Positions 1 to 64,000 of a DNA stretch of 64,000 nt are shown here, one piece after another. A program made the translations under genes and the position numbers. The DNA lies in NCBI RefSeq assembly GCF_001598815.1, contig NZ_BCZQ01000004.1, forward strand, positions 62,001 to 126,000. The letters are read 5' to 3'. The notes below the pieces were generated by a model. It was not told the origin of the DNA. It ran no database searches and saw only the letters and a list, made by a program, of their open reading frames with translations. Origin of the DNA: Sphingopyxis terrae subsp. terrae NBRC 15098. Lineage in GTDB: Bacteria > Pseudomonadota > Alphaproteobacteria > Sphingomonadales > Sphingomonadaceae. Each line of letters opens with the position of its first letter. Position 1 is the stretch's first letter.

Positions 1-390
1 GTGGTGATCGGGGGCGGATGCGGCTGCCTCTTCTATGCGGCGCGACATGGGGGGCGGGCGGCCACGGCGCGCGTTGCGGCCAGGATCGAGAACGGGCGCC
101 TCTATTCCGATCTGCTGCACGATGCCGGGATCGGGTCGGTCGATGCGCACGACATCACGCAGCTTCTCGTCGACCGCGCCGATCGCCTTCCGGGCGACCT
201 CTCCGTATCGGTTGGATTGGGGGCGCGTTTCCGGCACGGACTCTATCTCGCCTATCGCACCGATCAGGGGCCGGGCGTGCTGCGGCTGATGGACAATGAC
301 GTCGACGGCGGCACCGAGCAACTGCGCCGTTTTGCCGCCTATCTCGAGGCATGGCGCAAGCCCGCCGCCGACCGGATGAGGCAAGCCTGA
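1..390 (+). CDS. Hypothetical protein, partial (N-terminus may lie outside the window)
   Basis: The frame is open from base 1, which happens to read GTG, so the true start may lie upstream. The first 20 residues are Gly/Ala-rich and hydrophobic and look like the end of a membrane helix. The rest is soluble, with a segment around GRLYSDLLHDAG that loosely resembles the strand-rich cores of small bacterial PH-like membrane proteins, but I cannot assign a family. It ends just before the PAP2 gene and is probably co-transcribed with it. No catalytic motif is visible. Confidence 0.5.
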   Translation: MVIGGGCGCLFYAARHGGRAATARVAARIENGRLYSDLLHDAGIGSVDAHDITQLLVDRADRLPGDLSVSVGLGARFRHGLYLAYRTDQGPGVLRLMDNDVDGGTEQLRRFAAYLEAWRKPAADRMRQA

Positions 391-392
391 TC

Positions 393-1028
393 GTGGCGCA
401 ACCACCGGCGCGCTTGCGGAACAGGGCGGTCATCGTCGTGATGCTTGCTGTCGCGATGCTGATGCTCGGCCTGCTGACCCGCGCCGATTATGGCGCGGCC
501 CTCGACACCGCGATCGCGCGGCATCTTACGTGGCCCGACGGCGCCGGTCCGCCACCACTGATCGCCTTCATGCAGGCGATAAGCTGGATCGGCGGCGGCA
601 CGCCGCGTTGGGTACTGGTCGGCCTGATCGCGGCGGCGGTGCGCTATTGGGGCGGGCGGCGTCCGGCGCTCGCGATCGTGGCCGCGGTGCTGTTCGCCAA
701 CATTGCGTCGAGCCTGCTCAAGGCGGCCTTCGACCGCCCGCGCCCCGACCTGATCGCCCATCTCGATCATGTCAGCAGCGCTTCCTATCCCAGCGGCCAC
801 GCCACCAGCGCGGCGGCGCTCTACCTGACGCTGGCACTGCTTGCGCCGGTGCGATGGCGGCGGCCAGCATGGACCTTCGCGATGCTGATGATCGGCCTCA
901 CCGGCCTGTCGCGCATCATGCTCGGCGTGCATTGGCCGAGCGATGTCGTCGGCGGCACCCTGCTCGGCGCGGCTTTCGCGCTGGCGGCGGCGTGGTGGGC
1001 GCGTTCGGAGCGCGCCGGGCCGGCATGA
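393..1028 (+). CDS. PAP2-family phosphatase (phosphatidic acid / undecaprenyl-diphosphate phosphatase type)
   Basis: This is an integral membrane acid phosphatase that removes phosphate from lipid phosphates or diphosphates at the membrane-periplasm face. All three PAP2 signature blocks are present in order: KAAFDRPRP (K-x6-RP), PSGH, and SRIMLGVHWPSD (SR-x5-H-x3-D). Several hydrophobic helices surround them. I place the start at GTG 393, two bases after the preceding stop. An in-frame ATG at 351 would add 14 hydrophilic residues and overlap the previous gene by 40 bases; neither start has an ideal Shine-Dalgarno. Substrate (phosphatidate, undecaprenyl-PP or another lipid phosphate) cannot be read from sequence. 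Confidence 0.85.
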   Translation: MAQPPARLRNRAVIVVMLAVAMLMLGLLTRADYGAALDTAIARHLTWPDGAGPPPLIAFMQAISWIGGGTPRWVLVGLIAAAVRYWGGRRPALAIVAAVLFANIASSLLKAAFDRPRPDLIAHLDHVSSASYPSGHATSAAALYLTLALLAPVRWRRPAWTFAMLMIGLTGLSRIMLGVHWPSDVVGGTLLGAAFALAAAWWARSERAGPA

Positions 1029-1063
1029 CCGCTCGACAGCGCCGTCCAAGCGGCTAGGTTGGA

Positions 1064-1987
1064 ATGATGGCACAAGGCACGCACGACTTCGTCCCCGATC
1101 CGCGCAACGACGCGATCCTCATCAACGTCAACGGCGCGCTCGTTCCGCGCGCCGAAGCCAGCGTGTCGGTGTTCGACAGCGGCTTCATGCTTGGCGACGG
1201 AGTGTGGGAGGGGATCCGCGTTCACCGCGGCCGCATGGCGTTTCTCGACCAGCATCTCGATCGGTTGTGGGAGGGCGCAAAGGCGATCGCGATGGACATC
1301 GGCATTTCGCGCGAAGCGCTCGAACGGCGGCTCTACGACACGATCGATGCCAACCGGATGGACGCGTGCCACATCCGCCTGATGGTGACGCGGGGGATAC
1401 GCTCGACCCCCTATCAGGATCCGCGCGTTATCGTCTCGCCCGCGACGATCGTCATCATTGCCGAATATAAGGATCCGCTGCCCGCGACGGTCGAAAAGGG
1501 GCTGTCGCTCTTTACCGTCCATGTCCGCCGCGGCGATCCCGCGGTGCAGGACCCGAAGCTCAATTCGCATTCCAAGCTCAACTGCATCACCGCCTGCATC
1601 CAGGCGGCGCAGGCCGGCGCCGACGAGGGGCTGATGCTCGATCCGCACGGCTTCGTCGCGACCTGCAATTCGACCCATTTCTTCATCGTCCGCAAGGGCG
1701 AGGTGTGGACGTCGACCGGCGATTATTGCCTTGGCGGGATCACGCGCGGCAACGTCATCCGTATCTGCCGCGACAACGAAATAGCGGTCCATGAACGGAA
1801 TTTTTCGCTGACCGATGTCTATGGAGCCGACGAGGCATTCGTGACCGGCACCTTCGCCGGCGTCGTGCCGGCGCACACGATTGACGGGCGCAAGCTGACC
1901 GATGGGCGCGGGCCGATGGTCGAACGCCTGCAGGGCCTCTATCGCGCGCTGATCGAGGCCGATATCGCGGTGCGGGGACGACCGTGA
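1064..1987 (+). CDS. Class IV PLP-dependent aminotransferase (BCAT / D-amino acid aminotransferase-like)
   Basis: This 307-residue protein has the fold-type IV layout: an N-terminal VNGALVPRAEASVSVFDSGF block, the PLP lysine at K171 in NSHSKLNCI, and the C-terminal GGITRGNV cofactor phosphate loop. Such enzymes transaminate branched-chain or D-amino acids or process 4-amino-4-deoxychorismate. An oddity is that the block normally reading VxE(G/T)...N(I/L)F is VATCNSTHFF here (198-207). The Glu that contacts the PLP ring nitrogen in known members therefore appears to be Thr200. Start is ATG 1064, with AGG six bases upstream. It overlaps the next gene by 4 bases (GTGA), indicating translational coupling. 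Substrate is uncertain. Confidence 0.85.
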   Translation: MMAQGTHDFVPDPRNDAILINVNGALVPRAEASVSVFDSGFMLGDGVWEGIRVHRGRMAFLDQHLDRLWEGAKAIAMDIGISREALERRLYDTIDANRMDACHIRLMVTRGIRSTPYQDPRVIVSPATIVIIAEYKDPLPATVEKGLSLFTVHVRRGDPAVQDPKLNSHSKLNCITACIQAAQAGADEGLMLDPHGFVATCNSTHFFIVRKGEVWTSTGDYCLGGITRGNVIRICRDNEIAVHERNFSLTDVYGADEAFVTGTFAGVVPAHTIDGRKLTDGRGPMVERLQGLYRALIEADIAVRGRP

Positions 1988-2718
1988 CCGATTGCATCCG
2001 CATCGCCATGTGGTCGGGGCCGCGCAACCTGTCGACCGCGATGATGCGCAGTTTCGGCAGCCGAGCCGACAGCTTCGTCACCGACGAACCCTTTTACGGC
2101 GCCTATCTGCGGCAAACCGGCGACCCGCAGCCGATGATGGAGCAGGTCATGGCGTCGATGGACTGCGATTGGCGCAGCGTCGCGCACACCCTGTCGGGGC
2201 CGAATCCCGCCGCCACGCCGATCTGGTATCAGAAGCATATGGCGCACCATATGGTCGGCCCGATCGCGCATCACGATCTGCCCGGGCTTCGCCACGCCTT
2301 CCTGATCCGCGACCCGGCGCGCGTCGTCGCGAGCTATGCGGCCAAGCGCGTGATGGTCCGCCCCGACCATCTCGGCACCGCGCGTCAGGTCGAGTTTTTC
2401 GACCGCGAGGCCGACCGGCTCGGCCATGCGCCGCCGGTGATCGACAGCGCCGACATATTGCGCGATCCGGCGGCGATGCTGCAGAAATTGTGCGCAGCGC
2501 TCGGCATCGGATGGGACGCCGCCATGTTGCGGTGGCAACCCGGAATCCAAGCCACCGACGGCATATGGGCGTCGCACTGGTATGACGCGGTTGCGGCCAG
2601 CACGGGCTTCGGTGCGCCCGACAAGCCGGCGGCGGCGCTGTCGCCCGAGGCCCAGGCCGTCGCGGACGCGTGCCGCGCCGACTATGCCTATCTTGCGCAG
2701 CATAAAATCGCCGCCTGA
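1984..2718 (+). CDS. Sulfotransferase-like protein
   Basis: The protein has 244 residues. The N-terminal MWSGPRNLSTAMMRSF matches the 5'-phosphosulfate-binding loop of P-loop sulfotransferases, and IRDPARVVASY (about residue 105) matches the 3'-phosphate-binding motif, so it probably binds PAPS. It starts at GTG 1984 inside the stop of the aminotransferase. Genes of this type are often annotated beside or fused to branched-chain aminotransferase-like proteins, which supports a shared but unidentified pathway. Acceptor substrate is unknown. The protein is full length, with no sign of decay. Confidence 0.75.
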   Translation: MTDCIRIAMWSGPRNLSTAMMRSFGSRADSFVTDEPFYGAYLRQTGDPQPMMEQVMASMDCDWRSVAHTLSGPNPAATPIWYQKHMAHHMVGPIAHHDLPGLRHAFLIRDPARVVASYAAKRVMVRPDHLGTARQVEFFDREADRLGHAPPVIDSADILRDPAAMLQKLCAALGIGWDAAMLRWQPGIQATDGIWASHWYDAVAASTGFGAPDKPAAALSPEAQAVADACRADYAYLAQHKIAA

Positions 2719-2791
2719 CGCAATTTTCGCTGTCCTACACGGGCGCCTTTTGCCATCAAGTCTGCGGGCAGCAACAGAGGGCGGACGCGTG

Positions 2792-4111
2792 ATGCAATCC
2801 AGTGTGAAGTTCGGCAGTTTTCTCCGGGGAATCGCGATCGGTGCGGCGGCGATTTTCGCCGTTGGGACAGCGTCGGCGCAGGACGCGGCGGCGACGCAGA
2901 AGACGGTGATTACCGCGGCGCGCTATCTCGACGTGCTGACCGGCAAGACCGTCGAGCATCCCGCGATCTTCGTCGGGCCCGACGGGCGCATTACCGGCAT
3001 CGCCGATGCGCGCACCGTGCGCTGGGGCTCCGACGTCCGGCAGATCGACCTTGGCGATCGCACGCTTTTGCCGGGCCTCATCGACATGCACGTCCATCTG
3101 ACCTCGCTCGCCGAAGTCGGCGGCTATCAAGGGCTGCGCTATACCGACAGCTTCTGGACCGTCGTCGGCGTCGCCAACGCGAAGAAAGTGCTCGATGCGG
3201 GCTTCACCACCGTACGGAATGTCGGCTCCGCCGATTTCGAGGACGTCGGGCTGAAGCAGGCGATCGAGGGCGGCTTCATTCAGGGACCGCGCATCATTCC
3301 GGCGGGGTGGGCGATCGGCGCGACCGGCGGCCATTGCGACAGCGGCGGGCTGCCGCCCTCGATGGACCGCAAGGAGGCGTCGGTGATCGACAGCCCCGAA
3401 GAGGCGCGCGCGAAGGTGCGCTGGCTGCACAAATATGGCGCGCGCGTCATCAAGATCTGCGCGACCGGCGGCGTCTTTTCGCTCGGCGACAGCGTCGGCG
3501 CGCAGCAACTGACCTTCGACGAGATGAAGGCGATTGCCGACGAGGCGCATATGCTGGGGCTGAAGGTCGCGGCCCACGCGCATGGCGACGACGGGATCAA
3601 GACGGCGATCCTTGCCGGCATCGATACGATCGAACATGCCAGCCTTGCGAGCGATGCGGCGATCAAGCTCGCCATCGAGCACAAGACCTGGTTCGACATG
3701 GATATCTATAACGACGATTATATCCTCGCGACCGGGACCGCCAACGGCACCGAACAGGAAAGCCTCGACAAGGAAAAGGCGATCGGCCTTGCCCAGCGCC
3801 AGACCTTCCAGCGCGCTGTGAAGGCAGGGGTGCGGATGCTGTTCGGCACCGATGCCGGCGTCTATCCGCACGGCGATAACGGCAAGCAGTTCGCAAAGAT
3901 GGTTGAGTGGGGGATGACCCCGCTCCAGGCGATCCGCGCCGCGACGGTCAGCGGCGCCGAAGCGCTCGACATGACGAACGACCTCGGCGCGATCGCGGTC
4001 GGTCGCTACGCCGACATCATCGCGGTCGATGGCGACCCGCTTGCCGATGTGACCCGGCTCGAACATGTCGCCGCGGTCGTGAAGGGCGGGGTGCTGGTGA
4101 AGGGCGAATAA
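2792..4111 (+). CDS. Secreted metal-dependent amidohydrolase (imidazolonepropionase-like)
   Basis: This is a 439-residue amidohydrolase-superfamily enzyme. A Sec signal peptide ends near ASA-QD (about residue 30), so it acts in the periplasm. Metal ligand motifs follow the usual order: HVHLT after DM, the ATGG turn with the metal-bridging lysine region, AHAHG, IEHAS and FGTDAG. Periplasmic members of this family hydrolyse N-acylated amino acids, dipeptides or related amides (prolidase/Xaa-Arg dipeptidase-like), but the substrate is not predictable here. ATG 2792 was chosen because a signal peptide follows it and AGAGGGCGG lies upstream; GTG 2789 is an alternative. The gene converges on the tyrosine phosphatase with a 20-base gap. 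Confidence 0.85.
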   Translation: MQSSVKFGSFLRGIAIGAAAIFAVGTASAQDAAATQKTVITAARYLDVLTGKTVEHPAIFVGPDGRITGIADARTVRWGSDVRQIDLGDRTLLPGLIDMHVHLTSLAEVGGYQGLRYTDSFWTVVGVANAKKVLDAGFTTVRNVGSADFEDVGLKQAIEGGFIQGPRIIPAGWAIGATGGHCDSGGLPPSMDRKEASVIDSPEEARAKVRWLHKYGARVIKICATGGVFSLGDSVGAQQLTFDEMKAIADEAHMLGLKVAAHAHGDDGIKTAILAGIDTIEHASLASDAAIKLAIEHKTWFDMDIYNDDYILATGTANGTEQESLDKEKAIGLAQRQTFQRAVKAGVRMLFGTDAGVYPHGDNGKQFAKMVEWGMTPLQAIRAATVSGAEALDMTNDLGAIAVGRYADIIAVDGDPLADVTRLEHVAAVVKGGVLVKGE

Positions 4112-4131
4112 TCCGCCCTTGAGGAAAGGGA

Positions 4132-4911
4132 CTATACGACTAGCTTGTCGATCAGGGCTTCGCGCATCGCGGGGGTGAAATTCAACACCGCCTCGACATA
4201 GCTCGGAATATCGCCATGATCGCGGCGCACCGTCGCCAGCGCGGCGTCGAGATAGGCGGGATTGACCGACATCAGCGCGCGCACCGCCTCGTCCTTGATC
4301 TCGGCGCCATAGCGGGCACGGATGTGTGCGGCACCCTGCGCGATACGTTCCTCGATCTTGCCCGCCGTGTTGGTGAGCAGATAGTCGTGCATCAGATCAT
4401 CCTCGTGCACACCGACGAGCCGGTGGACGATCGCGACCGCAAAGCCGGTGCGATCTTTGCCCGCGACGCAGTGCACCAGGCTCGGCGCATCATATTCGGC
4501 GAGCGCCGCCAGATAGAGGCGCAGGGTCGCGACGAGCGCCGAGCGATAGGGCATGCCAGCATAGGTATCGATCATTCGTGCCCGTGCCGTCTCGACTTCG
4601 ATCGCGCCGCCCGCTGCCTGAAGGTGCGGCGCCAGCCCTGCGGTGACGCCGCCTGCGAACAGGACGCGCGCCGAAAAATTGTCGGAGCGGCGACAGGGAT
4701 GCATTTCGCGCTCATCGTCGCCGCGCAGGTCGATCACGGTTTCGAGGCCCAGCGCATCGACCGCGCCCAGATCCGCGTCGGTCGCCTGTTCGTGGTGCGC
4801 CGAACGCCAGAGCAGTCCCTGCCGCAGCCGTCCGCCGTCCTCGACCGCATAGCCGCCATAGTCGCGGAAATTGTGGATGCCCGAAAGCGGCAGGACGCGG
4901 TCGGCGATCAT
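4132..4911 (-). CDS. Tyrosine-protein phosphatase (Y_phosphatase3 / Siw14-OCA-like family)
   Basis: The protein has 259 residues. The phosphatase loop HCVAGKDRTG gives nucleophile C148 and R154 (C-x5-R). The N-terminal block SGIHNFRDYGGY and the DLRGDDER strand are typical of bacterial Tyr/phosphoinositide phosphatases such as MptpB or LMO1800. The real start is the ATG at 4911; the frame stays open far upstream but that part is antisense-like read-through of the crotonase region. It lies 2 bases after the crotonase stop and is the last gene of the long minus-strand lipid block. It could dephosphorylate a protein or a small phospho-compound. Confidence 0.85.
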   Translation of the reverse strand: MIADRVLPLSGIHNFRDYGGYAVEDGGRLRQGLLWRSAHHEQATDADLGAVDALGLETVIDLRGDDEREMHPCRRSDNFSARVLFAGGVTAGLAPHLQAAGGAIEVETARARMIDTYAGMPYRSALVATLRLYLAALAEYDAPSLVHCVAGKDRTGFAVAIVHRLVGVHEDDLMHDYLLTNTAGKIEERIAQGAAHIRARYGAEIKDEAVRALMSVNPAYLDAALATVRRDHGDIPSYVEAVLNFTPAMREALIDKLVV

Positions 4912-4913
4912 GG

Positions 4914-5720
4914 CTATTCTCCGGTAAAGACGGGTGGGCGCTTTTCGACGAAGGCGTTGATCGCCTCCCGGTTGTCGGCTGTTTCGTGGACGATCGCCTG
5001 ATAGGCGGCGCTGAGTTCGAGGATGTCGCTCATCCGGCTGTGCTGCGCTTCGCGGAGCAGCCGCTTGGTGAGCCGCAGCGCGCGGGGCGGGTTGCACACG
5101 ATGCGCTCGGCGATCGCCACCGCACGGTCGAGCAGTTCGGCGTCGGGGACGACTTCGGTGACAAGCCCATAGTCCTTTGCCGTCTGCGCATCGAAGCGGT
5201 CGCCGGTCAGGAAGAGTTCGGCCGCGCGCGGATAGCCGAGGACGCGCTGGAGAAGCCAGGCGCCGCCGTCGCCGGGGACGATGCCGACCTTGATGAAGCT
5301 GCAGGCGAATTTGGCGCTCTCCGCCGCGATACGGATGTCGCAGGTGCAGGCAAGGTCGCAGCCGAGGCCGACGGCATGGCCGTTGACCGCGGCGATCATC
5401 GGGATCTCGCAGTCCATCAGCGCGCGGATCACCGCCTGCACGCCGCGGCGATAATTGGCGCGGGTCGAATCGGGCTGATCGAGTACGCCGATCCCCTTGC
5501 GATCCTGCATCGACTTGAGATTGCCGCCGGCGCTGAACGCTTTGCCGCTGCCCGTAAGGATGATTGCGCTGACGCTGCGATCCTCGCCCAGCGCGCGGAG
5601 CGTGTTGACGATATCGTCGCAGTCGGCATGGGTGCCGATCGCGTTCATGCTCTCGGGCTTGATCATCGTCAGGATGGCGATCTTTCCCCGCCGCTCGACA
5701 CTCAGAAATTCGCCCATCAT
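4914..5720 (-). CDS. Enoyl-CoA hydratase/isomerase family protein (crotonase)
   Basis: This is a crotonase-fold acyl-CoA enzyme of 268 residues. The oxyanion-hole segments are present (FSAGGNL around 62-68 and NGHAVGLGCD around 113-122). The two catalytic glutamates of classical enoyl-CoA hydratase are not kept: the first is Asp122 and the second is Phe142 (FACSFIKVGIVPGDGG). Simple syn-hydration is therefore doubtful, and an isomerase or other crotonase reaction is possible; Asp151 could substitute. The sequence AGGAGACGTGATGATG places an AGGAG just before tandem ATGs at 5720 and 5717. It follows the racemase gene by about 100 bases and precedes the phosphatase. Confidence 0.8.
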   Translation of the reverse strand: MMGEFLSVERRGKIAILTMIKPESMNAIGTHADCDDIVNTLRALGEDRSVSAIILTGSGKAFSAGGNLKSMQDRKGIGVLDQPDSTRANYRRGVQAVIRALMDCEIPMIAAVNGHAVGLGCDLACTCDIRIAAESAKFACSFIKVGIVPGDGGAWLLQRVLGYPRAAELFLTGDRFDAQTAKDYGLVTEVVPDAELLDRAVAIAERIVCNPPRALRLTKRLLREAQHSRMSDILELSAAYQAIVHETADNREAINAFVEKRPPVFTGE

Positions 5721-5821
5721 CACGTCTCCTGTACCGCGCACAGGCTATGCCCCGCGGTCTGTTCTGGCAAGTTGCAGATGGCGTTGCCGGGCGCGGATCG
5801 GCGCCCGGTCGCCGCATCGGT

Positions 5822-6952
5822 TCAGCGGACCGCGCCTCCGCTACGCAGCGCGGCGATTCGCTCGGCGTCGTAGCCGAGCGCGGCAAGCACCGCGTCGCCG
5901 TCTGCGCCCACCGCCGGCGCGGGACGCGGCGTGTCGGCCTTCGTCGCCGAATAGCGCGGGGCAGGGGCGGGCTGGGTGGCGCCGCCGACCGAGAGGAAGG
6001 TTTCGCGCTCGACATTGTGCGGATGCTGCGGCGCCTCTGCGAGCGAGAGGACGGGAGCAAAGCACACGTCGGTCATTTCCATCAGCGCGCACCATTCGTC
6101 GCGCGTCTTGGTCGCGAACAACGCGGTCAGCTTGTCCTTGAGCGGTGCCCATTGCGATGGGTCCATCTGCGCATCGAAGGCGGGATCGGCGTCGAGCCCG
6201 GTCTTTTCGCGCAGCAAGGCATAGAATTGCGGCTCGATCGAGCCGATCGAGATGAACTTGCCGTCGGCGCACGCATAGGTGTCGTAGAAATGGGCGCCGG
6301 TATCGAGCATGTTCACCCCCGGCTCGTCGCGCAGCCGACCCATGGCATAAAAGCCCCAGCTCATCCCCGCGAGCAATGCCGACCCGTCGGTCATGGCGCA
6401 GTCGATGACCTGACCCTCGCCGGTCTTCGCGGCGTGCAGCAGCGCGCTTGCCATGCCGAAGGCCAGCATCATGCCGCCGCCGCCGAAATCGCCCACATAA
6501 TTGACTGGCGGCACCGGCTTTTCTCCCGCGCGGCCAACGGTATGGAGGACGCCCGACAGCGCGATATAGTTGATGTCGTGTCCGGCCGCCTGCGAATAGG
6601 GGCCATATTGGCCCCAGCCGGTCATGCGTCCGTAAACAAGCCTGGGATTGTCGGCGAGCAGCACATCGGGGCCGAGCCCCAGCCGCTCCATGACGCCCGG
6701 ACGATAGCCTTCGATGATGCCGTCGGCGCTCTTGCACAGATCGCGCGCGATCGCGACCGCATCGGGATTTTTCATGTCGAGCGCGATCGAGGTGCGGTTG
6801 CGCGACAGCGGATCGCGCGGGTCCATGAAACCGCCGGGACGATCGATGCGGATCACCTCCGCACCATGGTCGGCGAGCATCATCCCGCAATAGGGGCCGG
6901 GACCGATCCCCGCAAATTCGATGATCCTGATGCCCTTGAGGGGTCCGGCCAT
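5822..6952 (-). CDS. Alpha-methylacyl-CoA racemase (CaiB/BaiF CoA-transferase family)
   Basis: This 376-residue protein interconverts (2R)- and (2S)-2-methylacyl-CoA, a step needed before beta-oxidation of methyl-branched, isoprenoid or sterol side-chain acids. The N-terminal FAGIGPGPYCGMMLADHGAE block is characteristic. H125 (in GHDINY), D155 (in VGDFGGGG) and E240 (in SIEPQF) align almost residue for residue with the catalytic His126, Asp156 and Glu241 described for the mycobacterial racemase MCR. That distinguishes it from the CoA-transferases of the same fold. It sits between the thiolase (136 bases upstream) and the crotonase. Confidence 0.88.
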   Translation of the reverse strand: MAGPLKGIRIIEFAGIGPGPYCGMMLADHGAEVIRIDRPGGFMDPRDPLSRNRTSIALDMKNPDAVAIARDLCKSADGIIEGYRPGVMERLGLGPDVLLADNPRLVYGRMTGWGQYGPYSQAAGHDINYIALSGVLHTVGRAGEKPVPPVNYVGDFGGGGMMLAFGMASALLHAAKTGEGQVIDCAMTDGSALLAGMSWGFYAMGRLRDEPGVNMLDTGAHFYDTYACADGKFISIGSIEPQFYALLREKTGLDADPAFDAQMDPSQWAPLKDKLTALFATKTRDEWCALMEMTDVCFAPVLSLAEAPQHPHNVERETFLSVGGATQPAPAPRYSATKADTPRPAPAVGADGDAVLAALGYDAERIAALRSGGAVR

Positions 6953-6973
6953 GTCGTGTCTCCCATGCCTGCA

Positions 6974-7080
6974 TCGTCATTGCGAGGACCCCGGACTTGA
7001 TCCGGGGGACGCTGCAATCCAGGGGGGCGTAAGCCGCCCTGGATTGCTTCCCCCGGCTTTCGCCGGGGTCGCAATGACGA
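6974..7080. repeat. REP-like compound palindrome between thiolase and racemase genes
   Basis: The outer arms TCGTCATTGCGA (6974-6985) and TCGCAATGACGA (7069-7080) are perfect reverse complements. The inner arms GCAATCCAGG (7014-7023) and CCTGGATTGC (7038-7047) pair as well. Each half also holds its own hairpin, near 6989-7007 (CCCGGA/TCCGGG) and 7050-7067 (CCCCGGC/GCCGGGG). The element may act as an mRNA stabiliser, attenuator or nucleoid-protein site. A related element lies at 41.7 kb. Confidence 0.8.
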
Positions 7081-7088
7081 TGATTGTC

Positions 7089-8339
7089 TTATATGCGTTC
7101 GATGATGATGGCCGGTGCCATGCCGCCCGCGGCGCACATGGTGACGAGGCCATAGCGGCCACCCGAGCGTTCGAGTTCGTCGAGCGCGGTGCCGATCAGG
7201 ATCGAACCGGTCGCGCCGATCGGATGACCGAGCGCCATCGCGCCGCCATTGATGTTCACCTTTTCGCGATCGAGGTCGAGGTCGCGGATGAACTTTTCGG
7301 CGACCACCGAAAAGGCTTCGTTGATTTCCCAGACGTCGATGTCGTCCTTGGTCAGTCCCGCTTTTTCGAGCACCTTCTTGGCCGCCGGAACCGGGGCGTT
7401 GAGCATCAGCGTCGGATCGTCGCCGATATTGGCATAGGCGACGACGCGCGCGCGGGGCTTCAGGCCATGCTTGTCGGCATAATCCTTGGATGTCAGCAAA
7501 ATCGCGGCGGCGCCGTCGACAACGCCCGACGAATTGCCTGCATGATGGAAATGCTGGATTTCAAGGTCGGGATAGCGGCGGTTGATCTGCTTCCGGAAGG
7601 TGAAGCCGCCGCCCATGTCGAAATCGGCGAGCGCGGCAAAGCTGGGCTTGAGCGACGCAAGACCCTCCGCGGTGGTTTCGGGGCGCGGGAATTCTTCATG
7701 GTCCAGCGCGACGCTGCCGTCCGGGTTCAGGACGGGCACGACCGACTTGTTGAAGCGGCCTTCCTTGATCGCCCTGTCGGCGCGCTGTTGGCTGACGAGC
7801 GCGAGCGCATCGAGCGCTTCGCGGCTGATGCCTTCGATCGTCGCGATCGCGTCGCCGCAGATGCCCTGGTGCGACTGCGGGTGGATTTCGTCGAGCGCTT
7901 CATGGCCCGATCCCATCAGGCGCGGCGGCAGCCCTGCGTTTGCCTGCTCGGCGGCAAAGGCAGTGGTGTAGCTCATCATCTCGGTACCGCCGGCGATGAC
8001 GCAATCTTCCATGCCGCTCATCACGCTCGCCGCGGCGAAATTGACCGAGCTGATGCCGCCGCCACAGAAGCGGTCGAGCGTCGTTCCACTGGCCTTGGTG
8101 TCGTACCCAGCCGACAGCGCCGCCATGCGGCCAAGGTCGCCGCCCTGCTTGCCGTTCTGCGACGAGGTCGACCAGACGATATCGTCGACCGTTGCCGTGT
8201 CGAGATGATTACGGTCGCGGATCGCCGCGAGGACGGTCGCGGCGAGATGCTGTGGGTGAAGATGCGACAGTGCGCCCTTGCCGGGCTTGCCAATCCCGCG
8301 CGGCGTGCGGACGGCGTCGATGATATAGGCTTCGGCCAT
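7089..8339 (-). CDS. Acetyl-CoA C-acyltransferase (thiolase)
   Basis: This 416-residue thiolase performs the thiolytic cleavage that ends a beta-oxidation cycle. The acyl-accepting cysteine is C92 in DRFCGGGISS. NEAFSVV, the histidine of GGAMALGHPIG and the second cysteine C402 in MCAAGGMAPA complete the catalytic set. Length fits degradative acetyl-CoA acetyltransferases. AAGGAAGGAAC precedes ATG 8339. The SDR gene is about 55 bases upstream on the same strand, so the two are likely co-transcribed. Context suggests long or branched acyl-CoA substrates rather than acetoacetyl-CoA for polymer synthesis. Confidence 0.92.
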   Translation of the reverse strand: MAEAYIIDAVRTPRGIGKPGKGALSHLHPQHLAATVLAAIRDRNHLDTATVDDIVWSTSSQNGKQGGDLGRMAALSAGYDTKASGTTLDRFCGGGISSVNFAAASVMSGMEDCVIAGGTEMMSYTTAFAAEQANAGLPPRLMGSGHEALDEIHPQSHQGICGDAIATIEGISREALDALALVSQQRADRAIKEGRFNKSVVPVLNPDGSVALDHEEFPRPETTAEGLASLKPSFAALADFDMGGGFTFRKQINRRYPDLEIQHFHHAGNSSGVVDGAAAILLTSKDYADKHGLKPRARVVAYANIGDDPTLMLNAPVPAAKKVLEKAGLTKDDIDVWEINEAFSVVAEKFIRDLDLDREKVNINGGAMALGHPIGATGSILIGTALDELERSGGRYGLVTMCAAGGMAPAIIIERI

Positions 8340-8394
8340 GACGATGTTCCTTCCTTGAAAGTCTTGACGAGGGGCTATGCGGCCACAGCGAGGT

Positions 8395-9177
8395 TTACCG
8401 GGGCGCCATGCGGATCGCGCCGTCGAGGCGGACGGCCTGGCCGTTGAAATAGGTGTTGCGGATCATTTCCATCGCCAGGCTGGCATATTCCTCGGCCTTG
8501 CCGAGCCGCTTGGGGAAGGGGACCGACGCTTCGAGACTTTCCTTGACCTTGGGGTTCATATTGCCGAGCAGCGGGGTGCCGAACACACCGGGCATGATCG
8601 AATTGACCCGGATGCCGAGGTCCATCAGATCGCGCGCCATCGGCAGGACGAGGCCGTTTACCCCGGCCTTGGCCGACCCGTAGATGACCTGACCGATCTG
8701 CGCGTCCTGCGCCGCGACCGAGGCGGTGAAGATGATTGCGCCACGTTCGCCGTCTTCCAGTTCGGGCAATGTCGCCATGCCTTCGGCCGCGATCGATCCG
8801 ATCCGGTAGCTGGCGGTCAATATGCCCGCGACGCCATATTCATAATCGGCGGTCGGGGTCCGGCGAAATTTGCCCGTTTCCTTGTCATAGGCGAGCGTCT
8901 TGCCGCGGCGCGACGTCATCGCGCAGTGGACCGCGATGCGTTCCTGACCATGAGCGGCGCGCGCCTTGGCAAAGCCGTCGAGAACCGACTGTTCGTCGGT
9001 GATATCGACATGGACGAACAGGCCGCCGATCGAATGCGCCACCTCTTCGCCCAGCGCGTCGTTGATATCGAAGATCGCGACCTTCGCACCCGCGGCGGCA
9101 AGGGCTTCGGCGGTTGCGCGGCCAAGACCGGACGCGCCGCCCGTGACAACGGCCGCGGTCGAGGAATCGAGTTTCAT
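8395..9177 (-). CDS. SDR-family 3-hydroxyacyl-CoA dehydrogenase, HSD10 (type II)-like
   Basis: This 260-residue short-chain dehydrogenase carries TGGASGLG at 12-19 for NAD(H) and catalytic S153, Y166 and K170 (IYGSAK). These positions are within two residues of human HSD10. The C-terminus NGQAVRLDGAIRMAPR and the PFPKRLG segment are HSD10 hallmarks. HSD10 oxidises 3-hydroxy-2-methylacyl-CoA and other 3-hydroxyacyl-CoAs, so a role in branched-chain or steroid-like acyl-CoA oxidation is likely. ATG 9177 has AGGAG upstream; the longer open frame to 9339 lies within the preceding gene. The upstream ACAD stops 11 bases before. Confidence 0.88.
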   Translation of the reverse strand: MKLDSSTAAVVTGGASGLGRATAEALAAAGAKVAIFDINDALGEEVAHSIGGLFVHVDITDEQSVLDGFAKARAAHGQERIAVHCAMTSRRGKTLAYDKETGKFRRTPTADYEYGVAGILTASYRIGSIAAEGMATLPELEDGERGAIIFTASVAAQDAQIGQVIYGSAKAGVNGLVLPMARDLMDLGIRVNSIMPGVFGTPLLGNMNPKVKESLEASVPFPKRLGKAEEYASLAMEMIRNTYFNGQAVRLDGAIRMAPR

Positions 9178-9188
9178 GGGGAGGCTCC

Positions 9189-10394
9189 TCAGGCTGGAAT
9201 CTGGTTGAAGGGGACGCCCTTGTCGGGGCGATGGTCTTGCGGCAGGCCGAGGATGCGCTCGGCGATCGTGTTGAGCAGCGTTTCGTCCGATCCGCCGGCG
9301 ATGCGGCCGGTCGGCGCGTTGATCCAGCTCGATGCCCAATCGTCCTTGGGCGAGGCATGCTCGTCGAAGTGGAAGCCGCCGACGCCCTGCAGGTCGATCG
9401 CGAGTTCGGACAGCTTCTGGCGCGAGCGAACCGCAACCAGCTTGTTGAGCGAGCCTTCGGGCCCCGGCGTCATACCCGCCTGCATCATCAATCGTGCGCG
9501 GACATTGATCGAATCGAGTCCCGAACGCATCGCATAGTTGCGGGCGATCTGCTGCCGGATGCGGCCATCCTCGATCGCCGGTCGGCCATTGATCATCAGG
9601 TCTTTCGCCAGATCGACGAACAGGTCGAGGTGCGGGCCGAATCCGGCGCTGTCGGTCGCGACATAGCGTTCGATCATCAGGGTCGCGAGCGCGACCGAGA
9701 AGCCGCCGCCGACCGGAGACATGCGGTGGTCGTCGCTGATCTTCACATCATCGAAGAAGACTTCGTTGACGTGGCTGTCGCCGCCGGCGAGCTTGATCGG
9801 GCGCACGGTGACGCCGGGCGCCTTCATGTCGACCCAGAAATAGGTAAGGCCCTTGTGCTTGGCGACGGTCGGGTCGGTGCGCACGACGATGACGCCATAG
9901 TCGCTATATTGCGCCCAGCTCGTCCAGACTTTCTGGCCGTTAATCTTCCATCCGTTGCCATCGGTTTCGGCGCGCGTGCGCAGGCCGGCAAGATCGGTGC
10001 CGCCCGATGGTTCGGAGAAGAGCTGGCACCAGATTTCTTCGCCCTGCAGCGCCTTGAGCACGCGCTCCTTCACGAAATCGCGGTCAGAGCCGAACTGCAT
10101 CAGCACCGGCACCGGCATGCCGAGCGAGATGCCGAAATAGACGTTCGGGAAGCCGTGCTTCATCTCCTCGGCTTCGAAGGTGATCTTCTCGATATGGCCA
10201 AGGCCCTGTCCGCCGAGGTCGGTAGGCCAGTTGATGCCCGCGAAGCCCGCATCGAATTTCGCCTTTTGATAGCGGCGTCCGAGCGCGAGATCCTCTTCGA
10301 CGCTCAGGCCCTTGCGGGCCGCCTTGCCGAACGTGGGCGCGACGGATTCGCACCAGGCTGCGGCCTTCGCGCGATAGGCTTCGAGATCGCTCAT
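9189..10394 (-). CDS. Acyl-CoA dehydrogenase, large-subunit type of a paired (heteromeric) ACAD
   Basis: This FAD-dependent acyl-CoA dehydrogenase has 401 residues. The FAD/substrate strand CQLFSEPSGGTDLAGLRTRA and the KVWTSWAQYSDYG segment are clear. Its start overlaps the stop of the next ACAD by 4 bases. Adjacent, dissimilar ACAD pairs like this form alpha2beta2 enzymes in actinobacterial and proteobacterial steroid or polycyclic side-chain degradation (the FadE26/27 and FadE28/29 type). I infer such a heteromer here. The C-terminal TGRIAGGSDETLLNTIAERI is the usual cofactor-closing helix. Confidence 0.88.
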   Translation of the reverse strand: MSDLEAYRAKAAAWCESVAPTFGKAARKGLSVEEDLALGRRYQKAKFDAGFAGINWPTDLGGQGLGHIEKITFEAEEMKHGFPNVYFGISLGMPVPVLMQFGSDRDFVKERVLKALQGEEIWCQLFSEPSGGTDLAGLRTRAETDGNGWKINGQKVWTSWAQYSDYGVIVVRTDPTVAKHKGLTYFWVDMKAPGVTVRPIKLAGGDSHVNEVFFDDVKISDDHRMSPVGGGFSVALATLMIERYVATDSAGFGPHLDLFVDLAKDLMINGRPAIEDGRIRQQIARNYAMRSGLDSINVRARLMMQAGMTPGPEGSLNKLVAVRSRQKLSELAIDLQGVGGFHFDEHASPKDDWASSWINAPTGRIAGGSDETLLNTIAERILGLPQDHRPDKGVPFNQIPA

Positions 10395-11485
10395 GCTGCT
10401 TCTCCTGCCAGGCGGTCGACCAATATATCTTCCCAGAACAGGCTGCTTCCCTGTTCAAGCGCCAGCGTGCGGGCGCGGCGCATATGTAGGTGCAGGCCGA
10501 TTTCCCAGGTCACGCCGATGCCGCCGTGGATCTGCACGCAATCGCGCGCCGCGGTGTCATAGGCTTCGGTCGCCGAAAGCCGCGCCGCGGCGGCCGCCGT
10601 CACGAAGTCGCTCTGCCCCTCGCGCGAGGCCGCGTGGATGCAATTGGCGCGCGCGAGTTCGACGAGGCCGTAGAGTTCGGCGATGCGGTGCTTGATCGAC
10701 TGGAAGGCGCCGATCGGTTGCCCGAACGCCTTGCGCGTGACGGCATAGTCGCGCGCGATTTCCATCAGCGCCTCGGCTCCGCCCGTCTGTTCGTGCGCGG
10801 TGATGACGGCCTGCAATGCCAGAATGTGCAGCGCCGCCGCGCGCGCGGCGCTTCCGCTGACGAGCGTCTCGGCGGGCGTATCGGCAAAATGCAGGTCGGC
10901 GAGGCAGCGGCTGTTGTCGAAGCTGTCGATCGCCGTCTTTTCGACCTTGGCAAGATCGACCAACGCGAGGACCGGCATACCCGGGCCATTGGCGAAGACA
11001 ATGGCGACGTCGGCATGTAATGCGCCCGAAACGCCGTCCTTCACCCCATCGAGGCGATCATTGGTCAGCGTGACTTTGGGATGGGCGGGCAGGGCGTCAG
11101 GCCCCGATGCAATCGCGACCGCCCCGATGACGTCACCGCTTGCCAGTCCAGGTAGCCAGCGCTGTTTCTGATCATCGCTGCCGTATAGCTCGATCGCTTT
11201 TGCCGCACCGAAATTCGAGGTCAGAAAGGGTGCGCCGCTGAGCGTGCGGCCCGCCTGGTGCGCGATCAGGCCGAGTTCGACTAGGCCGAGCGCAAGGCCG
11301 CCATGGGCTTCCGGCAAGGCCAGCGCGGTCCAGCCTTGTTCTTTCGCGGTGGCCCAGAAGGCTTCGTGATAGCGCCCGCTTGTCTGGAGCAGCGGGAGCA
11401 GATCGTCCTTGTGCACGCGCGCTTCCAATATGCGGCGCGATTCGGTGGCGATCGCCTGTTGTCCTTCGTCGTGCAAAATCGACAT
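10391..11485 (-). CDS. Acyl-CoA dehydrogenase, small-subunit type partner
   Basis: This 364-residue divergent acyl-CoA dehydrogenase is the likely partner of the downstream 401-residue one. It keeps the C-terminal half motifs RKAFGQPIGAFQSIKHRIAE and IHGGIGVTWE, but its N-terminal substrate region is weakly conserved, as in the beta-type subunits of heteromeric ACADs. I place the start at ATG 11485; AGAGGA precedes it. A start at the tandem ATGs just before 11525 would add a short unconserved tail. A LiuR-like operator lies 45 bases upstream, so this gene begins a regulated transcript. Confidence 0.85.
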   Translation of the reverse strand: MSILHDEGQQAIATESRRILEARVHKDDLLPLLQTSGRYHEAFWATAKEQGWTALALPEAHGGLALGLVELGLIAHQAGRTLSGAPFLTSNFGAAKAIELYGSDDQKQRWLPGLASGDVIGAVAIASGPDALPAHPKVTLTNDRLDGVKDGVSGALHADVAIVFANGPGMPVLALVDLAKVEKTAIDSFDNSRCLADLHFADTPAETLVSGSAARAAALHILALQAVITAHEQTGGAEALMEIARDYAVTRKAFGQPIGAFQSIKHRIAELYGLVELARANCIHAASREGQSDFVTAAAAARLSATEAYDTAARDCVQIHGGIGVTWEIGLHLHMRRARTLALEQGSSLFWEDILVDRLAGEAA

Positions 11486-11529
11486 CGGTCCGAGTCCTCT
11501 ACCCTTTATGTTTTCACCCATCATCCGGA

Positions 11530-11548
11530 CGTTAACGTAAACGTCAAG
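11530..11548 (-). promoter_or_regulatory. LiuR-like MerR operator site A
   Basis: On the minus strand this reads CTTGACGTTTACGTTAACG, an imperfect palindrome built on ACGT half-sites. It matches site B (12832) and site C (29866) at most positions. It lies upstream of the paired ACAD genes and downstream of the ACAD at 11604-12788, so it probably drives the 11.5 kb to 4.1 kb transcript. Confidence 0.7.
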
Positions 11549-11603
11549 TCGTTTTGACGCTACGGCTGGAGGATCGGGCGGCAAAGCGCAACTGACAGGG
11601 GCA

Positions 11604-12788
11604 TCAGGTGCGTCCGGCCTTCCAGTCGCGGCGGATCTTCTTGGCAAGGCTCCATTTGTGAACCTCGGTCGGACCGTCGTAGATGCGGAAGGCGCGCACC
11701 TCGCGGAACACCTGTTCGACGATCGTGCGATCGGTGACGCCGGTCCCGCCCATCACCTGAACGCAGCGGTCGGCGATCCGCATCAGCGCTTCGGAGACCG
11801 CAACCTTTGCCATCGAGCTTTCGACCGTGCCGAGCGACCCGGTGTCGAGAACGCCGGCGCACCAGTCGATCATCAGTTCGGCCTGCTTCAGATCGATCAT
11901 ATTCTCGGCGAGCATGAAGCCGACGCCTTCATGCTCGATCAGCGGCTTGCCAAAGGCTTCACGCCGGTTGGCATAGTCAGTCGCGATTTCGTGCGCGCGA
12001 ATGCAGCAGCCGAGCCAACGCATGCAGTGTGACAGCCGGGCGGGGGACAGGCGGACCTGCGCGTAGCGAAAGCCTTCGCCCGCCTGTCCCAGCATCTGAT
12101 CGGCAGGGATACGCAGATTGTCGATGGTCAGCGTCGCGTGCCCGCCGGGCATCGAACTGTCGATCGTGTTCGGAATCTCGTCGATGCGGATCGCCGGATC
12201 GGGCAGGTCGACGAGGAACATGCATGCGCCTTCTTCGGCCTTCGCCATGACGATGCCGACGCGCGCGCCCTCCGCGCCGGTGATGAAGGTCTTGCGGCCG
12301 TTCACGACCCAATGATTGCCGTCGGGGCGGCAGGTCGTTTTCATCATCGACGGATCGGACCCCGCACCGCCTTCTTCGGCGGGTTCGGTCATGAAAAAGG
12401 CCGATCGGACGCGGCCCTCGACCATCGGCTTGAGGAACCGTTCCTTGAGCTCGGGGCTGCCTTCCTTGCCGAGCAGATACATATTGCCTTCGTCGGGCGC
12501 CATCGTGTTGCAGGCGAGCGGACCGAGCGGCGACAGCCCTGACTTGATGAGGACGACCGCCGTCTCGCGCTGATTGAGGTGGCTGCCATCGGACAGGATG
12601 TGCGGCGTCAGCACGCCCGCGGCCCGCGCATGCTCGCGCATTTCCATCACCAGCTCGTCGGTCGGTGCGCCATGATGGTCGCGGCGCGGGTCTTTCTCAT
12701 AAGGGACCACCGTCTCGCGGACGAAGGCCTCGACCTTGGCTGCGATCGCCAGCGCCCGATCCGATATGCCTTGGTGCGTCGCCGCCAT
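11604..12788 (-). CDS. Acyl-CoA dehydrogenase, ACAD10/ACAD11-like
   Basis: The protein has 394 residues. The C-terminal motif IYDGPTEVHKWSLAKKI and the FFMTEPAEEGGAGSDPSMM strand resemble the ACAD domain of ACAD10/ACAD11-type enzymes, which act on long-chain, branched or 4-hydroxy acyl-CoAs. MGGTGVTDRTIVEQVFREVR carries the usual FAD-binding and structural residues. It is divergent from the nitronate monooxygenase gene, with a shared operator in the 121-base gap. It is the first gene of the minus-strand lipid block, with a second operator immediately after it, so it may be transcribed separately from the ACAD pair. Confidence 0.88.
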   Translation of the reverse strand: MAATHQGISDRALAIAAKVEAFVRETVVPYEKDPRRDHHGAPTDELVMEMREHARAAGVLTPHILSDGSHLNQRETAVVLIKSGLSPLGPLACNTMAPDEGNMYLLGKEGSPELKERFLKPMVEGRVRSAFFMTEPAEEGGAGSDPSMMKTTCRPDGNHWVVNGRKTFITGAEGARVGIVMAKAEEGACMFLVDLPDPAIRIDEIPNTIDSSMPGGHATLTIDNLRIPADQMLGQAGEGFRYAQVRLSPARLSHCMRWLGCCIRAHEIATDYANRREAFGKPLIEHEGVGFMLAENMIDLKQAELMIDWCAGVLDTGSLGTVESSMAKVAVSEALMRIADRCVQVMGGTGVTDRTIVEQVFREVRAFRIYDGPTEVHKWSLAKKIRRDWKAGRT

Positions 12789-12831
12789 TCCGATTCCCTT
12801 CGCTGTCTAACTATATCGTCTCTCAACCCGA

Positions 12832-12850
12832 CGTTGACGTAAGCGTCAAG
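12832..12850. promoter_or_regulatory. LiuR-like MerR operator site B, between divergent genes
   Basis: The plus strand reads CGTTGACGTAAGCGTCAAG, the reverse complement of CTTGACGCTTACGTCAACG. This is the same 19-bp pattern as sites A and C. It sits midway between the start codons of the ACAD (12788, minus) and the nitronate monooxygenase (12910, plus), so one regulator dimer could control both. No convincing -10 box at canonical spacing was found for either direction. Confidence 0.7.
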
Positions 12851-12909
12851 TTAATTCAAGGGAGAAGCAACGGTGCCGTAACGGCAGAGACAGAAGGGAA
12901 GGATGGACC

Positions 12910-13890
12910 ATGGCTTTCAAGACGCGCATCACCGAAATGCTGGGTATCGAGCATCCGATCGTGCAGGGCGGCATGCAGAGCGTCGGCTATGCCGAACTGG
13001 CGAGCGCTGTGTCGAACGCCGGCGGCCTCGGCATCATCACCGCGCTGACCCAGCCAAGCCCTGACGCTCTGCGCGACGAAATCGAACGCTGCCGGTCGAT
13101 GACCGACAAGCCCTTCGGCGTGAACATGACGGTCTTTCCGACCATCAACGCGCCCGATTACAAGGCCTATGCGCAGGCGATCATCGACGGCGGCGTCAAG
13201 ATCGTCGAAACGGCGGGCACCCAGGCGGTGCGCGAGATTTGGGAAATGCTCAAGCCCCATGGCGTTACCATCCTCCACAAATGCACCGCCGTGCGTCATG
13301 CGCTGTCGGCCGAAAAGGCGGGCTGCGACATCATTTCGATCGACGGCTTCGAATGTGCGGGCCATCCCGGCGAAGACGATATTCCGGGGCTGATCCTGAT
13401 CCCGGCGGCAGCCGACAAGGTGAAGATTCCAATGCTGGCCTCGGGCGGCTTCGGCGACGGACGCGGGCTGGTCGCAGCGCTATCGCTCGGTGCCGAAGGC
13501 ATCAACATGGGGACGCGCTTCTGCGCGACCAAGGAAGCGCCGATCCACGACAATGTGAAGCAGGCCTATGTCGATAATGACGAGCGCGGCAGCTTCCTGA
13601 TCTTCCGCAGCCTCAAGAACACCGCGCGCGTCGGCAAGAGCGCAGTGTCGGAGGAGGTGGTGCGCCGCCTTGCGCAGCCCGATGCGACCTTTGCCGACGT
13701 CGCCGAACTGGTCAACGGCAAGGCCGGCCGCGAACTCCTCGAAACGGGAGATCTGACGAAGGGTGTGTTCTGGGCCGGGATGGTCCAGGGCCTTATCCAT
13801 GATATTCCGAGCTGCCAGGAATTGATCGACCGCATCATAGCCGAGGCGGAGGCTGTCCTCGATCAGCGACTGACCGGGTTTCGCGCCTGA
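12910..13890 (+). CDS. Nitronate monooxygenase / NPD-family FMN oxidoreductase
   Basis: This 326-residue TIM-barrel flavoprotein opens with LGIEHPIVQGGMQSVGYAEL and has the NAGGLGIIT, FGVNMTVFP, FECAGHPGEDD and LASGGFGDGRG blocks that bind FMN in 2-nitropropane dioxygenase-like proteins. Many members found in acyl-CoA degradation loci are not known to act on nitronates and may be enoyl-CoA or quinone oxidoreductases. Its shared operator with an ACAD supports a lipid role. GGAAGG precedes ATG 12910. Full length, no anomalies. Confidence 0.85.
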   Translation: MAFKTRITEMLGIEHPIVQGGMQSVGYAELASAVSNAGGLGIITALTQPSPDALRDEIERCRSMTDKPFGVNMTVFPTINAPDYKAYAQAIIDGGVKIVETAGTQAVREIWEMLKPHGVTILHKCTAVRHALSAEKAGCDIISIDGFECAGHPGEDDIPGLILIPAAADKVKIPMLASGGFGDGRGLVAALSLGAEGINMGTRFCATKEAPIHDNVKQAYVDNDERGSFLIFRSLKNTARVGKSAVSEEVVRRLAQPDATFADVAELVNGKAGRELLETGDLTKGVFWAGMVQGLIHDIPSCQELIDRIIAEAEAVLDQRLTGFRA

Positions 13891-13909
13891 ACGGCCTTCC
13901 CAAAGAAAT

Positions 13910-14008
13910 GCCCCGCCGGTGGGACGCCGGCAGGGCAGTTGGGGGAGGTGATCTGGGTGGCAACTGGTGCAGGGTTGCCATGAACGCAGGTTCGATCACC
14001 GGAACCTG
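13910..14008 (+). terminator. Cluster of three hairpins after the nitronate monooxygenase gene
   Basis: Three stem-loops follow each other. The first is GCCCCGCCGG (13910-13919) with CCGGCAGGGC (13927-13936), one mismatch. The second is TGGCAAC (13958-13964) with GTTGCCA (13974-13980), and the third is CAGGTTC (13987-13993) with GAACCTG (14002-14008). None has a T-tract, so termination would not be canonical. They lie upstream of the promoter of the next gene and so belong to the 3' end of the preceding transcript. Confidence 0.45.
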
Positions 14009-14043
14009 CCATCCGCTTTTGGCAATGGTGCGGTTCCCCCACT

Positions 14044-14073
14044 TTGACTTGCATCAACAAGCGAAAATAATCA
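14044..14073 (+). promoter_or_regulatory. Putative sigma-70-type promoter for the hydrolase-flavin reductase fusion
   Basis: TTGACT (14044-14049) and TAATCA (14068-14073) are separated by 18 bases in an unusually AT-rich stretch of this GC-rich window. The fusion gene starts at 14123, about 45 bases downstream of the expected transcription start. Confidence 0.45.
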
Positions 14074-14122
14074 TGCCCGATCGGTCGCCGCCGCGGCACC
14101 GGACGAAAGAGATTTTCACGGC

Positions 14123-15349
14123 ATGAGCATCGTTCATTATCAGGGCTTCGCGGGAATCCGCCTCGAAGCCGACGTCATCGGATCGGATAATGACCCGGCG
14201 GTGCTGCTGCTTCACGGTGCCGGTCAGACGCGCGCGATCTGGTCGAATGTCGCCGACGCGCTCGAACAGGCCGGCCGCCGCGTTATCAGCCTAGACCTTC
14301 GGGGTCATGGCGGTAGCGAGTGGCCCGAGGATGGGCGCTATGATTTCGATGCGTTGGTCGGCGATCTGCGCGCGGTGCTGGCGCAGCTCGGCACGCGGCC
14401 GGTCGTTGTCGCCTCGACCCTGGGCGGATGGATCGCCGCTGCCGCGCTCGAACGCGACGCGGCGGTGCTCGCCTCGGGGCTGGTGCTCGTCGACCTGCCG
14501 GTCAGTGACGATGTAACGATGGCGCGGCGCATCGGTGACCGCCTGCGCGAAGCGGCCAACCGCGCGCCTGGTCAGGCGGCATGGGACGCCCGGCTGTTCG
14601 AAGCCTTCGACGCCGCTACCGTGACCGAGCGGCTTTCCGGGATCGCCCCCAATATAGCCTTGCCGACGCTCTATGTCCGCGGCGCGATGAGCGAACTCGT
14701 CTCGCGCGCCTCGGCGGCGGGGTTCGTCGGCCAGCTCCCCGATGGCGAACTGGTCGAGGTGGAGGACGCCGCGCTGGTCGTCACCGAAGACCGGATCGAT
14801 GCGCTTGGCGCGCATCTGATCGACTTTCTCGAGCGCCGCGCGCCGCGCGGCTGGCCCGAATATCGCGCTGGGTCCGATGCGCGGACCTTTCGCGACGCAC
14901 TCGGCTGTTTCGCGACCGGCGTTACCGTCGTCACAGCGATCGATGCGGCGGGCCAGCCGATCGGCCTCACCGCCAACAGCTTCACTTCGGTATCGCTCGA
15001 CCCGCCGCTCCTCCTCGTTTGCATCGCCAACAACGCCGGCAGCGCGGGGGTGCTGCGCGAAGCGGAGCATTTCGCGGTCAATGTGCTCCAGATCGGCCAG
15101 CAGCCGACGTCGAATCGCTTTGCGGGCAAGGGCGAGGACCGCTTCGCGGCAACCGGGTGGGAGATCGGCGAGTTCGGCACGCCGGTGCTGTCGGGATCGC
15201 TCAGCAGTTTCGAATGCGCGCGCGAGGCAGTGCATCCGGGCGGCGATCATTTCATTCTTGTCGGCCGCGTCCTGAAAGCAATCTTCGAACCGCGCCGCGA
15301 TCCCTTGCTCTACTTCCGCGGCAAATATCGCAAGCTGCACTTCGCCTGA
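14123..15349 (+). CDS. Fusion protein: catalytically degenerate alpha/beta-hydrolase domain plus flavin reductase domain
   Basis: The protein has 408 residues. Residues 1-240 form an alpha/beta-hydrolase fold (LLLHGAGQTRAIW oxyanion block, LDLRGHGGSEWP). The nucleophile elbow, normally G-x-S-x-G-G, reads A-S-T-L-G-G with Thr99. The acid position (normally LSD) is MSE with Glu191, and the usual GH near the C-terminus is AL with Leu218, so no intact catalytic triad remains. Residues 254-408 form a DIM6/NTAB-type flavin reductase (FATGVTVVTA, TANSFTSVSLDPPL, FAVNVL, GGDHFILVGRV) that reduces FMN or FAD for a partner monooxygenase. A single continuous frame supports a genuine fusion. No oxygenase partner lies adjacent. 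Confidence 0.85.
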   Translation: MSIVHYQGFAGIRLEADVIGSDNDPAVLLLHGAGQTRAIWSNVADALEQAGRRVISLDLRGHGGSEWPEDGRYDFDALVGDLRAVLAQLGTRPVVVASTLGGWIAAAALERDAAVLASGLVLVDLPVSDDVTMARRIGDRLREAANRAPGQAAWDARLFEAFDAATVTERLSGIAPNIALPTLYVRGAMSELVSRASAAGFVGQLPDGELVEVEDAALVVTEDRIDALGAHLIDFLERRAPRGWPEYRAGSDARTFRDALGCFATGVTVVTAIDAAGQPIGLTANSFTSVSLDPPLLLVCIANNAGSAGVLREAEHFAVNVLQIGQQPTSNRFAGKGEDRFAATGWEIGEFGTPVLSGSLSSFECAREAVHPGGDHFILVGRVLKAIFEPRRDPLLYFRGKYRKLHFA

Positions 15350-15374
15350 GGTAAGGCGCCAATTCCGGCGGTTA

Positions 15375-15450
15375 TGGTGAGCCCTGCTGGGTTCGAACCA
15401 GCGACCTACTGATTAAAAGTCAGTTGCTCTACCGACTGAGCTAAGGGCCC
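15375..15450 (-). tRNA. tRNA-Lys (anticodon TTT), CCA encoded
   Basis: On the minus strand the gene begins GGGCCCTTAGCTCAG, has an anticodon arm ACTGA-CTTTTAA-TCAGT giving anticodon TTT, a GGTTCGAACCC T-arm, and ends with a 3' CCA encoded in the DNA. The 7-bp acceptor stem pairs fully with one G-T. The D-arm and discriminator A are normal. Confidence 0.96.
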
Positions 15451-15494
15451 ATCGCGGACCGCGCGGGGGCGGTGTGCGAAAGCGAGCCGTCGCC

Positions 15495-16022
15495 CTAGTG
15501 CGCCGAAGCGCCGTGGTCAACCGGCTTTGCCCGCGAAAGACGCGCGGCGAGTTGGCGGACGCTTTGGCCGCTGAGTGGATGGCGCCAGGCGGGTGCGATC
15601 ATGCGGAGCGGGCCGAGCACGAAATCGCGCACGGTCATTGCCGCATGCGGCACGGTGAGCGCCGCATCGCTCCATGCGCCCTCCGACCACAGCAATATGT
15701 CGAGGTCGAGCGTGCGTGCGCCCCAGCGCCGGCCCCGCCGCCGTCCGAAAGCAGCTTCGATGGCTTTCAGTCGGCCCAGCATTTCGGGCGGGCTGAGCGG
15801 CGAGGCGACGAGCGCGACCGCGTTGGCGTAGCGGCGACGCGATGGACCGAGCGGCGCGCTGGCGACGATCGGGCTCGCATCGACGGGTTCGATATCGTCG
15901 CTTTCGAGCGCAGCCAGCGCGGCGTGCAACACGCGCCGCGGATCGCCGAAGCGGACGTGGCGGCGGTTCGAACCAAGGCCGATGGCATAGAGGGGCAGGG
16001 GCGTTGCGCTGGTCATGCCCAT
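15495..16022 (-). CDS. folK: 2-amino-4-hydroxy-6-hydroxymethyldihydropteridine diphosphokinase
   Basis: HPPK transfers diphosphate from ATP to 6-hydroxymethyl-7,8-dihydropterin, the step before dihydropteroate synthase in folate synthesis. The 175-residue protein has the N-terminal YAIGLGSN strand and the signature FGRRRGRRWGARTLDLDILL with the Mg-binding DLD. Start is ATG 16022 or ATG 16016. It is divergent from the uracil-DNA glycosylase gene with only 17 bases between start codons. No other folate gene is present in the window. Confidence 0.93.
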   Translation of the reverse strand: MGMTSATPLPLYAIGLGSNRRHVRFGDPRRVLHAALAALESDDIEPVDASPIVASAPLGPSRRRYANAVALVASPLSPPEMLGRLKAIEAAFGRRRGRRWGARTLDLDILLWSEGAWSDAALTVPHAAMTVRDFVLGPLRMIAPAWRHPLSGQSVRQLAARLSRAKPVDHGASAH

Positions 16023-16039
16023 GCGCCTATCGCAGCGGG

Positions 16040-16729
16040 GTGAAGATTGACAGCCCCTTGCTCGGTACCGAGCCGCCGCGCGATTGCCGACGTTGCCCGC
16101 GCCTTGTCGGGTTGCGTGCCGCCTGTCGCGCCGAGCATCCCGATTGGTGGAATGCCCCCGTCTATGCTTTCGGCGATCCCGATGCGTGGCTCGCCATCGC
16201 CGGGCTCGCGCCGGGAAAGCACGGTGCCAACCGCACCGGGCGGCCGTTTACTGGCGATTATGCGGGCGACCTGTTGTTCGAAACGCTCGCCGCCTTCGGG
16301 CTCAGCCGCGGCGTCTATGACGGGCGGATCGACGACGGGCTGCGCCTGGACGGAACGATCATCGTCAACAGCGTCAAATGCCTGCCGCCGCAGAACAAGC
16401 CGACGCCCGCCGAAATCGCCGCCTGCCGACCCTATTTCGAGGGACAGCTCGCGGCGCTGCCACAGGTCAGGGTGCTGATCGCACTCGGCCGAATTGCGCA
16501 TGACGCGGCGGTTCAGGCTGTGGGCGGGCGGCTCGCCGCCTATCGGTTTGCGCATGGCGCGGTGCATCGCCTGCCCGACGGGCGCCATCTGGTCGATAGC
16601 TATCACTGCTCGCGCTACAACACGAACACCGGGCGACTGACGCCGGCGATGTTCGCCGACGTCTTTCGCACCGCCGTCGCATTGCGCGATCAGACCAGTG
16701 GGCGGAATTCGTCGACGACGGCGCGGTAA
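16040..16729 (+). CDS. Uracil-DNA glycosylase, type 5 (UdgB-like, Fe-S)
   Basis: This enzyme excises uracil and other deaminated bases from DNA. The 229-residue protein has motif A GLAPGKHGANRTGRPFTGD (55-73), motif B YHCSRYNTNTGRLT, and four cysteines placed to bind a [4Fe-4S] cluster: C16, C19, C114 and C129. Motif A with GAN rather than the GEAPG of family 4, plus NTNTGRLT, fit family 5 (UdgB), which can act without a catalytic Asp or Asn. I choose GTG 16040, since upstream sequence in frame is antisense to folK. Its 3' end overlaps the convergent rppH gene by 40 bases. Confidence 0.88.
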   Translation: MKIDSPLLGTEPPRDCRRCPRLVGLRAACRAEHPDWWNAPVYAFGDPDAWLAIAGLAPGKHGANRTGRPFTGDYAGDLLFETLAAFGLSRGVYDGRIDDGLRLDGTIIVNSVKCLPPQNKPTPAEIAACRPYFEGQLAALPQVRVLIALGRIAHDAAVQAVGGRLAAYRFAHGAVHRLPDGRHLVDSYHCSRYNTNTGRLTPAMFADVFRTAVALRDQTSGRNSSTTAR

Positions 16730-17166
16730 AGCTGGCGCTTGAACGGGACGATCAGCCGTTCGAGCTCGTCGAGTTCGGCCCAGCGCCAGGCGCGAAATTC
16801 CTGATGCCGGGTCGCGATATCGACATCGCTATCCTCGCCCATGAAGCGCATCAGGAACCACGACTGGCGCTGACCGCGATATTTCCCGCCCCACATCTTG
16901 CCCATCAGATGGTCGGGCAGGTCGTAGAAATGCTCGGTCTTGCTGCGCGCGATGATATCGACCAGCCCGGCATGGACGCCGGTTTCCTCGCCGAGCTCGC
17001 GGATTGCGGCATCTTCGGCATCCTCGCCGGGATCGATGCCGCCTTGCGGCATCTGCCACGCGTCCTCGGCCGAATCGAGTCGCTGGCCGACGAAAACGCG
17101 GCCATGGCGATTGGCGAGCATCACCCCGGCGCAGGGGCGATAGGGAAGGGCGCTGGCGTCGATCAT
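16690..17166 (-). CDS. rppH: RNA pyrophosphohydrolase (Nudix)
   Basis: RppH removes pyrophosphate from the 5' end of triphosphorylated mRNA and so starts 5'-end-dependent decay. The 158-residue protein has the full Nudix box GGIDPGEDAEDAAIRELGEETGV at 42-64, split here as GGIDPGED plus REL-x-EE-x-GV. The YRPCAGVML start, the WQMPQGG segment and the HQEFRAWRW region are RppH/IalA-specific. It overlaps the upstream esterase stop by 4 bases (ATGA), suggesting coupling, and converges with the glycosylase. Start is ATG 17166. Confidence 0.9.
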   Translation of the reverse strand: MIDASALPYRPCAGVMLANRHGRVFVGQRLDSAEDAWQMPQGGIDPGEDAEDAAIRELGEETGVHAGLVDIIARSKTEHFYDLPDHLMGKMWGGKYRGQRQSWFLMRFMGEDSDVDIATRHQEFRAWRWAELDELERLIVPFKRQLYRAVVDEFRPLV

Positions 17167-18104
17167 GTGGTCGCTTCGGCGACGATCGCCTTGAGGACGG
17201 TCAGGTTGCCGCGGATGTCGTCCTTGGCACTCGGGATGCCCTGCGCCAGACAGATATAGCCGTGGATGGTGCCCGCGGCCTCGCGGTAGGTCGTCGGCAC
17301 CCCGGCGGCGATCAACTTGCCGGCATAGGCGCGGCCCTGATCGCGCAGCGGATCGAGCCCCGCGGTCACAAGCAGGGTCGGCGGCAGGCCGGCGGCGTCG
17401 AAATCGATCGGCGATGCGCGGCGATCGGCGGGATCGGCGGCATAATGATCGCCGAACCAGGTCATGCCGCCTTCGGTGAGCAGATAGCCATCCTTGAAAT
17501 CGCGATAGCTTTGCCAGTCCTGATGCGTCGTGACCGCCGGATAGATCGGATGGATCGCGACCACCGGCTTCGCGGCTGGCGTATCGCGCAGCGCGAGCGC
17601 GGTCGCGATGGTCAGATTGCCGCCCGCGCTGTCGCCCGACAGGACCAGCCCGGTGCAAGGAATATTGTCGGCGACCCAGCGCGTCGCCGCTTCGCAATCC
17701 TCGGGCGCCGCAGGGAAGGGGTGTTCGGGTGCGAGGCGATAGTCGACGGCGATCACCGGCATGTCGAGCTGACGCGCCGCTTCGGCGCAATAGGGATCGT
17801 GCGTGTCGAGATCGCCGATCACCCAGCCGCCGCCATGGTAGAAGACCATGACCGGGCCGGGCTCGCGATCGGGACGGTTGTCATAGATGCGGATCGGAAT
17901 CTCGCCGGCGGGTCCGGGAATGGTGCGATCCTCGACCTTCGCGATCGTGCCGCGCGGCACGTCGGCCATCTGGCCCATCACGCGCATCATCTCGCGCCCC
18001 GCCTCGGGCGGCATCTCTTCCATCTTGGGGCCGTCCTGGGCGTTGAGGAAGGCAAGAAACGCCGCCACATCGGGGCGAACATAAGGAGTCGTGCCGTCGG
18101 TCAT
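17163..18104 (-). CDS. Alpha/beta-hydrolase, hormone-sensitive-lipase family esterase
   Basis: This 313-residue esterase has HGGG at 90-93 (oxyanion hole), the nucleophile S159 in SGDSAGGN, D251 in GLDPLRD and H281 in TIHGYICLA. Together they form an intact HSL-type triad. It is expected to hydrolyse short to medium acyl esters in the cytoplasm; no signal peptide is seen. It is the first gene of a two-gene unit with rppH. ATG 18104 is preceded by AAAGGGATATG-like sequence. Confidence 0.88.
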   Translation of the reverse strand: MTDGTTPYVRPDVAAFLAFLNAQDGPKMEEMPPEAGREMMRVMGQMADVPRGTIAKVEDRTIPGPAGEIPIRIYDNRPDREPGPVMVFYHGGGWVIGDLDTHDPYCAEAARQLDMPVIAVDYRLAPEHPFPAAPEDCEAATRWVADNIPCTGLVLSGDSAGGNLTIATALALRDTPAAKPVVAIHPIYPAVTTHQDWQSYRDFKDGYLLTEGGMTWFGDHYAADPADRRASPIDFDAAGLPPTLLVTAGLDPLRDQGRAYAGKLIAAGVPTTYREAAGTIHGYICLAQGIPSAKDDIRGNLTVLKAIVAEATT

Positions 18105-18301
18105 CCGTCATATCCCTTTGCTATGTTGTTGCCGCTGCTATTCGCCATCGGGCGGCATAATTCAATGGCAATTGGAAACTGATTGCGGCAGGCGCGCGCC
18201 GATCCGCTTTGCAGCGCACAAATTTTTCTGAATTGCGGGCGACGAAAGACGGGCCTAGGCCCATTCCGGCAATTCGCAGGACTCTAAAGGCAGAACAGAA
18301 A

Positions 18302-20164
18302 ATGGCGACAGTGGTCGAGGACCGGGCCGAAGATCGGCAGTCCCCCCTTTCCGACGCAGTGGTGGTTCGTTTCGCGGGCGACAGCGGCGACGGGATGCAG
18401 CTTACCGGTGGTCAGTTCACGCTTTCGACCGCGCTCGCGGGCAATGACCTGGCGACTTTCCCTGATTTTCCGGCCGAAATCCGCGCCCCGCAGGGGACGT
18501 TGTTCGGTGTTTCGGCGTTCCAGATCAATTTCGGGTCGAGCGAGATCACGACTGCGGGCGACGCCCCGGACGTGCTCGTCGCGATGAACCCCGCGGCGCT
18601 CAAGACCAATGTCGGCGTGCTCAAGCTCGGCGGCCTGATCATCGCCGATGAGGGTGAATTCAACGACCGCAATCTCGCCAAGGCGAAATATGACGCCAAC
18701 CCGCTCGAGGATGGCAGCCTTGCGAAATGGCAGCTTCTGAAGCTCAACATCAGTCAGGCGACAATGGATGCGGTCAAACCGTTCGGGCTCGGCAACAAGG
18801 AAGCGCTGCGCTGCAAGAATATGTGGACGCTCGGCCTTGCGCTGTGGATGTTCGACCGCGACCGCCAGCCGCTGATCGAGTGGCTGAAGGCGAAATTCGC
18901 CAAGGATCCCAATCTTGCCGAAGCGAATATCGCGGCGCTCAATGCGGGCCATGCCTATGGCGAAACCGCCGAACTCGCGGGACCGCTCAAGCAGCATCAT
19001 GTCGCGCCGGCGCCCGCCGAACCCGGCCTCTATCGTACGCTGACCGGCGCCGAGGGCATCGCGCTCGGCCTTGTCGCCGGGGCGCAGCTTGCGCATCTGC
19101 CGATGTTCTTCGGCGGCTATCCGATCACGCCCGCATCGGCAATCCTCCACCATCTGTCGCGGCTCAAGGAATATGACGTCACGACCTTTCAGGCCGAGGA
19201 TGAAATCGCCGCCATCTGTTCGGCGATCGGTGCGAGCTACGCAGGGTCGCTGGGCGTCACCAGCTCGTCGGGACCGGGTATCGCGCTGAAGGGCGAGGCA
19301 ATGGGCCTCGCGATCATGACCGAACTGCCGCTCGTCATCGTCAATTCGCAGCGTGGCGGCCCGTCGACGGGCCTGCCGACCAAGACCGAACAGTCGGATC
19401 TCTATCAGGCTGTCTATGGCCGCAACGGCGATGCGCCGATGCCGGTGATCGCCGCGCGCTCGCCGGGTGACGCGTTCGAATGCGCGATCGAGGCGTGCCG
19501 GATCGCGGTCCAATATATGACGCCGGTGATGTTGCTGACCGACGGCTATATCGCCAACGCGGCCGAGCCGTGGAAAGTCCCCGACCTGACCGCCTATGAA
19601 GCCTTCCCGGTCGAATTTCTGACCCAGGTACCCGAAGGCGGCTTCAAACCCTATGGCCGCGACGAAAAGCTCGCGCGCCCGTGGGTGAAGCCGGGTACGC
19701 CCGACCTGTTGCACCGGATCGGCGGGATCGAGAAAGAGATCGACACCGGTCACATCAATTATGCGCCCGAAAATCACCAGGCGATGACCGACATTCGCAA
19801 GGCGAAGATCGACGGGGTCAAGGTTCCCGACCAGATCGTCGAACTCGGCGCCGAGGGCGGCAAGCTTGCGATCGTCGGCTGGGGATCGACCTATGGCCCG
19901 ATCCATCAGGCGGTGCGCCGCAAGCGCGCCGAAGGGAAGGACGTCAGCCAGATTCACCTGCGCCATATCTGGCCGCTCCCCGCCAATCTGGGCGAATTGC
20001 TCAAAAGCTATGACAAGGTGATCGTGCCCGAAATGAACACGGGCCAGCTCAAGACGGTGCTGCGCGACCAGTATCTGGTCGATGCCAAGCCGCTCAACAA
20101 GGTGTCGGGCCAGCCCTTCCGGATTGCCGAAATCGAAGCTGCCATCGAGGAGGCGCTCCAGTGA
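18302..20164 (+). CDS. korA: 2-oxoacid (2-oxoglutarate):ferredoxin oxidoreductase, alpha subunit (gamma-alpha fusion)
   Basis: KorAB oxidatively decarboxylates a 2-oxoacid, probably 2-oxoglutarate, to acyl-CoA with reduction of ferredoxin. The 620-residue protein begins with the gamma domain (VVVRFAGDSGDGMQLTGGQF) and continues with the alpha domain (GGYPITPASAILHHL, TSSSGPGIALKGEAMGLA), the usual two-subunit KorA layout. I use ATG 18302; the open frame reaches 18209 but the added residues are atypical. The 197 bases upstream hold no recognised motif. The stop overlaps korB by 4 bases. Confidence 0.9.
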   Translation: MATVVEDRAEDRQSPLSDAVVVRFAGDSGDGMQLTGGQFTLSTALAGNDLATFPDFPAEIRAPQGTLFGVSAFQINFGSSEITTAGDAPDVLVAMNPAALKTNVGVLKLGGLIIADEGEFNDRNLAKAKYDANPLEDGSLAKWQLLKLNISQATMDAVKPFGLGNKEALRCKNMWTLGLALWMFDRDRQPLIEWLKAKFAKDPNLAEANIAALNAGHAYGETAELAGPLKQHHVAPAPAEPGLYRTLTGAEGIALGLVAGAQLAHLPMFFGGYPITPASAILHHLSRLKEYDVTTFQAEDEIAAICSAIGASYAGSLGVTSSSGPGIALKGEAMGLAIMTELPLVIVNSQRGGPSTGLPTKTEQSDLYQAVYGRNGDAPMPVIAARSPGDAFECAIEACRIAVQYMTPVMLLTDGYIANAAEPWKVPDLTAYEAFPVEFLTQVPEGGFKPYGRDEKLARPWVKPGTPDLLHRIGGIEKEIDTGHINYAPENHQAMTDIRKAKIDGVKVPDQIVELGAEGGKLAIVGWGSTYGPIHQAVRRKRAEGKDVSQIHLRHIWPLPANLGELLKSYDKVIVPEMNTGQLKTVLRDQYLVDAKPLNKVSGQPFRIAEIEAAIEEALQ

Positions 20165-21198
20165 ACGAGATGACGACCATCGCCCGCACGACGACGCTCA
20201 AGGATTGGGAAACCGATCAGGAAGTGCGCTGGTGCCCCGGCTGCGGCGACTATGCGATCCTGAAGGCGGTGCAGCGCACCCTGCCCGAAATTGGCGCAGT
20301 GCCCGAAAGCACCGTGTTCATCAGCGGGATCGGCTGCTCGTCGCGCTTCCCCTATTATGTCGAAAGCTACGGCTTCCATACGATCCATGGCCGTGCGCCG
20401 GCGTTCGCGACGGGGCTGAAGCTTGCCAATCCCGAACTCGACGTGTGGATCGTCACCGGCGACGGCGATGGTCTGTCGATCGGCGGCAATCACACGATGC
20501 ACCTCATCCGGCGGAACCTCGATTGCCAGATCATGCTGTTCAACAACGAGATTTACGGGCTGACCAAGGGGCAATATTCGCCCACCAGCCGCGTCGGCAC
20601 CAACAGCCCGTCGACCCCGTTCGGCTCGGTCGACCGCCCGGCGCAGCCCTGCGCCTTCGCACTCGGCGCGGGCGCCCGCTTCGTTGCGCGCGGCTTCGAT
20701 GTGTCGAAGGAACTGCCGAATGTTCTGAAAGCGGCCCATGCGCACAAGGGCGCGGCCTTTATCGAAATCTTCCAGAACTGCATCGTCTATAACAAGGACG
20801 TGTTCCAGGATTTCGCCGCGCCGAAGGGCGCTGAAGACCGCCAGCTCTGGCTCCAGAACGGGGAACCGATGCTGTTTGCCAAGGGCGCGAAGGGCATCGC
20901 GCTCGATCAGGAGGCGCTGACGCTCAAGGTCGTCGATGTCGTCGATGGCGACTGGCAGGCGGCGGGCGTGATCGTCCACGACGTCACCAACCGCAGCGTC
21001 GCGCACATGCTCGTGGAAATGCGCTTCGGCGAATTCCCGATGGCGCTCGGTGTCCTCTACGACGATCCGCGTCCGACTTTCGAAGCCGACGTATGGCGCC
21101 AGAACAAGGCGGCGGCTGAGGGCAAGAAGGCCGATCTGCAGAGCCTGCTCAAGAAAGGGCAGACCTGGACGGTCAGCGAAGGCGGGCCCGATCTCTGA
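20161..21198 (+). CDS. korB: 2-oxoacid:ferredoxin oxidoreductase, beta subunit
   Basis: This is the thiamine-diphosphate and iron-sulfur subunit of the KorAB complex, with 345 residues. CPGCGDYAIL near the N-terminus and GIGCSSRFPYY contribute cluster cysteines. GDGDGLSIGGNH is the ThDP/Mg motif, and NNEIYGLTKGQYSPTS the second half of it. GTG 20161 lies inside the korA stop (GTGA), while ATG 20170 is an alternative. The two genes form a tight operon in which stoichiometric translation is likely. Confidence 0.92.
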   Translation: MNEMTTIARTTTLKDWETDQEVRWCPGCGDYAILKAVQRTLPEIGAVPESTVFISGIGCSSRFPYYVESYGFHTIHGRAPAFATGLKLANPELDVWIVTGDGDGLSIGGNHTMHLIRRNLDCQIMLFNNEIYGLTKGQYSPTSRVGTNSPSTPFGSVDRPAQPCAFALGAGARFVARGFDVSKELPNVLKAAHAHKGAAFIEIFQNCIVYNKDVFQDFAAPKGAEDRQLWLQNGEPMLFAKGAKGIALDQEALTLKVVDVVDGDWQAAGVIVHDVTNRSVAHMLVEMRFGEFPMALGVLYDDPRPTFEADVWRQNKAAAEGKKADLQSLLKKGQTWTVSEGGPDL

Positions 21199-21238
21199 TC
21201 GCTTGCGGTCGATGCGCGCGTCGGCTTTATAGGGGCGC

Positions 21239-22186
21239 ATGGACAATCTGACCCACAGCCTCGTCGGCGCGGTTCTTGGGCAAATGGGGCTCAAGAAAAA
21301 GACCGCGCTGGCGATGCCGACGCTGATCCTCGCCGCGAACCTGCCCGACATCGATGCAAGCTGCGCCTTTTATGGCGTCGAATCGCTCGCGATGCGCCGC
21401 GGGATCACCCATGGGCCGATCGCGCTGCTTTTGCTGCCGGTCCTGCTGTGGGCGGCGATGATCGCCTTCGACCGCTGGCAGACGCGGCGGGGAACGCGGC
21501 CCGCTACAAGGCCGCCCTTGCATCGCGGCTGGTTGCTCGCGCTCGCCTATATCGGGTGCCTCAGCCACCCGGCGCTCGACTGGCTCAACAACTATGGCGT
21601 GCGGCTGCTCGAACCGTTCAGCCACCGCTGGTTCTATGGCGATACGCTGTTCATCATCGACCTGTGGATATGGCTGGCGCTCGGCCTGTCGGTCTGGCTG
21701 TCGATGCGACGCGAACGGCGCGGGGCGCCTGACTGGCGACGTCCGGCTTGGATCGGTTTCACCGCCGTTTGCGCCTATATCTTAGCCAACGGTGTCATGA
21801 CGGGGCAGGCCGAGGCGCAGGCGGCCGACCTGCTGCGCCGGAGCGGACAAGGCGGCGCACTGGTCGTCGCGAGCCCGCCGCCGATCGCCTTCTGGCGGCG
21901 CGATATCTTTTGGCGCGGGGGCGGGCGCTATGGCAGCGGCGCCTATGCGCTGGGGCAGGGGAGCACGGTGGAGCCGGGGGTTCCGACGGGCATGGACGAC
22001 ATGCGCCTCCGCGCGTGGTTGAAGTCCGATCCGCCCGCGCGCGCCTTCCTGTTCTGGGCACGGATGCCGGTCGCGACGCGCGACGGCGATGCGATCGTCC
22101 TGCATGATCAGCGCTATATGCAGCCGCTGGCGCGCGACCAGTTCACGGTGCGCGTGACCGCACCCGATACCGCCAGCTATCCGTGA
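21239..22186 (+). CDS. YdjM-like metal-dependent hydrolase family membrane protein
   Basis: The 315-residue protein begins MDNLTHSLVGAVLGQMGL, typical of the DUF457/YdjM membrane-bound hydrolase family. Conserved residues include H6, the NLPDID acidic motif and the THG and SHPALDW histidine motifs that could bind metal at the membrane. About five hydrophobic helices are followed by a soluble C-terminal domain. E. coli YdjM is SOS-regulated; enzymatic function of the family is unproven. It overlaps phrB by 4 bases (ATGA), so it may belong to a DNA-repair or photo-stress unit. Confidence 0.82.
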   Translation: MDNLTHSLVGAVLGQMGLKKKTALAMPTLILAANLPDIDASCAFYGVESLAMRRGITHGPIALLLLPVLLWAAMIAFDRWQTRRGTRPATRPPLHRGWLLALAYIGCLSHPALDWLNNYGVRLLEPFSHRWFYGDTLFIIDLWIWLALGLSVWLSMRRERRGAPDWRRPAWIGFTAVCAYILANGVMTGQAEAQAADLLRRSGQGGALVVASPPPIAFWRRDIFWRGGGRYGSGAYALGQGSTVEPGVPTGMDDMRLRAWLKSDPPARAFLFWARMPVATRDGDAIVLHDQRYMQPLARDQFTVRVTAPDTASYP

Positions 22187-23574
22187 TGGCGCCGCCGACG
22201 ATCCTGTGGTTTCGCAGCGATCTGCGGCTCGCCGATCAGGCGGCGCTTGTCGCTGCCGCGGCGTCGGGTCCGGTCATTCCCGTCTATATTCTCGACGACG
22301 AAACGCCGCGGCATCGGGCGATGGGCGGCGCGTCGCGCTGGTGGCTGCATCACAGCCTCGCGCGGGTCGACGAAAGCCTGCGCGCGCGCGGTTCGCGGTT
22401 GATCCTGCGGCGCGGCAAGTGCGAGGACGAACTGGCGAAGATTGCCGGGGAAAGCGGGGCCGGCGCCGTGCATTGCCTCCGTCATTACGAGCCGTGGTGG
22501 CGCAATGCCGAGCGCGCGGTCGCGAAGCGCCTCGATCTCATGTGTCACGACGGCAATTACCTCGCGCCGCCGGGATCGGTGAAGACCGGCAGCGGCGGTC
22601 TCTATAAAATCTACACCCCCTTCTGGCGCGCGCTGCGCGATCATATGCCGCCGCCTGTGCCCGTGGATGCGCCCGAAGGCCTCGATGCGCCCGACCGCTG
22701 GCCGGCGTCGGACCGACTCGACGATTGGAAACTGCTGCCGTCCCGGCCCAATTGGGCGACGGGGTTCGAAGGCGAATGGACGCCGGGCGAAACGGGCGCG
22801 CAGGTGCGACTCGGCGCTTTTGCCGAGATCGCTGCGCGTTATGACGAGCAACGGAACCTGCCCGCGATCGAAGGCAGTTCGCGCCTGTCGCCGCATCTTC
22901 ACTTCGGCGAGATTTCGCCCGCCGCGATCTGGCATGCCGTCGCGGACGCGGGGGGATCGGTCGATGTGTTCCTCGCCGAGATTGGGTGGCGCGACTATGC
23001 GCAGACGGTGATCTTGCAATATCCCGATTACGGCGGCCGCAGTGCCCGCGAAGCCTTCGATACCGCGCTGCCCTGGCGGAGTGGCAAGGAGGCCGACGCC
23101 GATTTCGCCGCCTGGCAACAGGGACGTACGGGCTATCCGATCGTCGATGCCGGCATGCGGCAGCTCTGGGCAACCGGCTGGATGCACAATCGCGTCCGGA
23201 TGATCGCCGCGAGCTTCCTCATCAAGCATCTGCTCATCGACTGGCGGCGCGGCGAACAATGGTTTTGGGATACGCTGGTCGATGCCGATTACGCGTCCAA
23301 TGCGGTGAATTGGCAGTGGGTCGCGGGGTCGGGTGTCGACTCGAACATGTTTCCGCGCATCATGGCGCCGCTCAGTCAGTCGGAGAAATTCGATGCCGCC
23401 GCCTATATCCGCCAATGGGTGCCGGAACTGGCCGACATCGGCGAGCCCGCAATCCACGATCCCGACGAATTCGGCCGCCGTCCGCGAAGCTATCCCCCGA
23501 AAATCATTGGGCATCGCGAAGCCCGCGCGCGGGCGTTGGCGGCTTATGACGTCATGAAGGCCGACGACAACTGA
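22183..23574 (+). CDS. phrB: Deoxyribodipyrimidine photo-lyase (class I CPD photolyase)
   Basis: Photolyase uses FAD and blue light to split cyclobutane pyrimidine dimers. The 463-residue protein starts with the antenna domain (ILWFRSDLRLADQAAL) and ends with the FAD domain: GRTGYPIVDAGMRQLWATG, MHNRVRMIAASFLIKHLLIDW, and YASNAVNWQWVAGSG with the tryptophans of the electron path. Its start overlaps the YdjM-like gene, and the cfa gene begins 5 bases after its stop, giving a compact three-gene unit. Confidence 0.94.
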   Translation: MMAPPTILWFRSDLRLADQAALVAAAASGPVIPVYILDDETPRHRAMGGASRWWLHHSLARVDESLRARGSRLILRRGKCEDELAKIAGESGAGAVHCLRHYEPWWRNAERAVAKRLDLMCHDGNYLAPPGSVKTGSGGLYKIYTPFWRALRDHMPPPVPVDAPEGLDAPDRWPASDRLDDWKLLPSRPNWATGFEGEWTPGETGAQVRLGAFAEIAARYDEQRNLPAIEGSSRLSPHLHFGEISPAAIWHAVADAGGSVDVFLAEIGWRDYAQTVILQYPDYGGRSAREAFDTALPWRSGKEADADFAAWQQGRTGYPIVDAGMRQLWATGWMHNRVRMIAASFLIKHLLIDWRRGEQWFWDTLVDADYASNAVNWQWVAGSGVDSNMFPRIMAPLSQSEKFDAAAYIRQWVPELADIGEPAIHDPDEFGRRPRSYPPKIIGHREARARALAAYDVMKADDN

Positions 23575-23579
23575 TTGTC

Positions 23580-24893
23580 ATGGCGCAGGTTTTGCGGCAG
23601 GGAATGCTAATGAACACCCATGTCAGCCCCCGTCGCGGCAAAGCGCTTCTTCGCGCCGACAGGGCTTTTCGGTCGGGTGGTTTTATCGCGCGCCTCGTCG
23701 GCCGCGCCCCGGCGGGGCTGTTCCATCGCCTGCTCGACCGCATCGATGCCGGGCTGGGCAAGGGGACGCTGGAGGGACATCTGCCCGATGGCAGCGTGCG
23801 CATCCTGGGCGGACGTGGCAAGGGCCCGACCGCGATCGTTCATCTGAAAAGCTGGTCGGCGCTGGTGCGCCTCGCGATGTCGGGATCGGTCGGTTGGTAC
23901 CGGGCCTGGGACCTGGGCGAATGGAGTTCGCCCGATCCGGTCCCGCTGTTCGATCTGTTCATGCGCAACGGCGAAACGCTGGGCAATGTCGCGCGCTCGC
24001 GCGGGCCGCTGCACTGGATCAATCGCGCCGCCCATATCGTCAACCGCAACAGCCGCAGCGGTTCGAAGCGCAATATTCTGGCGCATTACGATCTGGGCAA
24101 TGATTTCTACCGGCTGTGGCTCGACAGCGGACTTAATTATTCGAGTGCCTTGTTCACCGACCTTAGCATGACGCTGGAAGAGGCGCAGGAGGTCAAGGTC
24201 GATGCGATCCTCGACAGGCTCGACCTGCGGTCGGGGACGCGGCTGCTCGAAATCGGCTGCGGCTGGGGCGCACTCGCCGAACGCGCGGTCGAGCGCCACG
24301 ATGTTCTCTATACCGGTATCACCCTGTCGCCGTCGCAGGCGGAGGTGGCCGAGGCGCGATTGCAGGCGGTCGATCTTTCGGGGCGTTCGCGTGTCGAAAT
24401 CTGCGATTATCGGGACGCCAAGGGCCCCTATGACGCGATTGCGAGCGTCGAAATGGTCGAGGCGGTGGGGCAGGCCTATTGGCCCGCCTATCTCGACGCG
24501 ATCGCGCGGCTGCTCCGCCCCGGCGGCAAGGCGGCGATCCAGTATATCGCGATCAACGACGCGCTGTTCGAACGCTATGCGGCGAGCAGCGACTTCATTC
24601 AGGCCTATATTTTCCCCGGCGGTTGCCTGATTTCCGAAAGTCGCTTCCGGGCCTTGGCCGAAGCGCGCGGGCTGACGTGGGGCAATGTGCGCCACTTCGG
24701 CGGCGACTATGCCGAAACGCTGCGCCAGTGGCGTGAACGCTTCGACGAGGCGGTGTCGGCGGGGCAACTCCCGGCGGGCTTTGACGAACGCTTCATCCGT
24801 CTGTGGCGCTATTATCTGCAATATTGCGAAGGCGGCTTTCGCGGCGGTGGGATCGACGTCGCGCAGGTCACGCTGGAAAAGATCGACGCATAG
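23580..24893 (+). CDS. cfa: Cyclopropane-fatty-acyl-phospholipid synthase
   Basis: Cfa transfers a methylene from S-adenosylmethionine to unsaturated acyl chains of membrane phospholipids. The 437-residue protein has LLEIGCGWGALAERA for SAM binding, the NILAHYDLGNDFYRLWLD entry motif, EMVEAVGQAYW and the C-terminal YYLQYCEGGFRGGGI. The start may be ATG 23610 (MNTHVSPRRG), since GGCAGGGA lies at better spacing before it; the 5-base gap to phrB implies co-transcription. The Cfa/photolyase pairing is known from photo-oxidative stress regulons of other alphaproteobacteria. Confidence 0.92.
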   Translation: MAQVLRQGMLMNTHVSPRRGKALLRADRAFRSGGFIARLVGRAPAGLFHRLLDRIDAGLGKGTLEGHLPDGSVRILGGRGKGPTAIVHLKSWSALVRLAMSGSVGWYRAWDLGEWSSPDPVPLFDLFMRNGETLGNVARSRGPLHWINRAAHIVNRNSRSGSKRNILAHYDLGNDFYRLWLDSGLNYSSALFTDLSMTLEEAQEVKVDAILDRLDLRSGTRLLEIGCGWGALAERAVERHDVLYTGITLSPSQAEVAEARLQAVDLSGRSRVEICDYRDAKGPYDAIASVEMVEAVGQAYWPAYLDAIARLLRPGGKAAIQYIAINDALFERYAASSDFIQAYIFPGGCLISESRFRALAEARGLTWGNVRHFGGDYAETLRQWRERFDEAVSAGQLPAGFDERFIRLWRYYLQYCEGGFRGGGIDVAQVTLEKIDA

Positions 24894-24923
24894 TCGACTG
24901 TAATCGAGTAGAGGGAGAGGGGA

Positions 24924-26099
24924 ATGCGACGACGATTGGCCGCCTTGCTATTGCCCGTGGCGCTGGCCGGCCTTGCCGGCCCCGCCGCGACACAGACCAC
25001 CGACGCCATGCCAAAGGATCAGAATGTGCTGTTTTGGAGCCAGGATCAACGCGACGCCGCTTTCCGTACGATGGAATCGGTGCCCAAGGTCGTCGTGCAC
25101 ACCATTGCGGCGGGGGGTCCCGTCTATCCGCTGCCCGAAGGACAGCCGCTTGATGTCGGGGTCGACATCGACGCGCATATGGCGCGCCAGCGCAACGCAG
25201 GGCTGATCATCGTTCAGGACGGCAAAATCCGGCTCGAAAAATATGCGCTCGGCTATGGTCCTGCGGGACGCTGGACGAGCTTTTCGGTCGCGAAGAGCTT
25301 TACCTCGACGCTCGTCGGCGCGGCGGTGAAGGACGGCTATATCAAGAGCCTCGACGACAAGGTGACGCAGTATATCCCCGGACTGCGCGGTTCGGCCTAT
25401 GACGACGTCAGCGTGCGCCAGCTTCTCACGATGACCTCGGGCGTGCGCTGGAATGAGGATTATACCGATCCCAAATCGGACGTGGCGCAGTTCAATCTGC
25501 AAAAGCCCATCGCGGGCGAGGATATTACCGTCAGCTATATGAAGACCTTGCCGCGCGAGGCGCCCGCGGGGTCGAAATGGGTCTACAAGACCGGCGAGAC
25601 CAATTTGATCGGCGTCCTCGTGTCGAGTGCGACGGGCAAGACACTCTCATCCTATCTGTCCGAAAAGATATGGAAGCCGTTCGGCATGGATCAGGACGCC
25701 GTCTGGATGCTCGGCCCGACGGGGCACGAGATCAGCGGTTGCTGCGTATCGGCCAGCCTGCGCGATTATGCCCGTTTCGGTCTGTTCATTCTCGGCGGCG
25801 GCGTGGCTGGCGGGGAGAAAGTTCTGCCCGATGACTGGCTCGCCGCCGCGACGACCAAGCAGGCCGCGATCGATCAGCCGGGGCGCGGCTACGGGTATCA
25901 ATGGTGGACCAACGACGACGGCAGCTTCGCCGCGCAGGGCATCTTCGGGCAGGGCATCTTCATCGACCCCAAACGACGGCTCGTCATCGCATCGAACGGC
26001 AACTGGCCGACCGCAACCGACCCCGAAGGCGTGGGCGCGGCGCGCGAGGCCTTTTACAAGGCGGTGCAGGCTGCGGTCGACCGGGAAAGCAGCCGCTGA
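24924..26099 (+). CDS. Secreted serine hydrolase (class C beta-lactamase/esterase family)
   Basis: The protein has 391 residues with a Sec signal peptide (MRRRLAALLLPVALAGLAG, cut after about residue 23). The SxxK motif is SVAKS with S121 and K124, and the Tyr-containing second motif lies in VYKTGETNLIG. Near the C-terminus GYGYQWW replaces the KTG region, as in the EstB and PBP4*-like esterases of this family rather than true lactamases. It acts in the periplasm on an unknown ester or peptide. GAGGGAGAGG precedes ATG 24924. Confidence 0.85.
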   Translation: MRRRLAALLLPVALAGLAGPAATQTTDAMPKDQNVLFWSQDQRDAAFRTMESVPKVVVHTIAAGGPVYPLPEGQPLDVGVDIDAHMARQRNAGLIIVQDGKIRLEKYALGYGPAGRWTSFSVAKSFTSTLVGAAVKDGYIKSLDDKVTQYIPGLRGSAYDDVSVRQLLTMTSGVRWNEDYTDPKSDVAQFNLQKPIAGEDITVSYMKTLPREAPAGSKWVYKTGETNLIGVLVSSATGKTLSSYLSEKIWKPFGMDQDAVWMLGPTGHEISGCCVSASLRDYARFGLFILGGGVAGGEKVLPDDWLAAATTKQAAIDQPGRGYGYQWWTNDDGSFAAQGIFGQGIFIDPKRRLVIASNGNWPTATDPEGVGAAREAFYKAVQAAVDRESSR

Positions 26100-26130
26100 T
26101 TTTTTGATGCGTCTAGCGCCACAGTGCCGT

Positions 26131-26523
26131 TCAGACGACCGGCGTAGCGGTAGCGCGCTGAGCGAGCCAGGCGGCTACAACCGGGATCAGGACGCCCAGC
26201 GCCATCACCCACCAGGCATCAGCCAAGGTGATCGAACGATAGATGGCTGCGCCCAGAATCGCTCCGGCAACAACCCAGCCGGCGCCGGTGCCGTCCGAAA
26301 TGCGCATCGCGAGCCAGCTTCCGGCGAAGGTGCCGACGAACCAGCCGACGAGCAACGCAATTGTCGCGCCGAGCGGGATCAGGATTTCGCCGGTGTCGAG
26401 GTCATAGACTTCGGGAGCGAATTCGCCGCCCGCATATTGGGCGATCCACAACAGGCCGAAGGCAACCGCAATGCCGATAACCGCCGCGACCGCGGAACGT
26501 AGAATATTGCCGCCCATTTTCAT
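26131..26523 (-). CDS. Hypothetical four-helix membrane protein
   Basis: This 130-residue protein is almost entirely hydrophobic, with about four transmembrane helices and short loops. One acidic loop (EVYDLDTGE) separates helix 1 from helix 2. Glycine-rich helices (GWFVGTFAGSWLAM) resemble small inner-membrane proteins conserved in sphingomonads. No function can be assigned. It converges with the serine hydrolase with a 31-base gap. Confidence 0.7.
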   Translation of the reverse strand: MKMGGNILRSAVAAVIGIAVAFGLLWIAQYAGGEFAPEVYDLDTGEILIPLGATIALLVGWFVGTFAGSWLAMRISDGTGAGWVVAGAILGAAIYRSITLADAWWVMALGVLIPVVAAWLAQRATATPVV

Positions 26524-26581
26524 GCCCTTGCTTGTCGAAACGCTTGAGAGCGCGTGATAGCCCGGGAAAGCAAATATCGCG

Positions 26582-27316
26582 TTAAGCCTCTGCCATCACC
26601 TTCGGCAGCGCGTGATAGGCGGTGCTGTCGAAGCCATCGACCATCATCCGGGCGACGAATTCGCCGACGACTGCCGGATCCTTGATGCTCTGCGGGTCTT
26701 CGCCGGGATAGGCGCGTGCGCGCATCTGGGTGCGCGTGCCGCCGGGGTCGAGAATTGCGGTGCGGACGTTCGAGATATTGCGCATTTCGGCGCCATAGCT
26801 CGACACCAGCACCTCAAACGCCGCCTTCGACGCGGCGTAGGCGCCCCAATAGGCGCGCGGCGTTCGTGCAACGCCGGTCGATAGCGCGACGAGGCGCCCT
26901 GCGGGCGCGCGGCGCAGCAGCGGATCGAAATTGGCGATCAGCGCCTGCTGCGCGACAAGATTGAGCGTCAGCAGCTTGTTGAATTCCTTGCTGTCGATCG
27001 CGCCAACCGGGGTCAGCGTGCCGAGCATCGCGGCATTGAGCACGAGCATGTCGAGTTGCTGCCACCGTTCGGCGATCGCGCTCGCCAGCCGGGCGATGCT
27101 GTCGCCGTCGGTCAGGTCGAGCGGCGCAATGGTCGCGCTGCCGCCCGCATCGTGGATGCGGTCTTCCAGTTCCTCGAGCCCGCCCGCGGTGCGGGCGGTG
27201 ATCACGACATGCGCGCCGCGTCGTGCGAGCGATTCGGCGATCGCAGCGCCGATGCCGCGGCTCGCGCCGGTGACGAGCGCCGTCTGTCCCGCCAGTTCTT
27301 CAGAATTCATCGTCAT
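26582..27316 (-). CDS. SDR-family oxidoreductase
   Basis: This is a 244-residue short-chain dehydrogenase/reductase. TGASRGIG is the NAD(P)-binding loop, LDLTDGDS the second nucleotide contact, LNAAMLG replaces the usual NNAG, and YAASKAAFE holds the catalytic Tyr and Lys. The catalytic Ser is in VALSTG. ITART following the second strand suggests NADPH preference. It starts just after the purF stop (27321), so translational coupling is likely; ATG 27310 is an alternative start. Substrate unknown. Confidence 0.85.
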   Translation of the reverse strand: MTMNSEELAGQTALVTGASRGIGAAIAESLARRGAHVVITARTAGGLEELEDRIHDAGGSATIAPLDLTDGDSIARLASAIAERWQQLDMLVLNAAMLGTLTPVGAIDSKEFNKLLTLNLVAQQALIANFDPLLRRAPAGRLVALSTGVARTPRAYWGAYAASKAAFEVLVSSYGAEMRNISNVRTAILDPGGTRTQMRARAYPGEDPQSIKDPAVVGEFVARMMVDGFDSTAYHALPKVMAEA

Positions 27317-27320
27317 TTCG

Positions 27321-28778
27321 TCAGACAACCCGTTCGGCAAGCAGCGAAAACTGATCTTCCAGGCTGTTCTCGTCGAAATCGGTCAGCGTGGTCGGATAAT
27401 CGCCCGTGAAGCAGGCGTCGCAATATTGCGGACAATCATCGGTGCGCCGCGCCTCGCCCAGCGCGCGGTACAGGCCGTCGATGGTCAGGAAGGACAGGCT
27501 GTCGGCATTAATGAAATTGGCCATCTGGCCGACCGTCATCTGCGCCGCGAGCAGCTTGGCGCGTTCGGGCGTATCGACGCCGTAGAAGCAGCTATGCGAC
27601 GTCGGCGGGCTGGCGATGCGCATATGCACTTCGGCGGCCCCCGCGTCGCGCATCATCTGAACGATCTTAAGGCTGGTCGTGCCGCGCACGATCGAATCGT
27701 CGATCAGCACGATCCGCTTGCCGGCGATCAGCGCGCGATTGGCATTGTGCTTCAGCTTGACGCCGAGATGGCGAACCTTGTCGCCCGGCTGAATGAAGGT
27801 ACGGCCGACATAGTGCGAACGGATGATGCCGAGCTCGAAGGGAATGCCCGATTCCTGCGCATAGCCGATCGCCGCGGGGGTTCCCGAATCGGGGACCGGG
27901 ATGACGAGATCGGCATCGACCGGATTTTCGCGCGCCAGTTCGGCGCCGATCGCCTTGCGCACCGAATAGACGCTGGTGCCGTCGACGATCGAATCGGGGC
28001 GCGAGAAATAGACATATTCGAAGATGCACGGCCGTGCCGCGCGATCGGCGAAGGGGCGGTGCGACGAAAGCTGGCCGTCGCGGATGATCACAAGTTCGCC
28101 GGGATCGACCGAGCGGACGAATTCGGCGCCGACGACGTCGAGCGCCACGGTTTCGGACGCGAGGATGTACGCATCGCCCAGCTTGCCGATGACCAGCGGA
28201 CGAATGCCGAGCGGATCGCGGCAGCCGATCATGCCTTCCGCGGTCAGGCAGATCAGCGAATAGGCGCCCTCGACCTGTTTCAGCGCGTCGATGAAGCGAT
28301 CGAGCAGGGTGCGATAGTTGGACGTGGCGACGAGGTGGATGATGACCTCGGTATCGCTCGTCGACTGAAAGATCGATCCGCGGCGCACCAATATCTTGCG
28401 CAGCGCCATCGCGTTGGAAATATTGCCGTTATGCGCGACTGCAAAGCCGCCGGTGGCCAGGTCGGCGAACAGCGGCTGGACATTGCGCAGCGCCGTCTCG
28501 CCGGTGGTTGAGTAGCGGACATGGCCGATCGCCGACGCGCCCGCGAGCTGGCGGATGATGTCGTCGCGGTCGAAATTGCCCGCAACATGCCCCATCGCGC
28601 GGTGGGTATGGAAATCCTTGCCATCGAAGGCGGTGATGCCCGCGGCTTCCTGACCGCGGTGCTGCAGGGCGTGAAGCCCCAGCGCCGCAACCGCAGCGGC
28701 ACTTTCGGCGCCGTGAATACCAAAGACGCCGCACTCCTCGCGGAGCTTGTCGTCGTCAAAAGGATGGGTCGTCAGCAT
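27321..28778 (-). CDS. purF: Amidophosphoribosyltransferase
   Basis: PurF makes 5-phosphoribosylamine from PRPP and glutamine, the first committed step of purine synthesis. The 485-residue protein carries a 15-residue propeptide before the catalytic Cys16 (EECGVFG), which is normally exposed by autocleavage. The PRPP motif is VLIDDSIVRGTT. CFYGVDTP and CPQYCDAC provide the ligands of the [4Fe-4S] cluster found in Bacillus-type PurF. ATG 28778 is chosen; the frame is open much further upstream but that sequence is antisense to hisI. It is divergent from hisI with a 144-base gap. Confidence 0.95.
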   Translation of the reverse strand: MLTTHPFDDDKLREECGVFGIHGAESAAAVAALGLHALQHRGQEAAGITAFDGKDFHTHRAMGHVAGNFDRDDIIRQLAGASAIGHVRYSTTGETALRNVQPLFADLATGGFAVAHNGNISNAMALRKILVRRGSIFQSTSDTEVIIHLVATSNYRTLLDRFIDALKQVEGAYSLICLTAEGMIGCRDPLGIRPLVIGKLGDAYILASETVALDVVGAEFVRSVDPGELVIIRDGQLSSHRPFADRAARPCIFEYVYFSRPDSIVDGTSVYSVRKAIGAELARENPVDADLVIPVPDSGTPAAIGYAQESGIPFELGIIRSHYVGRTFIQPGDKVRHLGVKLKHNANRALIAGKRIVLIDDSIVRGTTSLKIVQMMRDAGAAEVHMRIASPPTSHSCFYGVDTPERAKLLAAQMTVGQMANFINADSLSFLTIDGLYRALGEARRTDDCPQYCDACFTGDYPTTLTDFDENSLEDQFSLLAERVV

Positions 28779-28922
28779 GTCAATCCAGGGGCAGGGGGCT
28801 GGGACTGCCGCGCATATAGGAGTGCCGAACCCAAATGTCGCCCCCCATATTTGACCTTTTGATGTCAACCCCACCCGCGCGGGGGGTGACAGCCGCTCTC
28901 GACCTGCTCTAAGGCGCGGACC
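28779..28922. other. Divergent purF/hisI intergenic region
   Basis: This region must hold promoters for both directions. A comparatively AT-rich stretch (CCCATATTTGACCTTTTGATGTCAA, given here only as a location near 28845-28868) is the likely place. The downstream ACCCGCGCGGGGGGT is G/C-rich and could form a small hairpin. No purine or histidine operator or riboswitch was recognised. Confidence 0.3.
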
Positions 28923-29297
28923 ATGGATGCTTCGCGCGACACCACCGACCGTTTCCTGCCGCGTTTCGACGCCGCCGGGCTGGTGACCGCCATCGTGACC
29001 GAAGCCGACAGCGGCGCGCTGCTGATGGTCGCGCATATGAATGCCGACGCGATCGCGCTGACGCAGGAGACGGGGCAGGCGCATTTCTGGTCGCGGTCGC
29101 GGGCCGCGCTGTGGCGCAAAGGCGAAACCTCGGGCAACGGACTGACGGTCGTCGAAATGCGCGTCGACTGCGATCAGGATGCGCTGCTCTTGCGCGTGAA
29201 GCCCGCCGGTCCGGCCTGTCACACAGGTCGCCGATCCTGCTTTTATCGCCGGATCGAGTGCGACGGCAGCCTGACCTTCCTCGATACCGATGCCTAG
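28923..29297 (+). CDS. hisI: Phosphoribosyl-AMP cyclohydrolase
   Basis: HisI hydrolyses the purine ring of phosphoribosyl-AMP, the third step of histidine synthesis. The 124-residue protein has [20 protein letters not shown], the Mg/Zn region [12 protein letters not shown], and the conserved [12 protein letters not shown]. It is the stand-alone form without a HisE pyrophosphatase domain. Its end overlaps the following lipoprotein gene by 8 bases. Length and motifs are normal. Confidence 0.95.
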
Positions 29298-29838
29298 CCC
29301 ACGCGTTGCGTACCTCCTCGTCGCGGTTCTGCTGCTCGTCGGCGGCTGCGACCGGGCGAAGCGCGACGGCGCCGATGCCGCGATCGATACGCGCAATCCG
29401 TTGGAAATCGCGGCGCGCAAACGCGGAGTGGTACGCGCCGATGCAAGCGATCCGACCGGCCTGTTCGAACGCACGCACGAGCTTGGGCGCGATGCGATGT
29501 GCGTTGTCCCTGACGGCGCCGGGCAGTGGCGCTTTGCGGTGAGCGCGTCGTTCGGTCCCGGCCTGTCGTGCAATGCGCGCGGCACCATCGTCCGCGACGG
29601 GGATGACTGGCGGATGCGCTTCGCCGGGGTCGAGGGATGCGAGGCACTTGTCCACGAAGAGGATGACGAACTGCGCCTGCCCGGACGCCTGCCGTCGCAA
29701 TGCGACAGCCTGTGCCCGTCGCGCGCGTCGCTCTCGGGCCTGCGCCTGCCGCGGGCGAGCTGGTCGGCGGACGATGCAAAGGGCTTGCAGTTGCGCGATG
29801 GACGCGGCAATATGGTCCGGCCTTGCGGATCGCCGTAA
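29290..29838 (+). CDS. Hypothetical cysteine-rich lipoprotein
   Basis: The 182-residue protein has a lipoprotein signal ending LLLVGGC, with Cys20 as the likely lipidation site. Six further cysteines (in MCVV, LSCNAR, EGCEA, QCDSLC and RPCG) could form three disulfides in the periplasm. No family was recognised. It overlaps hisI by 8 bases, so it is probably co-transcribed, though its role need not relate to histidine synthesis. Confidence 0.75.
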
Positions 29839-29865
29839 GCGGCGCTTTTCCTTATCTCCGACGGC

Positions 29866-29884
29866 CTTGACGTTCACGTCAACG
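29866..29884 (+). promoter_or_regulatory. LiuR-like MerR operator site C (autoregulatory)
   Basis: CTTGACGTTCACGTCAACG matches sites A and B. TTGACG (29867-29872) can serve as a -35 box, with TAGTCT (29890-29895) as -10 after a 17-base spacer. Transcription would then begin about at the ATG (29902), and no Shine-Dalgarno is present, so the mRNA may be leaderless. Confidence 0.68.
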
Positions 29885-29901
29885 GAAACTAGTCTTTCGG
29901 G

Positions 29902-30333
29902 ATGACCGAAGAATACGGCCACGCCCATATCGACACGCCCGATCATCTGGGGCGCGAGCAATACAGCATCACCGATCTGTCGACCGAATTCGGCGTCACC
30001 GCGCGTGCGCTTCGGTTCTACGAGGACGAAGGGCTGATCAGCCCCTCGCGCAAGGGGCTGTCGCGTATTTATTCGAAACGCGACCGCGCCCGGCTGGCCT
30101 GGATTCTGCGTGCCAAGCGCACCGGATTTAGCCTGGCCGACATTCGCGAGATGATCGACCTTTACGACGTCGGCGACGGCCGCAAGCTCCAGCGCCAGGT
30201 CACGGTCGAAAAATGCGAGGAGCGCATCGCGCTGCTCCAGCGTCAGCGCGATGACATCGACAGCGCCGTCGAGGAACTGACACGTTTCATCGATATGGTG
30301 AAAAAGGTCGACGCTGGCGAAAAAGTCGGCTGA
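29902..30333 (+). CDS. liuR: MerR-family transcriptional regulator, LiuR-like
   Basis: The 143-residue protein has an N-terminal MerR winged helix (YSITDLSTEFGVTARALRFY, then a wing ending RIYSKRDRARLAWI) and a C-terminal dimerisation coiled coil. It lacks the metal-binding cysteines of CueR/ZntR-like members; the single Cys in EKCEER is isolated. LiuR regulators of this type control branched-chain and fatty acyl-CoA catabolism and bind ACGT-centred palindromes. The matching operator immediately upstream and at 11.5 and 12.8 kb supports that role. The symbol is by family similarity, not proof. It precedes a long ACAD by 68 bases. Confidence 0.8.
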   Translation: MTEEYGHAHIDTPDHLGREQYSITDLSTEFGVTARALRFYEDEGLISPSRKGLSRIYSKRDRARLAWILRAKRTGFSLADIREMIDLYDVGDGRKLQRQVTVEKCEERIALLQRQRDDIDSAVEELTRFIDMVKKVDAGEKVG

Positions 30334-30401
30334 GCTTCGGCAACCAGAACCTCCCCGGGCAAGTTTGATTGCCAACACCTGATTTATCGGAAAGATTTCG
30401 C

Positions 30402-32204
30402 ATGCCTGTCTATCGCGCCCCGATCCAAGATACGCTGTTCCAGCTCAATGATGTCCTCGGCATCGATCGCTATGCCGACCTGCCGGGCTTCGCCAATGCG
30501 TCGCCCGATATGGTCGAAGCGGTGCTGACCGAGGCCGGCAAATTCTGCGAAGAGGTGCTGTTCCCGATCAACCGATCGGGCGACCTCGAAGGCTGCACGC
30601 GTCATGAAGACGGTTCGGTCACCACGCCCGAGGGGTTCAAGGAAGCGTATAAGGCCTATTGCGAGGCGGGCTGGACGCTGCTCAACCAGCCCGAAGAATT
30701 CGGCGGCCAGGGATTGCCCCATGTCCTCGGCTTTCCGGTCGAGGAATATCGGATGGCGGCGAACCAGGCCTTTGCCATGTATCCGGGGCTGACGCAGGCG
30801 GCGGTCTCGGCGTTGCTGGTCAAGGGGTCGGACGAGCAGAAGAGGCTCTATGTCCCCAAGATGGTGTCGGGCGAATGGGGCGGCACGATGAACCTGACCG
30901 AACCGCAGTGCGGCACCGATCTTGGCCTGATCCGCACCCGCGCGGTGCCGAACGGCGACGGCAGCTATTCGATCACGGGGACGAAGATTTTCATCTCGTC
31001 GGGTGAGCATGACCTCACCGACAATATTATCCACCTTGTGCTGGCAAAGACCCCTGACGCACCCGACAGCGTCAAGGGAATCTCGCTGTTCATCGTCCCA
31101 AAATATCTGGTGAACGACGACGGCTCGCTCGGTGAGCGCAACACGCTGTCGTGCGGGTCGATCGAGCACAAGATGGGCATCCACGCCAATGCGACCTGCG
31201 TGATGAACTATGACGGCGCAAAAGGCTGGATGGTCGGCGAGGAGAACAAGGGCCTTGCCGCGATGTTCGTGATGATGAACGCCGCGCGGCTCGGCGTCGG
31301 CATACAGGGGTTGGGTCAGGCCGACATAGCCTATCAGAATGCCGTGCAATATGCGCAGGACCGCCGGCAGGGCCGGGCGCTGACCGGGCCGCAGGATCCC
31401 GCCCAGAAGGCCGACCCGCTGTTCGTCCATCCAGACGTGCGCCGCATGCTGATGGATGGCAAGGCGGTGGTTGAGGGGCTGCGCGGCCTGTGTCTCTGGG
31501 GCGCGCTGCAGGTCGATCTGGCGCATGGCGCCGCGTCCGAAGAGGAGCGGCAGCAGGCCGACGATCTCGTCAGCCTGCTGACCCCGGTGATCAAGGGCTA
31601 TGGCACCGACAAGGGCTATGACGTCGCGACCAACGCGCAGCAGGTGTTCGGCGGCCACGGCTACATCGAAGAGCAGGGCATGAGCCAATATGTCCGCGAT
31701 GCCCGTATCACGATGATCTACGAAGGTGCCAACGGCGTGCAGGCGATGGACCTCGTCGGCCGCAAGCTCGCGCAGAATGGCGGCCGTGCCATCCAGGCCT
31801 TTTTCGCGATCGTCGACGCCGAATGTGCGGCGGCGAAGGACAAGCCGGCTTTCGCCGATTTTGCGGGGCAACTCGAAAAGGCCAATGGCGAACTCAAGGC
31901 CGCGACGATGTGGTTCATGGCAAATGGCATGACCAACCCCAATAATGTCGGCGCGGGCGCGCATCATTATATGCACATCATGGGTATCGTCGCGCTGGGC
32001 CTCATGTGGCTGCGCATGGCCGAAGCGGCACAGAAGGCGCTCGACGAAGGGCGCGGGAACAAGGCGTTCCTCGAAGCCAAGCTCGTTACCGCGCGGCATT
32101 TCGGCGAACGCTTCATCCCCGATGCGGGCGCGTTGCGCCGCAAGATCGAGGCCGGCAGCGAAGCGATGATGGCGCTGACGCCCGATCAATTCTTCGCCGC
32201 CTGA
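30402..32204 (+). CDS. Acyl-CoA dehydrogenase with extra C-terminal domain (DmdC/FadE5-like)
   Basis: This 600-residue ACAD is longer than the usual 380-400 because of an N-terminal extension (YRAPIQDTLFQLNDVL) and a C-terminal acetyl-CoA-dehydrogenase-type domain. The core motifs are MNLTEPQCGTDLGLIRTRA, YSITGTKIFISSGEHDL and MIYEGANGVQAMDLVGRKL. Relatives include 3-methylmercaptopropionyl-CoA dehydrogenase (DmdC) and broad-range long-chain acyl-CoA dehydrogenases. ATG 30402 begins the conserved MPVYRAP. It follows liuR with no separate operator found and may be read through from it. Confidence 0.88.
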   Translation: MPVYRAPIQDTLFQLNDVLGIDRYADLPGFANASPDMVEAVLTEAGKFCEEVLFPINRSGDLEGCTRHEDGSVTTPEGFKEAYKAYCEAGWTLLNQPEEFGGQGLPHVLGFPVEEYRMAANQAFAMYPGLTQAAVSALLVKGSDEQKRLYVPKMVSGEWGGTMNLTEPQCGTDLGLIRTRAVPNGDGSYSITGTKIFISSGEHDLTDNIIHLVLAKTPDAPDSVKGISLFIVPKYLVNDDGSLGERNTLSCGSIEHKMGIHANATCVMNYDGAKGWMVGEENKGLAAMFVMMNAARLGVGIQGLGQADIAYQNAVQYAQDRRQGRALTGPQDPAQKADPLFVHPDVRRMLMDGKAVVEGLRGLCLWGALQVDLAHGAASEEERQQADDLVSLLTPVIKGYGTDKGYDVATNAQQVFGGHGYIEEQGMSQYVRDARITMIYEGANGVQAMDLVGRKLAQNGGRAIQAFFAIVDAECAAAKDKPAFADFAGQLEKANGELKAATMWFMANGMTNPNNVGAGAHHYMHIMGIVALGLMWLRMAEAAQKALDEGRGNKAFLEAKLVTARHFGERFIPDAGALRRKIEAGSEAMMALTPDQFFAA

Positions 32205-32250
32205 CGTGCAGGCTCGCAACCATCGCCGCCGCCCGTGCGTGTAGGCGGCG

Positions 32251-33744
32251 ATGAGCGAGGATGCGCTGACCCCGATCGTTGAGGAAGGCCGCAATTGCTG
32301 GCGGATCGAACGCGCCAACAAGGCGCGGATGATCGTCGATGCGGCCGACTATTACGCGCTGCTCGTCCGGCTGATGGAGCGCGCGAAAGAGCGCATCCTG
32401 CTGATCGGCTGGGATTTCGACCCGCGGATTGCCCTGACGCCCGACGATGCGGGCAAGGGCGAATCGCTGGGGCATTTTCTGCTGCGTCTGGCCCATGCGA
32501 AGCCCGACCGCGATATCGACATTCTTCGCTGGAATTTCGGCGGTCTGAAACAGTTTCTCATGCCGCGCATCGTCTCGATGGTGCTGCGCTGGAAGGTGAC
32601 GCGCTCGATCAGCTTCCGGCTCGACAGCGCGCACCCCACTGGATGCAGCCACCACCAGAAGGTCGCGGTGTTCGACGATCATCTGGCGGTGTGCGGCGGT
32701 ATCGACGTGTCCTCGTCGCGCTGGGATACGCGGGGCCACCGCGACGGCGATCCGCGGCGCACCAATCCCGACGGCCAGCCCTATATGCCGTGGCACGATT
32801 CGACGATGATCCTGGCCGGGCCGGTCGGCGAAGCGCTTGCCGATCTGGGCAACGAACGGTGGCAGCGCGCAACGAACAAGCAATTGCGCGACGTAAAGGG
32901 CGACGGCGAAAACTGGCCCGAAAATCTCGAACCCGATTTTACGAACGTCGATGTCGCAATATCGCGCACGCGCGCCGAATATGACGGCTATCCCGAAATT
33001 CGCGAGATTGAGCAGCTCTATCTCGACATGATCGCCGCGGCGAAGCGCTTCATCTATTTCGAAAATCAATATTTTACCTCGGCCAAGATCGCAGCGGCGA
33101 TTGCCGAGCGGCTGGACGAGGACGATCCGCCCGAAGTCGTCATGGTGATGCCGCGTACCGCCGACGGTTGGCTCGAACAGATGGCGATGGACGCGGCGCG
33201 CGTGAAGCTGGTGCGCGCGATCGCCAAGGCGCGGCACGGCGACCGCCTGCGCGTCTATGTCCCGCACACGGCGGGCGGCGACCCGATCTATGTTCATGCA
33301 AAGACTGCGGTCGTAGACGATCGCCTGCTGCGTATCGGATCGTCGAACATGAACAATCGCTCGCTGGGGCTCGACAGCGAATGCGATGTGACGATCGATG
33401 CTGCTTTGCCCGCGAACCGCGGCGTGGAGCCGACGATCAGGGCACTGCGCGAATCGCTGATCGGCGAGCATCTGGACGTCGATCCGGCCGATGTCGGCCG
33501 CCTTTATGAAACAACGGGGTCGCTCATCGATGCGATCGAGGCGCTGCGCGGACCGGGCCGCTCGCTCGAGTTACTCGATCTCGTCGAGCCCGGGCCGTTT
33601 GACGATTACATCGCCGAGCATGAACTGCTCGATCCCGAAAATCCCGACGCGATGTTCGAAGGGATCGCCGAGCGCGGGCTGCGCCGGAGCTGGCACCGCG
33701 GCAAAGCCTGGATGAAGCGTCACCGCCCGTTCCGGCGGAGATGA
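32251..33744 (+). CDS. Phospholipase D-family protein
   Basis: The 497-residue protein contains two HKD motifs: H135-x-K137-x4-D142 (HQKVAVFD) and H349-x-K351-x4-D356 (HAKTAVVD). Each is followed by a GSSNMNNRS-like or GGIDVSSSRWD segment. This domain pair forms one active site that hydrolyses or transfers phosphatidyl groups. The N-terminal WDFDPRIALTPDD and the overall length resemble eukaryote-like bacterial PLDs more than cardiolipin synthase, and there are no N-terminal membrane helices. No signal peptide is seen, so it is probably cytoplasmic or peripheral. Confidence 0.85.
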   Translation: MSEDALTPIVEEGRNCWRIERANKARMIVDAADYYALLVRLMERAKERILLIGWDFDPRIALTPDDAGKGESLGHFLLRLAHAKPDRDIDILRWNFGGLKQFLMPRIVSMVLRWKVTRSISFRLDSAHPTGCSHHQKVAVFDDHLAVCGGIDVSSSRWDTRGHRDGDPRRTNPDGQPYMPWHDSTMILAGPVGEALADLGNERWQRATNKQLRDVKGDGENWPENLEPDFTNVDVAISRTRAEYDGYPEIREIEQLYLDMIAAAKRFIYFENQYFTSAKIAAAIAERLDEDDPPEVVMVMPRTADGWLEQMAMDAARVKLVRAIAKARHGDRLRVYVPHTAGGDPIYVHAKTAVVDDRLLRIGSSNMNNRSLGLDSECDVTIDAALPANRGVEPTIRALRESLIGEHLDVDPADVGRLYETTGSLIDAIEALRGPGRSLELLDLVEPGPFDDYIAEHELLDPENPDAMFEGIAERGLRRSWHRGKAWMKRHRPFRRR

Positions 33745-33754
33745 TAGCGCGGCG

Positions 33755-34606
33755 TCAGTCCGCCAGCGACAGGATATGCCGCGCCTGTTTGAGGTGCGGG
33801 GCATCAACCATTTTGCCGTCCACCTGAAGCACCCCCGAGCCCGGATTGGCGGCGAAGGCATCGACGATCGCCTGCGCACGCTGAACCTCGTCGGCCGACG
33901 GCGTGAAGGCGGCATTGATCGGCGCGACCTGTGACGGGTGGATTGCCATCATGCCGGTAAAGCCATCGCGCCGCGCGCGCGCAGCATAGGCGGCAAGGCC
34001 CGCCTCGTCCTTGATCGCGGGAAACACCGTATCGATCGCCGCGACGCCCGCACCATGTGCGGCGAACAAGGTCAGCGCGCGGGCGACCTGATAGGGTTCG
34101 GTGTAGCGCCCGTTGGCCTCGCGGCTCGTCGCCGCGCCGATGGCGGCGGGCAGATCCTCGGCGCCCCAGGTGAGGCCGACCAGCCGGGCCTTCGCCTCGC
34201 GATAGCTGCCCAGCGTAAAGATCGCCGCCGGGGTTTCGGTCGCGATCGGCAGCACCGGCGGCAACGACGCATCGGCGGCCCCCTCGCTGCGAAGGATCGT
34301 ATCGAGCTGGGCGATGCTCGGCGCGCCTTCGGCCTTGGGCAGCATGATCGCATCGGGGCGCCCGCCGACAATGGCAGCAACGTCGGCGGCGGTCATATGC
34401 CCGTCGAGCGGATTGACACGGACCAGCGTAAAGACTTCGCGCGTTCCGGCGAGATAGGCGGCGACCGCTTCGCGCGCGGCCTCTTTGTTTGCAGGGGACA
34501 CCGAATCTTCGAGGTCGAGGATGATCGCGTCGGCGCCCGACGCCGCGGCCTTCGCGAAGCGTTCGGGGCGGTCGCCGGGAACGAAGAGGAGTGAGCGGAG
34601 GCGCAT
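33755..34606 (-). CDS. HpcH/HpaI-CitE family CoA ester lyase
   Basis: The 283-residue protein belongs to the CitE-like TIM-barrel lyases that cleave malyl-, citramalyl- or methylmalyl-CoA. RSLLFVPGDRPERFAKA, LDLEDSVSP and WGAEDLPAAIGA are family landmarks, with Mg-binding Glu/Asp. The start overlaps the MaoC stop by one base (TGATG), indicating coupled translation. A MaoC hydratase next to a CitE-like lyase resembles the itaconyl-CoA hydratase/citramalyl-CoA lyase pair. The exact substrate is inferred. Confidence 0.85.
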   Translation of the reverse strand: MRLRSLLFVPGDRPERFAKAAASGADAIILDLEDSVSPANKEAAREAVAAYLAGTREVFTLVRVNPLDGHMTAADVAAIVGGRPDAIMLPKAEGAPSIAQLDTILRSEGAADASLPPVLPIATETPAAIFTLGSYREAKARLVGLTWGAEDLPAAIGAATSREANGRYTEPYQVARALTLFAAHGAGVAAIDTVFPAIKDEAGLAAYAARARRDGFTGMMAIHPSQVAPINAAFTPSADEVQRAQAIVDAFAANPGSGVLQVDGKMVDAPHLKQARHILSLAD

Positions 34607-35058
34607 CACACGTCCTTCCTGTTGATCAGCGCTGACCGTTCGCACTGGCAGACGATTTCGTCGCGCTGGTTGATGCAGCGATGAAGGAAGGTCACGATGC
34701 CCGCATTCGGCCGCGATTTCGATTCCTTGAGGCCGATCACCTCGCTCGTCGCGCGCAGCGTGTCGCCGATGAAGACCGGCTTGGGCATCACCAGCCTGTC
34801 ATAGCCGAGGTTCGCGACGAGGGTGCCGAGCGTCGTGTCGCCAACCGACAGCCCGACCATCAGGCTGAAGGTGAAAGTGCCGTTGACGAGGATCTGTCCG
34901 AATTCCGATGCTTTTGCCGCTTCGATGTCGAGATGCAGCGGCTGCGGATTGTGCGTCATCGTCGTGAACAGCAGATTGTCCGTCTCGGTCACGGTGCGGC
35001 GGATCTCGTGCACGATCGCATCGCCGATCTGCCATTCGTCGAAAAACTTGCCTGCCAT
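34606..35058 (-). CDS. MaoC-family acyl-CoA dehydratase/hydratase
   Basis: This 150-residue hot-dog fold hydratase has the hydratase-2 segment [10 protein letters not shown] (35-44) followed by [10 protein letters not shown]. The TxNPQPLH variant is common in mesaconyl- or itaconyl-CoA hydratase-like proteins. ATG 35058 lies 2 bases after the GNAT stop, and its own stop overlaps the lyase start. The frame is open upstream to 35205, but that stretch is inside the GNAT gene. A hydratase feeding the adjacent CitE-like lyase is the simplest reading. Confidence 0.83.
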
Positions 35059-35060
35059 CG

Positions 35061-35519
35061 TCAGTCCCTCAAATGCAATTTCATGCCGACATGACTCTGC
35101 ACGAAGCCGAGCCGGGCGTAGAAGCGGTGCGCGGCCGTCCGTGTCGCCGATGATGTGAGCTGGACGAGTTTGCAATCGCGCGCGCGGCACTGTTCCACCG
35201 CCCAAAGGATCATCTGCTCGCCCAGCCTTTGGCCGCGCAGGTCGGCGGCGATCCGCACCGCCTCGATCAGCCCGCGCCAGCTTCCAACAAAAGAAAGCCC
35301 CGGCAGGAAGCTGAGTTGCATCGTCCCGATTACGCGGCCATCGAGTTCCGCTGCAATCAGCCGTTGGTTCGGGTCGGCGTCGATCGCCTCGAACGCGGCA
35401 AGGTAACGTGGGTCCGAGGGATCGACCTCACGCGCCGGCGGGATCGTGTCCTCCGCGAGCATGGCGAGGATGGCGGGAAGATCCGCTGCCGTCGCGTCTC
35501 GAAGGATCAGGCCGCTCAC
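35061..35519 (-). CDS. GNAT-family N-acetyltransferase
   Basis: This 152-residue acetyl-CoA-dependent acetyltransferase has the core signature [18 protein letters not shown] (motif A, acetyl-CoA pyrophosphate loop) and [16 protein letters not shown] at the C-terminus. It starts at GTG 35519, which overlaps the mccA stop by 4 bases (GTGA), placing it inside the carboxylase operon. It may acetylate an amino acid or an operon protein; acceptor unknown. Confidence 0.85.
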
Positions 35520-37354
35520 TCGGCGGCCTCGATCTTCGCGAGCAGAGCCTCGACCTGCACCTGCGCCCCGGCCGCAGCGTTGAGTTCCGCAACGATGCCG
35601 TCGAAGGGCGCGGTCAGGCTATGCTCCATCTTCATCGCCTCGAGCGTCAGCAGCTTCTGACCCTTGGTCACCTTGTCGCCCGCGGCGACGTCGACCGCTA
35701 TGATCTTGCCGGGCATCGGCGACAGGATCGCCCCGTCGCCCGCTGCGCCGCCGGCGCCGCCCGCGGCCCGCCAGGGCGTAAGCTGCCACACCGCGCCGCT
35801 TTCGGCCACGAGCATCGCGGGGGCGGGCTCCTCCGCGCCGGGGCCGTGCAGCGTCACGTCGACGCGCTTGCCGTCGAGCAGGAAGGGCGCGGTGCGCACG
35901 TCCGGCGCGTTGAGACGGAAGCCTGACTGCAGCGAGCGGGGAACCATCGCCATAGCGGCGTTTGTCAGTGCCTGCTCCGACGGCATCGGCTCGGCGGTCA
36001 TGCTGTCGCCGTCGCGGCCGATCAGCCCGGTATCGACCGTGCCCGCAACGAAATCGGGATGGCTGAGCGCGGCAATCAGAAAGGCCGAATTGGTCTTTAC
36101 CGGCCAGATCGCGCTGTCCTCCAGCATTTCGGCTAGCATTTCGCGGGCTTCATCGCGGTCGTCGCCATAGGCGATCACCTTCGCGATCATCGGGTCATAG
36201 AAGGGCGACACCTCCGCGCCTTCGTAGACGCCGGTGTCGATGCGGCCGAGATGTTCGGGAAGCTGGAACAGTTCGAGCGTGCCGATAGAGGGCAGGAAGC
36301 CCTTGGCCGGATCTTCGGCATAGAGGCGCGCTTCCATCGCCCAGCCGTTGATCGCCAGTTCGCCCTGCGTCAGCGGGATCGGCTCGCCCGACGCCACGCG
36401 CAGCTGCCATTCGACCAGATCGACGCCGGTGATCTCCTCGGTCACCGGATGTTCGACCTGCAGGCGTGTGTTCATTTCCATGAACCAGATGCGGTCGGCG
36501 CGGAGGCCCTCGCTGGCGTCGGCGATGAATTCGATCGTCCCTGCACCGACGTAGTCGACGGCCTTTGCGGCGCGCACTGCGGCGGCGCACAGCTCGGCGC
36601 GCGTCGCTTCGTCCATGCCCGGGGCCGGGGCTTCCTCGATCACCTTCTGGTGGCGGCGCTGGAGCGAGCAGTCGCGCTCGAACAGATGGACGACATTGCC
36701 GTGCGTGTCGCCGAACACCTGCACCTCGATATGGCGCGGGGTGAGGATATATTTCTCGATCAGCACATGATCATTGCCGAACGACGCCGCCGCCTCGCGC
36801 TGGCACGAGGCGAGCGCATCGGCGAAGTCCGCCGCGGTATCGACCTTGCGCATCCCCTTGCCGCCGCCGCCGGCGACGGCCTTGATCAGGACGGGATAGC
36901 CGATCTGCGCAGCCTGTTCGGCGAGGAAGGTCGGATCCTGATTTTCGCCCATATAGCCCGGCGTCACGGGCACGCCCGCCTCGGCCATCAGCTTCTTGGC
37001 GGCGTCTTTCAGGCCCATCGCGGTAATCGACGAAGGCTTCGGCCCTACCCAGACGAGTCCGGCATCGGCGACCGCCTGTGCGAACTCGGCGTTCTCCGAG
37101 AGGAAGCCGTAACCCGGATGGATCGCCTCGGCGTCGGTCGCCTTGGCGGCGGCGATAATCTTCTCGCCGACCAGATAGGATTCGCGCGCCGGCGAAGGCC
37201 CGATATGCACCGCCTCATCGGCCTCGCGCACATGCAGCGCTTTCGCGTCGGCGTCCGAATAGACCGCAACGGTGCGAATGCCCATCTCGCGCGCGGTGCG
37301 GATGATACGGCAGGCGATTTCGCCGCGATTGGCGATGAGGAGGGAGGAGATCAA
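35516..37354 (-). CDS. mccA: Methylcrotonyl-CoA carboxylase, biotin carboxylase/BCCP subunit
   Basis: This 612-residue subunit carboxylates biotin with ATP and bicarbonate for the leucine pathway. It has the biotin carboxylase N-domain (SSLLIANRGEIACRII), ATP-grasp loop AVAGGGGKGMRKV, the catalytic MEMNTRLQVEHPVTEEITG and a C-terminal biotinyl lysine in EAMKMEH. A propionyl- or general acyl-CoA carboxylase is possible, but the partner's MccB-like sequence favours methylcrotonyl-CoA. No ATG fits. The family start aligns with TTG 37354, which overlaps the DUF559 stop and follows GGGGAGGA supplied by the inverted repeat at 37361. Confidence 0.88.
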   Translation of the reverse strand: MISSLLIANRGEIACRIIRTAREMGIRTVAVYSDADAKALHVREADEAVHIGPSPARESYLVGEKIIAAAKATDAEAIHPGYGFLSENAEFAQAVADAGLVWVGPKPSSITAMGLKDAAKKLMAEAGVPVTPGYMGENQDPTFLAEQAAQIGYPVLIKAVAGGGGKGMRKVDTAADFADALASCQREAAASFGNDHVLIEKYILTPRHIEVQVFGDTHGNVVHLFERDCSLQRRHQKVIEEAPAPGMDEATRAELCAAAVRAAKAVDYVGAGTIEFIADASEGLRADRIWFMEMNTRLQVEHPVTEEITGVDLVEWQLRVASGEPIPLTQGELAINGWAMEARLYAEDPAKGFLPSIGTLELFQLPEHLGRIDTGVYEGAEVSPFYDPMIAKVIAYGDDRDEAREMLAEMLEDSAIWPVKTNSAFLIAALSHPDFVAGTVDTGLIGRDGDSMTAEPMPSEQALTNAAMAMVPRSLQSGFRLNAPDVRTAPFLLDGKRVDVTLHGPGAEEPAPAMLVAESGAVWQLTPWRAAGGAGGAAGDGAILSPMPGKIIAVDVAAGDKVTKGQKLLTLEAMKMEHSLTAPFDGIVAELNAAAGAQVQVEALLAKIEAAE

Positions 37355-37797
37355 AGCCGGTCCTCCCCGGAACGGGGAGGGGGACCATCCGCAGGATGGT
37401 GGAGGGGCACAGGCGATTTGCCTTGCCGTTCTTTGATCTTCATCGCCCGTTCCTTGCAAACGTCTACTATCCGCGCCATCGCGCTCTCCAGACTCGTCAT
37501 GATCACCGTTGCCGGCACGCGCAGCGTAGCGACATGCTGCGACTTCAGGAAATCCGATCGGGCGGCGTCACTCCGCGCCGCCTTCTCGCCGTCATGGGCC
37601 CGCCCATCAACCTCGATCGCCAGGCGCACCGCCGGACAATAGAAGTCCAGAATATAAATACCCGCTGGATGCTGGCGCCGAAACTTGAAGCCACCGGGTC
37701 GTTCCCGCAAAACCCGCCAGAGCATCCGTTCGGGAAGGCTCATCTCGCTGCGCAGTTTGCGGGCACGTTTCAGCGTGTCTCGGGGGCCAGTGATCAC
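37351..37797 (-). CDS. DUF559 / VSR-like endonuclease inside an inverted-repeat element
   Basis: The protein has 148 residues from GTG 37797; ATG (Met19) is an alternative. It has the DUF559 signature: LPERMLW, FRRQHP, YILDFYC, and IEVDGRAH with E62, D64 and H68 of a PD-(D/E)xK fold. This family is related to very-short-patch-repair nucleases, but cellular function is not established. The inverted repeats flank it, and residues 130-146 are translated from the left repeat. The stop codon overlaps the mccA start. GGAGG inside the right repeat, 10 bases before GTG, may be its ribosome site. The interior seems less GC-rich than neighbouring genes. Confidence 0.8.
   Translation of the reverse strand: MITGPRDTLKRARKLRSEMSLPERMLWRVLRERPGGFKFRRQHPAGIYILDFYCPAVRLAIEVDGRAHDGEKAARSDAARSDFLKSQHVATLRVPATVIMTSLESAMARIVDVCKERAMKIKERQGKSPVPLHHPADGPPPRSGEDRL
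37361..37410. repeat. Left 50-bp inverted repeat of the DUF559 element
   Basis: This 50-bp arm pairs with 37803-37852 in inverted orientation at 48 of 50 positions; the differences are in the tip at 37370-37371. It contains two internal palindromes (CCCCG-GAA-CGGGG near 37365-37377 and CCATCC-GCA-GGATGG near 37385-37399). It encodes the last residues of DUF559 and the GGGGAGGA before mccA. Confidence 0.92.
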
Positions 37798-37802
37798 CGG
37801 GA

Positions 37803-37852
37803 GTGCCCCTCCACCATCCTGCGGATGGTCCCCCTCCCCGTGTCGGGGAGGA
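37803..37852. repeat. Right 50-bp inverted repeat of the DUF559 element
   Basis: This is the inverted partner of 37361-37410 (48/50). On the minus strand it ends GGTGGAGGGGCAC, giving a GGAGG 10 bases before the DUF559 GTG. It begins 24 bases after the mccB stop. No target-site duplication is evident outside either arm. Confidence 0.92.
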
Positions 37853-37876
37853 TCACTATGATCCGTCGGCCCATCA

Positions 37877-39475
37877 TCACATCCTGAACACGCCGAAGCC
37901 GCGGTCTTCGACCGGGGCATTCAGCGTTGCGGAGAAGGCCAGCCCGAGCACATCGCGCGTCTGCGCCGGATCGATGATGCCATCGTCCCACAGCCTCGCC
38001 GTCGCGTGATAGGGATTGCCCTCATCCTCATATTTCTGGCGGATCGGTGCCTTGAAGGCTTCGGCCTCCTCGGGCGTCCATTTGTCGGCGTCGCGGTGGA
38101 CCGTCGCGAGCACCGACGCCGCCTGTTCGCCGCCCATCACGCTGATCCGACTGTTGGGCCAGCTAAACAGGAAGCGCGGGCTATAGGCCCGCCCGCACAT
38201 GCCGTAATTGCCCGCACCGAAGCTGCCGCCGATCAGCACGGTGATCTTCGGCACCGTCGCGGTCGCGACGGCCGTCACCAGCTTTGCGCCATGCTTGGCG
38301 ATCCCTTCGGCCTCATATTTGCCGCCGACCATGAAGCCGCTGATATTCTGGAGGAAGAGTAGGGGAATGCGCCGCTGCTGCGCCAGCTCGATGAAATGCG
38401 CGCCCTTGACCGCGCTCTCGCTAAACAGCACGCCATTGTTGGCGAGGATCGCGACCGGGATGCCCCAGATATGCGCGAAGCCGCAGACGAGCGTGGTGCC
38501 ATAGTTCGCCTTGAACTCGTGGAACTCGCTGCCGTCGACGATGCGCGCGACGACCTCGTGCACATCATAGGGCGCGCGCACATCCTCGGGGATGATGCCG
38601 TAGAGCTCTTCGGCATCATATTTGGGCGGACGCGGGTCTTTCATCGCGACGTCGAAGCCATCGTCGGCCCCGAAGGTCGACACGATATCGCGCACGATGG
38701 TCAGCGCATGTTCGTCATTCTCGGCCAGATGATCGACCACGCCCGACTTCTTCGCGTGCAGGTCGCCGCCGCCCAGATCCTCGGCGCTGATCTCTTCGCC
38801 CGTCGCGGCCTTCACCAGCGGCGGGCCGGCGAGGAAGATCGTACCCTGGTTGCGCACGATCACCGTCTCGTCGGACATCGCGGGAACATAAGCACCGCCC
38901 GCGGTGCAGCTGCCCATCACGCAGGCGATCTGCGGGATGCGTTTCGCCGACATATTCGCCTGGTTGAAGAAGATGCGCCCGAAATGGTCGCGGTCGGGAA
39001 AGACCTGATCCTGATGCGGCAGGTTCGCGCCGCCGCTGTCGACAAGGTAGATGCAGGGCAGGCGGTTCGCCTCGGCAATCTCCTGCGCGCGAAGATGTTT
39101 CTTCACCGTCATCGGATAGTAGGTGCCGCCCTTCACCGTGGCGTCGTTGCACACGATCATCGTCTGCTTGCCCGACACACGGCCGATGCCGGCGATCATC
39201 CCGGCGCCCGGAACCTCGCCCTCATACATGTCGCCCGCCGCGAGCTGGCCGATCTCGAGGAAGGGCGAACCCGGATCGAGCAGCCGCTCGACGCGCTCGC
39301 GCGGCAGCAGCTTGCCGCGGCTGGTATGCCGCTCGCGCGACTTTTCGTTGCCGCCCAGCGCCGCTTCAGCAACGCGGGCATAGAGCGCGTCGCGCAGGCC
39401 GCGATTGTGCGCGGCGCGGGCCTGGGTCTGCGGATCGTCGGGATTATATTGCGTCGAAAGGACGGGGGCGCTCAC
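37877..39475 (-). CDS. mccB: Methylcrotonyl-CoA carboxylase, carboxyltransferase subunit
   Basis: This 532-residue subunit transfers the carboxyl group from biotin to 3-methylcrotonyl-CoA in leucine breakdown. Hallmarks are [20 protein letters not shown], the oxyanion [36 protein letters not shown], and the C-terminal [18 protein letters not shown] with GGEQAASVL. These fit MCCB more closely than propionyl-CoA carboxylase. It is the first gene of the operon, divergent from the M13 peptidase gene; no LiuR-like site is seen in the 145-base gap. Confidence 0.92.
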
Positions 39476-39620
39476 GGTTCACTCTCTCCCTGAAACTGAC
39501 TGCGCCCTAGCCGGTCGCTCGTCGATTGGAAAGCACCGCAGGCCGAAAATGGTTGGTATTGAAACGGGATTGTCACAGGCGTATCGCCGTCCGACACCCC
39601 CCAGAAAGCAAGGCAACGCC

Positions 39621-41705
39621 ATGAAAAAGACCGTCCTCGCCATCCTCCTGTCCACCGCGACGATCGTCGCCGGGCCGATCGCCTGCACCAGCGCCAACGG
39701 CGACAAGGCTGCTTACACGCTCGGCACCGACCTTGGCATCAGCAAGGAAGCGATGGACACCAGCGTCAAGCCGGGCGACGATTTTTACGCCTATGCGAAT
39801 GGCAATTGGCAAAAGGTGACCCAGATCCCCGCCGACCGCTCGTCGATCGGCGCCTTCTACACCGCCTTCCTTGAAACAGAGAAGCGGACACGCGAACTCG
39901 TCGATGCGATCGTCAAGAGCGGCGGCGATGCGGGCACTGACGACGGCCGCATTGCTGCCTTCTACAACGCCTATATGAACACCAAGGCGATCGACGCCGC
40001 CGGGATGAAACCGGTCGAGGCCGATCTGGCGCGCTTCGACACCATCGCCGACAAGGCGGCGCTGTCGACCATCCTGGGCGAACAGACGCGCGCCGACGTC
40101 GATCCGCTCAACGCCACCGACTTCAACACCGAGAATCTCTTCGGCATCTTCGTTTCGCAGGGACTGGCGACGCCGGGCGAGGTTATTCCCTATATGCTGC
40201 AGGGCGGGCTCGGCCTTCCCGAGCGCGAATATTATCTGTCGGCCGACCCGAAGATGGTGGGCATCCGTGACGCCTACAAAGCCTATATCGCCAAGCTGCT
40301 GACTCAGGCGGGGATCGCCGATGCCGATGCGAAGGCGCAGCGCATCTTCGATCTGGAAACCAAGATCGCCCGCGCCCATGCGACGCGCGAGGAGAGTGAG
40401 GATTTCACCAAATCGGCCGATGTCTGGACCAAGGCCGACTTTGCCAAAAAGGCACCCGGGATCGACTGGGACGCCTATTTTGCCGCCGCCGGGCTCGACA
40501 AGGCGGCGAAGTTTGGCGCCTATCATGCGCGGGCGATCACGGGCCTGTCGGCGCTCGTCGCATCGCAGCCGCTCGAGGCGTGGAAGGACTGGCTCGTCTT
40601 CCATCAGATCAACAGCCATACCGATGTGCTGCCAAGCGCGCTCGACGACGCGCATTTCGCCTTTTACGGCACCACCCTCTCTGGCACGCCGCAGCAGCGC
40701 AGCCGCGACAAGCGCGCGCTCGACGCGCTCAACACCTATCTCGGCGATGCTGTCGGCCGCGTCTATGCCGAGAAATATTTCCCGGCGTCGGCCAAGGCCG
40801 AAGTCGGTGACATGGTGAAGGGGATCAAGGCCGCCTTTGCGAAGCGCGTCAATACGATCGACTGGATGGCGCCCGAAACGAAGAAGGAAGCGATCAAGAA
40901 GGTCGAAACCATCGTCGTCGGCGTCGGCTATCCCGAAAACTGGCGCGACTATGGCAGCTACACGATCAGCGCCGACGACGCCTATGCGAACGAAGTCGCC
41001 GGCGAGAAGGCCGAATATGCGCACCAGCTCGCCAAGATCGGCAAGCCCTTCGACAAGGGCGAATGGTGGATGACCCCGCAGACGGTCAACGCCGTCAATC
41101 TGCCGGTGCAGAATGCGCTGAATTTCCCCGCCGCGATCCTGCAGCCGCCCTTCTTCGACGCCAAGGCCGATCCCGCCTATAATTACGGCGCGATCGGCGC
41201 CGTCATCGGCCACGAAATCAGCCACAGCTTCGACAATAATGGCGCCTCCTTCGATTCGACCGGCGCGCTGCGCAACTGGTGGACGGCCGAGGATCTCAAG
41301 AAGTTCGAGGCGGCGGGGGCGGCGCTGGCCGCGCAATATGACAGCTACAAGCCGTTCCCCGATCTTGCGGTCAACGGCAAGCTGACGCTGGGAGAGAATA
41401 TTGCCGACGTCGCGGGCCTGCAGGCGGCTTATGACGCCTATCGCGCTTCGCTGAACGGCAAGGAAGCGCCGGTGATCGACGGCTTCACGGGCGATCAGCG
41501 TTTCTTCATCGCCTATGCGCAGACCTGGGCCACCAAGATGCGTGACGAGGCACTGCGCGCGCGGATCGCGACCGACGGCCATGCGCCGGGCAACTACCGC
41601 GCACTCACCGTCCGCAACCTCGACGCGTGGTACAAGGCGTTCAACGTTCAGCCGACCGACAAGCTGTATCTCGCCCCCGATCAGCGCGTCCGCGTCTGGG
41701 GGTGA
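39621..41705 (+). CDS. M13-family zinc metallopeptidase (PepO/neprilysin-like)
   Basis: This is a 694-residue exported metallopeptidase. Zinc ligands H531 and H535 lie in HEISH with catalytic E532, and the third ligand E592 is in GENIADVAG (ExxxD). NAVNLPVQNALNFPAAIL is the typical M13 substrate-binding block. The N-terminal MKKTVLAILLSTATIVAGPIAC is a signal peptide; the Cys could be lipidated, but proline at -3 is a poor lipobox. It probably degrades peptides in the periplasm. AAGGCAACGCC precedes ATG 39621. Confidence 0.92.
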   Translation: MKKTVLAILLSTATIVAGPIACTSANGDKAAYTLGTDLGISKEAMDTSVKPGDDFYAYANGNWQKVTQIPADRSSIGAFYTAFLETEKRTRELVDAIVKSGGDAGTDDGRIAAFYNAYMNTKAIDAAGMKPVEADLARFDTIADKAALSTILGEQTRADVDPLNATDFNTENLFGIFVSQGLATPGEVIPYMLQGGLGLPEREYYLSADPKMVGIRDAYKAYIAKLLTQAGIADADAKAQRIFDLETKIARAHATREESEDFTKSADVWTKADFAKKAPGIDWDAYFAAAGLDKAAKFGAYHARAITGLSALVASQPLEAWKDWLVFHQINSHTDVLPSALDDAHFAFYGTTLSGTPQQRSRDKRALDALNTYLGDAVGRVYAEKYFPASAKAEVGDMVKGIKAAFAKRVNTIDWMAPETKKEAIKKVETIVVGVGYPENWRDYGSYTISADDAYANEVAGEKAEYAHQLAKIGKPFDKGEWWMTPQTVNAVNLPVQNALNFPAAILQPPFFDAKADPAYNYGAIGAVIGHEISHSFDNNGASFDSTGALRNWWTAEDLKKFEAAGAALAAQYDSYKPFPDLAVNGKLTLGENIADVAGLQAAYDAYRASLNGKEAPVIDGFTGDQRFFIAYAQTWATKMRDEALRARIATDGHAPGNYRALTVRNLDAWYKAFNVQPTDKLYLAPDQRVRVWG

Positions 41706-41714
41706 TGTCCACTT

Positions 41715-41813
41715 CTCGTCGTTGCGAGGAGCGGAGCGACGAAGCAATCTCCAGTCATCTGTCCGGGCTTGAGTCGGGACGCTGGAGATTGCTTCGCTGC
41801 GCTCGCGAAGACG
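41715..41813. repeat. REP-like palindrome between convergent genes (bidirectional terminator candidate)
   Basis: GAAGCAATCTCCAG (41741-41754) pairs perfectly with CTGGAGATTGCTTC (41782-41795). The flanks TCGTCGTTGCGAG and GCTCGCGAAGACG are partly complementary. It shares its CGTCATTGCGAG/GCAATC layout with the element at 6974. It lies between the converging M13 and membrane-protein genes. Confidence 0.75.
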
Positions 41814-42095
41814 CTATTTTTCTGATGCCGGCGGCGCCTCCGGCTTTTCCTTGAGGATCAGGTACCGGTAAACGCCGACGCAGTTGATGCACAGCAGCGC
41901 GATATTCTGCCAGCCGATGCCTTCGCTGTCGCTTTGCAGAAAGCCCCACGCGACGAGCGCGATGCTGCTGGTCACGAAAATGACGAAGGCCCAGCCGGTC
42001 GGGCGTCGCCCGAGATTGAGCGACACGATCAGCGCCGCGAGCGTTCCGGCCCCGGCGCCATAATATTGCAGCGCGTCGAGCAGCGTATCGCTCAT
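41814..42095 (-). CDS. Hypothetical small membrane protein
   Basis: This 93-residue protein has three hydrophobic helices (YYGAGAGTLAALIVSLNL, GWAFVIFVTSSIALVAWGFL, and WQNIALLCINCVGVYRYLI) and a short charged tail. No family recognised; it resembles small SemiSWEET-like or PQ-loop-sized proteins in length only, which is not evidence of transport. It is the last gene of a four-gene operon in which every junction overlaps by 4 bases. Confidence 0.75.
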   Translation of the reverse strand: MSDTLLDALQYYGAGAGTLAALIVSLNLGRRPTGWAFVIFVTSSIALVAWGFLQSDSEGIGWQNIALLCINCVGVYRYLILKEKPEAPPASEK

Positions 42096-42511
42096 CCGCC
42101 GGTCGCCCCGAACACGAACTCGAGCTTCAACCCGTCAGGGTCGGCAAAGAAGAGCGCATAATAGGTCGGTCCGTAGCGCGGATAATCGGCGGGAGCATCG
42201 AGGATCGTCGCGCCTATGCTGCGCAGCAAATCATGCAGCGCATCGACGTCGGCGCGGCTTTCGGCAGTCCAGGCAAGATGATGCAGTCCGGGCGAAAAGC
42301 GGTCGTGGCTCCGTAGCGCACCGGGGCCATGCGCTTCGACGATCCCGATCGAATGGAACGGTTCGCCGTCGCGGTCCCAATCGCTGCCATGATCATAATC
42401 GGCGGCGCGCCGGTAGCCGAGAAAGCCCAGCACCGCGTCATAGAAAATCCGCGACCGCGCCGCGTCGCGAACTGTCAGGTCGATATGATGGACAAGGCCG
42501 CGCGCGCTCAT
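42092..42511 (-). CDS. VOC-family (glyoxalase-fold) protein
   Basis: The 139-residue vicinal-oxygen-chelate protein has metal-ligand candidates H9 (VHHIDLTV), H77/H78 (GLHHLAW) and E131 (LKLEFVF) spaced as in glyoxalase or dioxygenase half-domains. FFADPDGLKLEF is a standard closing motif. Isomerase, dioxygenase or resistance functions are all possible in this superfamily. It overlaps both neighbours by 4 bases and lies two genes after isovaleryl-CoA dehydrogenase. Confidence 0.83.
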   Translation of the reverse strand: MSARGLVHHIDLTVRDAARSRIFYDAVLGFLGYRRAADYDHGSDWDRDGEPFHSIGIVEAHGPGALRSHDRFSPGLHHLAWTAESRADVDALHDLLRSIGATILDAPADYPRYGPTYYALFFADPDGLKLEFVFGATGG

Positions 42512-42855
42512 AAGGCCCCGGCAATCGCGAGCAGTCCGGATGCAGTCAAAAACGGCCAGCCGATGTGTCGGCCGCGCGTATATACGGCATCGAACAGACC
42601 GGTCGCCGTCCACGCGGCCCCGATCAGCAGGATCAGACCGCGCGGCGTTCCGGGCCACAGGACCGACGCGGCGGACACCAGCATCAAAAGCGAGAGCGCA
42701 TGCCATGCCAGACGAAACACCCGGCGCGCCAAGTCGATCCCCATGATTCCGCTGTCGAGCGACATCAACGGCCTGACAAGTCGCCTTTCGCCCAGCAAGC
42801 CGTGCACCAGGGCGGTCGCCACCATGAAGGTGGCCGACAGCCCCAGCCAGATCAC
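42508..42855 (-). CDS. Hypothetical membrane protein
   Basis: This 115-residue protein runs from GTG 42855, which overlaps the ivd stop (GTGA), to 42508. It has four hydrophobic helices: residues 1-20, about 48-67, 72-92 and 100-115. The middle carries [16 protein letters not shown], an amphipathic loop. No family was recognised. The longer open frame upstream is inside ivd and is unlikely to be coding. Confidence 0.72.
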
Positions 42856-44021
42856 GCGCCTGCGCCAATCAGTTCGCGGCCGATCAGCATGCGGCGGATT
42901 TCGTTGGTGCCCGCCCCGATGTCGAGCAGTTTGGCGTCGCGCCAATAGCGCTCCACCGGCCAGTCCTTGGTGTAGCCCGCGCCGCCAAGCGCCTGGATCG
43001 CTTCGCCCGCGACCCTCACCGCGCTTTCGCTGGCCAGCAGGATGGCGCCCGCGGCGTCGAACCGCGTCGTCAGCCCGGCGTCGCATGCCTTGGCGACATT
43101 ATAGACATAGGAGCGCGCCGACTGGAGCGCGACATACATATCGGCGACCTTGGCCTGCATAAGCTGGAACGAGCCGATCGGCTTGCCGAACTGCTTGCGC
43201 TCGCGAAGATAGGGGATGACCGTGTCGAGGCAGCCCTGCATGATGCCGAGCTGGAGCCCGGCGAGCACAACGCGCTCATAGTCGAGGCCCGACATCAGCA
43301 CGCCGACGCCGCCGTTGACCGGCCCCATCACCTGGTCCTCGCTGACCTCGCAGTCGGTGAAGACGAGTTCGGCGGTCGGGGATCCGCGCATGCCGACCTT
43401 GTCGATCTTCTGGCCGATGCTGAAGCCCGGCATATCCTTTTCGATCAGGAAGGCGGTGATGCCGCGTGACCCCGCTTCGGGCGTCGTCTTGGCATAGACG
43501 ACCAGCGTGTCCGCACAGGTGGCGTTGGTGATCCAGAATTTGGTCCCGTTGAGGACATAGCCGCCCTGAACCGGCTCGGCCTTCAGTTTCATCGAGACGA
43601 CGTCGCTCCCGGCGCCGGCTTCCGACATTGCAAGGCTACCGACATGCTCGCCCGAGATCAGCTTCGGCAGATATTTCGCCTTCTGCTCCGTATTGCCCCA
43701 GCGGCGGATCTGGTTGACGCACAGATTCGAATGGGCGCCATAGGACAGGCCGATCGCGCCGCTCGCGCGACTGACTTCCTCGACCGCCAGAACATGTTCG
43801 AGATAGCCGAGGCCGAGGCCGCCCCATTCTTCTTCGACCGTGATGCCGTGCAGGCCCAGCGCCCCCATCTGCGTCCAGAGCTCGTCGCGCGGGAACCAGT
43901 CCTCGCGGTCGGCCTTGTCGGCCAGCGGCGCAATCTGCTCGTCGGCGAAGCGGGCGGTGGTGTCGCGGATCATCTCGGCAGTTTCACCAAGGGCAAAATC
44001 GAAATCGGGGGTAGCGCGCAT
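42852..44021 (-). CDS. ivd: Isovaleryl-CoA dehydrogenase
   Basis: IVD oxidises isovaleryl-CoA to 3-methylcrotonyl-CoA in leucine degradation, passing electrons to ETF. The 389-residue protein has [36 protein letters not shown], and catalytic Glu249 in [11 protein letters not shown], the IVD-specific position (most ACADs place it near residue 370). The C-terminal [17 protein letters not shown] is normal. It supplies the substrate of the MccAB enzyme encoded 3.4 kb away. It heads a four-gene operon; no LiuR-like site precedes it. Confidence 0.93.
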
Positions 44022-44157
44022 ATCGTCCTCTGTTTCTGGTTTCGGATGCGACTAGCAGGAAGCGGACGCCGTTTGAAGCGCAGCGGACAAGTCTGGCTTG
44101 CAAGGCGAAAAGGCCATACAGCTTGCTTGCCGCCATGGGGGTCGGCAAGGGCGGGGC

Positions 44158-45063
44158 ATGATCGACACGCTTACCCATCTGGACCGTCTCGAGGCCGAGA
44201 GCATCCACATCATGCGCGAAGTGATGGCCGACGCCGTCAACCCCGTGATGCTCTATTCGGTCGGCAAGGACAGCGCGGTGATGCTGCATCTCGCGCGCAA
44301 GGCTTTCTATCCCTCGCCGCCGCCCTTTCCGCTGCTCCACGTCGATACGACGTGGAAGTTCCGCGCGATGTACGAACTGCGCGATCGCATGGCCGCGGAA
44401 TCGGGCATGGACCTGATCGTCCATCAGAACCCCGAGGCGAAGGCGCGGGGGATCAATCCTTTCGACCACGGCCCGCTGCACACCGACATGTGGAAGACGG
44501 AAGGGCTCAAGCAGGCGCTCGACCTTCACGGATTCGACGTCGCCTTCGGCGGTGCGCGGCGCGACGAGGAAAAGAGCCGCGCGAAGGAGCGCATCTTTTC
44601 CTTCCGCACGGCGAGTCACGGCTGGGATCCCAAGCAGCAGCGCCCCGAGCTGTGGAATCTCTACAATGCGCGCAAGGCGAAGGGGGAAAGCATCCGGGTC
44701 TTTCCGATCTCCAACTGGACTGAACTCGACATCTGGCAATATATCGCGCGCGAGAATATCCCGATCGTGCCGCTCTATTTCGCCGCGCCGCGGCCAACGG
44801 TGACCCGCGACGGGCTGCTGCTGATGGTCGATGACGACCGCTTCCCGCTACGCGACGGTGAAGAGCCGGTGATGCGCTCGGTGCGTTTCCGCACCCTCGG
44901 CTGCTATCCGCTCACCGGGGCGGTCGAAAGCGAGGCGACGACGCTCAGCCAAGTCATCCAGGAAATGCTGTTGACGACGACCAGCGAACGGCAGGGACGC
45001 ATCATCGACAAGGATGGCGGCGATGCGTCGATGGAGAAGAAAAAGCAGGAGGGGTATTTTTGA
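44158..45063 (+). CDS. cysD: Sulfate adenylyltransferase subunit 2
   Basis: CysD joins ATP and sulfate to adenylylsulfate in the CysDN complex. The 301-residue protein has the PP-loop [54 protein letters not shown] and the C-terminal [21 protein letters not shown] split over the last 21 residues. ATG 44158 fits the family start. A 117-base gap with hairpins follows before cysNC, unusual for a complex whose genes are normally adjacent. Confidence 0.95.
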
Positions 45064-45166
45064 CCCGCCGCGTCAATCTTCAGATTGACGAAGGGTCAAC
45101 CCCCGCGAAGGCGGGGGCCTCTTTCTGTATCAACGGACGAAGCGGGATTCCCGCTTTCGCGGGAAT
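45060..45166. repeat. Three consecutive hairpins in the cysD-cysNC gap
   Basis: The first hairpin is TTGACCC...CGTCAATC (from 45060) with GATTGACG...GGGTCAA (to 45099). The second is CCCCCGC-GAAG-GCGGGGG (45100-45117). The third is ATTCCCGC (45147-45154) with GCGGGAAT (45159-45166), followed by GACGAAG, a common proteobacterial REP motif. They fill nearly the entire gap. Confidence 0.8.
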
Positions 45167-45180
45167 GACGAAGTAAGAAT

Positions 45181-47082
45181 ATGACCGACCCCATCTACGT
45201 CACTGACGCCCTGATCGCCGAAGACATCGACGCCTATCTCGCGAGTCACGAGCGGAAGTCGCTGCTGCGCTTCATCACCTGCGGCAGCGTCGATGATGGC
45301 AAATCGACGCTGATCGGGCGGCTGCTCTACGACAGCAAGATGATCTTCGAGGATCAACTCGCCGCGCTTGAGGCGGACAGCAAGCGCGTCGGCACGCAAG
45401 GCGGCGAGATCGATTTCGCGCTGCTCGTCGACGGTCTTGCCGCCGAGCGCGAGCAGGGAATCACGATCGACGTTGCTTATCGCTTTTTCACGACCGAAAA
45501 GCGAAAGTTCATCGTCGCCGACACCCCTGGACATGAGCAATATACGCGCAACATGGTCACCGGCGCGTCGACCGCCGACCTTGCCGTGATCCTCGTCGAT
45601 GCGCGCAAGGGCGTGCTGACGCAGACGCGCCGCCACAGCTTTCTCGCGCATCTGCTCGGCATCCGGCATATCGTGCTCGCGGTGAACAAGATGGACCTTG
45701 TCGGCTATGACAAGGCGGTCTTCGATCGCATCACGCTTGCCTATCGCGCCTTTGCGAGCGAGATCGGTATCACCAATTTCACCGCCATTCCCATCTCGGG
45801 CTTCAAGGGCGACAATATCACGGCGTTGTCGGCGAACACGCCCTGGTTCAAGGGCCCGGCGCTGATCGAGCATCTCGAAACGGTCGAGATCGGCGACACC
45901 GCCGACGAGGCGAAGCCCCTCCGGATGCCCGTTCAATGGGTCAACCGCCCGAACCTCGATTTTCGGGGCTTTTCGGGCCAGCTTGCAAGCGGCAAGGTCA
46001 AGCCGGGCGACGCCGTCCGTATCCTGCCGAGCGGGAAGACGACGACGATCGACCGGATCGTTACGCTTGATGGCGATCTGAATGAAGCAGTCGCGGGCCA
46101 GTCGGTGACGCTGACGCTGGCGGACGAAGTCGATTGTTCGCGCGGCGATGTCATCGCAGCTGCCGATGCGCCCCCCGAAACCGCCGACCAGTTCGAAGCG
46201 ACGCTCGTCTGGATGGCCGACGAGGCGATGATACCCGGCCGCGCCTATTGGCTGAAGCTCGCGACGCAGAGCGTTTCGGCGACCGTGCAGGCCCCGAAGT
46301 ACGAGATCAACGTCAACACGCTCGACCGGCTGGCGGCAAAGACGCTCGACTTGAACGGGATCGGGGTCGTCGAGGTGTCGACCGACAAGCCCATAACCTT
46401 CGAAGCCTATGCCGACAACAAGACGCTCGGCGGCTTCATCCTGATCGACAAGCTGACCAACGCGACGGTGGCCGCCGGGATGCTGCACTTCAGCTTGCGC
46501 CGGGCACAGAATGTCCATTGGCAGGCCGGCGACATCGATCGCGACATGCGCGCGAACCTCAAGAACCAGCGCCCGGCGCTGCTGTGGTTTACCGGCCTGT
46601 CGGGCTCGGGCAAATCGACGATCGCGAACCTTGTCGAGAAGAAGCTGCACCGGATGAACCGGCACAGCTTCCTGCTCGACGGCGACAACGTCCGCCACGG
46701 GCTCAACAAGGATCTGGGCTTCACCGAAGCCGACCGGATCGAGAATATCCGCCGCGTCGGCGAGGTTGCCAAGCTGATGACCGACGCCGGGCTGATCGTC
46801 ATCACCGCCTTCATCTCGCCCTTCCGCGCCGAGCGCGAAATGGTGCGCGCGATGCTACCCGAGGGCGAGTTTCTCGAAATATTCATCGACACCCCGCTGG
46901 CCGAGGCGGAACGGCGCGACGTCAAGGGCCTCTACAAGAAGGCACGGGCGGGTCAGCTCAAGAATTTTACCGGTATCGACAGCCCTTATGAGGCGCCCGA
47001 GGCGCCGGAGATTCGCATCGACACGACTGCGATGACGGCAGAGGAGGCCGCTGACCTCATCGTCGAACGGTTGCTGGGCTAG
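45181..47082 (+). CDS. cysNC: Bifunctional sulfate adenylyltransferase subunit 1 / adenylylsulfate kinase
   Basis: The 633-residue fusion carries an N-terminal CysN GTPase (P-loop [25 protein letters not shown]) that drives sulfate adenylation with CysD. From about residue 455 it carries an APS kinase (CysC; P-loop [30 protein letters not shown]) that makes PAPS. The CysN/CysC fusion is common in alphaproteobacteria and rhizobial NodQ. PAPS made here could serve assimilation and the sulfotransferase-like protein at 2.0 kb. DUF2061 starts 3 bases after its stop. Confidence 0.95.
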
Positions 47083-47085
47083 CCG

Positions 47086-47373
47086 GTGCTGCTGTTCCGG
47101 GGCCGCGAGGCGCACAGCCGATCTTTCGCCAAGGCGGTCAGCTGGCGCGCTCTGGGCAGCATCGACACCTTCATCCTCAGCTACATCTTCACCGCCAATG
47201 TGAAGGCCGCCGGCGCAATCGCGAGCACCGAAGTGCTGACCAAGATGCTGCTCTATTATGTGCACGAACGCGCGTGGAGCCGCGTGACCTGGGGCATGGA
47301 CAAGACGCCGCGCGAGCCGGGAGCCGAAAGGCTTGACGAACGCGGCGGCGACGGCTCTGGCACGCAGCCATGA
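47086..47373 (+). CDS. DUF2061 small membrane protein
   Basis: The 95-residue protein matches DUF2061: SFAKAVSWRALGSIDTFILSYIFTAN and YYVHERAWSRVTWG. Two hydrophobic segments suggest a membrane location. It is often found with sulfur-assimilation genes, and here lies between cysNC and cysQ: GTG 47086 follows 3 bases after the former and its stop overlaps the latter (ATGA). Its function is unknown. Confidence 0.85.
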   Translation: MLLFRGREAHSRSFAKAVSWRALGSIDTFILSYIFTANVKAAGAIASTEVLTKMLLYYVHERAWSRVTWGMDKTPREPGAERLDERGGDGSGTQP

Positions 47374-48113
47374 CCGAGAATGACGAACAATTGGCGGCGC
47401 GGCTCGCCGACGCCGCCGGCCGTATCCTGCTCGACCTGCGCGCGGCGGGCGATCTTGCGGGCAAGGTGCTGGGGCAGGCGGGTGACGAGGCCGCCAACGC
47501 GATGCTCTGCCGCGAACTTCGCGCTGCGCGTCCCGACGATGCGATCTTGTCGGAAGAGGAAAAGGACAATCCGGCGCGACTTGCCAGTCACCGCGTGTGG
47601 ATCGTCGATCCGCTCGACGGCACGCGCGAATATGGCGAGGGCCGGTCCGACTGGGCGGTGCATGTCGCGCTCGCGATCGATGGCGTCGCCAGCGTCGGCG
47701 CGGTCGCGTTGCCAGGGCTCGGGCTGACGCTGACCTCGGGCGCGCCGACCGCATTGGCGCCTGCCAACGAGCCGCTGCGGATGCTTGTCAGCCGCACCCG
47801 CCCCGCTGCCGAGGCGGTTCAGGTCGCCAAACGGATGGGCGCGGAACTGCTTGCGATGGGCTCGGCCGGAGCGAAGGCCATGGCCGTGGTGCGCGGCGAG
47901 GCCGACATCTATCTGCACACCGGCGGCCAATATGAATGGGACAATTGCGCGCCCGTTGCGGTTGCGCAGGCTGCGGGGCTGCACGTCAGCCGCGTCGATG
48001 GCTCGCCGCTGCGCTACAACAATGCCGATACCTATCTGCCTGACCTGCTCATCTGCCGCCGCGAACTGGCAGACGAGGTGCTGCGCCTCGCGTCGGAATA
48101 TTCGCCCGGCTGA
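47370..48113 (+). CDS. cysQ: 3'(2'),5'-bisphosphate nucleotidase
   Basis: CysQ hydrolyses adenosine 3',5'-bisphosphate left after PAPS is used. The 247-residue inositol-monophosphatase-fold protein has the Mg motif WIVDPLDGTREYG and the C-terminal WDNCAPVAVAQAAGL. ATG 47370 overlaps the DUF2061 stop, completing the cysNC-DUF2061-cysQ unit. EE (SEEEKDN) provides the other metal ligands. Confidence 0.92.
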   Translation: MTENDEQLAARLADAAGRILLDLRAAGDLAGKVLGQAGDEAANAMLCRELRAARPDDAILSEEEKDNPARLASHRVWIVDPLDGTREYGEGRSDWAVHVALAIDGVASVGAVALPGLGLTLTSGAPTALAPANEPLRMLVSRTRPAAEAVQVAKRMGAELLAMGSAGAKAMAVVRGEADIYLHTGGQYEWDNCAPVAVAQAAGLHVSRVDGSPLRYNNADTYLPDLLICRRELADEVLRLASEYSPG

Positions 48114-48193
48114 ACCGGGCGGCATTGCCAGCGGCGGCCCTTCGCCCTAACCCGTTGCATCGAGAAACCAAATTACGCCAAGGGAGACGTGCG

Positions 48194-49330
48194 ATGACCG
48201 ATTTGCCCGAAACCAATCTGACGATGCTGACGCTCGCCAAGCCGGAGGGCGAGCTCGAAGTCTATTTCGAACGCCGCCCAATGCCCGAGCCCAAGCCGCA
48301 CGAGGTACTGGTGAAGGTTCTCACCACCCCGATCAACCCGTCCGACCTTGGCCTGCTGTTCGGTGGGGCCGACATGAGCAGCGCGCGCGCCGGCACCCGC
48401 GATGGCTTGCCGATGATTACGGCCGATATTCCGCCGCCCGGCATGCGCGCGATGGCGAGCCGGATCGGCGATGCGCTCCCGATCGGCAACGAAGGGTGCG
48501 GCGTCGTCGTCAAGGCGGGGGCCTCGCCCGAGGCGCAGGCGCTGATGGGCAAGACCGTCGCGCTGCTTGGCGGCGAGATGTATGCCGAATATCGCTGCCT
48601 TCCCGTTCAGATGACGATGCCGTTGCCCGATGGCACCGATCCGGTCGATGGGGCCTCCTGCTTCGTCAATCCGCTCACCAGCCTCGCTTTCACCGAAACG
48701 ATGCGGATGGAGGGGCATAGCGCGATCGTTCACACCGCCGCGGCGTCGAACCTCGGCCAGATGCTCGTCAAGATCTGCGCCAAGGACAATATCCCGCTGG
48801 TCAATATTGTGCGCAGCGCGGCGCAGGTCGAATTGCTGAAGGGCATCGGTGCGACGCATATCGTGAATAGCAGCGACGATGATTTCGTCGACCAACTCGT
48901 CGCCGCGATCACCGAAACCGGCGCCACGATCGGCTTCGATGCGATCGGCGGCGGCAAGCTTGCGGGACAGATTCTCGCGGCGATGGAAGCGGCGGCGGTC
49001 AAGCGCATGACCAGCTACAGCCGCTATGGCTCGGACACCTTCAAACAGGTCTATATCTACGGCGCGCTCGACCTCGGCCCGACGCTGCTCAACCGCAGCT
49101 TCGGGTTCAGCTGGTCGCTCTCGGGCTTCCTGCTCACGCCCTTCCTGCAAAAGGCGGGGATGGAGACGGCTATGCGGATGCGTCAGCGTGTCGTCGACGA
49201 GCTGACGACGACCTTCAAGAGCCATTACAGCCACCAGATTTCGCTGGCCGACGCGCTCAACCTCGACGTCGCGCACGCCTATAATGCGAAGCGCACGGGC
49301 GAGAAATATCTGATCCGCCCGCATGGTTGA
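48194..49330 (+). CDS. Zinc-binding-type (MDR) dehydrogenase, quinone-oxidoreductase-like
   Basis: This is a 378-residue medium-chain dehydrogenase. TPINPSDLGLL, GNEGCGVVVKAG and the NAD(P) fold with AAASNLGQMLVKIC are visible. It lacks the four-cysteine structural zinc lobe of alcohol dehydrogenases. NIVRSAAQVELLKGIGATHIV is the second nucleotide strand. The C-terminal HQISLADALNLDVAHAYNAKRTG is shared by many sphingomonad proteins. GGGAGACGTGCG precedes ATG 48194. Substrate unknown. Confidence 0.85.
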   Translation: MTDLPETNLTMLTLAKPEGELEVYFERRPMPEPKPHEVLVKVLTTPINPSDLGLLFGGADMSSARAGTRDGLPMITADIPPPGMRAMASRIGDALPIGNEGCGVVVKAGASPEAQALMGKTVALLGGEMYAEYRCLPVQMTMPLPDGTDPVDGASCFVNPLTSLAFTETMRMEGHSAIVHTAAASNLGQMLVKICAKDNIPLVNIVRSAAQVELLKGIGATHIVNSSDDDFVDQLVAAITETGATIGFDAIGGGKLAGQILAAMEAAAVKRMTSYSRYGSDTFKQVYIYGALDLGPTLLNRSFGFSWSLSGFLLTPFLQKAGMETAMRMRQRVVDELTTTFKSHYSHQISLADALNLDVAHAYNAKRTGEKYLIRPHG

Positions 49331-49363
49331 GCGCTGGAGCCTTCAAACGGGCTGCAGCACTGC

Positions 49364-49411
49364 GAGCGAAGTGATCCGGGGTTGATTGAAGCAGGCTGGA
49401 TCGCTTCGCTC
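49364..49411. terminator. Bidirectional hairpin between convergent genes
   Basis: GAGCGAAGTGATCC (49364-49377) pairs with GGATCGCTTCGCTC (49398-49411) at 13 of 14 positions. The 3' ends of the MDR gene (plus) and the SleB gene (minus) meet here. No T-tract is seen, so it may work with Rho or stabilise mRNA ends. Confidence 0.55.
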
Positions 49412-50552
49412 AGCGCTTCATGCACTGCCGCGTATCGTCGCGCGCATATTCGCTGCAGTTCCACAGTGCCTTTTCAAAGCCCGATTTTTCGTCGCGCAGA
49501 TAGGAAAAGCTCATCGCCGCCCGCTGCATATCGTTCATCGCATCGCTGTCGGGCTTCATGACCGGGTTGGTCCAGCCCATGAACTTGCAATAGGGGCGTT
49601 CGCCGCAAAGACGCAGCGCGAGCGTGACGAAACTTTCGGGTGTCGCGCGGCGGTCGAGCTGGACATAGATGGTATCGCGCCCGACCGCGTCTCCGGCGCC
49701 CGTTACCAACTTGACCGGGCCAACGCTGGCGGCGGCTTCGGCAAGATCGCTTGGCGGCGCGAGGGCAAGCGCATGGGCGGGTGACAGGCCCGCCATCTTC
49801 GCTATCGGCGCGTCGTTCGCCGACACCGCGCCGCGGAAAGCGCCGGGCGTTCCCCAGAAGCCGGGCCAGCGAAAGAAGAGGTGCGTGCCTTCGCTCGCGA
49901 TCTTTTCCAGACTGTCGCTCCAATAGGGGCGCACCCAGTCGGTGTGATAATGCGTCGCCAGCCCGACTTTCGGATCGATCAGTCCGGCGAGCATGCGATC
50001 GGCATTGCTGCGCGCGCGCGTCCATGCGGCATCCGAATAGCGGCGATTGAGCGCGCCGTCGCAGGTGAAGGTGAACTGACAGCCGGTGGTGCGTTCCGCT
50101 CCCTGGAATACGACGCCGCAGATCGTCTTGGGGAAGGCGGGATGGCGGACGCGGTTGATGACAACCTGACCGACCGCAAGCTGTCCCTTGCTATCGTCGC
50201 CGGCCTCGTAAAGCATCGCCGCTGCCATGCAGTCGCGGGCGCGGTCGCGTGCCTCGCCCGCGCCGGGATAGACGAATGGGCGCGCTGCAACGAAGCCCTT
50301 GGTCACAAAGGCTATGCGCGCATTTTCGGCACGCGCGTCCTGCTCGGTAACCGGGGCGAACTCCATCGGCTGGACGTCGGGCACGACGTTGGCGGGCGGC
50401 GCAACGGGGTGCGGCATCACCGGCAGCGGGCGGCTCGTCTGTCCGCTGAAATGCAGCACCGCCGCAATCGCCGCAAAGCTCAAAAGCGCGAACAGCCAGT
50501 CGCGCCATTCGCGCGGGTTCTCCGTCGTATCCGGATGCTCCATTGGGAGCAT
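49410..50552 (-). CDS. SleB-type cell wall hydrolase
   Basis: The 380-residue protein has a membrane anchor (WLFALLSFAAIAAVLHF) near the N-terminus and a Hydrolase_2/SleB lytic-transglycosylase domain around residues 105-245. The domain has AAMLYEAGDDSKGQ, VGQVVINRVRHPAFP, CGVVFQGAERTTGCQFTF and YYHTDWVRPYW-like segments. The catalytic Glu is in YEAG. In Gram-negative bacteria this family remodels peptidoglycan. It lies 10 bases after cysK on the same strand but need not be functionally linked. Start is ATG 50552 or 50543. Confidence 0.85.
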   Translation of the reverse strand: MLPMEHPDTTENPREWRDWLFALLSFAAIAAVLHFSGQTSRPLPVMPHPVAPPANVVPDVQPMEFAPVTEQDARAENARIAFVTKGFVAARPFVYPGAGEARDRARDCMAAAMLYEAGDDSKGQLAVGQVVINRVRHPAFPKTICGVVFQGAERTTGCQFTFTCDGALNRRYSDAAWTRARSNADRMLAGLIDPKVGLATHYHTDWVRPYWSDSLEKIASEGTHLFFRWPGFWGTPGAFRGAVSANDAPIAKMAGLSPAHALALAPPSDLAEAAASVGPVKLVTGAGDAVGRDTIYVQLDRRATPESFVTLALRLCGERPYCKFMGWTNPVMKPDSDAMNDMQRAAMSFSYLRDEKSGFEKALWNCSEYARDDTRQCMKR

Positions 50553-50561
50553 GGCTGCTGC

Positions 50562-51482
50562 TCAGATCTCCGGCAGGAAGTCGGGCACCGACAGATAGCG
50601 CTCGCCGGTGTCATAGTTGAAGCCCAGGACGCGGCTGCCCGCCGGAAGCTCGGCGAGCTTCTGCTTGATCGCCGCCAGCGTCGCGCCCGACGAGATGCCG
50701 ACGAGCATCCCTTCCTCGGTCGCCGAGCGCCGCGCCATCTCCTTCGCATCGGCGGCATCGACCTGGATCACGCCGTCGAGCAGATCGGTATGCAGGTTAC
50801 GCGGGATGAAGCCGGCACCGATGCCCTGGATCGGATGCGGAGCAGGCTGGCCGCCCGAGATGACCGGCGAAGCAACGGGTTCGACGGCATAGACCTTCAG
50901 ATTGGGCCAATGCTGTTTCAAGAATTGCGCAACGCCGGTAATGTGTCCGCCGGTGCCGACGCCGGTAATCAGCGCGTCGATCGGCGTGTCCTTGAAATCG
51001 TTCAGGATTTCGGGGCCGGTGGTCCGGACATGGACGTCGATGTTCGCCTCGTTCTCAAACTGCTGCGGCATCCAGGCACCGGGGGTGGTCTCGACCAGTT
51101 CGATCGCCCGCTCGATGGCGCCCTTCATGCCCTTTTCGCGCGGCGTCAGGTCGAAGGTCGCGCCATAGGCGAGCATCAGGCGCCGGCGTTCGAGCGACAT
51201 GCTTTCGGGCATGACAAGGATCAGCTTGTACCCTTTGACCGCGGCCGCCATCGCCAGGCCGATGCCGGTGTTGCCCGACGTCGGCTCGACGATCACGCCG
51301 CCCGGCTTCAGGCTGCCGTCGCGCTCGGCCGCTTCGATCATCGCCAGCCCGATACGGTCCTTGATCGACCCGCCCGGATTGGCGCGTTCGGACTTCACCC
51401 AGACTTCGGCATCGGGAAACAGCTTCGCGACGCGAATGTGCGGCGTGTTGCCGATGGTTTCGAGGATCGAATTGGCTTTCAT
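50562..51482 (-). CDS. cysK: Cysteine synthase A (O-acetylserine sulfhydrylase)
   Basis: CysK makes cysteine from O-acetylserine and sulfide. The 306-residue fold-type II PLP enzyme has K41 (GSIKDRIG), the [10 protein letters not shown] phosphate loop, [11 protein letters not shown] and [10 protein letters not shown]. It follows the RBBP9-like hydrolase by 5 bases and precedes the SleB gene by 9, forming a three-gene run. Together with the sulfate activation genes at 44-48 kb it makes a local sulfur-assimilation set, although sulfite reductase and APS/PAPS reductase are not in this window. Confidence 0.95.
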
Positions 51483-51487
51483 CGTCT

Positions 51488-52147
51488 TTATGCACTTTCC
51501 TTGAAGTCGAAGCGCGGATCGCGGCGCACCCGGTTCGGCCAGTCTCCGGCGCGGACCCACAGCCTTTCGTCGGCCAGGGCGGGCGTCGGAGCGGGTTGTA
51601 ACGACGCCAGCAGATACTGTCCATAAGGCCAGTCGCCGATCGCCGAGTCGGCGTTGATATGCCCGAAGGGGCCGGCATTGACGAAGCGCGCGTCCCACTT
51701 GCGCGACAGGCGCCAGACATGCGCGGACTTGGCGTAGGGATCATTGTCGCTTGCAACCACGATCATCGGAGTTCGAGCCGAAAAGGCCGGGGTATCGTCG
51801 AATCCGGTGATGCGATTGCTACGGCGCAGCAAAGCGAGGTCGGGCGGCGCAACGAGCAGCGCGCCGACAATCCGCGTCCGCGCGAAAGCGCTGGCGCCGG
51901 CGAACCAGTGGGCGAAGGCATGGCATCCCAGGCTATGCGCCGCGACAAGCACGGGCGCGTCCTCGGTCGCGATCGTGTCGGCGATGCGGCGGACCCATTC
52001 GCCCTTGGTCGGCGCGTTCCAATTGCCAAGGTCGATGCGTTCGCAATCGGGGAATTTCTGTTCCCACAGGCTTTGCCAGTGACCCGGCCCGCTGTTGTCG
52101 AGGCCCGGGATGGTCAGAATTTTGTGGCGGATTGTCGAGCTGTGCAT
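51488..52147 (-). CDS. RBBP9/YdeN-family alpha/beta-hydrolase
   Basis: The 219-residue protein has the family start [20 protein letters not shown] and nucleophile S72 in AHSLGC. An Asp in VASDNDPY and a His in [13 protein letters not shown] complete the triad. RBBP9-type serine hydrolases are small and of unclear substrate; a bacterial relative cleaves small esters or peptides. It is first in the transcript that continues into cysK. Confidence 0.87.
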
Positions 52148-52199
52148 GGCGGTCGTTCCATCGAGAGAGGGAAGGGAAGCCGCGGTGACGGGTGCGTCC

Positions 52200-52230
52200 G
52201 TTTTAACTCAATTAAATACATTGACAATAG
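52200..52230 (-). promoter_or_regulatory. Putative promoter for the RBBP9-cysK operon
   Basis: This is the most AT-rich stretch nearby. On the minus strand TTGTCA (52227-52222) is followed after about 16-17 bases by a TAAAAC-like -10. It is 55 bases upstream of the start at 52147. The match is weak, and no CysB-type or Fe-S regulator site was recognised. Confidence 0.3.
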
Positions 52231-52279
52231 GTGCTGGACAAAGCGGGGCGATTTTGCGCCGAAACGCCATCAACAGCGC

Positions 52280-53569
52280 TCAATCATTCGCCGGGTCGAA
52301 CCGCGCCTCGAAAGTCCGGGCGTGCCTCAGTTCGGGGAATATTCTGGCCCACAGCGCAGTAACACCGATCGCCGCGACGCCGCCTACGACCACCGCGCTC
52401 ACCGGGCCAAGCACCGCCGCCATCGCGCCGGCGCGCATTTCGCCCAATTCGTTCGACGCGGAGATGGCGAGCCCCGACGCCGCGCTGACGCGGCCGCGCA
52501 TATGGTCGGGCGTGTTGAGCTGAATCAGCGTCCCGCGCACGAAGACCGAGAACATGTCCGCGGCGCCCATGACCACGAGCAGCGCGAGCGACAGCAGGAA
52601 GTTGGTCGACAGGCCGAAAGCGACCGTCCCGGCGCCGAATGCCGCGACAGCCCACAGCATCTTGACGCCGACGTTGCGCTCGATGGGCCGCCACGCGAGG
52701 CCCAATGCGATGATCGCGGCGCCGACCGCGGGGGCCGCGCGCAGAAAACCAAGCCCTTCGGACCCCGTGTGCAATATGTCGCGGGCATAGACGGGCAGCA
52801 TCGCGGTCGCGCCCGACAGGATCACCGCGAACAGGTCGAGCGTTATGGTGCCCAGCAGAAAGCGCTCGGTCCAGACGAACTGCAGCCCATCGACCATCTC
52901 GCGCAGCGGGTGCCGGCGCACTTCGGCAGGCGGCGGTAGCACCGGGCGGACCCTGCTGACCGTGAAGGCCGAAAGGACGAGCAAGGCGGCTGCGAAGATA
53001 TACACCGATGTCGGATGGACGGCATAGATCAGGCCGCCCGCCGCCGGTCCGACGACCGACGCCGATTGCCAGGCGATGCTGCTCATCGCGATCGCGCGCG
53101 GCAGCACCGTTGGCGGCACGATATTGGGCGCGATCGCGCTCATCGCCGGTCCCGAAAAGACGCGGGCGACGCCGTGCAGCGCCGCGAGGGTGAAAAGCAG
53201 CGGAAGCGTCAGCCCGTCGGTCCAGGTGAACCAGCCGAGCGACGCGGCGATCGTCAGGTCGATCATGTTGGAAAAGATCGCGACGCGCCGCCGCTCGAAC
53301 CGGTCGGCGGCCCAACCTGCGACGGGGGTCAGCACGGCAAGCGGAATGAACTGGACGAGGCCGAGCAAGCCGAGCTGGAACGACGCTTCCTTGATCGACA
53401 TGCCATAGCTGGAGCGCGCCGTATCATAGAGCTGATAGCCGATGACGACGACCATCGCGATCGTCGCCATGACCGCGGTGAAGCGCGCGAACCAGTAATA
53501 GCGATAATCGGCGAAGCTGAGCGGGGAGGGGGGCTTCGACGGGCCGTCGATGGAGGAGGAGGAGGCCAT
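52280..53569 (-). CDS. MFS transporter (EntS/multidrug-type, 12-helix)
   Basis: This 429-residue member of the major facilitator superfamily has the motif GWAADRFERRRVAIFSN between helices 2 and 3 and GRVSAASGLAISASNELGE in the second half. It resembles EntS-like exporters, which expel enterobactin or drugs. The N-terminal tail (MASSSSIDGPSKPPSPLSFADYRYYW) is typical. It is divergent from the DUF885 gene. Its substrate cannot be read from the sequence. Confidence 0.88.
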   Translation of the reverse strand: MASSSSIDGPSKPPSPLSFADYRYYWFARFTAVMATIAMVVVIGYQLYDTARSSYGMSIKEASFQLGLLGLVQFIPLAVLTPVAGWAADRFERRRVAIFSNMIDLTIAASLGWFTWTDGLTLPLLFTLAALHGVARVFSGPAMSAIAPNIVPPTVLPRAIAMSSIAWQSASVVGPAAGGLIYAVHPTSVYIFAAALLVLSAFTVSRVRPVLPPPAEVRRHPLREMVDGLQFVWTERFLLGTITLDLFAVILSGATAMLPVYARDILHTGSEGLGFLRAAPAVGAAIIALGLAWRPIERNVGVKMLWAVAAFGAGTVAFGLSTNFLLSLALLVVMGAADMFSVFVRGTLIQLNTPDHMRGRVSAASGLAISASNELGEMRAGAMAAVLGPVSAVVVGGVAAIGVTALWARIFPELRHARTFEARFDPAND

Positions 53570-53697
53570 TGCGATTTGCCCTAACCGTCTTTTGGCGCCT
53601 GTCCAGCATGCTTTGTCGCCGCCGTTCGTCGATTATCGGGTGCAGCCCGTTGGACGCGGTGGCAGACAGTCGCCATCGATCAAGGGAGACGCATCGA

Positions 53698-55416
53698 ATG
53701 ACACGTAAATTTGCCCGCTTCGGCGGCGCGGCGATGGCCGGCGCGCTGCTCGTACTTGCCGCATGCAGCGCCGAAAAGGCGCCGCAGTCCGCCGGCTCTG
53801 CCGCCAACTGGACCGAATTTCGCGACCAGTTCCTTGCCGGCTATTTCCCGCTGAATCCCAATTTTGCGGTCTATCAGGGCAAGCATGAGTTCGACGGTCA
53901 GCTTCCCGACTGGTCGGCGGACGGATTGCAGAAGCAGATCGCTTTCCTCGAAAAAACGATCGCCGATGCCCAGGCATTCGATGGCAAGATGAGCGATGCC
54001 GAGAAATTCGAGCGCGATTATCTCGTCCATGTCGCGCAGGGGCAGCTCTTCTTTTTGAAGGACGCCGATTTCCCGCATAAAAACCCGGCCTTCTACGTCG
54101 GGCAGCTCGACCCCAACGTCTATATCTCGCGCCCCTATGCCGATCCGGCGACGCGCATGAAGGCGTTCATTTCCTACGCCGAAAAGGTTCCGGCCGCCGC
54201 TGCCCAAATCAAGGCCAATCTGAAACTGCCGATGCCCGCAACCTTCGTCAAATATGGCAGCGCCGGCTTCGGTGGCTTTGCCGACTATTACACCGGGGAT
54301 GCCAAGGCCGCCTTTGCCGATGTGAAGGACCCGGCGCTGCAAAAGCAGTTCGATGAGGTCGCGGCCAAAGCGGCCGCGGCGATGAAGGATCTTGCCGCCT
54401 ATGTGGCGTCGCAGCCGGGCAGCGCCGACGGCTGGGCACTCGGCGCCGACAAATTTTCGAAGATGCTGCTCACGAACGAAGCGGTGGACACGCCGCTCGA
54501 CGAACTCGAGCGGATCGGCCAGGCCGACCTCAAGCGCAATCAGGATGCGTTGAAGGCCGCGTGCGCGACCTATGCCGCGGGCATGACGATCGCCGATTGC
54601 ATGAAGAAGATGGGGTCCGACAAGCCCGCCGATGGTCCGGTGGCCGAGGCGCGGCGCCAGCTTCCGATGCTGCGCACCTTCCTCGTCGAAAAGGATCTGG
54701 TATCGATCCCGGGCACCGAACAGGCGCAGGTGGAGGAATCGCCGCCCTACAACCGGCAGAACAGCGCCTATATCGACATCCCCGGACCCTATGAGAAGGG
54801 CCTGCCGTCGGTCTATTACATCTCGCCGCCCGACCCGAGCTGGGACAAGCAGACGCAGCTCGACTTCGTGCCGGGCAAGAAGGATCTGCTCTTCACCTCG
54901 GTCCATGAAGTCTGGCCGGGTCACTTCCTCAATTTCCTGCACTCGAACCGCGCGGAGAGCATCTTCGGCAAGCTGTTCGTCGGCTATGCCTTCGCCGAGG
55001 GCTGGGCGCATTATACCGAGGAAATGATGTGGGATGCAGGGCTCGGCGATGGCGACCCCGAAACGCACATCGGCCAGCTGTCGAACGCGCTTTTGCGTAA
55101 CTGCCGCTACCTGTCGGCGATCGGTCTCCACACCAAGGGGATGACGGTCGCGGATTCGGAAAAGCTGTTCAAGGAGCAATGTTATCAGGACGAGGGCAAC
55201 GCGCGGCAGCAGGCGGCGCGTGGTACTTATGATCCGCTCTATCTCAACTACACGATGGGCAAGCTCATGATCCGCAAGCTGCGCGAGGATTGGACCAAGG
55301 GAGACAAGACGAAGTGGAAGGCCTTCCACGACGAATTCCTTTCCTACGGCGGTCCGCCGATTCCGATGGTGCGCGCAGCGATGATGAAGGAAGCGAGCCC
55401 GAAGGCGGTTTTCTGA
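53698..55416 (+). CDS. DUF885-family lipoprotein (zinc peptidase-like)
   Basis: The 572-residue protein has a lipoprotein signal ending LAAC (Cys at about 22), so it is anchored in the envelope. The zinc-type motif H403-E404-V-W-P-G-H409 (HExxPGH) is followed by EGWAHYTEEMM, and both features are shared by all DUF885 members. The family is thought to contain metalloproteases or peptidases, without a proven substrate. GGGAGACGCATCGA precedes ATG 53698. Confidence 0.88.
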   Translation: MTRKFARFGGAAMAGALLVLAACSAEKAPQSAGSAANWTEFRDQFLAGYFPLNPNFAVYQGKHEFDGQLPDWSADGLQKQIAFLEKTIADAQAFDGKMSDAEKFERDYLVHVAQGQLFFLKDADFPHKNPAFYVGQLDPNVYISRPYADPATRMKAFISYAEKVPAAAAQIKANLKLPMPATFVKYGSAGFGGFADYYTGDAKAAFADVKDPALQKQFDEVAAKAAAAMKDLAAYVASQPGSADGWALGADKFSKMLLTNEAVDTPLDELERIGQADLKRNQDALKAACATYAAGMTIADCMKKMGSDKPADGPVAEARRQLPMLRTFLVEKDLVSIPGTEQAQVEESPPYNRQNSAYIDIPGPYEKGLPSVYYISPPDPSWDKQTQLDFVPGKKDLLFTSVHEVWPGHFLNFLHSNRAESIFGKLFVGYAFAEGWAHYTEEMMWDAGLGDGDPETHIGQLSNALLRNCRYLSAIGLHTKGMTVADSEKLFKEQCYQDEGNARQQAARGTYDPLYLNYTMGKLMIRKLREDWTKGDKTKWKAFHDEFLSYGGPPIPMVRAAMMKEASPKAVF

Positions 55417-55433
55417 TCGCATTCAGCGCGCAA

Positions 55434-55464
55434 GGTGCCGGCCGACCGTTGGTTGGCCGGCACC
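55434..55464 (+). terminator. Hairpin after the DUF885 gene
   Basis: GGTGCCGGCC (55434-55443) pairs perfectly with GGCCGGCACC (55455-55464), 10 bp with an 11-base loop. It starts 18 bases after the stop. No T-tract follows, so termination is plausible but not canonical. Confidence 0.5.
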
Positions 55465-55599
55465 GACCTGCCCCAATTTGGGGCTGCCGGGACATGGTTA
55501 AGCCAAATTGACGGCCCTGCCGGGCGCGGATAATGGCGAATCGATATCGTCCCAGCAGTTGCCCCAATCAGCTGACTGGCTTTTTGAAAGTCGGTCCAC

Positions 55600-56595
55600 A
55601 TGTCTGCATCGCGGCTCAGCGTCGTCATGCCCATGTATAATGCGGCACGCTTCGTCGAAGCGGCGATCGACAGCATTTTGGCCCAGACGATGGGCGATTT
55701 TATCTTTTACATCGTCGATGACGGTTCGACCGACCTGTCGGGGGACATCGCCGCGCGCAAGGCGGCGACCGATCGGCGGATCAGACTGATTCGTCAGTCC
55801 AATCAGGGCATCGTCGCGAGCATGAACCGGATGCTTGGGCTGGTCGAATCGCCCTTCGTCGCGCGTATGGATGCCGACGACATCTCGCTGCCCGACCGTT
55901 TCGCGCTGCAGCTGGCGCATTTCGATCGCACGCCGACGCTCGGTGCGCTCGGTGGGCAATATGTCGAGATCGACAATGGCGGGCGCCGACGGAGCGGTCA
56001 TTTCCGGCAACCGGTGGGCTGCGATGACGTGCGCGCGGAACTCGAACTGCGGCCTGCGGTCGCCAATCCGACCGTGATGTTCCGCACCGATGCGCTGCGA
56101 AAGGCCGGGCTCTATCGCCCGGCGTTCGGCTATTGCGAGGATTACGACCTCTTTCTGCGGCTCTCCGAGATCGCTGATATCGACAATCTGCCGGACACGC
56201 TGCTGCTCTATCGCCGGTCGCCCGAACAGATGAGCGTCGCCAACAACGCGCAGCAGACCGAACAGGCCGCCTATGCCCGGCTCGCGCATCTGGTGCGCAA
56301 GACGGGCGCCGCCGATCCCTTCCGCGACATGGCGCGGCTGCCGCCTCTCGCCGATCTCGATGCGCTGCTCAAAAAGCCGGGCATCGGGCGAATGGTGGAG
56401 ACCGATATCATCGCCGCACGCCGCTATGCTGTCGCCAGCATGGCCGACAGTGAGTTCGTCGACTATTGCAAGCGGCTGGCGAGCGGCGTGCGGCTGGAGG
56501 CCGCGACCCGTACGGTGGTGCGCTGCCTTGTCAATCGGCGCGTCGATCGGGCGTTCCGGCTGGCGAGTTCGCTCGTCGCCGGGGTTTTCGTCTGA
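55600..56595 (+). CDS. Glycosyltransferase family 2
   Basis: The 331-residue GT-A fold protein opens with LSVVMPMYNAARFVEAAIDS. VDDGSTD binds the nucleotide and MDADD (about residue 85) is the metal-binding DxD. No membrane segment follows, so it is probably a peripheral enzyme that adds a sugar to a lipid or polysaccharide. It stands alone, with 183 bases upstream and no other surface polysaccharide gene nearby. It converges with rsmB with a 6-base gap. Confidence 0.88.
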   Translation: MSASRLSVVMPMYNAARFVEAAIDSILAQTMGDFIFYIVDDGSTDLSGDIAARKAATDRRIRLIRQSNQGIVASMNRMLGLVESPFVARMDADDISLPDRFALQLAHFDRTPTLGALGGQYVEIDNGGRRRSGHFRQPVGCDDVRAELELRPAVANPTVMFRTDALRKAGLYRPAFGYCEDYDLFLRLSEIADIDNLPDTLLLYRRSPEQMSVANNAQQTEQAAYARLAHLVRKTGAADPFRDMARLPPLADLDALLKKPGIGRMVETDIIAARRYAVASMADSEFVDYCKRLASGVRLEAATRTVVRCLVNRRVDRAFRLASSLVAGVFV

Positions 56596-56601
56596 CGCGC
56601 G

Positions 56602-57930
56602 TCAGGTTGACGGCGCGCGCAGCCGCGCCACGAAAAAGCCGTCGAGCCCGCCCACATCGGCCAGCATTCCCGGCAAGGTTCTGACGCAGCCCATCGCATC
56701 CGGCGTTACGCCCTGCGGCAGTTCGTCAGGCAGTACGGGGTCGATCTGCCATTTCGAATTAGTGCCCAGAAACGCCTTGATCTGCTCCTCACCCTCGGCG
56801 CGCTCCAGCGAGCAGGTCGCATAGACGAGCGACCCGCCCGGCTTGACCCAACCGGCGGCGCGCGCGAGCAACTCGCCTTGCAGCACCGCAAGCTCGTCGA
56901 TCTGGCGGTCTTCGACGCGGTGCAGCACATCGGGATGGCGACGGAAAATGCCGGTTGCCGAACAGGGGGCGTCGAGCAGCACGGCATCGGCCTGTGCGTC
57001 CGGCTCCCAGCGCCGTATGTCAGCCTGAATGATCTCCGCGGTCTGCTGCGTCCGGCGCAAATTGTCGGTCAGTCGTTCGAGCCGGCGCGCGCTGGTGTCG
57101 ACGGCCGTCACCGCCCAGCCCGCCGCGGCGAGCTGCATCGTCTTTCCGCCCGGCGCGGCGCACAGGTCGAACACCGATCGGCCATTGCCCTGAGCAAGCA
57201 GGCGGGCCGGGATGCTGGCGGCAAGATCCTGCACCCACCAGCCGCCATCGCGGAAGCCGGGCAGGTCTTCGACCGCGCTGCCCCGCGGCAGGCGATAGTG
57301 CCGCGGTGCGAGCGATCGGGCTTCGGCCCATCCCGCGGCGTCGGGCTCGGCTGCAAAGCTCAGGTCGATCGGCGGCGGTGCGCTCCAGCCATGTTCGGCC
57401 GCGGCAACCGTCTCGGCGCCCCAGGCATCGTGCCAGCGCGCCGCCGTCGCGGGCGGCAGGCTCGCGCGCTCGGGTAGTTTCCACGCGTCTTGTTGTGCGC
57501 GCGACAGAAGCGCGTGAACCAGTCGCCGCGGCCCACCCGCTACGAGCGGCAGCGCGGTGGCAACCACCGCATGCGGCGGACTGCCGAGCGCGAGCAATTG
57601 GGCGAGCGCGAGCCGCAGCACGGCGCGCGACTTCACGTCCTCGGGCAGCGGCTGGGGCGTTGCGCTATCGATCAGCGCATCGAGGTCGACCATCCAGCGC
57701 AGCGTTTCCGACGCGATGGCAATGGCAAAGGCCCGATCGGACGGCGGGAGGCCCTGCGTGGCGGCATGCGCCGCGATGTCGAGCGCCTCGCCGCGGCGCA
57801 GGACCGCATCGAGCAGACGCAGCGCTGCCCGGCGCGGCGCGGTGCCGGCGGGCTCGCTTTCGCCGCCTCGTGACCGGCGCCCGCGGCCCTCGGGCATTTT
57901 CCGTCGGCTATCGTTGGCGTTCTTCATCAC
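56602..57930 (-). CDS. rsmB: 16S rRNA (cytosine-C5)-methyltransferase, RsmB/Sun family
   Basis: The 442-residue protein combines an N-terminal NusB-like RNA-binding domain (RAALRLLDAVLRRGEALD, about 33-165) with a C-terminal SAM-dependent m5C methyltransferase. The latter has VFDLCAAPGGKTMQLAAAG (SAM motif), DAPCSATGIFRRHPD (general acid Cys) and YATCSLERAEGE (catalytic Cys). It should methylate cytosine 967 of 16S rRNA. The extreme N-terminus is basic. It is divergent from the DUF1674 gene, 22 bases between starts. Confidence 0.92.
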   Translation of the reverse strand: MMKNANDSRRKMPEGRGRRSRGGESEPAGTAPRRAALRLLDAVLRRGEALDIAAHAATQGLPPSDRAFAIAIASETLRWMVDLDALIDSATPQPLPEDVKSRAVLRLALAQLLALGSPPHAVVATALPLVAGGPRRLVHALLSRAQQDAWKLPERASLPPATAARWHDAWGAETVAAAEHGWSAPPPIDLSFAAEPDAAGWAEARSLAPRHYRLPRGSAVEDLPGFRDGGWWVQDLAASIPARLLAQGNGRSVFDLCAAPGGKTMQLAAAGWAVTAVDTSARRLERLTDNLRRTQQTAEIIQADIRRWEPDAQADAVLLDAPCSATGIFRRHPDVLHRVEDRQIDELAVLQGELLARAAGWVKPGGSLVYATCSLERAEGEEQIKAFLGTNSKWQIDPVLPDELPQGVTPDAMGCVRTLPGMLADVGGLDGFFVARLRAPST

Positions 57931-57952
57931 TACGTCCTATATCGGATGCATC

Positions 57953-58162
57953 ATGGCGCACGATCCTCAATCCGACCACATCGGCGGCACGCCCCGCGCG
58001 ACCAAGCGTCCCGGCGATGTCAGACCGCCCGCAAACTGGACCAACGAACCGCTGCCCAAGCCGCAACCGATTGTCGAAGATGCCGCGGAGGCGCAGCCCG
58101 GCGGCCGCAACCCGGTACGCTATGGCGACTGGGAATTGAAGGGTCTGGCGATCGACTTCTGA
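57953..58162 (+). CDS. DUF1674 protein (SdhAF4-like succinate dehydrogenase assembly factor)
   Basis: The 69-residue protein ends GGRNPVRYGDWELKGLAIDF, the DUF1674/SdhAF4 signature. In mitochondria SdhAF4 protects flavinylated SdhA and promotes its union with the iron-sulfur subunit. The bacterial form probably does the same, since alphaproteobacteria gave rise to mitochondria. It is too short for many automatic annotations. ATG 57953. Confidence 0.85.
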   Translation: MAHDPQSDHIGGTPRATKRPGDVRPPANWTNEPLPKPQPIVEDAAEAQPGGRNPVRYGDWELKGLAIDF

Positions 58163-58180
58163 TCGGCCGCCGCGCCCCGA

Positions 58181-58735
58181 TCAGAAGGGGTTCATCCGGC
58201 CCATCAGGCGGGTGCGGTCGACATATTGATGCTTCAGCACCGCCAATATGTGGATGACGACGAGCACGAGCATGGTGATGCCCAAAAGTTCGTGCCGTTC
58301 GTGCAGCGTGTCGGCGAGCGCTTTTGACGGCGCGGCGATCGACGGCACGGTGAACAATCCGAAGAAGTCGATCGGCCGATCGGCGGCGGACATCCAGACC
58401 CAGCCCGACAGCGGCAGCAGGATCAGCAGCAGATAGAACAGGAAATGCAGGATCTTGCTGACCGGACGCTGCCATGCGGGCGTTCCGGCGGGAAGCGGCG
58501 GAGGCTTGTGCCCGAGGCGCCACAATATGCGCAGCGCGGTCAGCACGAGGATCGTTATCCCCAGCGCCTTGTGGACGTTCATCGCTTCGCGGTGCGCTTC
58601 GCGCGGAAGACCTTCGGTCAGCATCGCAAGGCCGATATTGACGATGACCGAAAGGCCGATCAGCCAATGCAGCCATATGGCCACCTTCGTATAGCGCGGG
58701 TCGGCGGTCGATCCGGCATCGGCGAGGGTGGCCAT
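58181..58735 (-). CDS. Cytochrome b561-family membrane protein
   Basis: The 184-residue four-helix protein carries heme-ligand histidines in WLHWL, NVHKALGI, HERHELLGI and VIHILAVLKH, the usual bacterial b561 pattern. It moves electrons across or within the membrane; the physiological donor is unknown. It follows SapC by 12 bases on the same strand, with AGGAGAACGCGAT before ATG 58735. Confidence 0.88.
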   Translation of the reverse strand: MATLADAGSTADPRYTKVAIWLHWLIGLSVIVNIGLAMLTEGLPREAHREAMNVHKALGITILVLTALRILWRLGHKPPPLPAGTPAWQRPVSKILHFLFYLLLILLPLSGWVWMSAADRPIDFFGLFTVPSIAAPSKALADTLHERHELLGITMLVLVVIHILAVLKHQYVDRTRLMGRMNPF

Positions 58736-58747
58736 ATCGCGTTCTCC

Positions 58748-59524
58748 TTAGGCGACGGGGGCGTCCGTCATTGCCGGCACCTTGCCAGCTTTTACCTGTT
58801 CGGCAAAGATGTCGCGCATCAGTTGGAGCGAAAGCAGGTGCGCATAGATGAGCGGCAAGGTGCCGTTCTGCATCAGCTTGCGCAGCACATCGCCGCGCAG
58901 TTCGCGCAGCTTGTTTTCGTCGACCATCTGGAAACCGCGATAGACGAAGGGCTTGTCCGAACCGTCGGGCTGGATGGCGACTTCGCCGTCCATCAGCAGG
59001 TCGGCCTTCTTGAGTTCATCGACCAACATGCCGGTGCGCTGCCCGGCTTCTTCGAAGTTGCGGCAGAAATCGAGCACGGCTTTGGTCTGTTCGCTCGGCT
59101 GGCCGTCAACGAACAGGGCGTCGCCCTCGTCGAACTTGCCGACGGCGCCAGAGGTCGGGTCGAAGCAGAGCGACAATTCTTCGCTGCCCGGGTTGAGGCG
59201 CGCGAGAAGGAAGGGGTAGCGGCGAATATAGGCCGGAACATAAACCGGATTCTTCAGCTTGCCTTCGTCGTCAACGAAGACGTTGACGCCTTCGTTGAGG
59301 CCCATGAGCGCCAGCGGAACCGGATTGTCGCCAGCCGAAAAGATAATCGGAAAGAAGCGGCAAGCCGAGGTGAATTCGTCGGCGGTCAGCGGAATCGCAT
59401 GCTGGCCGACGAGAAACTTCGCTTCGGCGAGCGGACGGGCGTGGAAATCGACGTGATCGACGCTCGAAAGCGGAACGAGGTCGCCATAGAAAAGCGGCAG
59501 GTTGTTGGCGGGCGCTGTGGCCAT
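58748..59524 (-). CDS. SapC-family protein
   Basis: This 258-residue protein aligns in general pattern with SapC: LPLFYGDLVPLSSVDH near the start, FFPIIFSAGDNPVPLALMGL, and the C-terminal NGTLPLIYAHLLSLQLMRDI. SapC is named from a Campylobacter S-layer secretion gene, but in alphaproteobacteria its role is not proven. ATG 59524 has GGAG upstream; the frame opens further to 59551. It leads the pair with cytochrome b561. Confidence 0.8.
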   Translation of the reverse strand: MATAPANNLPLFYGDLVPLSSVDHVDFHARPLAEAKFLVGQHAIPLTADEFTSACRFFPIIFSAGDNPVPLALMGLNEGVNVFVDDEGKLKNPVYVPAYIRRYPFLLARLNPGSEELSLCFDPTSGAVGKFDEGDALFVDGQPSEQTKAVLDFCRNFEEAGQRTGMLVDELKKADLLMDGEVAIQPDGSDKPFVYRGFQMVDENKLRELRGDVLRKLMQNGTLPLIYAHLLSLQLMRDIFAEQVKAGKVPAMTDAPVA

Positions 59525-59578
59525 GATGAAACTCCGGATTGGCGCCCCCAAAGGGATCGAGGGCGAAAGGAATAATCG

Positions 59579-59599
59579 CGCGCCTTATTGGCAGGCGCG
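59579..59599 (-). terminator. Possible terminator after the FAD-linked oxidase gene
   Basis: On the minus strand CGCGCCT-GCCAATA-AGGCGCG forms a 7-bp stem about 18 bases after the stop at 59617. A moderately T-rich sequence follows (ATTATTCCTTT). The hairpin is short, so this is tentative. Confidence 0.35.
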
Positions 59600-59616
59600 G
59601 CGCGGCGCAAGGGGCG

Positions 59617-61059
59617 TTAGGCCAAGGGCGCCTTCTGGGCGACCAACTTGCCGGGATTGAATAGCCCCAGCGGATCGAGTCCGTCTTTCACCGCACGCAG
59701 CGCGGCGAGGCGGGCGGGGCTGTCGAGTTCGGCGAGCATGTCGCGCTTCATCTGCCCTATACCATGTTCGGCCGAGATCGAGCCGCCGAGTTCGAGTACG
59801 TGGGTGTAGACGATCCGGCTTGCGTCCTCACCATGCGCCGCGAGCCATGCACGACCGTCGACGCCCATTGGTGGCTGGACATGATGGTGGACGTTTCCGT
59901 CGCCAAGATGGCCGAAGGACAGCGCCCGGGTACCCGGAAATGCGGCATCGAGGCGCGCGGGGTTTTCCGCAATGAACTGCGGCATCCGGTCGACTGGAAC
60001 GCTGACGTCATGCTGGAGGGCCGGACCTTCGGCGCGCTCGGCCTCCGAGATCGAATCGCGCAGACGCCAGAATTGCTCGCTTTCGCTTTCGCTCTTGGCA
60101 ATCGCGACGTCACGGATCAGCCCGTCCTCGAGTGCCTTTGCAAGCGATGATTCCAGCGCTTCGGTCAACGCATCACCATCATCACCGGCCAGCTCGACGA
60201 GCGCATACCAGGGATCGGAGGCAGCGAGCGGCGCGCGGGTCTGTGGAATATGGCGCAGCACGGCCTGCAGGCAGGCGTCGGGGATGAGTTCAAAGCCTTC
60301 GAGCGTGCGACCGAGCGCGGCGTCGAGCCGGCGCAGGAGGCGCAGCGCATCGTCGGGCGAAGCAAGGCCGATCCACGCCGTGCAGCGCGCGGCGGCGGCG
60401 GGGACGAGGCGCAGCGTCGCGGCGGTGACGACGCCGATCGTGCCCTCGGCGCCGCAAAACAGATGCCGCAGGTCATAGCCGCGATTATCCTTCTTGAGCG
60501 GGGCCAGCGCGTCGAGAAGCTCGCCGTCGGGCAGAACCGCCTCAACGCCTTCGACCAGCGCCCGCATCGTTCCGAACCGCAGTACCTGCGTTCCGCCGGC
60601 ATTGGTCGAAACCAGCCCGCCGACCGTCGCTGACCCCTTGCCGCCGAGGGTCAAGGGAAAGCGCAGTCCGTGCGCAAGGGCTGCACCATGCAGATGTTCG
60701 AGCACGACCCCCGCTTCGACGATCGCCAATCCGGCGGCGACGTCGATATCACGGATCCGGTTCATGCGCCGCAGGCTGAGCAGAAGCTGGTTGCCCGTCG
60801 CGTCGGGCGTTGCGCCACCAACCATGCCGCTGTTTCCGCCTTGCGGGACGATGGCAACCTGCTCCGCGGCGCAGAGCCTGACGACTGCGGCGACCTCGTC
60901 ACGATTGGCCGGGGAAAGCATGGCGGCCGCTTGGCCTCGATAACGGCCGCGCCAATCCGTGAGCCAGGGTGCCATATCGTCCGTATCGCGGCTGAACCCC
61001 TTGGGGCCCAGCAGATCGGTGAGGTGGTTGAGCAGGTCGGCGGAGGGCGGTTGGGTCAT
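59617..61059 (-). CDS. FAD-linked oxidase, D-2-hydroxyglutarate/D-lactate dehydrogenase type (GlcD-like)
   Basis: The 480-residue flavoprotein has the VAO-type FAD domain (VAIVPQGGNSGMVGG, GLVSTNAGGTQVLRFG) and a C-terminal oxidase domain with FGHLGDGNVHHHV, which holds the metal-binding histidines, and SAEHGIGQMKRDML. This set fits D-2-hydroxyglutarate or D-lactate dehydrogenases. ATG 61059 matches the family start; the frame extends to 61107. It is downstream of nothing on this strand and likely has its own promoter. Confidence 0.88.
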   Translation of the reverse strand: MTQPPSADLLNHLTDLLGPKGFSRDTDDMAPWLTDWRGRYRGQAAAMLSPANRDEVAAVVRLCAAEQVAIVPQGGNSGMVGGATPDATGNQLLLSLRRMNRIRDIDVAAGLAIVEAGVVLEHLHGAALAHGLRFPLTLGGKGSATVGGLVSTNAGGTQVLRFGTMRALVEGVEAVLPDGELLDALAPLKKDNRGYDLRHLFCGAEGTIGVVTAATLRLVPAAAARCTAWIGLASPDDALRLLRRLDAALGRTLEGFELIPDACLQAVLRHIPQTRAPLAASDPWYALVELAGDDGDALTEALESSLAKALEDGLIRDVAIAKSESESEQFWRLRDSISEAERAEGPALQHDVSVPVDRMPQFIAENPARLDAAFPGTRALSFGHLGDGNVHHHVQPPMGVDGRAWLAAHGEDASRIVYTHVLELGGSISAEHGIGQMKRDMLAELDSPARLAALRAVKDGLDPLGLFNPGKLVAQKAPLA

Positions 61060-61236
61060 GCAGGGCGTCTCGTTGGGGCGCGGGCGCGCAATAGGGGTCG
61101 ACATCAATTCATTTGCTGTTCAATCATGGTCGTTAAAGGGTTGGCAGATGAATTGCCACCTTGTGGGGCTTTGCAGCGAACGGGAGTATCGGGTGAACGC
61201 CATGGCCTGGCACAGTGATGCGGAGCGGGCGCATCC

Positions 61237-61767
61237 ATGGTGACGGCGCTGGCCCTGCTGGTCGCGGCGGCTGCGCCCGCGTCGGACGTGCCCATCGCGG
61301 CAACGCTGCCGCCGGTGGAGGCGTCCATGCCCGCCATTGCTCCCCCTGATGCCGGCTTTTTCCAAGTCGTGATCGAGCAGCAGATCATCATCCGTGTTCC
61401 GGCACAGCGTAGTCCGATCAATAATTTCGCAGCCCCCGCGCCGCCGCCACCGCCCATTCATCCGCGCGAAGCGCAGGTGGTCTGGAAGGAAAAGAAGGGG
61501 CCGCGCTGCGTCGCGATGAAGAACATCGTGCGGATGGAGGCAGTGCAGCGCGACAGCATCGATCTGATCACCCGCCAGAAGCAGTTGCTGCGTGCCCAGT
61601 TGAACCGCGGCTGTCGGGCGCTCGACTTCTATGCCGGATTCTACATGAAGGGAAACAAGGACGGGCAGCTGTGCAAAGGCCGTGACGAAATCCATGCGCG
61701 GACCGGCGCAAAGTGCGAGGTAGACGAGTTTCGCTTGCTCGTCCCGGTGGCGCGCGACGACGACTGA
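61237..61767 (+). CDS. Hypothetical secreted protein
   Basis: The 176-residue protein begins with a short signal-like segment (MVTALALLVAAAAPASD). A proline-rich middle (APAPPPPPIHPRE) is followed by a basic region with cysteines in PRCVAM, NRGCRAL, GQLCKG and AKCEVDEF. These could form two disulfides. It resembles conserved sphingomonad periplasmic proteins of unknown function. CGGAG precedes ATG 61237. Confidence 0.72.
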   Translation: MVTALALLVAAAAPASDVPIAATLPPVEASMPAIAPPDAGFFQVVIEQQIIIRVPAQRSPINNFAAPAPPPPPIHPREAQVVWKEKKGPRCVAMKNIVRMEAVQRDSIDLITRQKQLLRAQLNRGCRALDFYAGFYMKGNKDGQLCKGRDEIHARTGAKCEVDEFRLLVPVARDDD

Positions 61768-61902
61768 GCGGGGCGGCGCGCGATTTTTCGGCCAGATCGG
61801 TCGGCTTTTCTTGACTTTTCACCGCCACTTCCCCTAGGGGCGCGGCAGCAACGGCTGGCGTGGGAAGCCGTGCTACAACATTTTTCCGGACATGATGACC
61901 TT

Positions 61903-63264
61903 ATGAAATTTGCCGACATCGGCCTTTCCGACGAACTTTTGCGCGCTGTGACCGAAGCGGGCTATGACGAACCGACACCGATCCAGGCGGGCGCCATCCC
62001 TTCGGTTCTGATGATGCGCGACATTATCGGCATCGCGCAAACGGGCACCGGCAAGACAGCATCCTTTGTGCTGCCGATGATCGACATTCTGGCGCATGGA
62101 CGCGCCCGCGCGCTTATGCCGCGCTCGCTGATCCTCGAACCGACGCGCGAACTTGCGGCGCAGGTGGCCGAGAATTTCGAAAAATACGGCAAATATCACA
62201 AGCTTTCGATGGCGTTGCTCATCGGCGGCGTCCAGATGGGCGATCAGATCAAGGCGCTCGAAAGGGGCGTCGATGTGCTGATCGCGACGCCGGGCCGCCT
62301 GATGGACCTGTTCGAGCGCGGCAAGATATTGCTCACCGGCTGCGACCTCCTCGTCATCGACGAGGCGGACCGGATGCTCGACATGGGCTTCATTCCGGAC
62401 ATCGAGAATATCTGCACCAAGCTGCCGGCGAATCGCCAGACCTTGCTCTTTTCGGCGACGATGCCGCCGCCGATCAAGAAGCTCGCCGACAAATTCCTGT
62501 CGAATCCCAAGACGATCGAAGTCGCGCGGCCCGCGAGCACCAACGTCAATATTACCGAGTTCCTGGTCAAGACCAGCGAGCGCGGCAAGCGCGAAACGCT
62601 GCGCGGGCTGCTCGAGGAAGAGGATATCAGCACCGCGATCATCTTCTGCAATCGCAAGACGACCGTGCGTGAGCTCGCCAAATCGCTCCAACGCTACCGC
62701 TATCGCGCGGGCGAGATCCATGGCGACATGGATCAGTCGAGCCGCATTGCCGAACTCGATCGCTTCAAAAAGGGCGATATCAACATCCTCGTCGCGTCCG
62801 ACGTCGCGGCCCGGGGTCTCGATGTGAAGGGCGTCAGCCACGTCTTCAACTTCGACGCGCCTTGGCATCCCGACGACTATGTCCACCGCATCGGACGTAC
62901 CGGGCGGGCAGGGGCGAAGGGCCGGGCCTTCACGCTCGTCAGCCCGTCCGATGCGGAGGCGGTTGACAACATCCAGAAGCTGACCGGCCACAAGATCGAT
63001 ATCTTTGCGGGCGGCGAGCGTCAGGAACCCACCGAAGAGATTGAGGAAAAGCAACCGCCGCAAGCGAAGAAGAGCCGGCGCGGCGGTGCGAAACCGAAAT
63101 CGAAGGACGATGCGCCCCGCGCGGAATCCAAAAGCAGCGCATCCAGGCGCCCCGAACGCAAGACGCCCGATGCGCCGCGCCAGAAGCCGGTTCGCGACGA
63201 CGAACCCGACGACGGCTGGAACGGCCCGATGCCGGGCTTCCTTTCGGTCGGTTTCAGTAGCTAA
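61903..63264 (+). CDS. DEAD-box ATP-dependent RNA helicase (RhlE-like)
   Basis: The 453-residue helicase has the Q-motif (FADIGLS...PTPIQ), Walker A AQTGTGKT, PTREL, TPGR, DEAD, SAT, and in domain 2 VASDVAARGLD and HRIGRTGRAG. A basic, Lys/Arg/Pro-rich tail of about 85 residues (from about 370) is probably for RNA binding. RhlE-type enzymes help ribosome maturation and mRNA decay. Start is ATG 61903; ATG 61870 is also open. Confidence 0.93.
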   Translation: MKFADIGLSDELLRAVTEAGYDEPTPIQAGAIPSVLMMRDIIGIAQTGTGKTASFVLPMIDILAHGRARALMPRSLILEPTRELAAQVAENFEKYGKYHKLSMALLIGGVQMGDQIKALERGVDVLIATPGRLMDLFERGKILLTGCDLLVIDEADRMLDMGFIPDIENICTKLPANRQTLLFSATMPPPIKKLADKFLSNPKTIEVARPASTNVNITEFLVKTSERGKRETLRGLLEEEDISTAIIFCNRKTTVRELAKSLQRYRYRAGEIHGDMDQSSRIAELDRFKKGDINILVASDVAARGLDVKGVSHVFNFDAPWHPDDYVHRIGRTGRAGAKGRAFTLVSPSDAEAVDNIQKLTGHKIDIFAGGERQEPTEEIEEKQPPQAKKSRRGGAKPKSKDDAPRAESKSSASRRPERKTPDAPRQKPVRDDEPDDGWNGPMPGFLSVGFSS

Positions 63265-63294
63265 AACCGGGTCCGGATTGGCGGTGCGTTCGCG

Positions 63295-64000
63295 TCAGAC
63301 GCGGACGAGCATCTTTCCGATATTCGCGCCGGAAAACAAACCAAGGAACGCGTCGGGCGCCGCTTCGACTCCGTCGCGCACGGTTTCACGCATCGTCACC
63401 GCACCGCTCGCGATCAGCCCTGCCATGTCGGCGTAGAATTCTTCCATGCAGTCGAAGAACTGGTCGGTATAGATAAAGCCCTCCATGCGGATACGCGCCG
63501 GGATCGTCCGGATCAGGTTGCGCATTTCCTGGGGCTTTCCGTCATTATAGACGTCGATCATGCCGCAGATGGCAAAGCGGGCGAAATCATTGGCGACCGC
63601 GAAGGCCGCGTCGAGATGATCGCCGCCGACATTGTCGAAATAGACGTCGACGCCGCTTTTGCCGAGGCCGTCCAGCGCTTCGGTAAGCGCGGGGATAAGC
63701 GGGCCCGCCTTGTAATCCACAACGGCATCGGCTCCCAGATCCTCGACCCAGGCGCATTTTTCTGCGCCGCCGGCGGAGCCGATGACGGTCATCTCGCGCG
63801 CTTTGGCGATCTGGACCACCGCCGAGCCAACGGCGCCTGCGGCGGCGGACACGAAAACCGTGTCGCCGGGCTTTGCCGCTGCAATGCGGAGAAGGCCGAT
63901 CCACGCGGTGCCCCCGGTCAGCCCCATATTGTGGAGAAAGGTCTGGGGCGGCATGCCAGCGGCGAGCAGATCGGCAGGCAGCTTGGTCGGCGTCATCTCC
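63295..64000 (-). CDS. NADP-dependent MDR oxidoreductase, partial (N-terminus beyond window)
   Basis: The last 234 residues of a medium-chain reductase of the leukotriene-B4 dehydrogenase/CurA type are present. LTGGTAWIGLLRIA, VFVSAAAGAVGSAVVQIAK (NADP loop), FDNVGGDHLDAAF and the C-terminal GLFSGANIGKMLVRV are typical. These enzymes reduce activated double bonds, for instance alkenals. The window ends before the start codon. It converges with the helicase with a 30-base gap. Confidence 0.85.
   Translation of the reverse strand, partial: EMTPTKLPADLLAAGMPPQTFLHNMGLTGGTAWIGLLRIAAAKPGDTVFVSAAAGAVGSAVVQIAKAREMTVIGSAGGAEKCAWVEDLGADAVVDYKAGPLIPALTEALDGLGKSGVDVYFDNVGGDHLDAAFAVANDFARFAICGMIDVYNDGKPQEMRNLIRTIPARIRMEGFIYTDQFFDCMEEFYADMAGLIASGAVTMRETVRDGVEAAPDAFLGLFSGANIGKMLVRV

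Follow-up and report, generated by a model that had tools for sequence, protein, structure and literature searches.

DUF559 nuclease genes within REP-like inverted arms in Sphingopyxis: a candidate nuclease-driven counterpart of REP repeat systems

The DUF559 gene at the carboxylase junction

The locus of interest in the window (the whole 64-kb stretch of DNA that was analyzed) comprises three genes read in the same direction on the minus strand: a carboxyltransferase subunit gene (37877..39475), a predicted DUF559 nuclease gene (37351..37797), and a biotin carboxylase subunit gene (35516..37357). The outer two, upstream and downstream of the nuclease gene, respectively, were assigned by matches to the corresponding subunit models, and their names mccB and mccA are those of the original prediction. 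The enclosed open reading frame matches PF04480 (DUF559) with an E value of 3.1e-24, and the domain covers 37456..37773 on the minus strand, that is, residues 50-155 of a 189-aa frame.

The nuclease gene is enclosed by two inverted arms of 50 nt, one at 37361..37410 (plus strand, adjoining the biotin carboxylase gene) and the other at 37803..37852 (minus strand), which match at 48/50 positions (96% complementary) and have 392 nt between them. In the list of inverted repeats of the window, this pair ranks first, and the sole longer pair on it is 70% complementary; the alignment of the left with the right flank of the locus (L002) scored 45.5, compared with 13.0 for the best of 20 shuffles. Folded as single-stranded DNA, each arm forms two hairpins (−15.1 kcal/mol), and 0/200 shuffles folded as stably. 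In the first arm, the outer hairpin (37362-37380) is followed by the inner hairpin (37384-37400) and then by GGAGGGGCAC; in the second, the outer hairpin lies at 37833-37851 and the inner one at 37813-37829. The original prediction of a single DUF559 gene enclosed by inverted arms with internal palindromes is thus confirmed by the inverted-repeat listing, the profile match, the flank-alignment shuffles, and the folding.

The DUF559 open frame passes through both arms. It may start at an ATG (37918-37920) within the upstream gene, giving 189 aa, or at a GTG (37795-37797) just inside the right arm, giving 148 aa, and it ends in a TGA stop (37351-37353) that overlaps what may be the TTG start (37355-37357) of the biotin carboxylase gene; the mccA-proximal arm therefore lies within the DUF559 reading frame. 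A described RNA family was ruled out as the identity of the repeats, because the sole Rfam match at gathering scores in the 64-kb window is a tRNA.

The predicted structure of the window protein (pLDDT of 88.5) gave its best Foldseek match to 3hrl, a DUF559 structure (E = 3.3e-6), and its second to the homing endonuclease I-Bth0305I (3r3p; probability of 1.00, E = 1.3e-3), and the match to Vsr (1vsr; E = 0.39) was far weaker. The residues D51, E62, D64, G65, H68, R80, and R93 (numbered in the 148-aa form) are kept by the window protein and are invariant in 56 aligned relatives. On this structural model, the protein is predicted to have a Vsr/I-Bth0305I-type nuclease fold with the conserved catalytic-type residues D, E, D, and H. 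A role in anti-phage defence was also considered, and PADLOC gave only weak matches for the window protein (mREase_II, 7.2e-8; DpdF, 0.0015).

Among five sequences of the window gene, dN/dS was 0.06-0.12 in 8 of 10 pairs, several dS values being near saturation; of the other two pairs, one had a single change and one was saturated. As judged from these comparisons, the gene is an old resident under purifying selection, conserved between species. The upstream carboxyltransferase gene is conserved in 74/80 Sphingopyxis genomes, and in the best 30 of these 74 relatives (own locus included) the junction is an empty one of 26 bp in 6, holds a window-type DUF559 gene in 5 (own included) or one of another DUF559 subfamily in 2, and holds other inserts in 17. 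When occupied and empty alleles were aligned at two places as a check for target-site duplication, the boundaries were variable. The original prediction had named ancient vertical inheritance, recognizable from the same gene at the same place with diverged arms, as the outcome that would speak against mobility. The first part was found in the 5 of 30 relatives, but the second was not: synonymous sites are far diverged between the copies, and yet the two arms of each copy are still nearly identical.

Framing, copy number, and sites of DUF559 genes

PF04480 was detected in 70/80 Sphingopyxis genomes, and we examined how often such genes lie within inverted arms by aligning the left flank of each locus to the reverse complement of its right flank, a locus being called framed at a score of at least 20. 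The genus loci numbered 132 (92 + 40), the better-scoring among the matches listed. In the first batch, from which 4/92 loci were dropped for short flanks, 74/88 loci scored at least 20, compared with 11/164 off-centre windows and, for the best of 20 shuffles, 1/88; in the second, 35/40 were framed (off-centre, 3/78). Flanks of different loci of the first batch also matched in 99/264 pairs, which we attribute to the recurrence of arm types. Outside the genus, 16/30 loci of a phylum sample were framed and 14/30 fell below the threshold (off-centre, 1/60). Among named genomes, a set which overlaps the genus set (L198 and L219 sit on contigs equal in length to G032:C24 and G064:C1) and from which 4/80 loci were dropped for short flanks, 64/76 loci were framed (off-centre, 0/138), including loci of Magnetospirillum, Lysobacter, Microbulbifer, and Rhodanobacter and of metagenome bins labelled Neisseria and Desulfarculus. 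Of nine plasmid-collection loci picked from 45 records with a match, seven scored at least 20, one of them in Deinococcus. A 400-kb stretch of one genome (G072), chosen to include two DUF559 genes, contained six inverted pairs with a score of at least 25 and arms 150-1500 bp apart, and its block-shuffled control contained none; the two pairs whose arms lie within 1 kb of each other sit at the two DUF559 genes, and the arms of the other four are 1.3-1.5 kb apart. DUF559 genes usually lie within REP-like inverted arms, and the window element is not a local oddity.

Clustering of the fetched genus set, which omitted 3/92 loci without the sequence motif, gave subfamilies that are each present once per genome in the largest clusters (23/23, 13/13, 10/10, 9/9, and 8/8) and that each have a recognizable arm type of their own; in cluster c5, arms at threshold were found in 0/5 loci. 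Arm similarity tracks protein identity (Mantel rho = 0.591, against at most 0.119 in 500 permutations; 73 loci with a score of at least 20), a correlation that could mirror joint inheritance because the gene and its arms are linked. A search with a c8 protein located c8 once in each of 24 genomes at 70% identity or more; 4/24 genes have one stop codon inside the match, that of G074 falling inside the domain, and broken or partial copies were found in G064 and G010. The outer flanks are homologous within clusters (for c8, on both sides in all 253 pairs), and c6, with two sites (7 and 6 loci), is the sole exception to the one-site rule among the fetched genus clusters. Among 502 same-genome DUF559 pairs, none had more than 50% identity. 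An IS-like mobile gene is rejected by the single copy, the fixed site, and the homologous outer flanks. The view of the gene-bearing element as a mobile multicopy unit in its own right is thus not supported, as the subfamilies are single-copy at one site, with the one exception, and the window gene is under purifying selection. Full homogenization of the arms by frequent conversion is not supported at the 9 (of 23) c8 loci that were inspected, since the left arm continues with CCTGT and the right arm with CATGT.

The c8 site lies upstream of dnaG. A DnaG motif was present in the flank of 23/23 fetched c8 loci, 7/13 c6 loci, and 28 of the best 32 named relatives, and in an annotated record the DUF559 gene stands between a GatB/YqeY gene and dnaG. 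About 37 genomes have the left flank of this site and neither c8 nor c6; of the 20 fetched, 12 carry a GIY-YIG gene at loci where the fetched stretch ends short of dnaG, and 8 have the DnaG motif and no GIY-YIG gene. The GIY-YIG frame is open in 11/12 (Pfam E of 1e-15 for the one tested), and 11/12 are framed by arms of a different family, the core of which is also present as pairs in several other fetched loci. In the plasmid collection, 2/4 GIY-YIG loci, taken from 35 records, scored at least 20. These sequences indicate that an arm-framed GIY-YIG nuclease gene is an alternative occupant to DUF559 upstream of dnaG.

Dispersed gene-less repeats

GC-rich REP-like palindromes are common in Sphingopyxis, c8-type patterns occurring in 62/80 genomes and c6-type in 60/80. 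Spacing was analyzed in contigs with at least two matches listed, G016 and, for the second pattern list, contigs that had neither a DUF559 gene nor a short pair being excluded. Among the matches listed in these contigs, the two pattern lists gave 41 and 5 gene-less inward pairs no more than 120 bp apart, and inward pairs 300-600 bp apart with a DUF559 gene inside in 5/5 and 6/6 cases; none held a gene other than DUF559. The 20 gene-less pairs fetched, some of them orthologous to each other, span 96-109 bp and differ in their spacers; in 16/20, C[CA]TGT marks the inner end on the left, as it does at the c8 gene. The one such pair folded gave a single long hairpin (z = −8.45). The window genome has two DUF559 genes, of which the second (L001) is likewise enclosed by a pair of inverted arms belonging to a different type. 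In the 4.08-Mb assembly, exact matches to the L001 palindrome pattern occur only at the two ends of this locus, and the exact window-type core occurs seven times, twice at the window gene and five times elsewhere. The other five proved to be inverted pairs that enclose no DUF559 gene, and the inner hairpin is altered in some of them. Of what the original prediction had looked for as signs of mobility, gene-less arms at dispersed places and empty carboxylase junctions (6/30) were therefore found, but not many copies with the gene at the centre, the gene-bearing unit being single-copy.

Repeat numbers were compared between genomes with p values uncorrected for phylogeny and with G064 and G010 excluded from the c8 comparison. 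The median number of c8-type repeats was 11.5 in the 24 genomes with c8 versus 2.0 in the 54 without (p = 5e-6), and c6-type counts did not differ by c8 presence (p = 0.24). The c6-type repeats were commoner in genomes with c6 than in those with neither gene (p = 2e-4, likewise uncorrected for phylogeny). The sum of both types had a median of 0 in the 10 genomes without detected DUF559 versus 14 in the 70 with it (p = 7e-6, uncorrected as well); G060, with 11 repeats of both types and no detected DUF559, is exceptional. Many c8-type repeats were also found without a c8 gene in G052 (31), G008 (25), G022 (25), and G028 (19). In genomes with only c8, c8-type repeats outnumbered c6-type in 16/22, and in those with only c6 the reverse held in 9/14 (p = 0.028), a modest within-genome preference for the cognate repeat type.

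A candidate nuclease in place of a transposase

In the parts of PMC3116915 and PMC3733652 devoted to them, REPINs are described as intergenic inverted doublets of REP sequences with a poorly conserved spacer, and the RAYT as one fixed enzyme gene flanked by cognate repeats; an excerpt of PMC8266576 draws the same REPIN-RAYT layout. The DUF559 repeats resemble this system (REPIN/RAYT, TnpA-REP, or REPtron) in being dispersed inverted doublets with a weakly conserved spacer and in having a single-copy, fixed enzyme gene per repeat family, one cluster having two sites. The original prediction had likened the element to REP-associated units in which a nuclease takes the position of the Y1 transposase, and this likeness gains support from the framing surveys, the dispersed gene-less arms, and the empty alleles. 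The two systems differ in that DUF559 is a PD-(D/E)XK-type enzyme and the RAYT an HUH Y1 transposase, and in that the DUF559 repeats are fewer, with tens or fewer of the exact type per genome. The Y1 domain (PF01797) was detected in 15/80 Sphingopyxis genomes, and neither in the other 65 nor in the window genome. No GTAG tag was found in the window arms or the c8 arm pattern; some other arms, such as the left arm of L001, contain GTAG, but its position varies and it is not a conserved tag. We therefore do not class the arrangement as a RAYT system, since the defining transposase and GTAG tag were not found. A RAYT acting in trans as the general driver is rejected by the same distribution of PF01797, which among the 24 c8 genomes is seen only in G007, G036, and, weakly, G047.

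Compared with an insertion sequence accompanied by MITEs, the DUF559 unit does not have multicopy gene-bearing elements at unrelated sites. CGTC-tagged REPs are families said, in the available portion of PMC3733652, to have no dedicated transposase, but their tag and sequence are unlike the DUF559 arms, and the same portion yielded no link of these REPs to DUF559. DUF559 is not mentioned in PMC3710099. No link between DUF559 and repeats was found in the available parts of the DUF559, REP/RAYT, MITE, and homing literature, which is weak evidence, because preprints lay outside the search.

The layout suggests a candidate nuclease-driven counterpart of REP repeat systems. We consider it the most likely reading, and one held with slightly better than even confidence, that the arms are the substrate of a DUF559 protein supplied in trans, which spreads or maintains REPIN-like units by cutting and repair. 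The window element would then be one case of a widespread pairing of DUF559 nucleases with REP-like palindromes. Each subfamily is represented in a genome by a single nuclease gene, which stays at its site and is flanked by two arms facing inward, and arms of this kind stand elsewhere as gene-less, REPIN-like inward pairs of about 100 bp. We infer the binding and cutting of the arms and the copying route as follows. The nuclease would recognize its own arm, a hairpin plus a G-rich tail, and nick or cut it; through repair or recombination, units the size of a REPIN would be copied into other intergenic sites that resemble hairpins, and the arms would be kept alike. The gene-bearing unit would supply the enzyme in trans, much as RAYTs serve REPINs, but with an enzyme of the fold shared by Vsr and the homing endonuclease I-Bth0305I.

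It has to be considered whether DUF559 is instead a free-standing homing endonuclease that persists at, and spreads into, one conserved junction per subfamily by recombination through the flanking genes. The arms would then serve as its recognition site or mark its edge, and the dispersed repeats would be by-products or of other origin. I-Bth0305I is a phage intron enzyme. Besides the fold, in which it is the second-best match, it shares with the DUF559 units the form of a small stand-alone gene whose site is fixed and has empty alleles; it is not known to be framed by REP arms. The one copy per subfamily agrees with homing, as does a fixed site whose alleles are empty in some genomes, occupied in others, and differently occupied in yet others. 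However, homing leaves unexplained the gene-less pairs with the same arm ends, the two spacing classes (up to 120 bp and 300-600 bp), and the dependence of the number of dispersed repeats on DUF559, and we regard it as unlikely, though the best of the alternatives.

Somewhat less probable still is a repair or policing role, in which the Vsr-like DUF559 protein would resolve or restrain hairpin repeats or their mismatches, would co-occur with them because numerous repeats call for it, and would be autoregulated through its own arms. VsrA of Caulobacter crescentus belongs to the same DUF559 domain family and has an in vivo link to the DNA-damage response: in the available text of PMC12907096, it is reported to be responsible for the SOS response in cells without the solitary cytosine methyltransferase, and the term "inverted repeat" is absent from that text. 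The weaker fold match to Vsr and the purifying selection on the gene are compatible with such a role, which nevertheless does not account for the position of the gene between matching inverted arms typical of its subfamily, or for the presence in one genome of several subfamilies that each have a separate arm type. Passive gathering of GC-rich hairpins (terminators or attenuators) around any short operon-inserted gene, DUF559 being nothing special, would suit the other inserts at 17/30 carboxylase junctions and the commonness of REP-like hairpins in these genomes but is very improbable, as off-centre and shuffled controls were rarely framed, no inward pair enclosed another gene among the matches listed in the contigs examined, and only DUF559 genes were closely framed in the 400-kb scan of G072.

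Under the trans-acting nuclease reading, DUF559, a conserved nuclease, becomes a candidate engine for such repeats, and the arm framing gives it a candidate role. This makes it possible to test whether repair or homing, in place of HUH transposition, can sustain populations of REPIN-like units, and in what way one nuclease-repeat pair takes over a locus from another. A broader proposal, which we put forward tentatively and hold to be less probable than not, is that small stand-alone nucleases with two unrelated folds, DUF559 (Vsr-like) and GIY-YIG, form a large unrecognized class of REP-driving enzymes. Each would have its own REPIN-like palindromes, spread by cutting hairpin-like intergenic sites and repair from a REPIN, and the nuclease-repeat pairs would displace one another at operon junctions, such as upstream of dnaG and between the carboxylase genes. 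If this is true, many proteobacterial REP families would be RAYT independent.

One intergenic site holds, depending on the genome, c8-type, c6-type, or CTCTCCCC-type repeats or merely a short hairpin-like stretch. There, the window genome (G000) has one hairpin where its close relative G077, with a 99% identical carboxyltransferase, has a full unit; this difference could be a deletion, and an insertion is equally compatible with it.

Inserts at the carboxylase junction

The inserts between the carboxyltransferase and biotin-carboxylase genes differ among relatives (37351-37920 in the window; fetched loci L098-L127). Among the 30 best-matching relatives, own locus included, the junction was neither empty nor occupied by DUF559 in 17, and the inserts found there were mostly small ORFs. 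Given this variety and composition, the junction appears to be a place where small genes insert preferentially.

Nuclease genes at other sites

At the site adjoining the GatB/YqeY-like left flank, a GIY-YIG gene occupies the position of DUF559 in 12 loci (L348, L349, L351, L352, L353, L355, L356, L357, L358, L363, L365, and L367). In 11 of these 12 the GIY-YIG gene is surrounded by arms whose core, TCTCGACTTCGCTCGA, marks them as a different repeat family, and the gene and its repeats may constitute a second nuclease-repeat partnership.

In Sphingomonas plasmid records, a DUF559 gene separates sufB from sufC (L377, 1480-1890) and a GIY-YIG match separates rnc from era (L369, 1501-1770); nuclease genes of both kinds are located inside conserved operons.

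Possible domain fusion and predicted fold

A single open frame at locus L072 (1405-3318) encodes a DUF559 domain followed by a FAD-binding domain, possibly through read-through or fusion across the right arm. When the predicted model of the window DUF559 protein was compared by Foldseek, mitochondrial ribosome proteins of Tetrahymena and Toxoplasma were among the weak matches (E 9e-3 and above), which suggests that these proteins share its fold.
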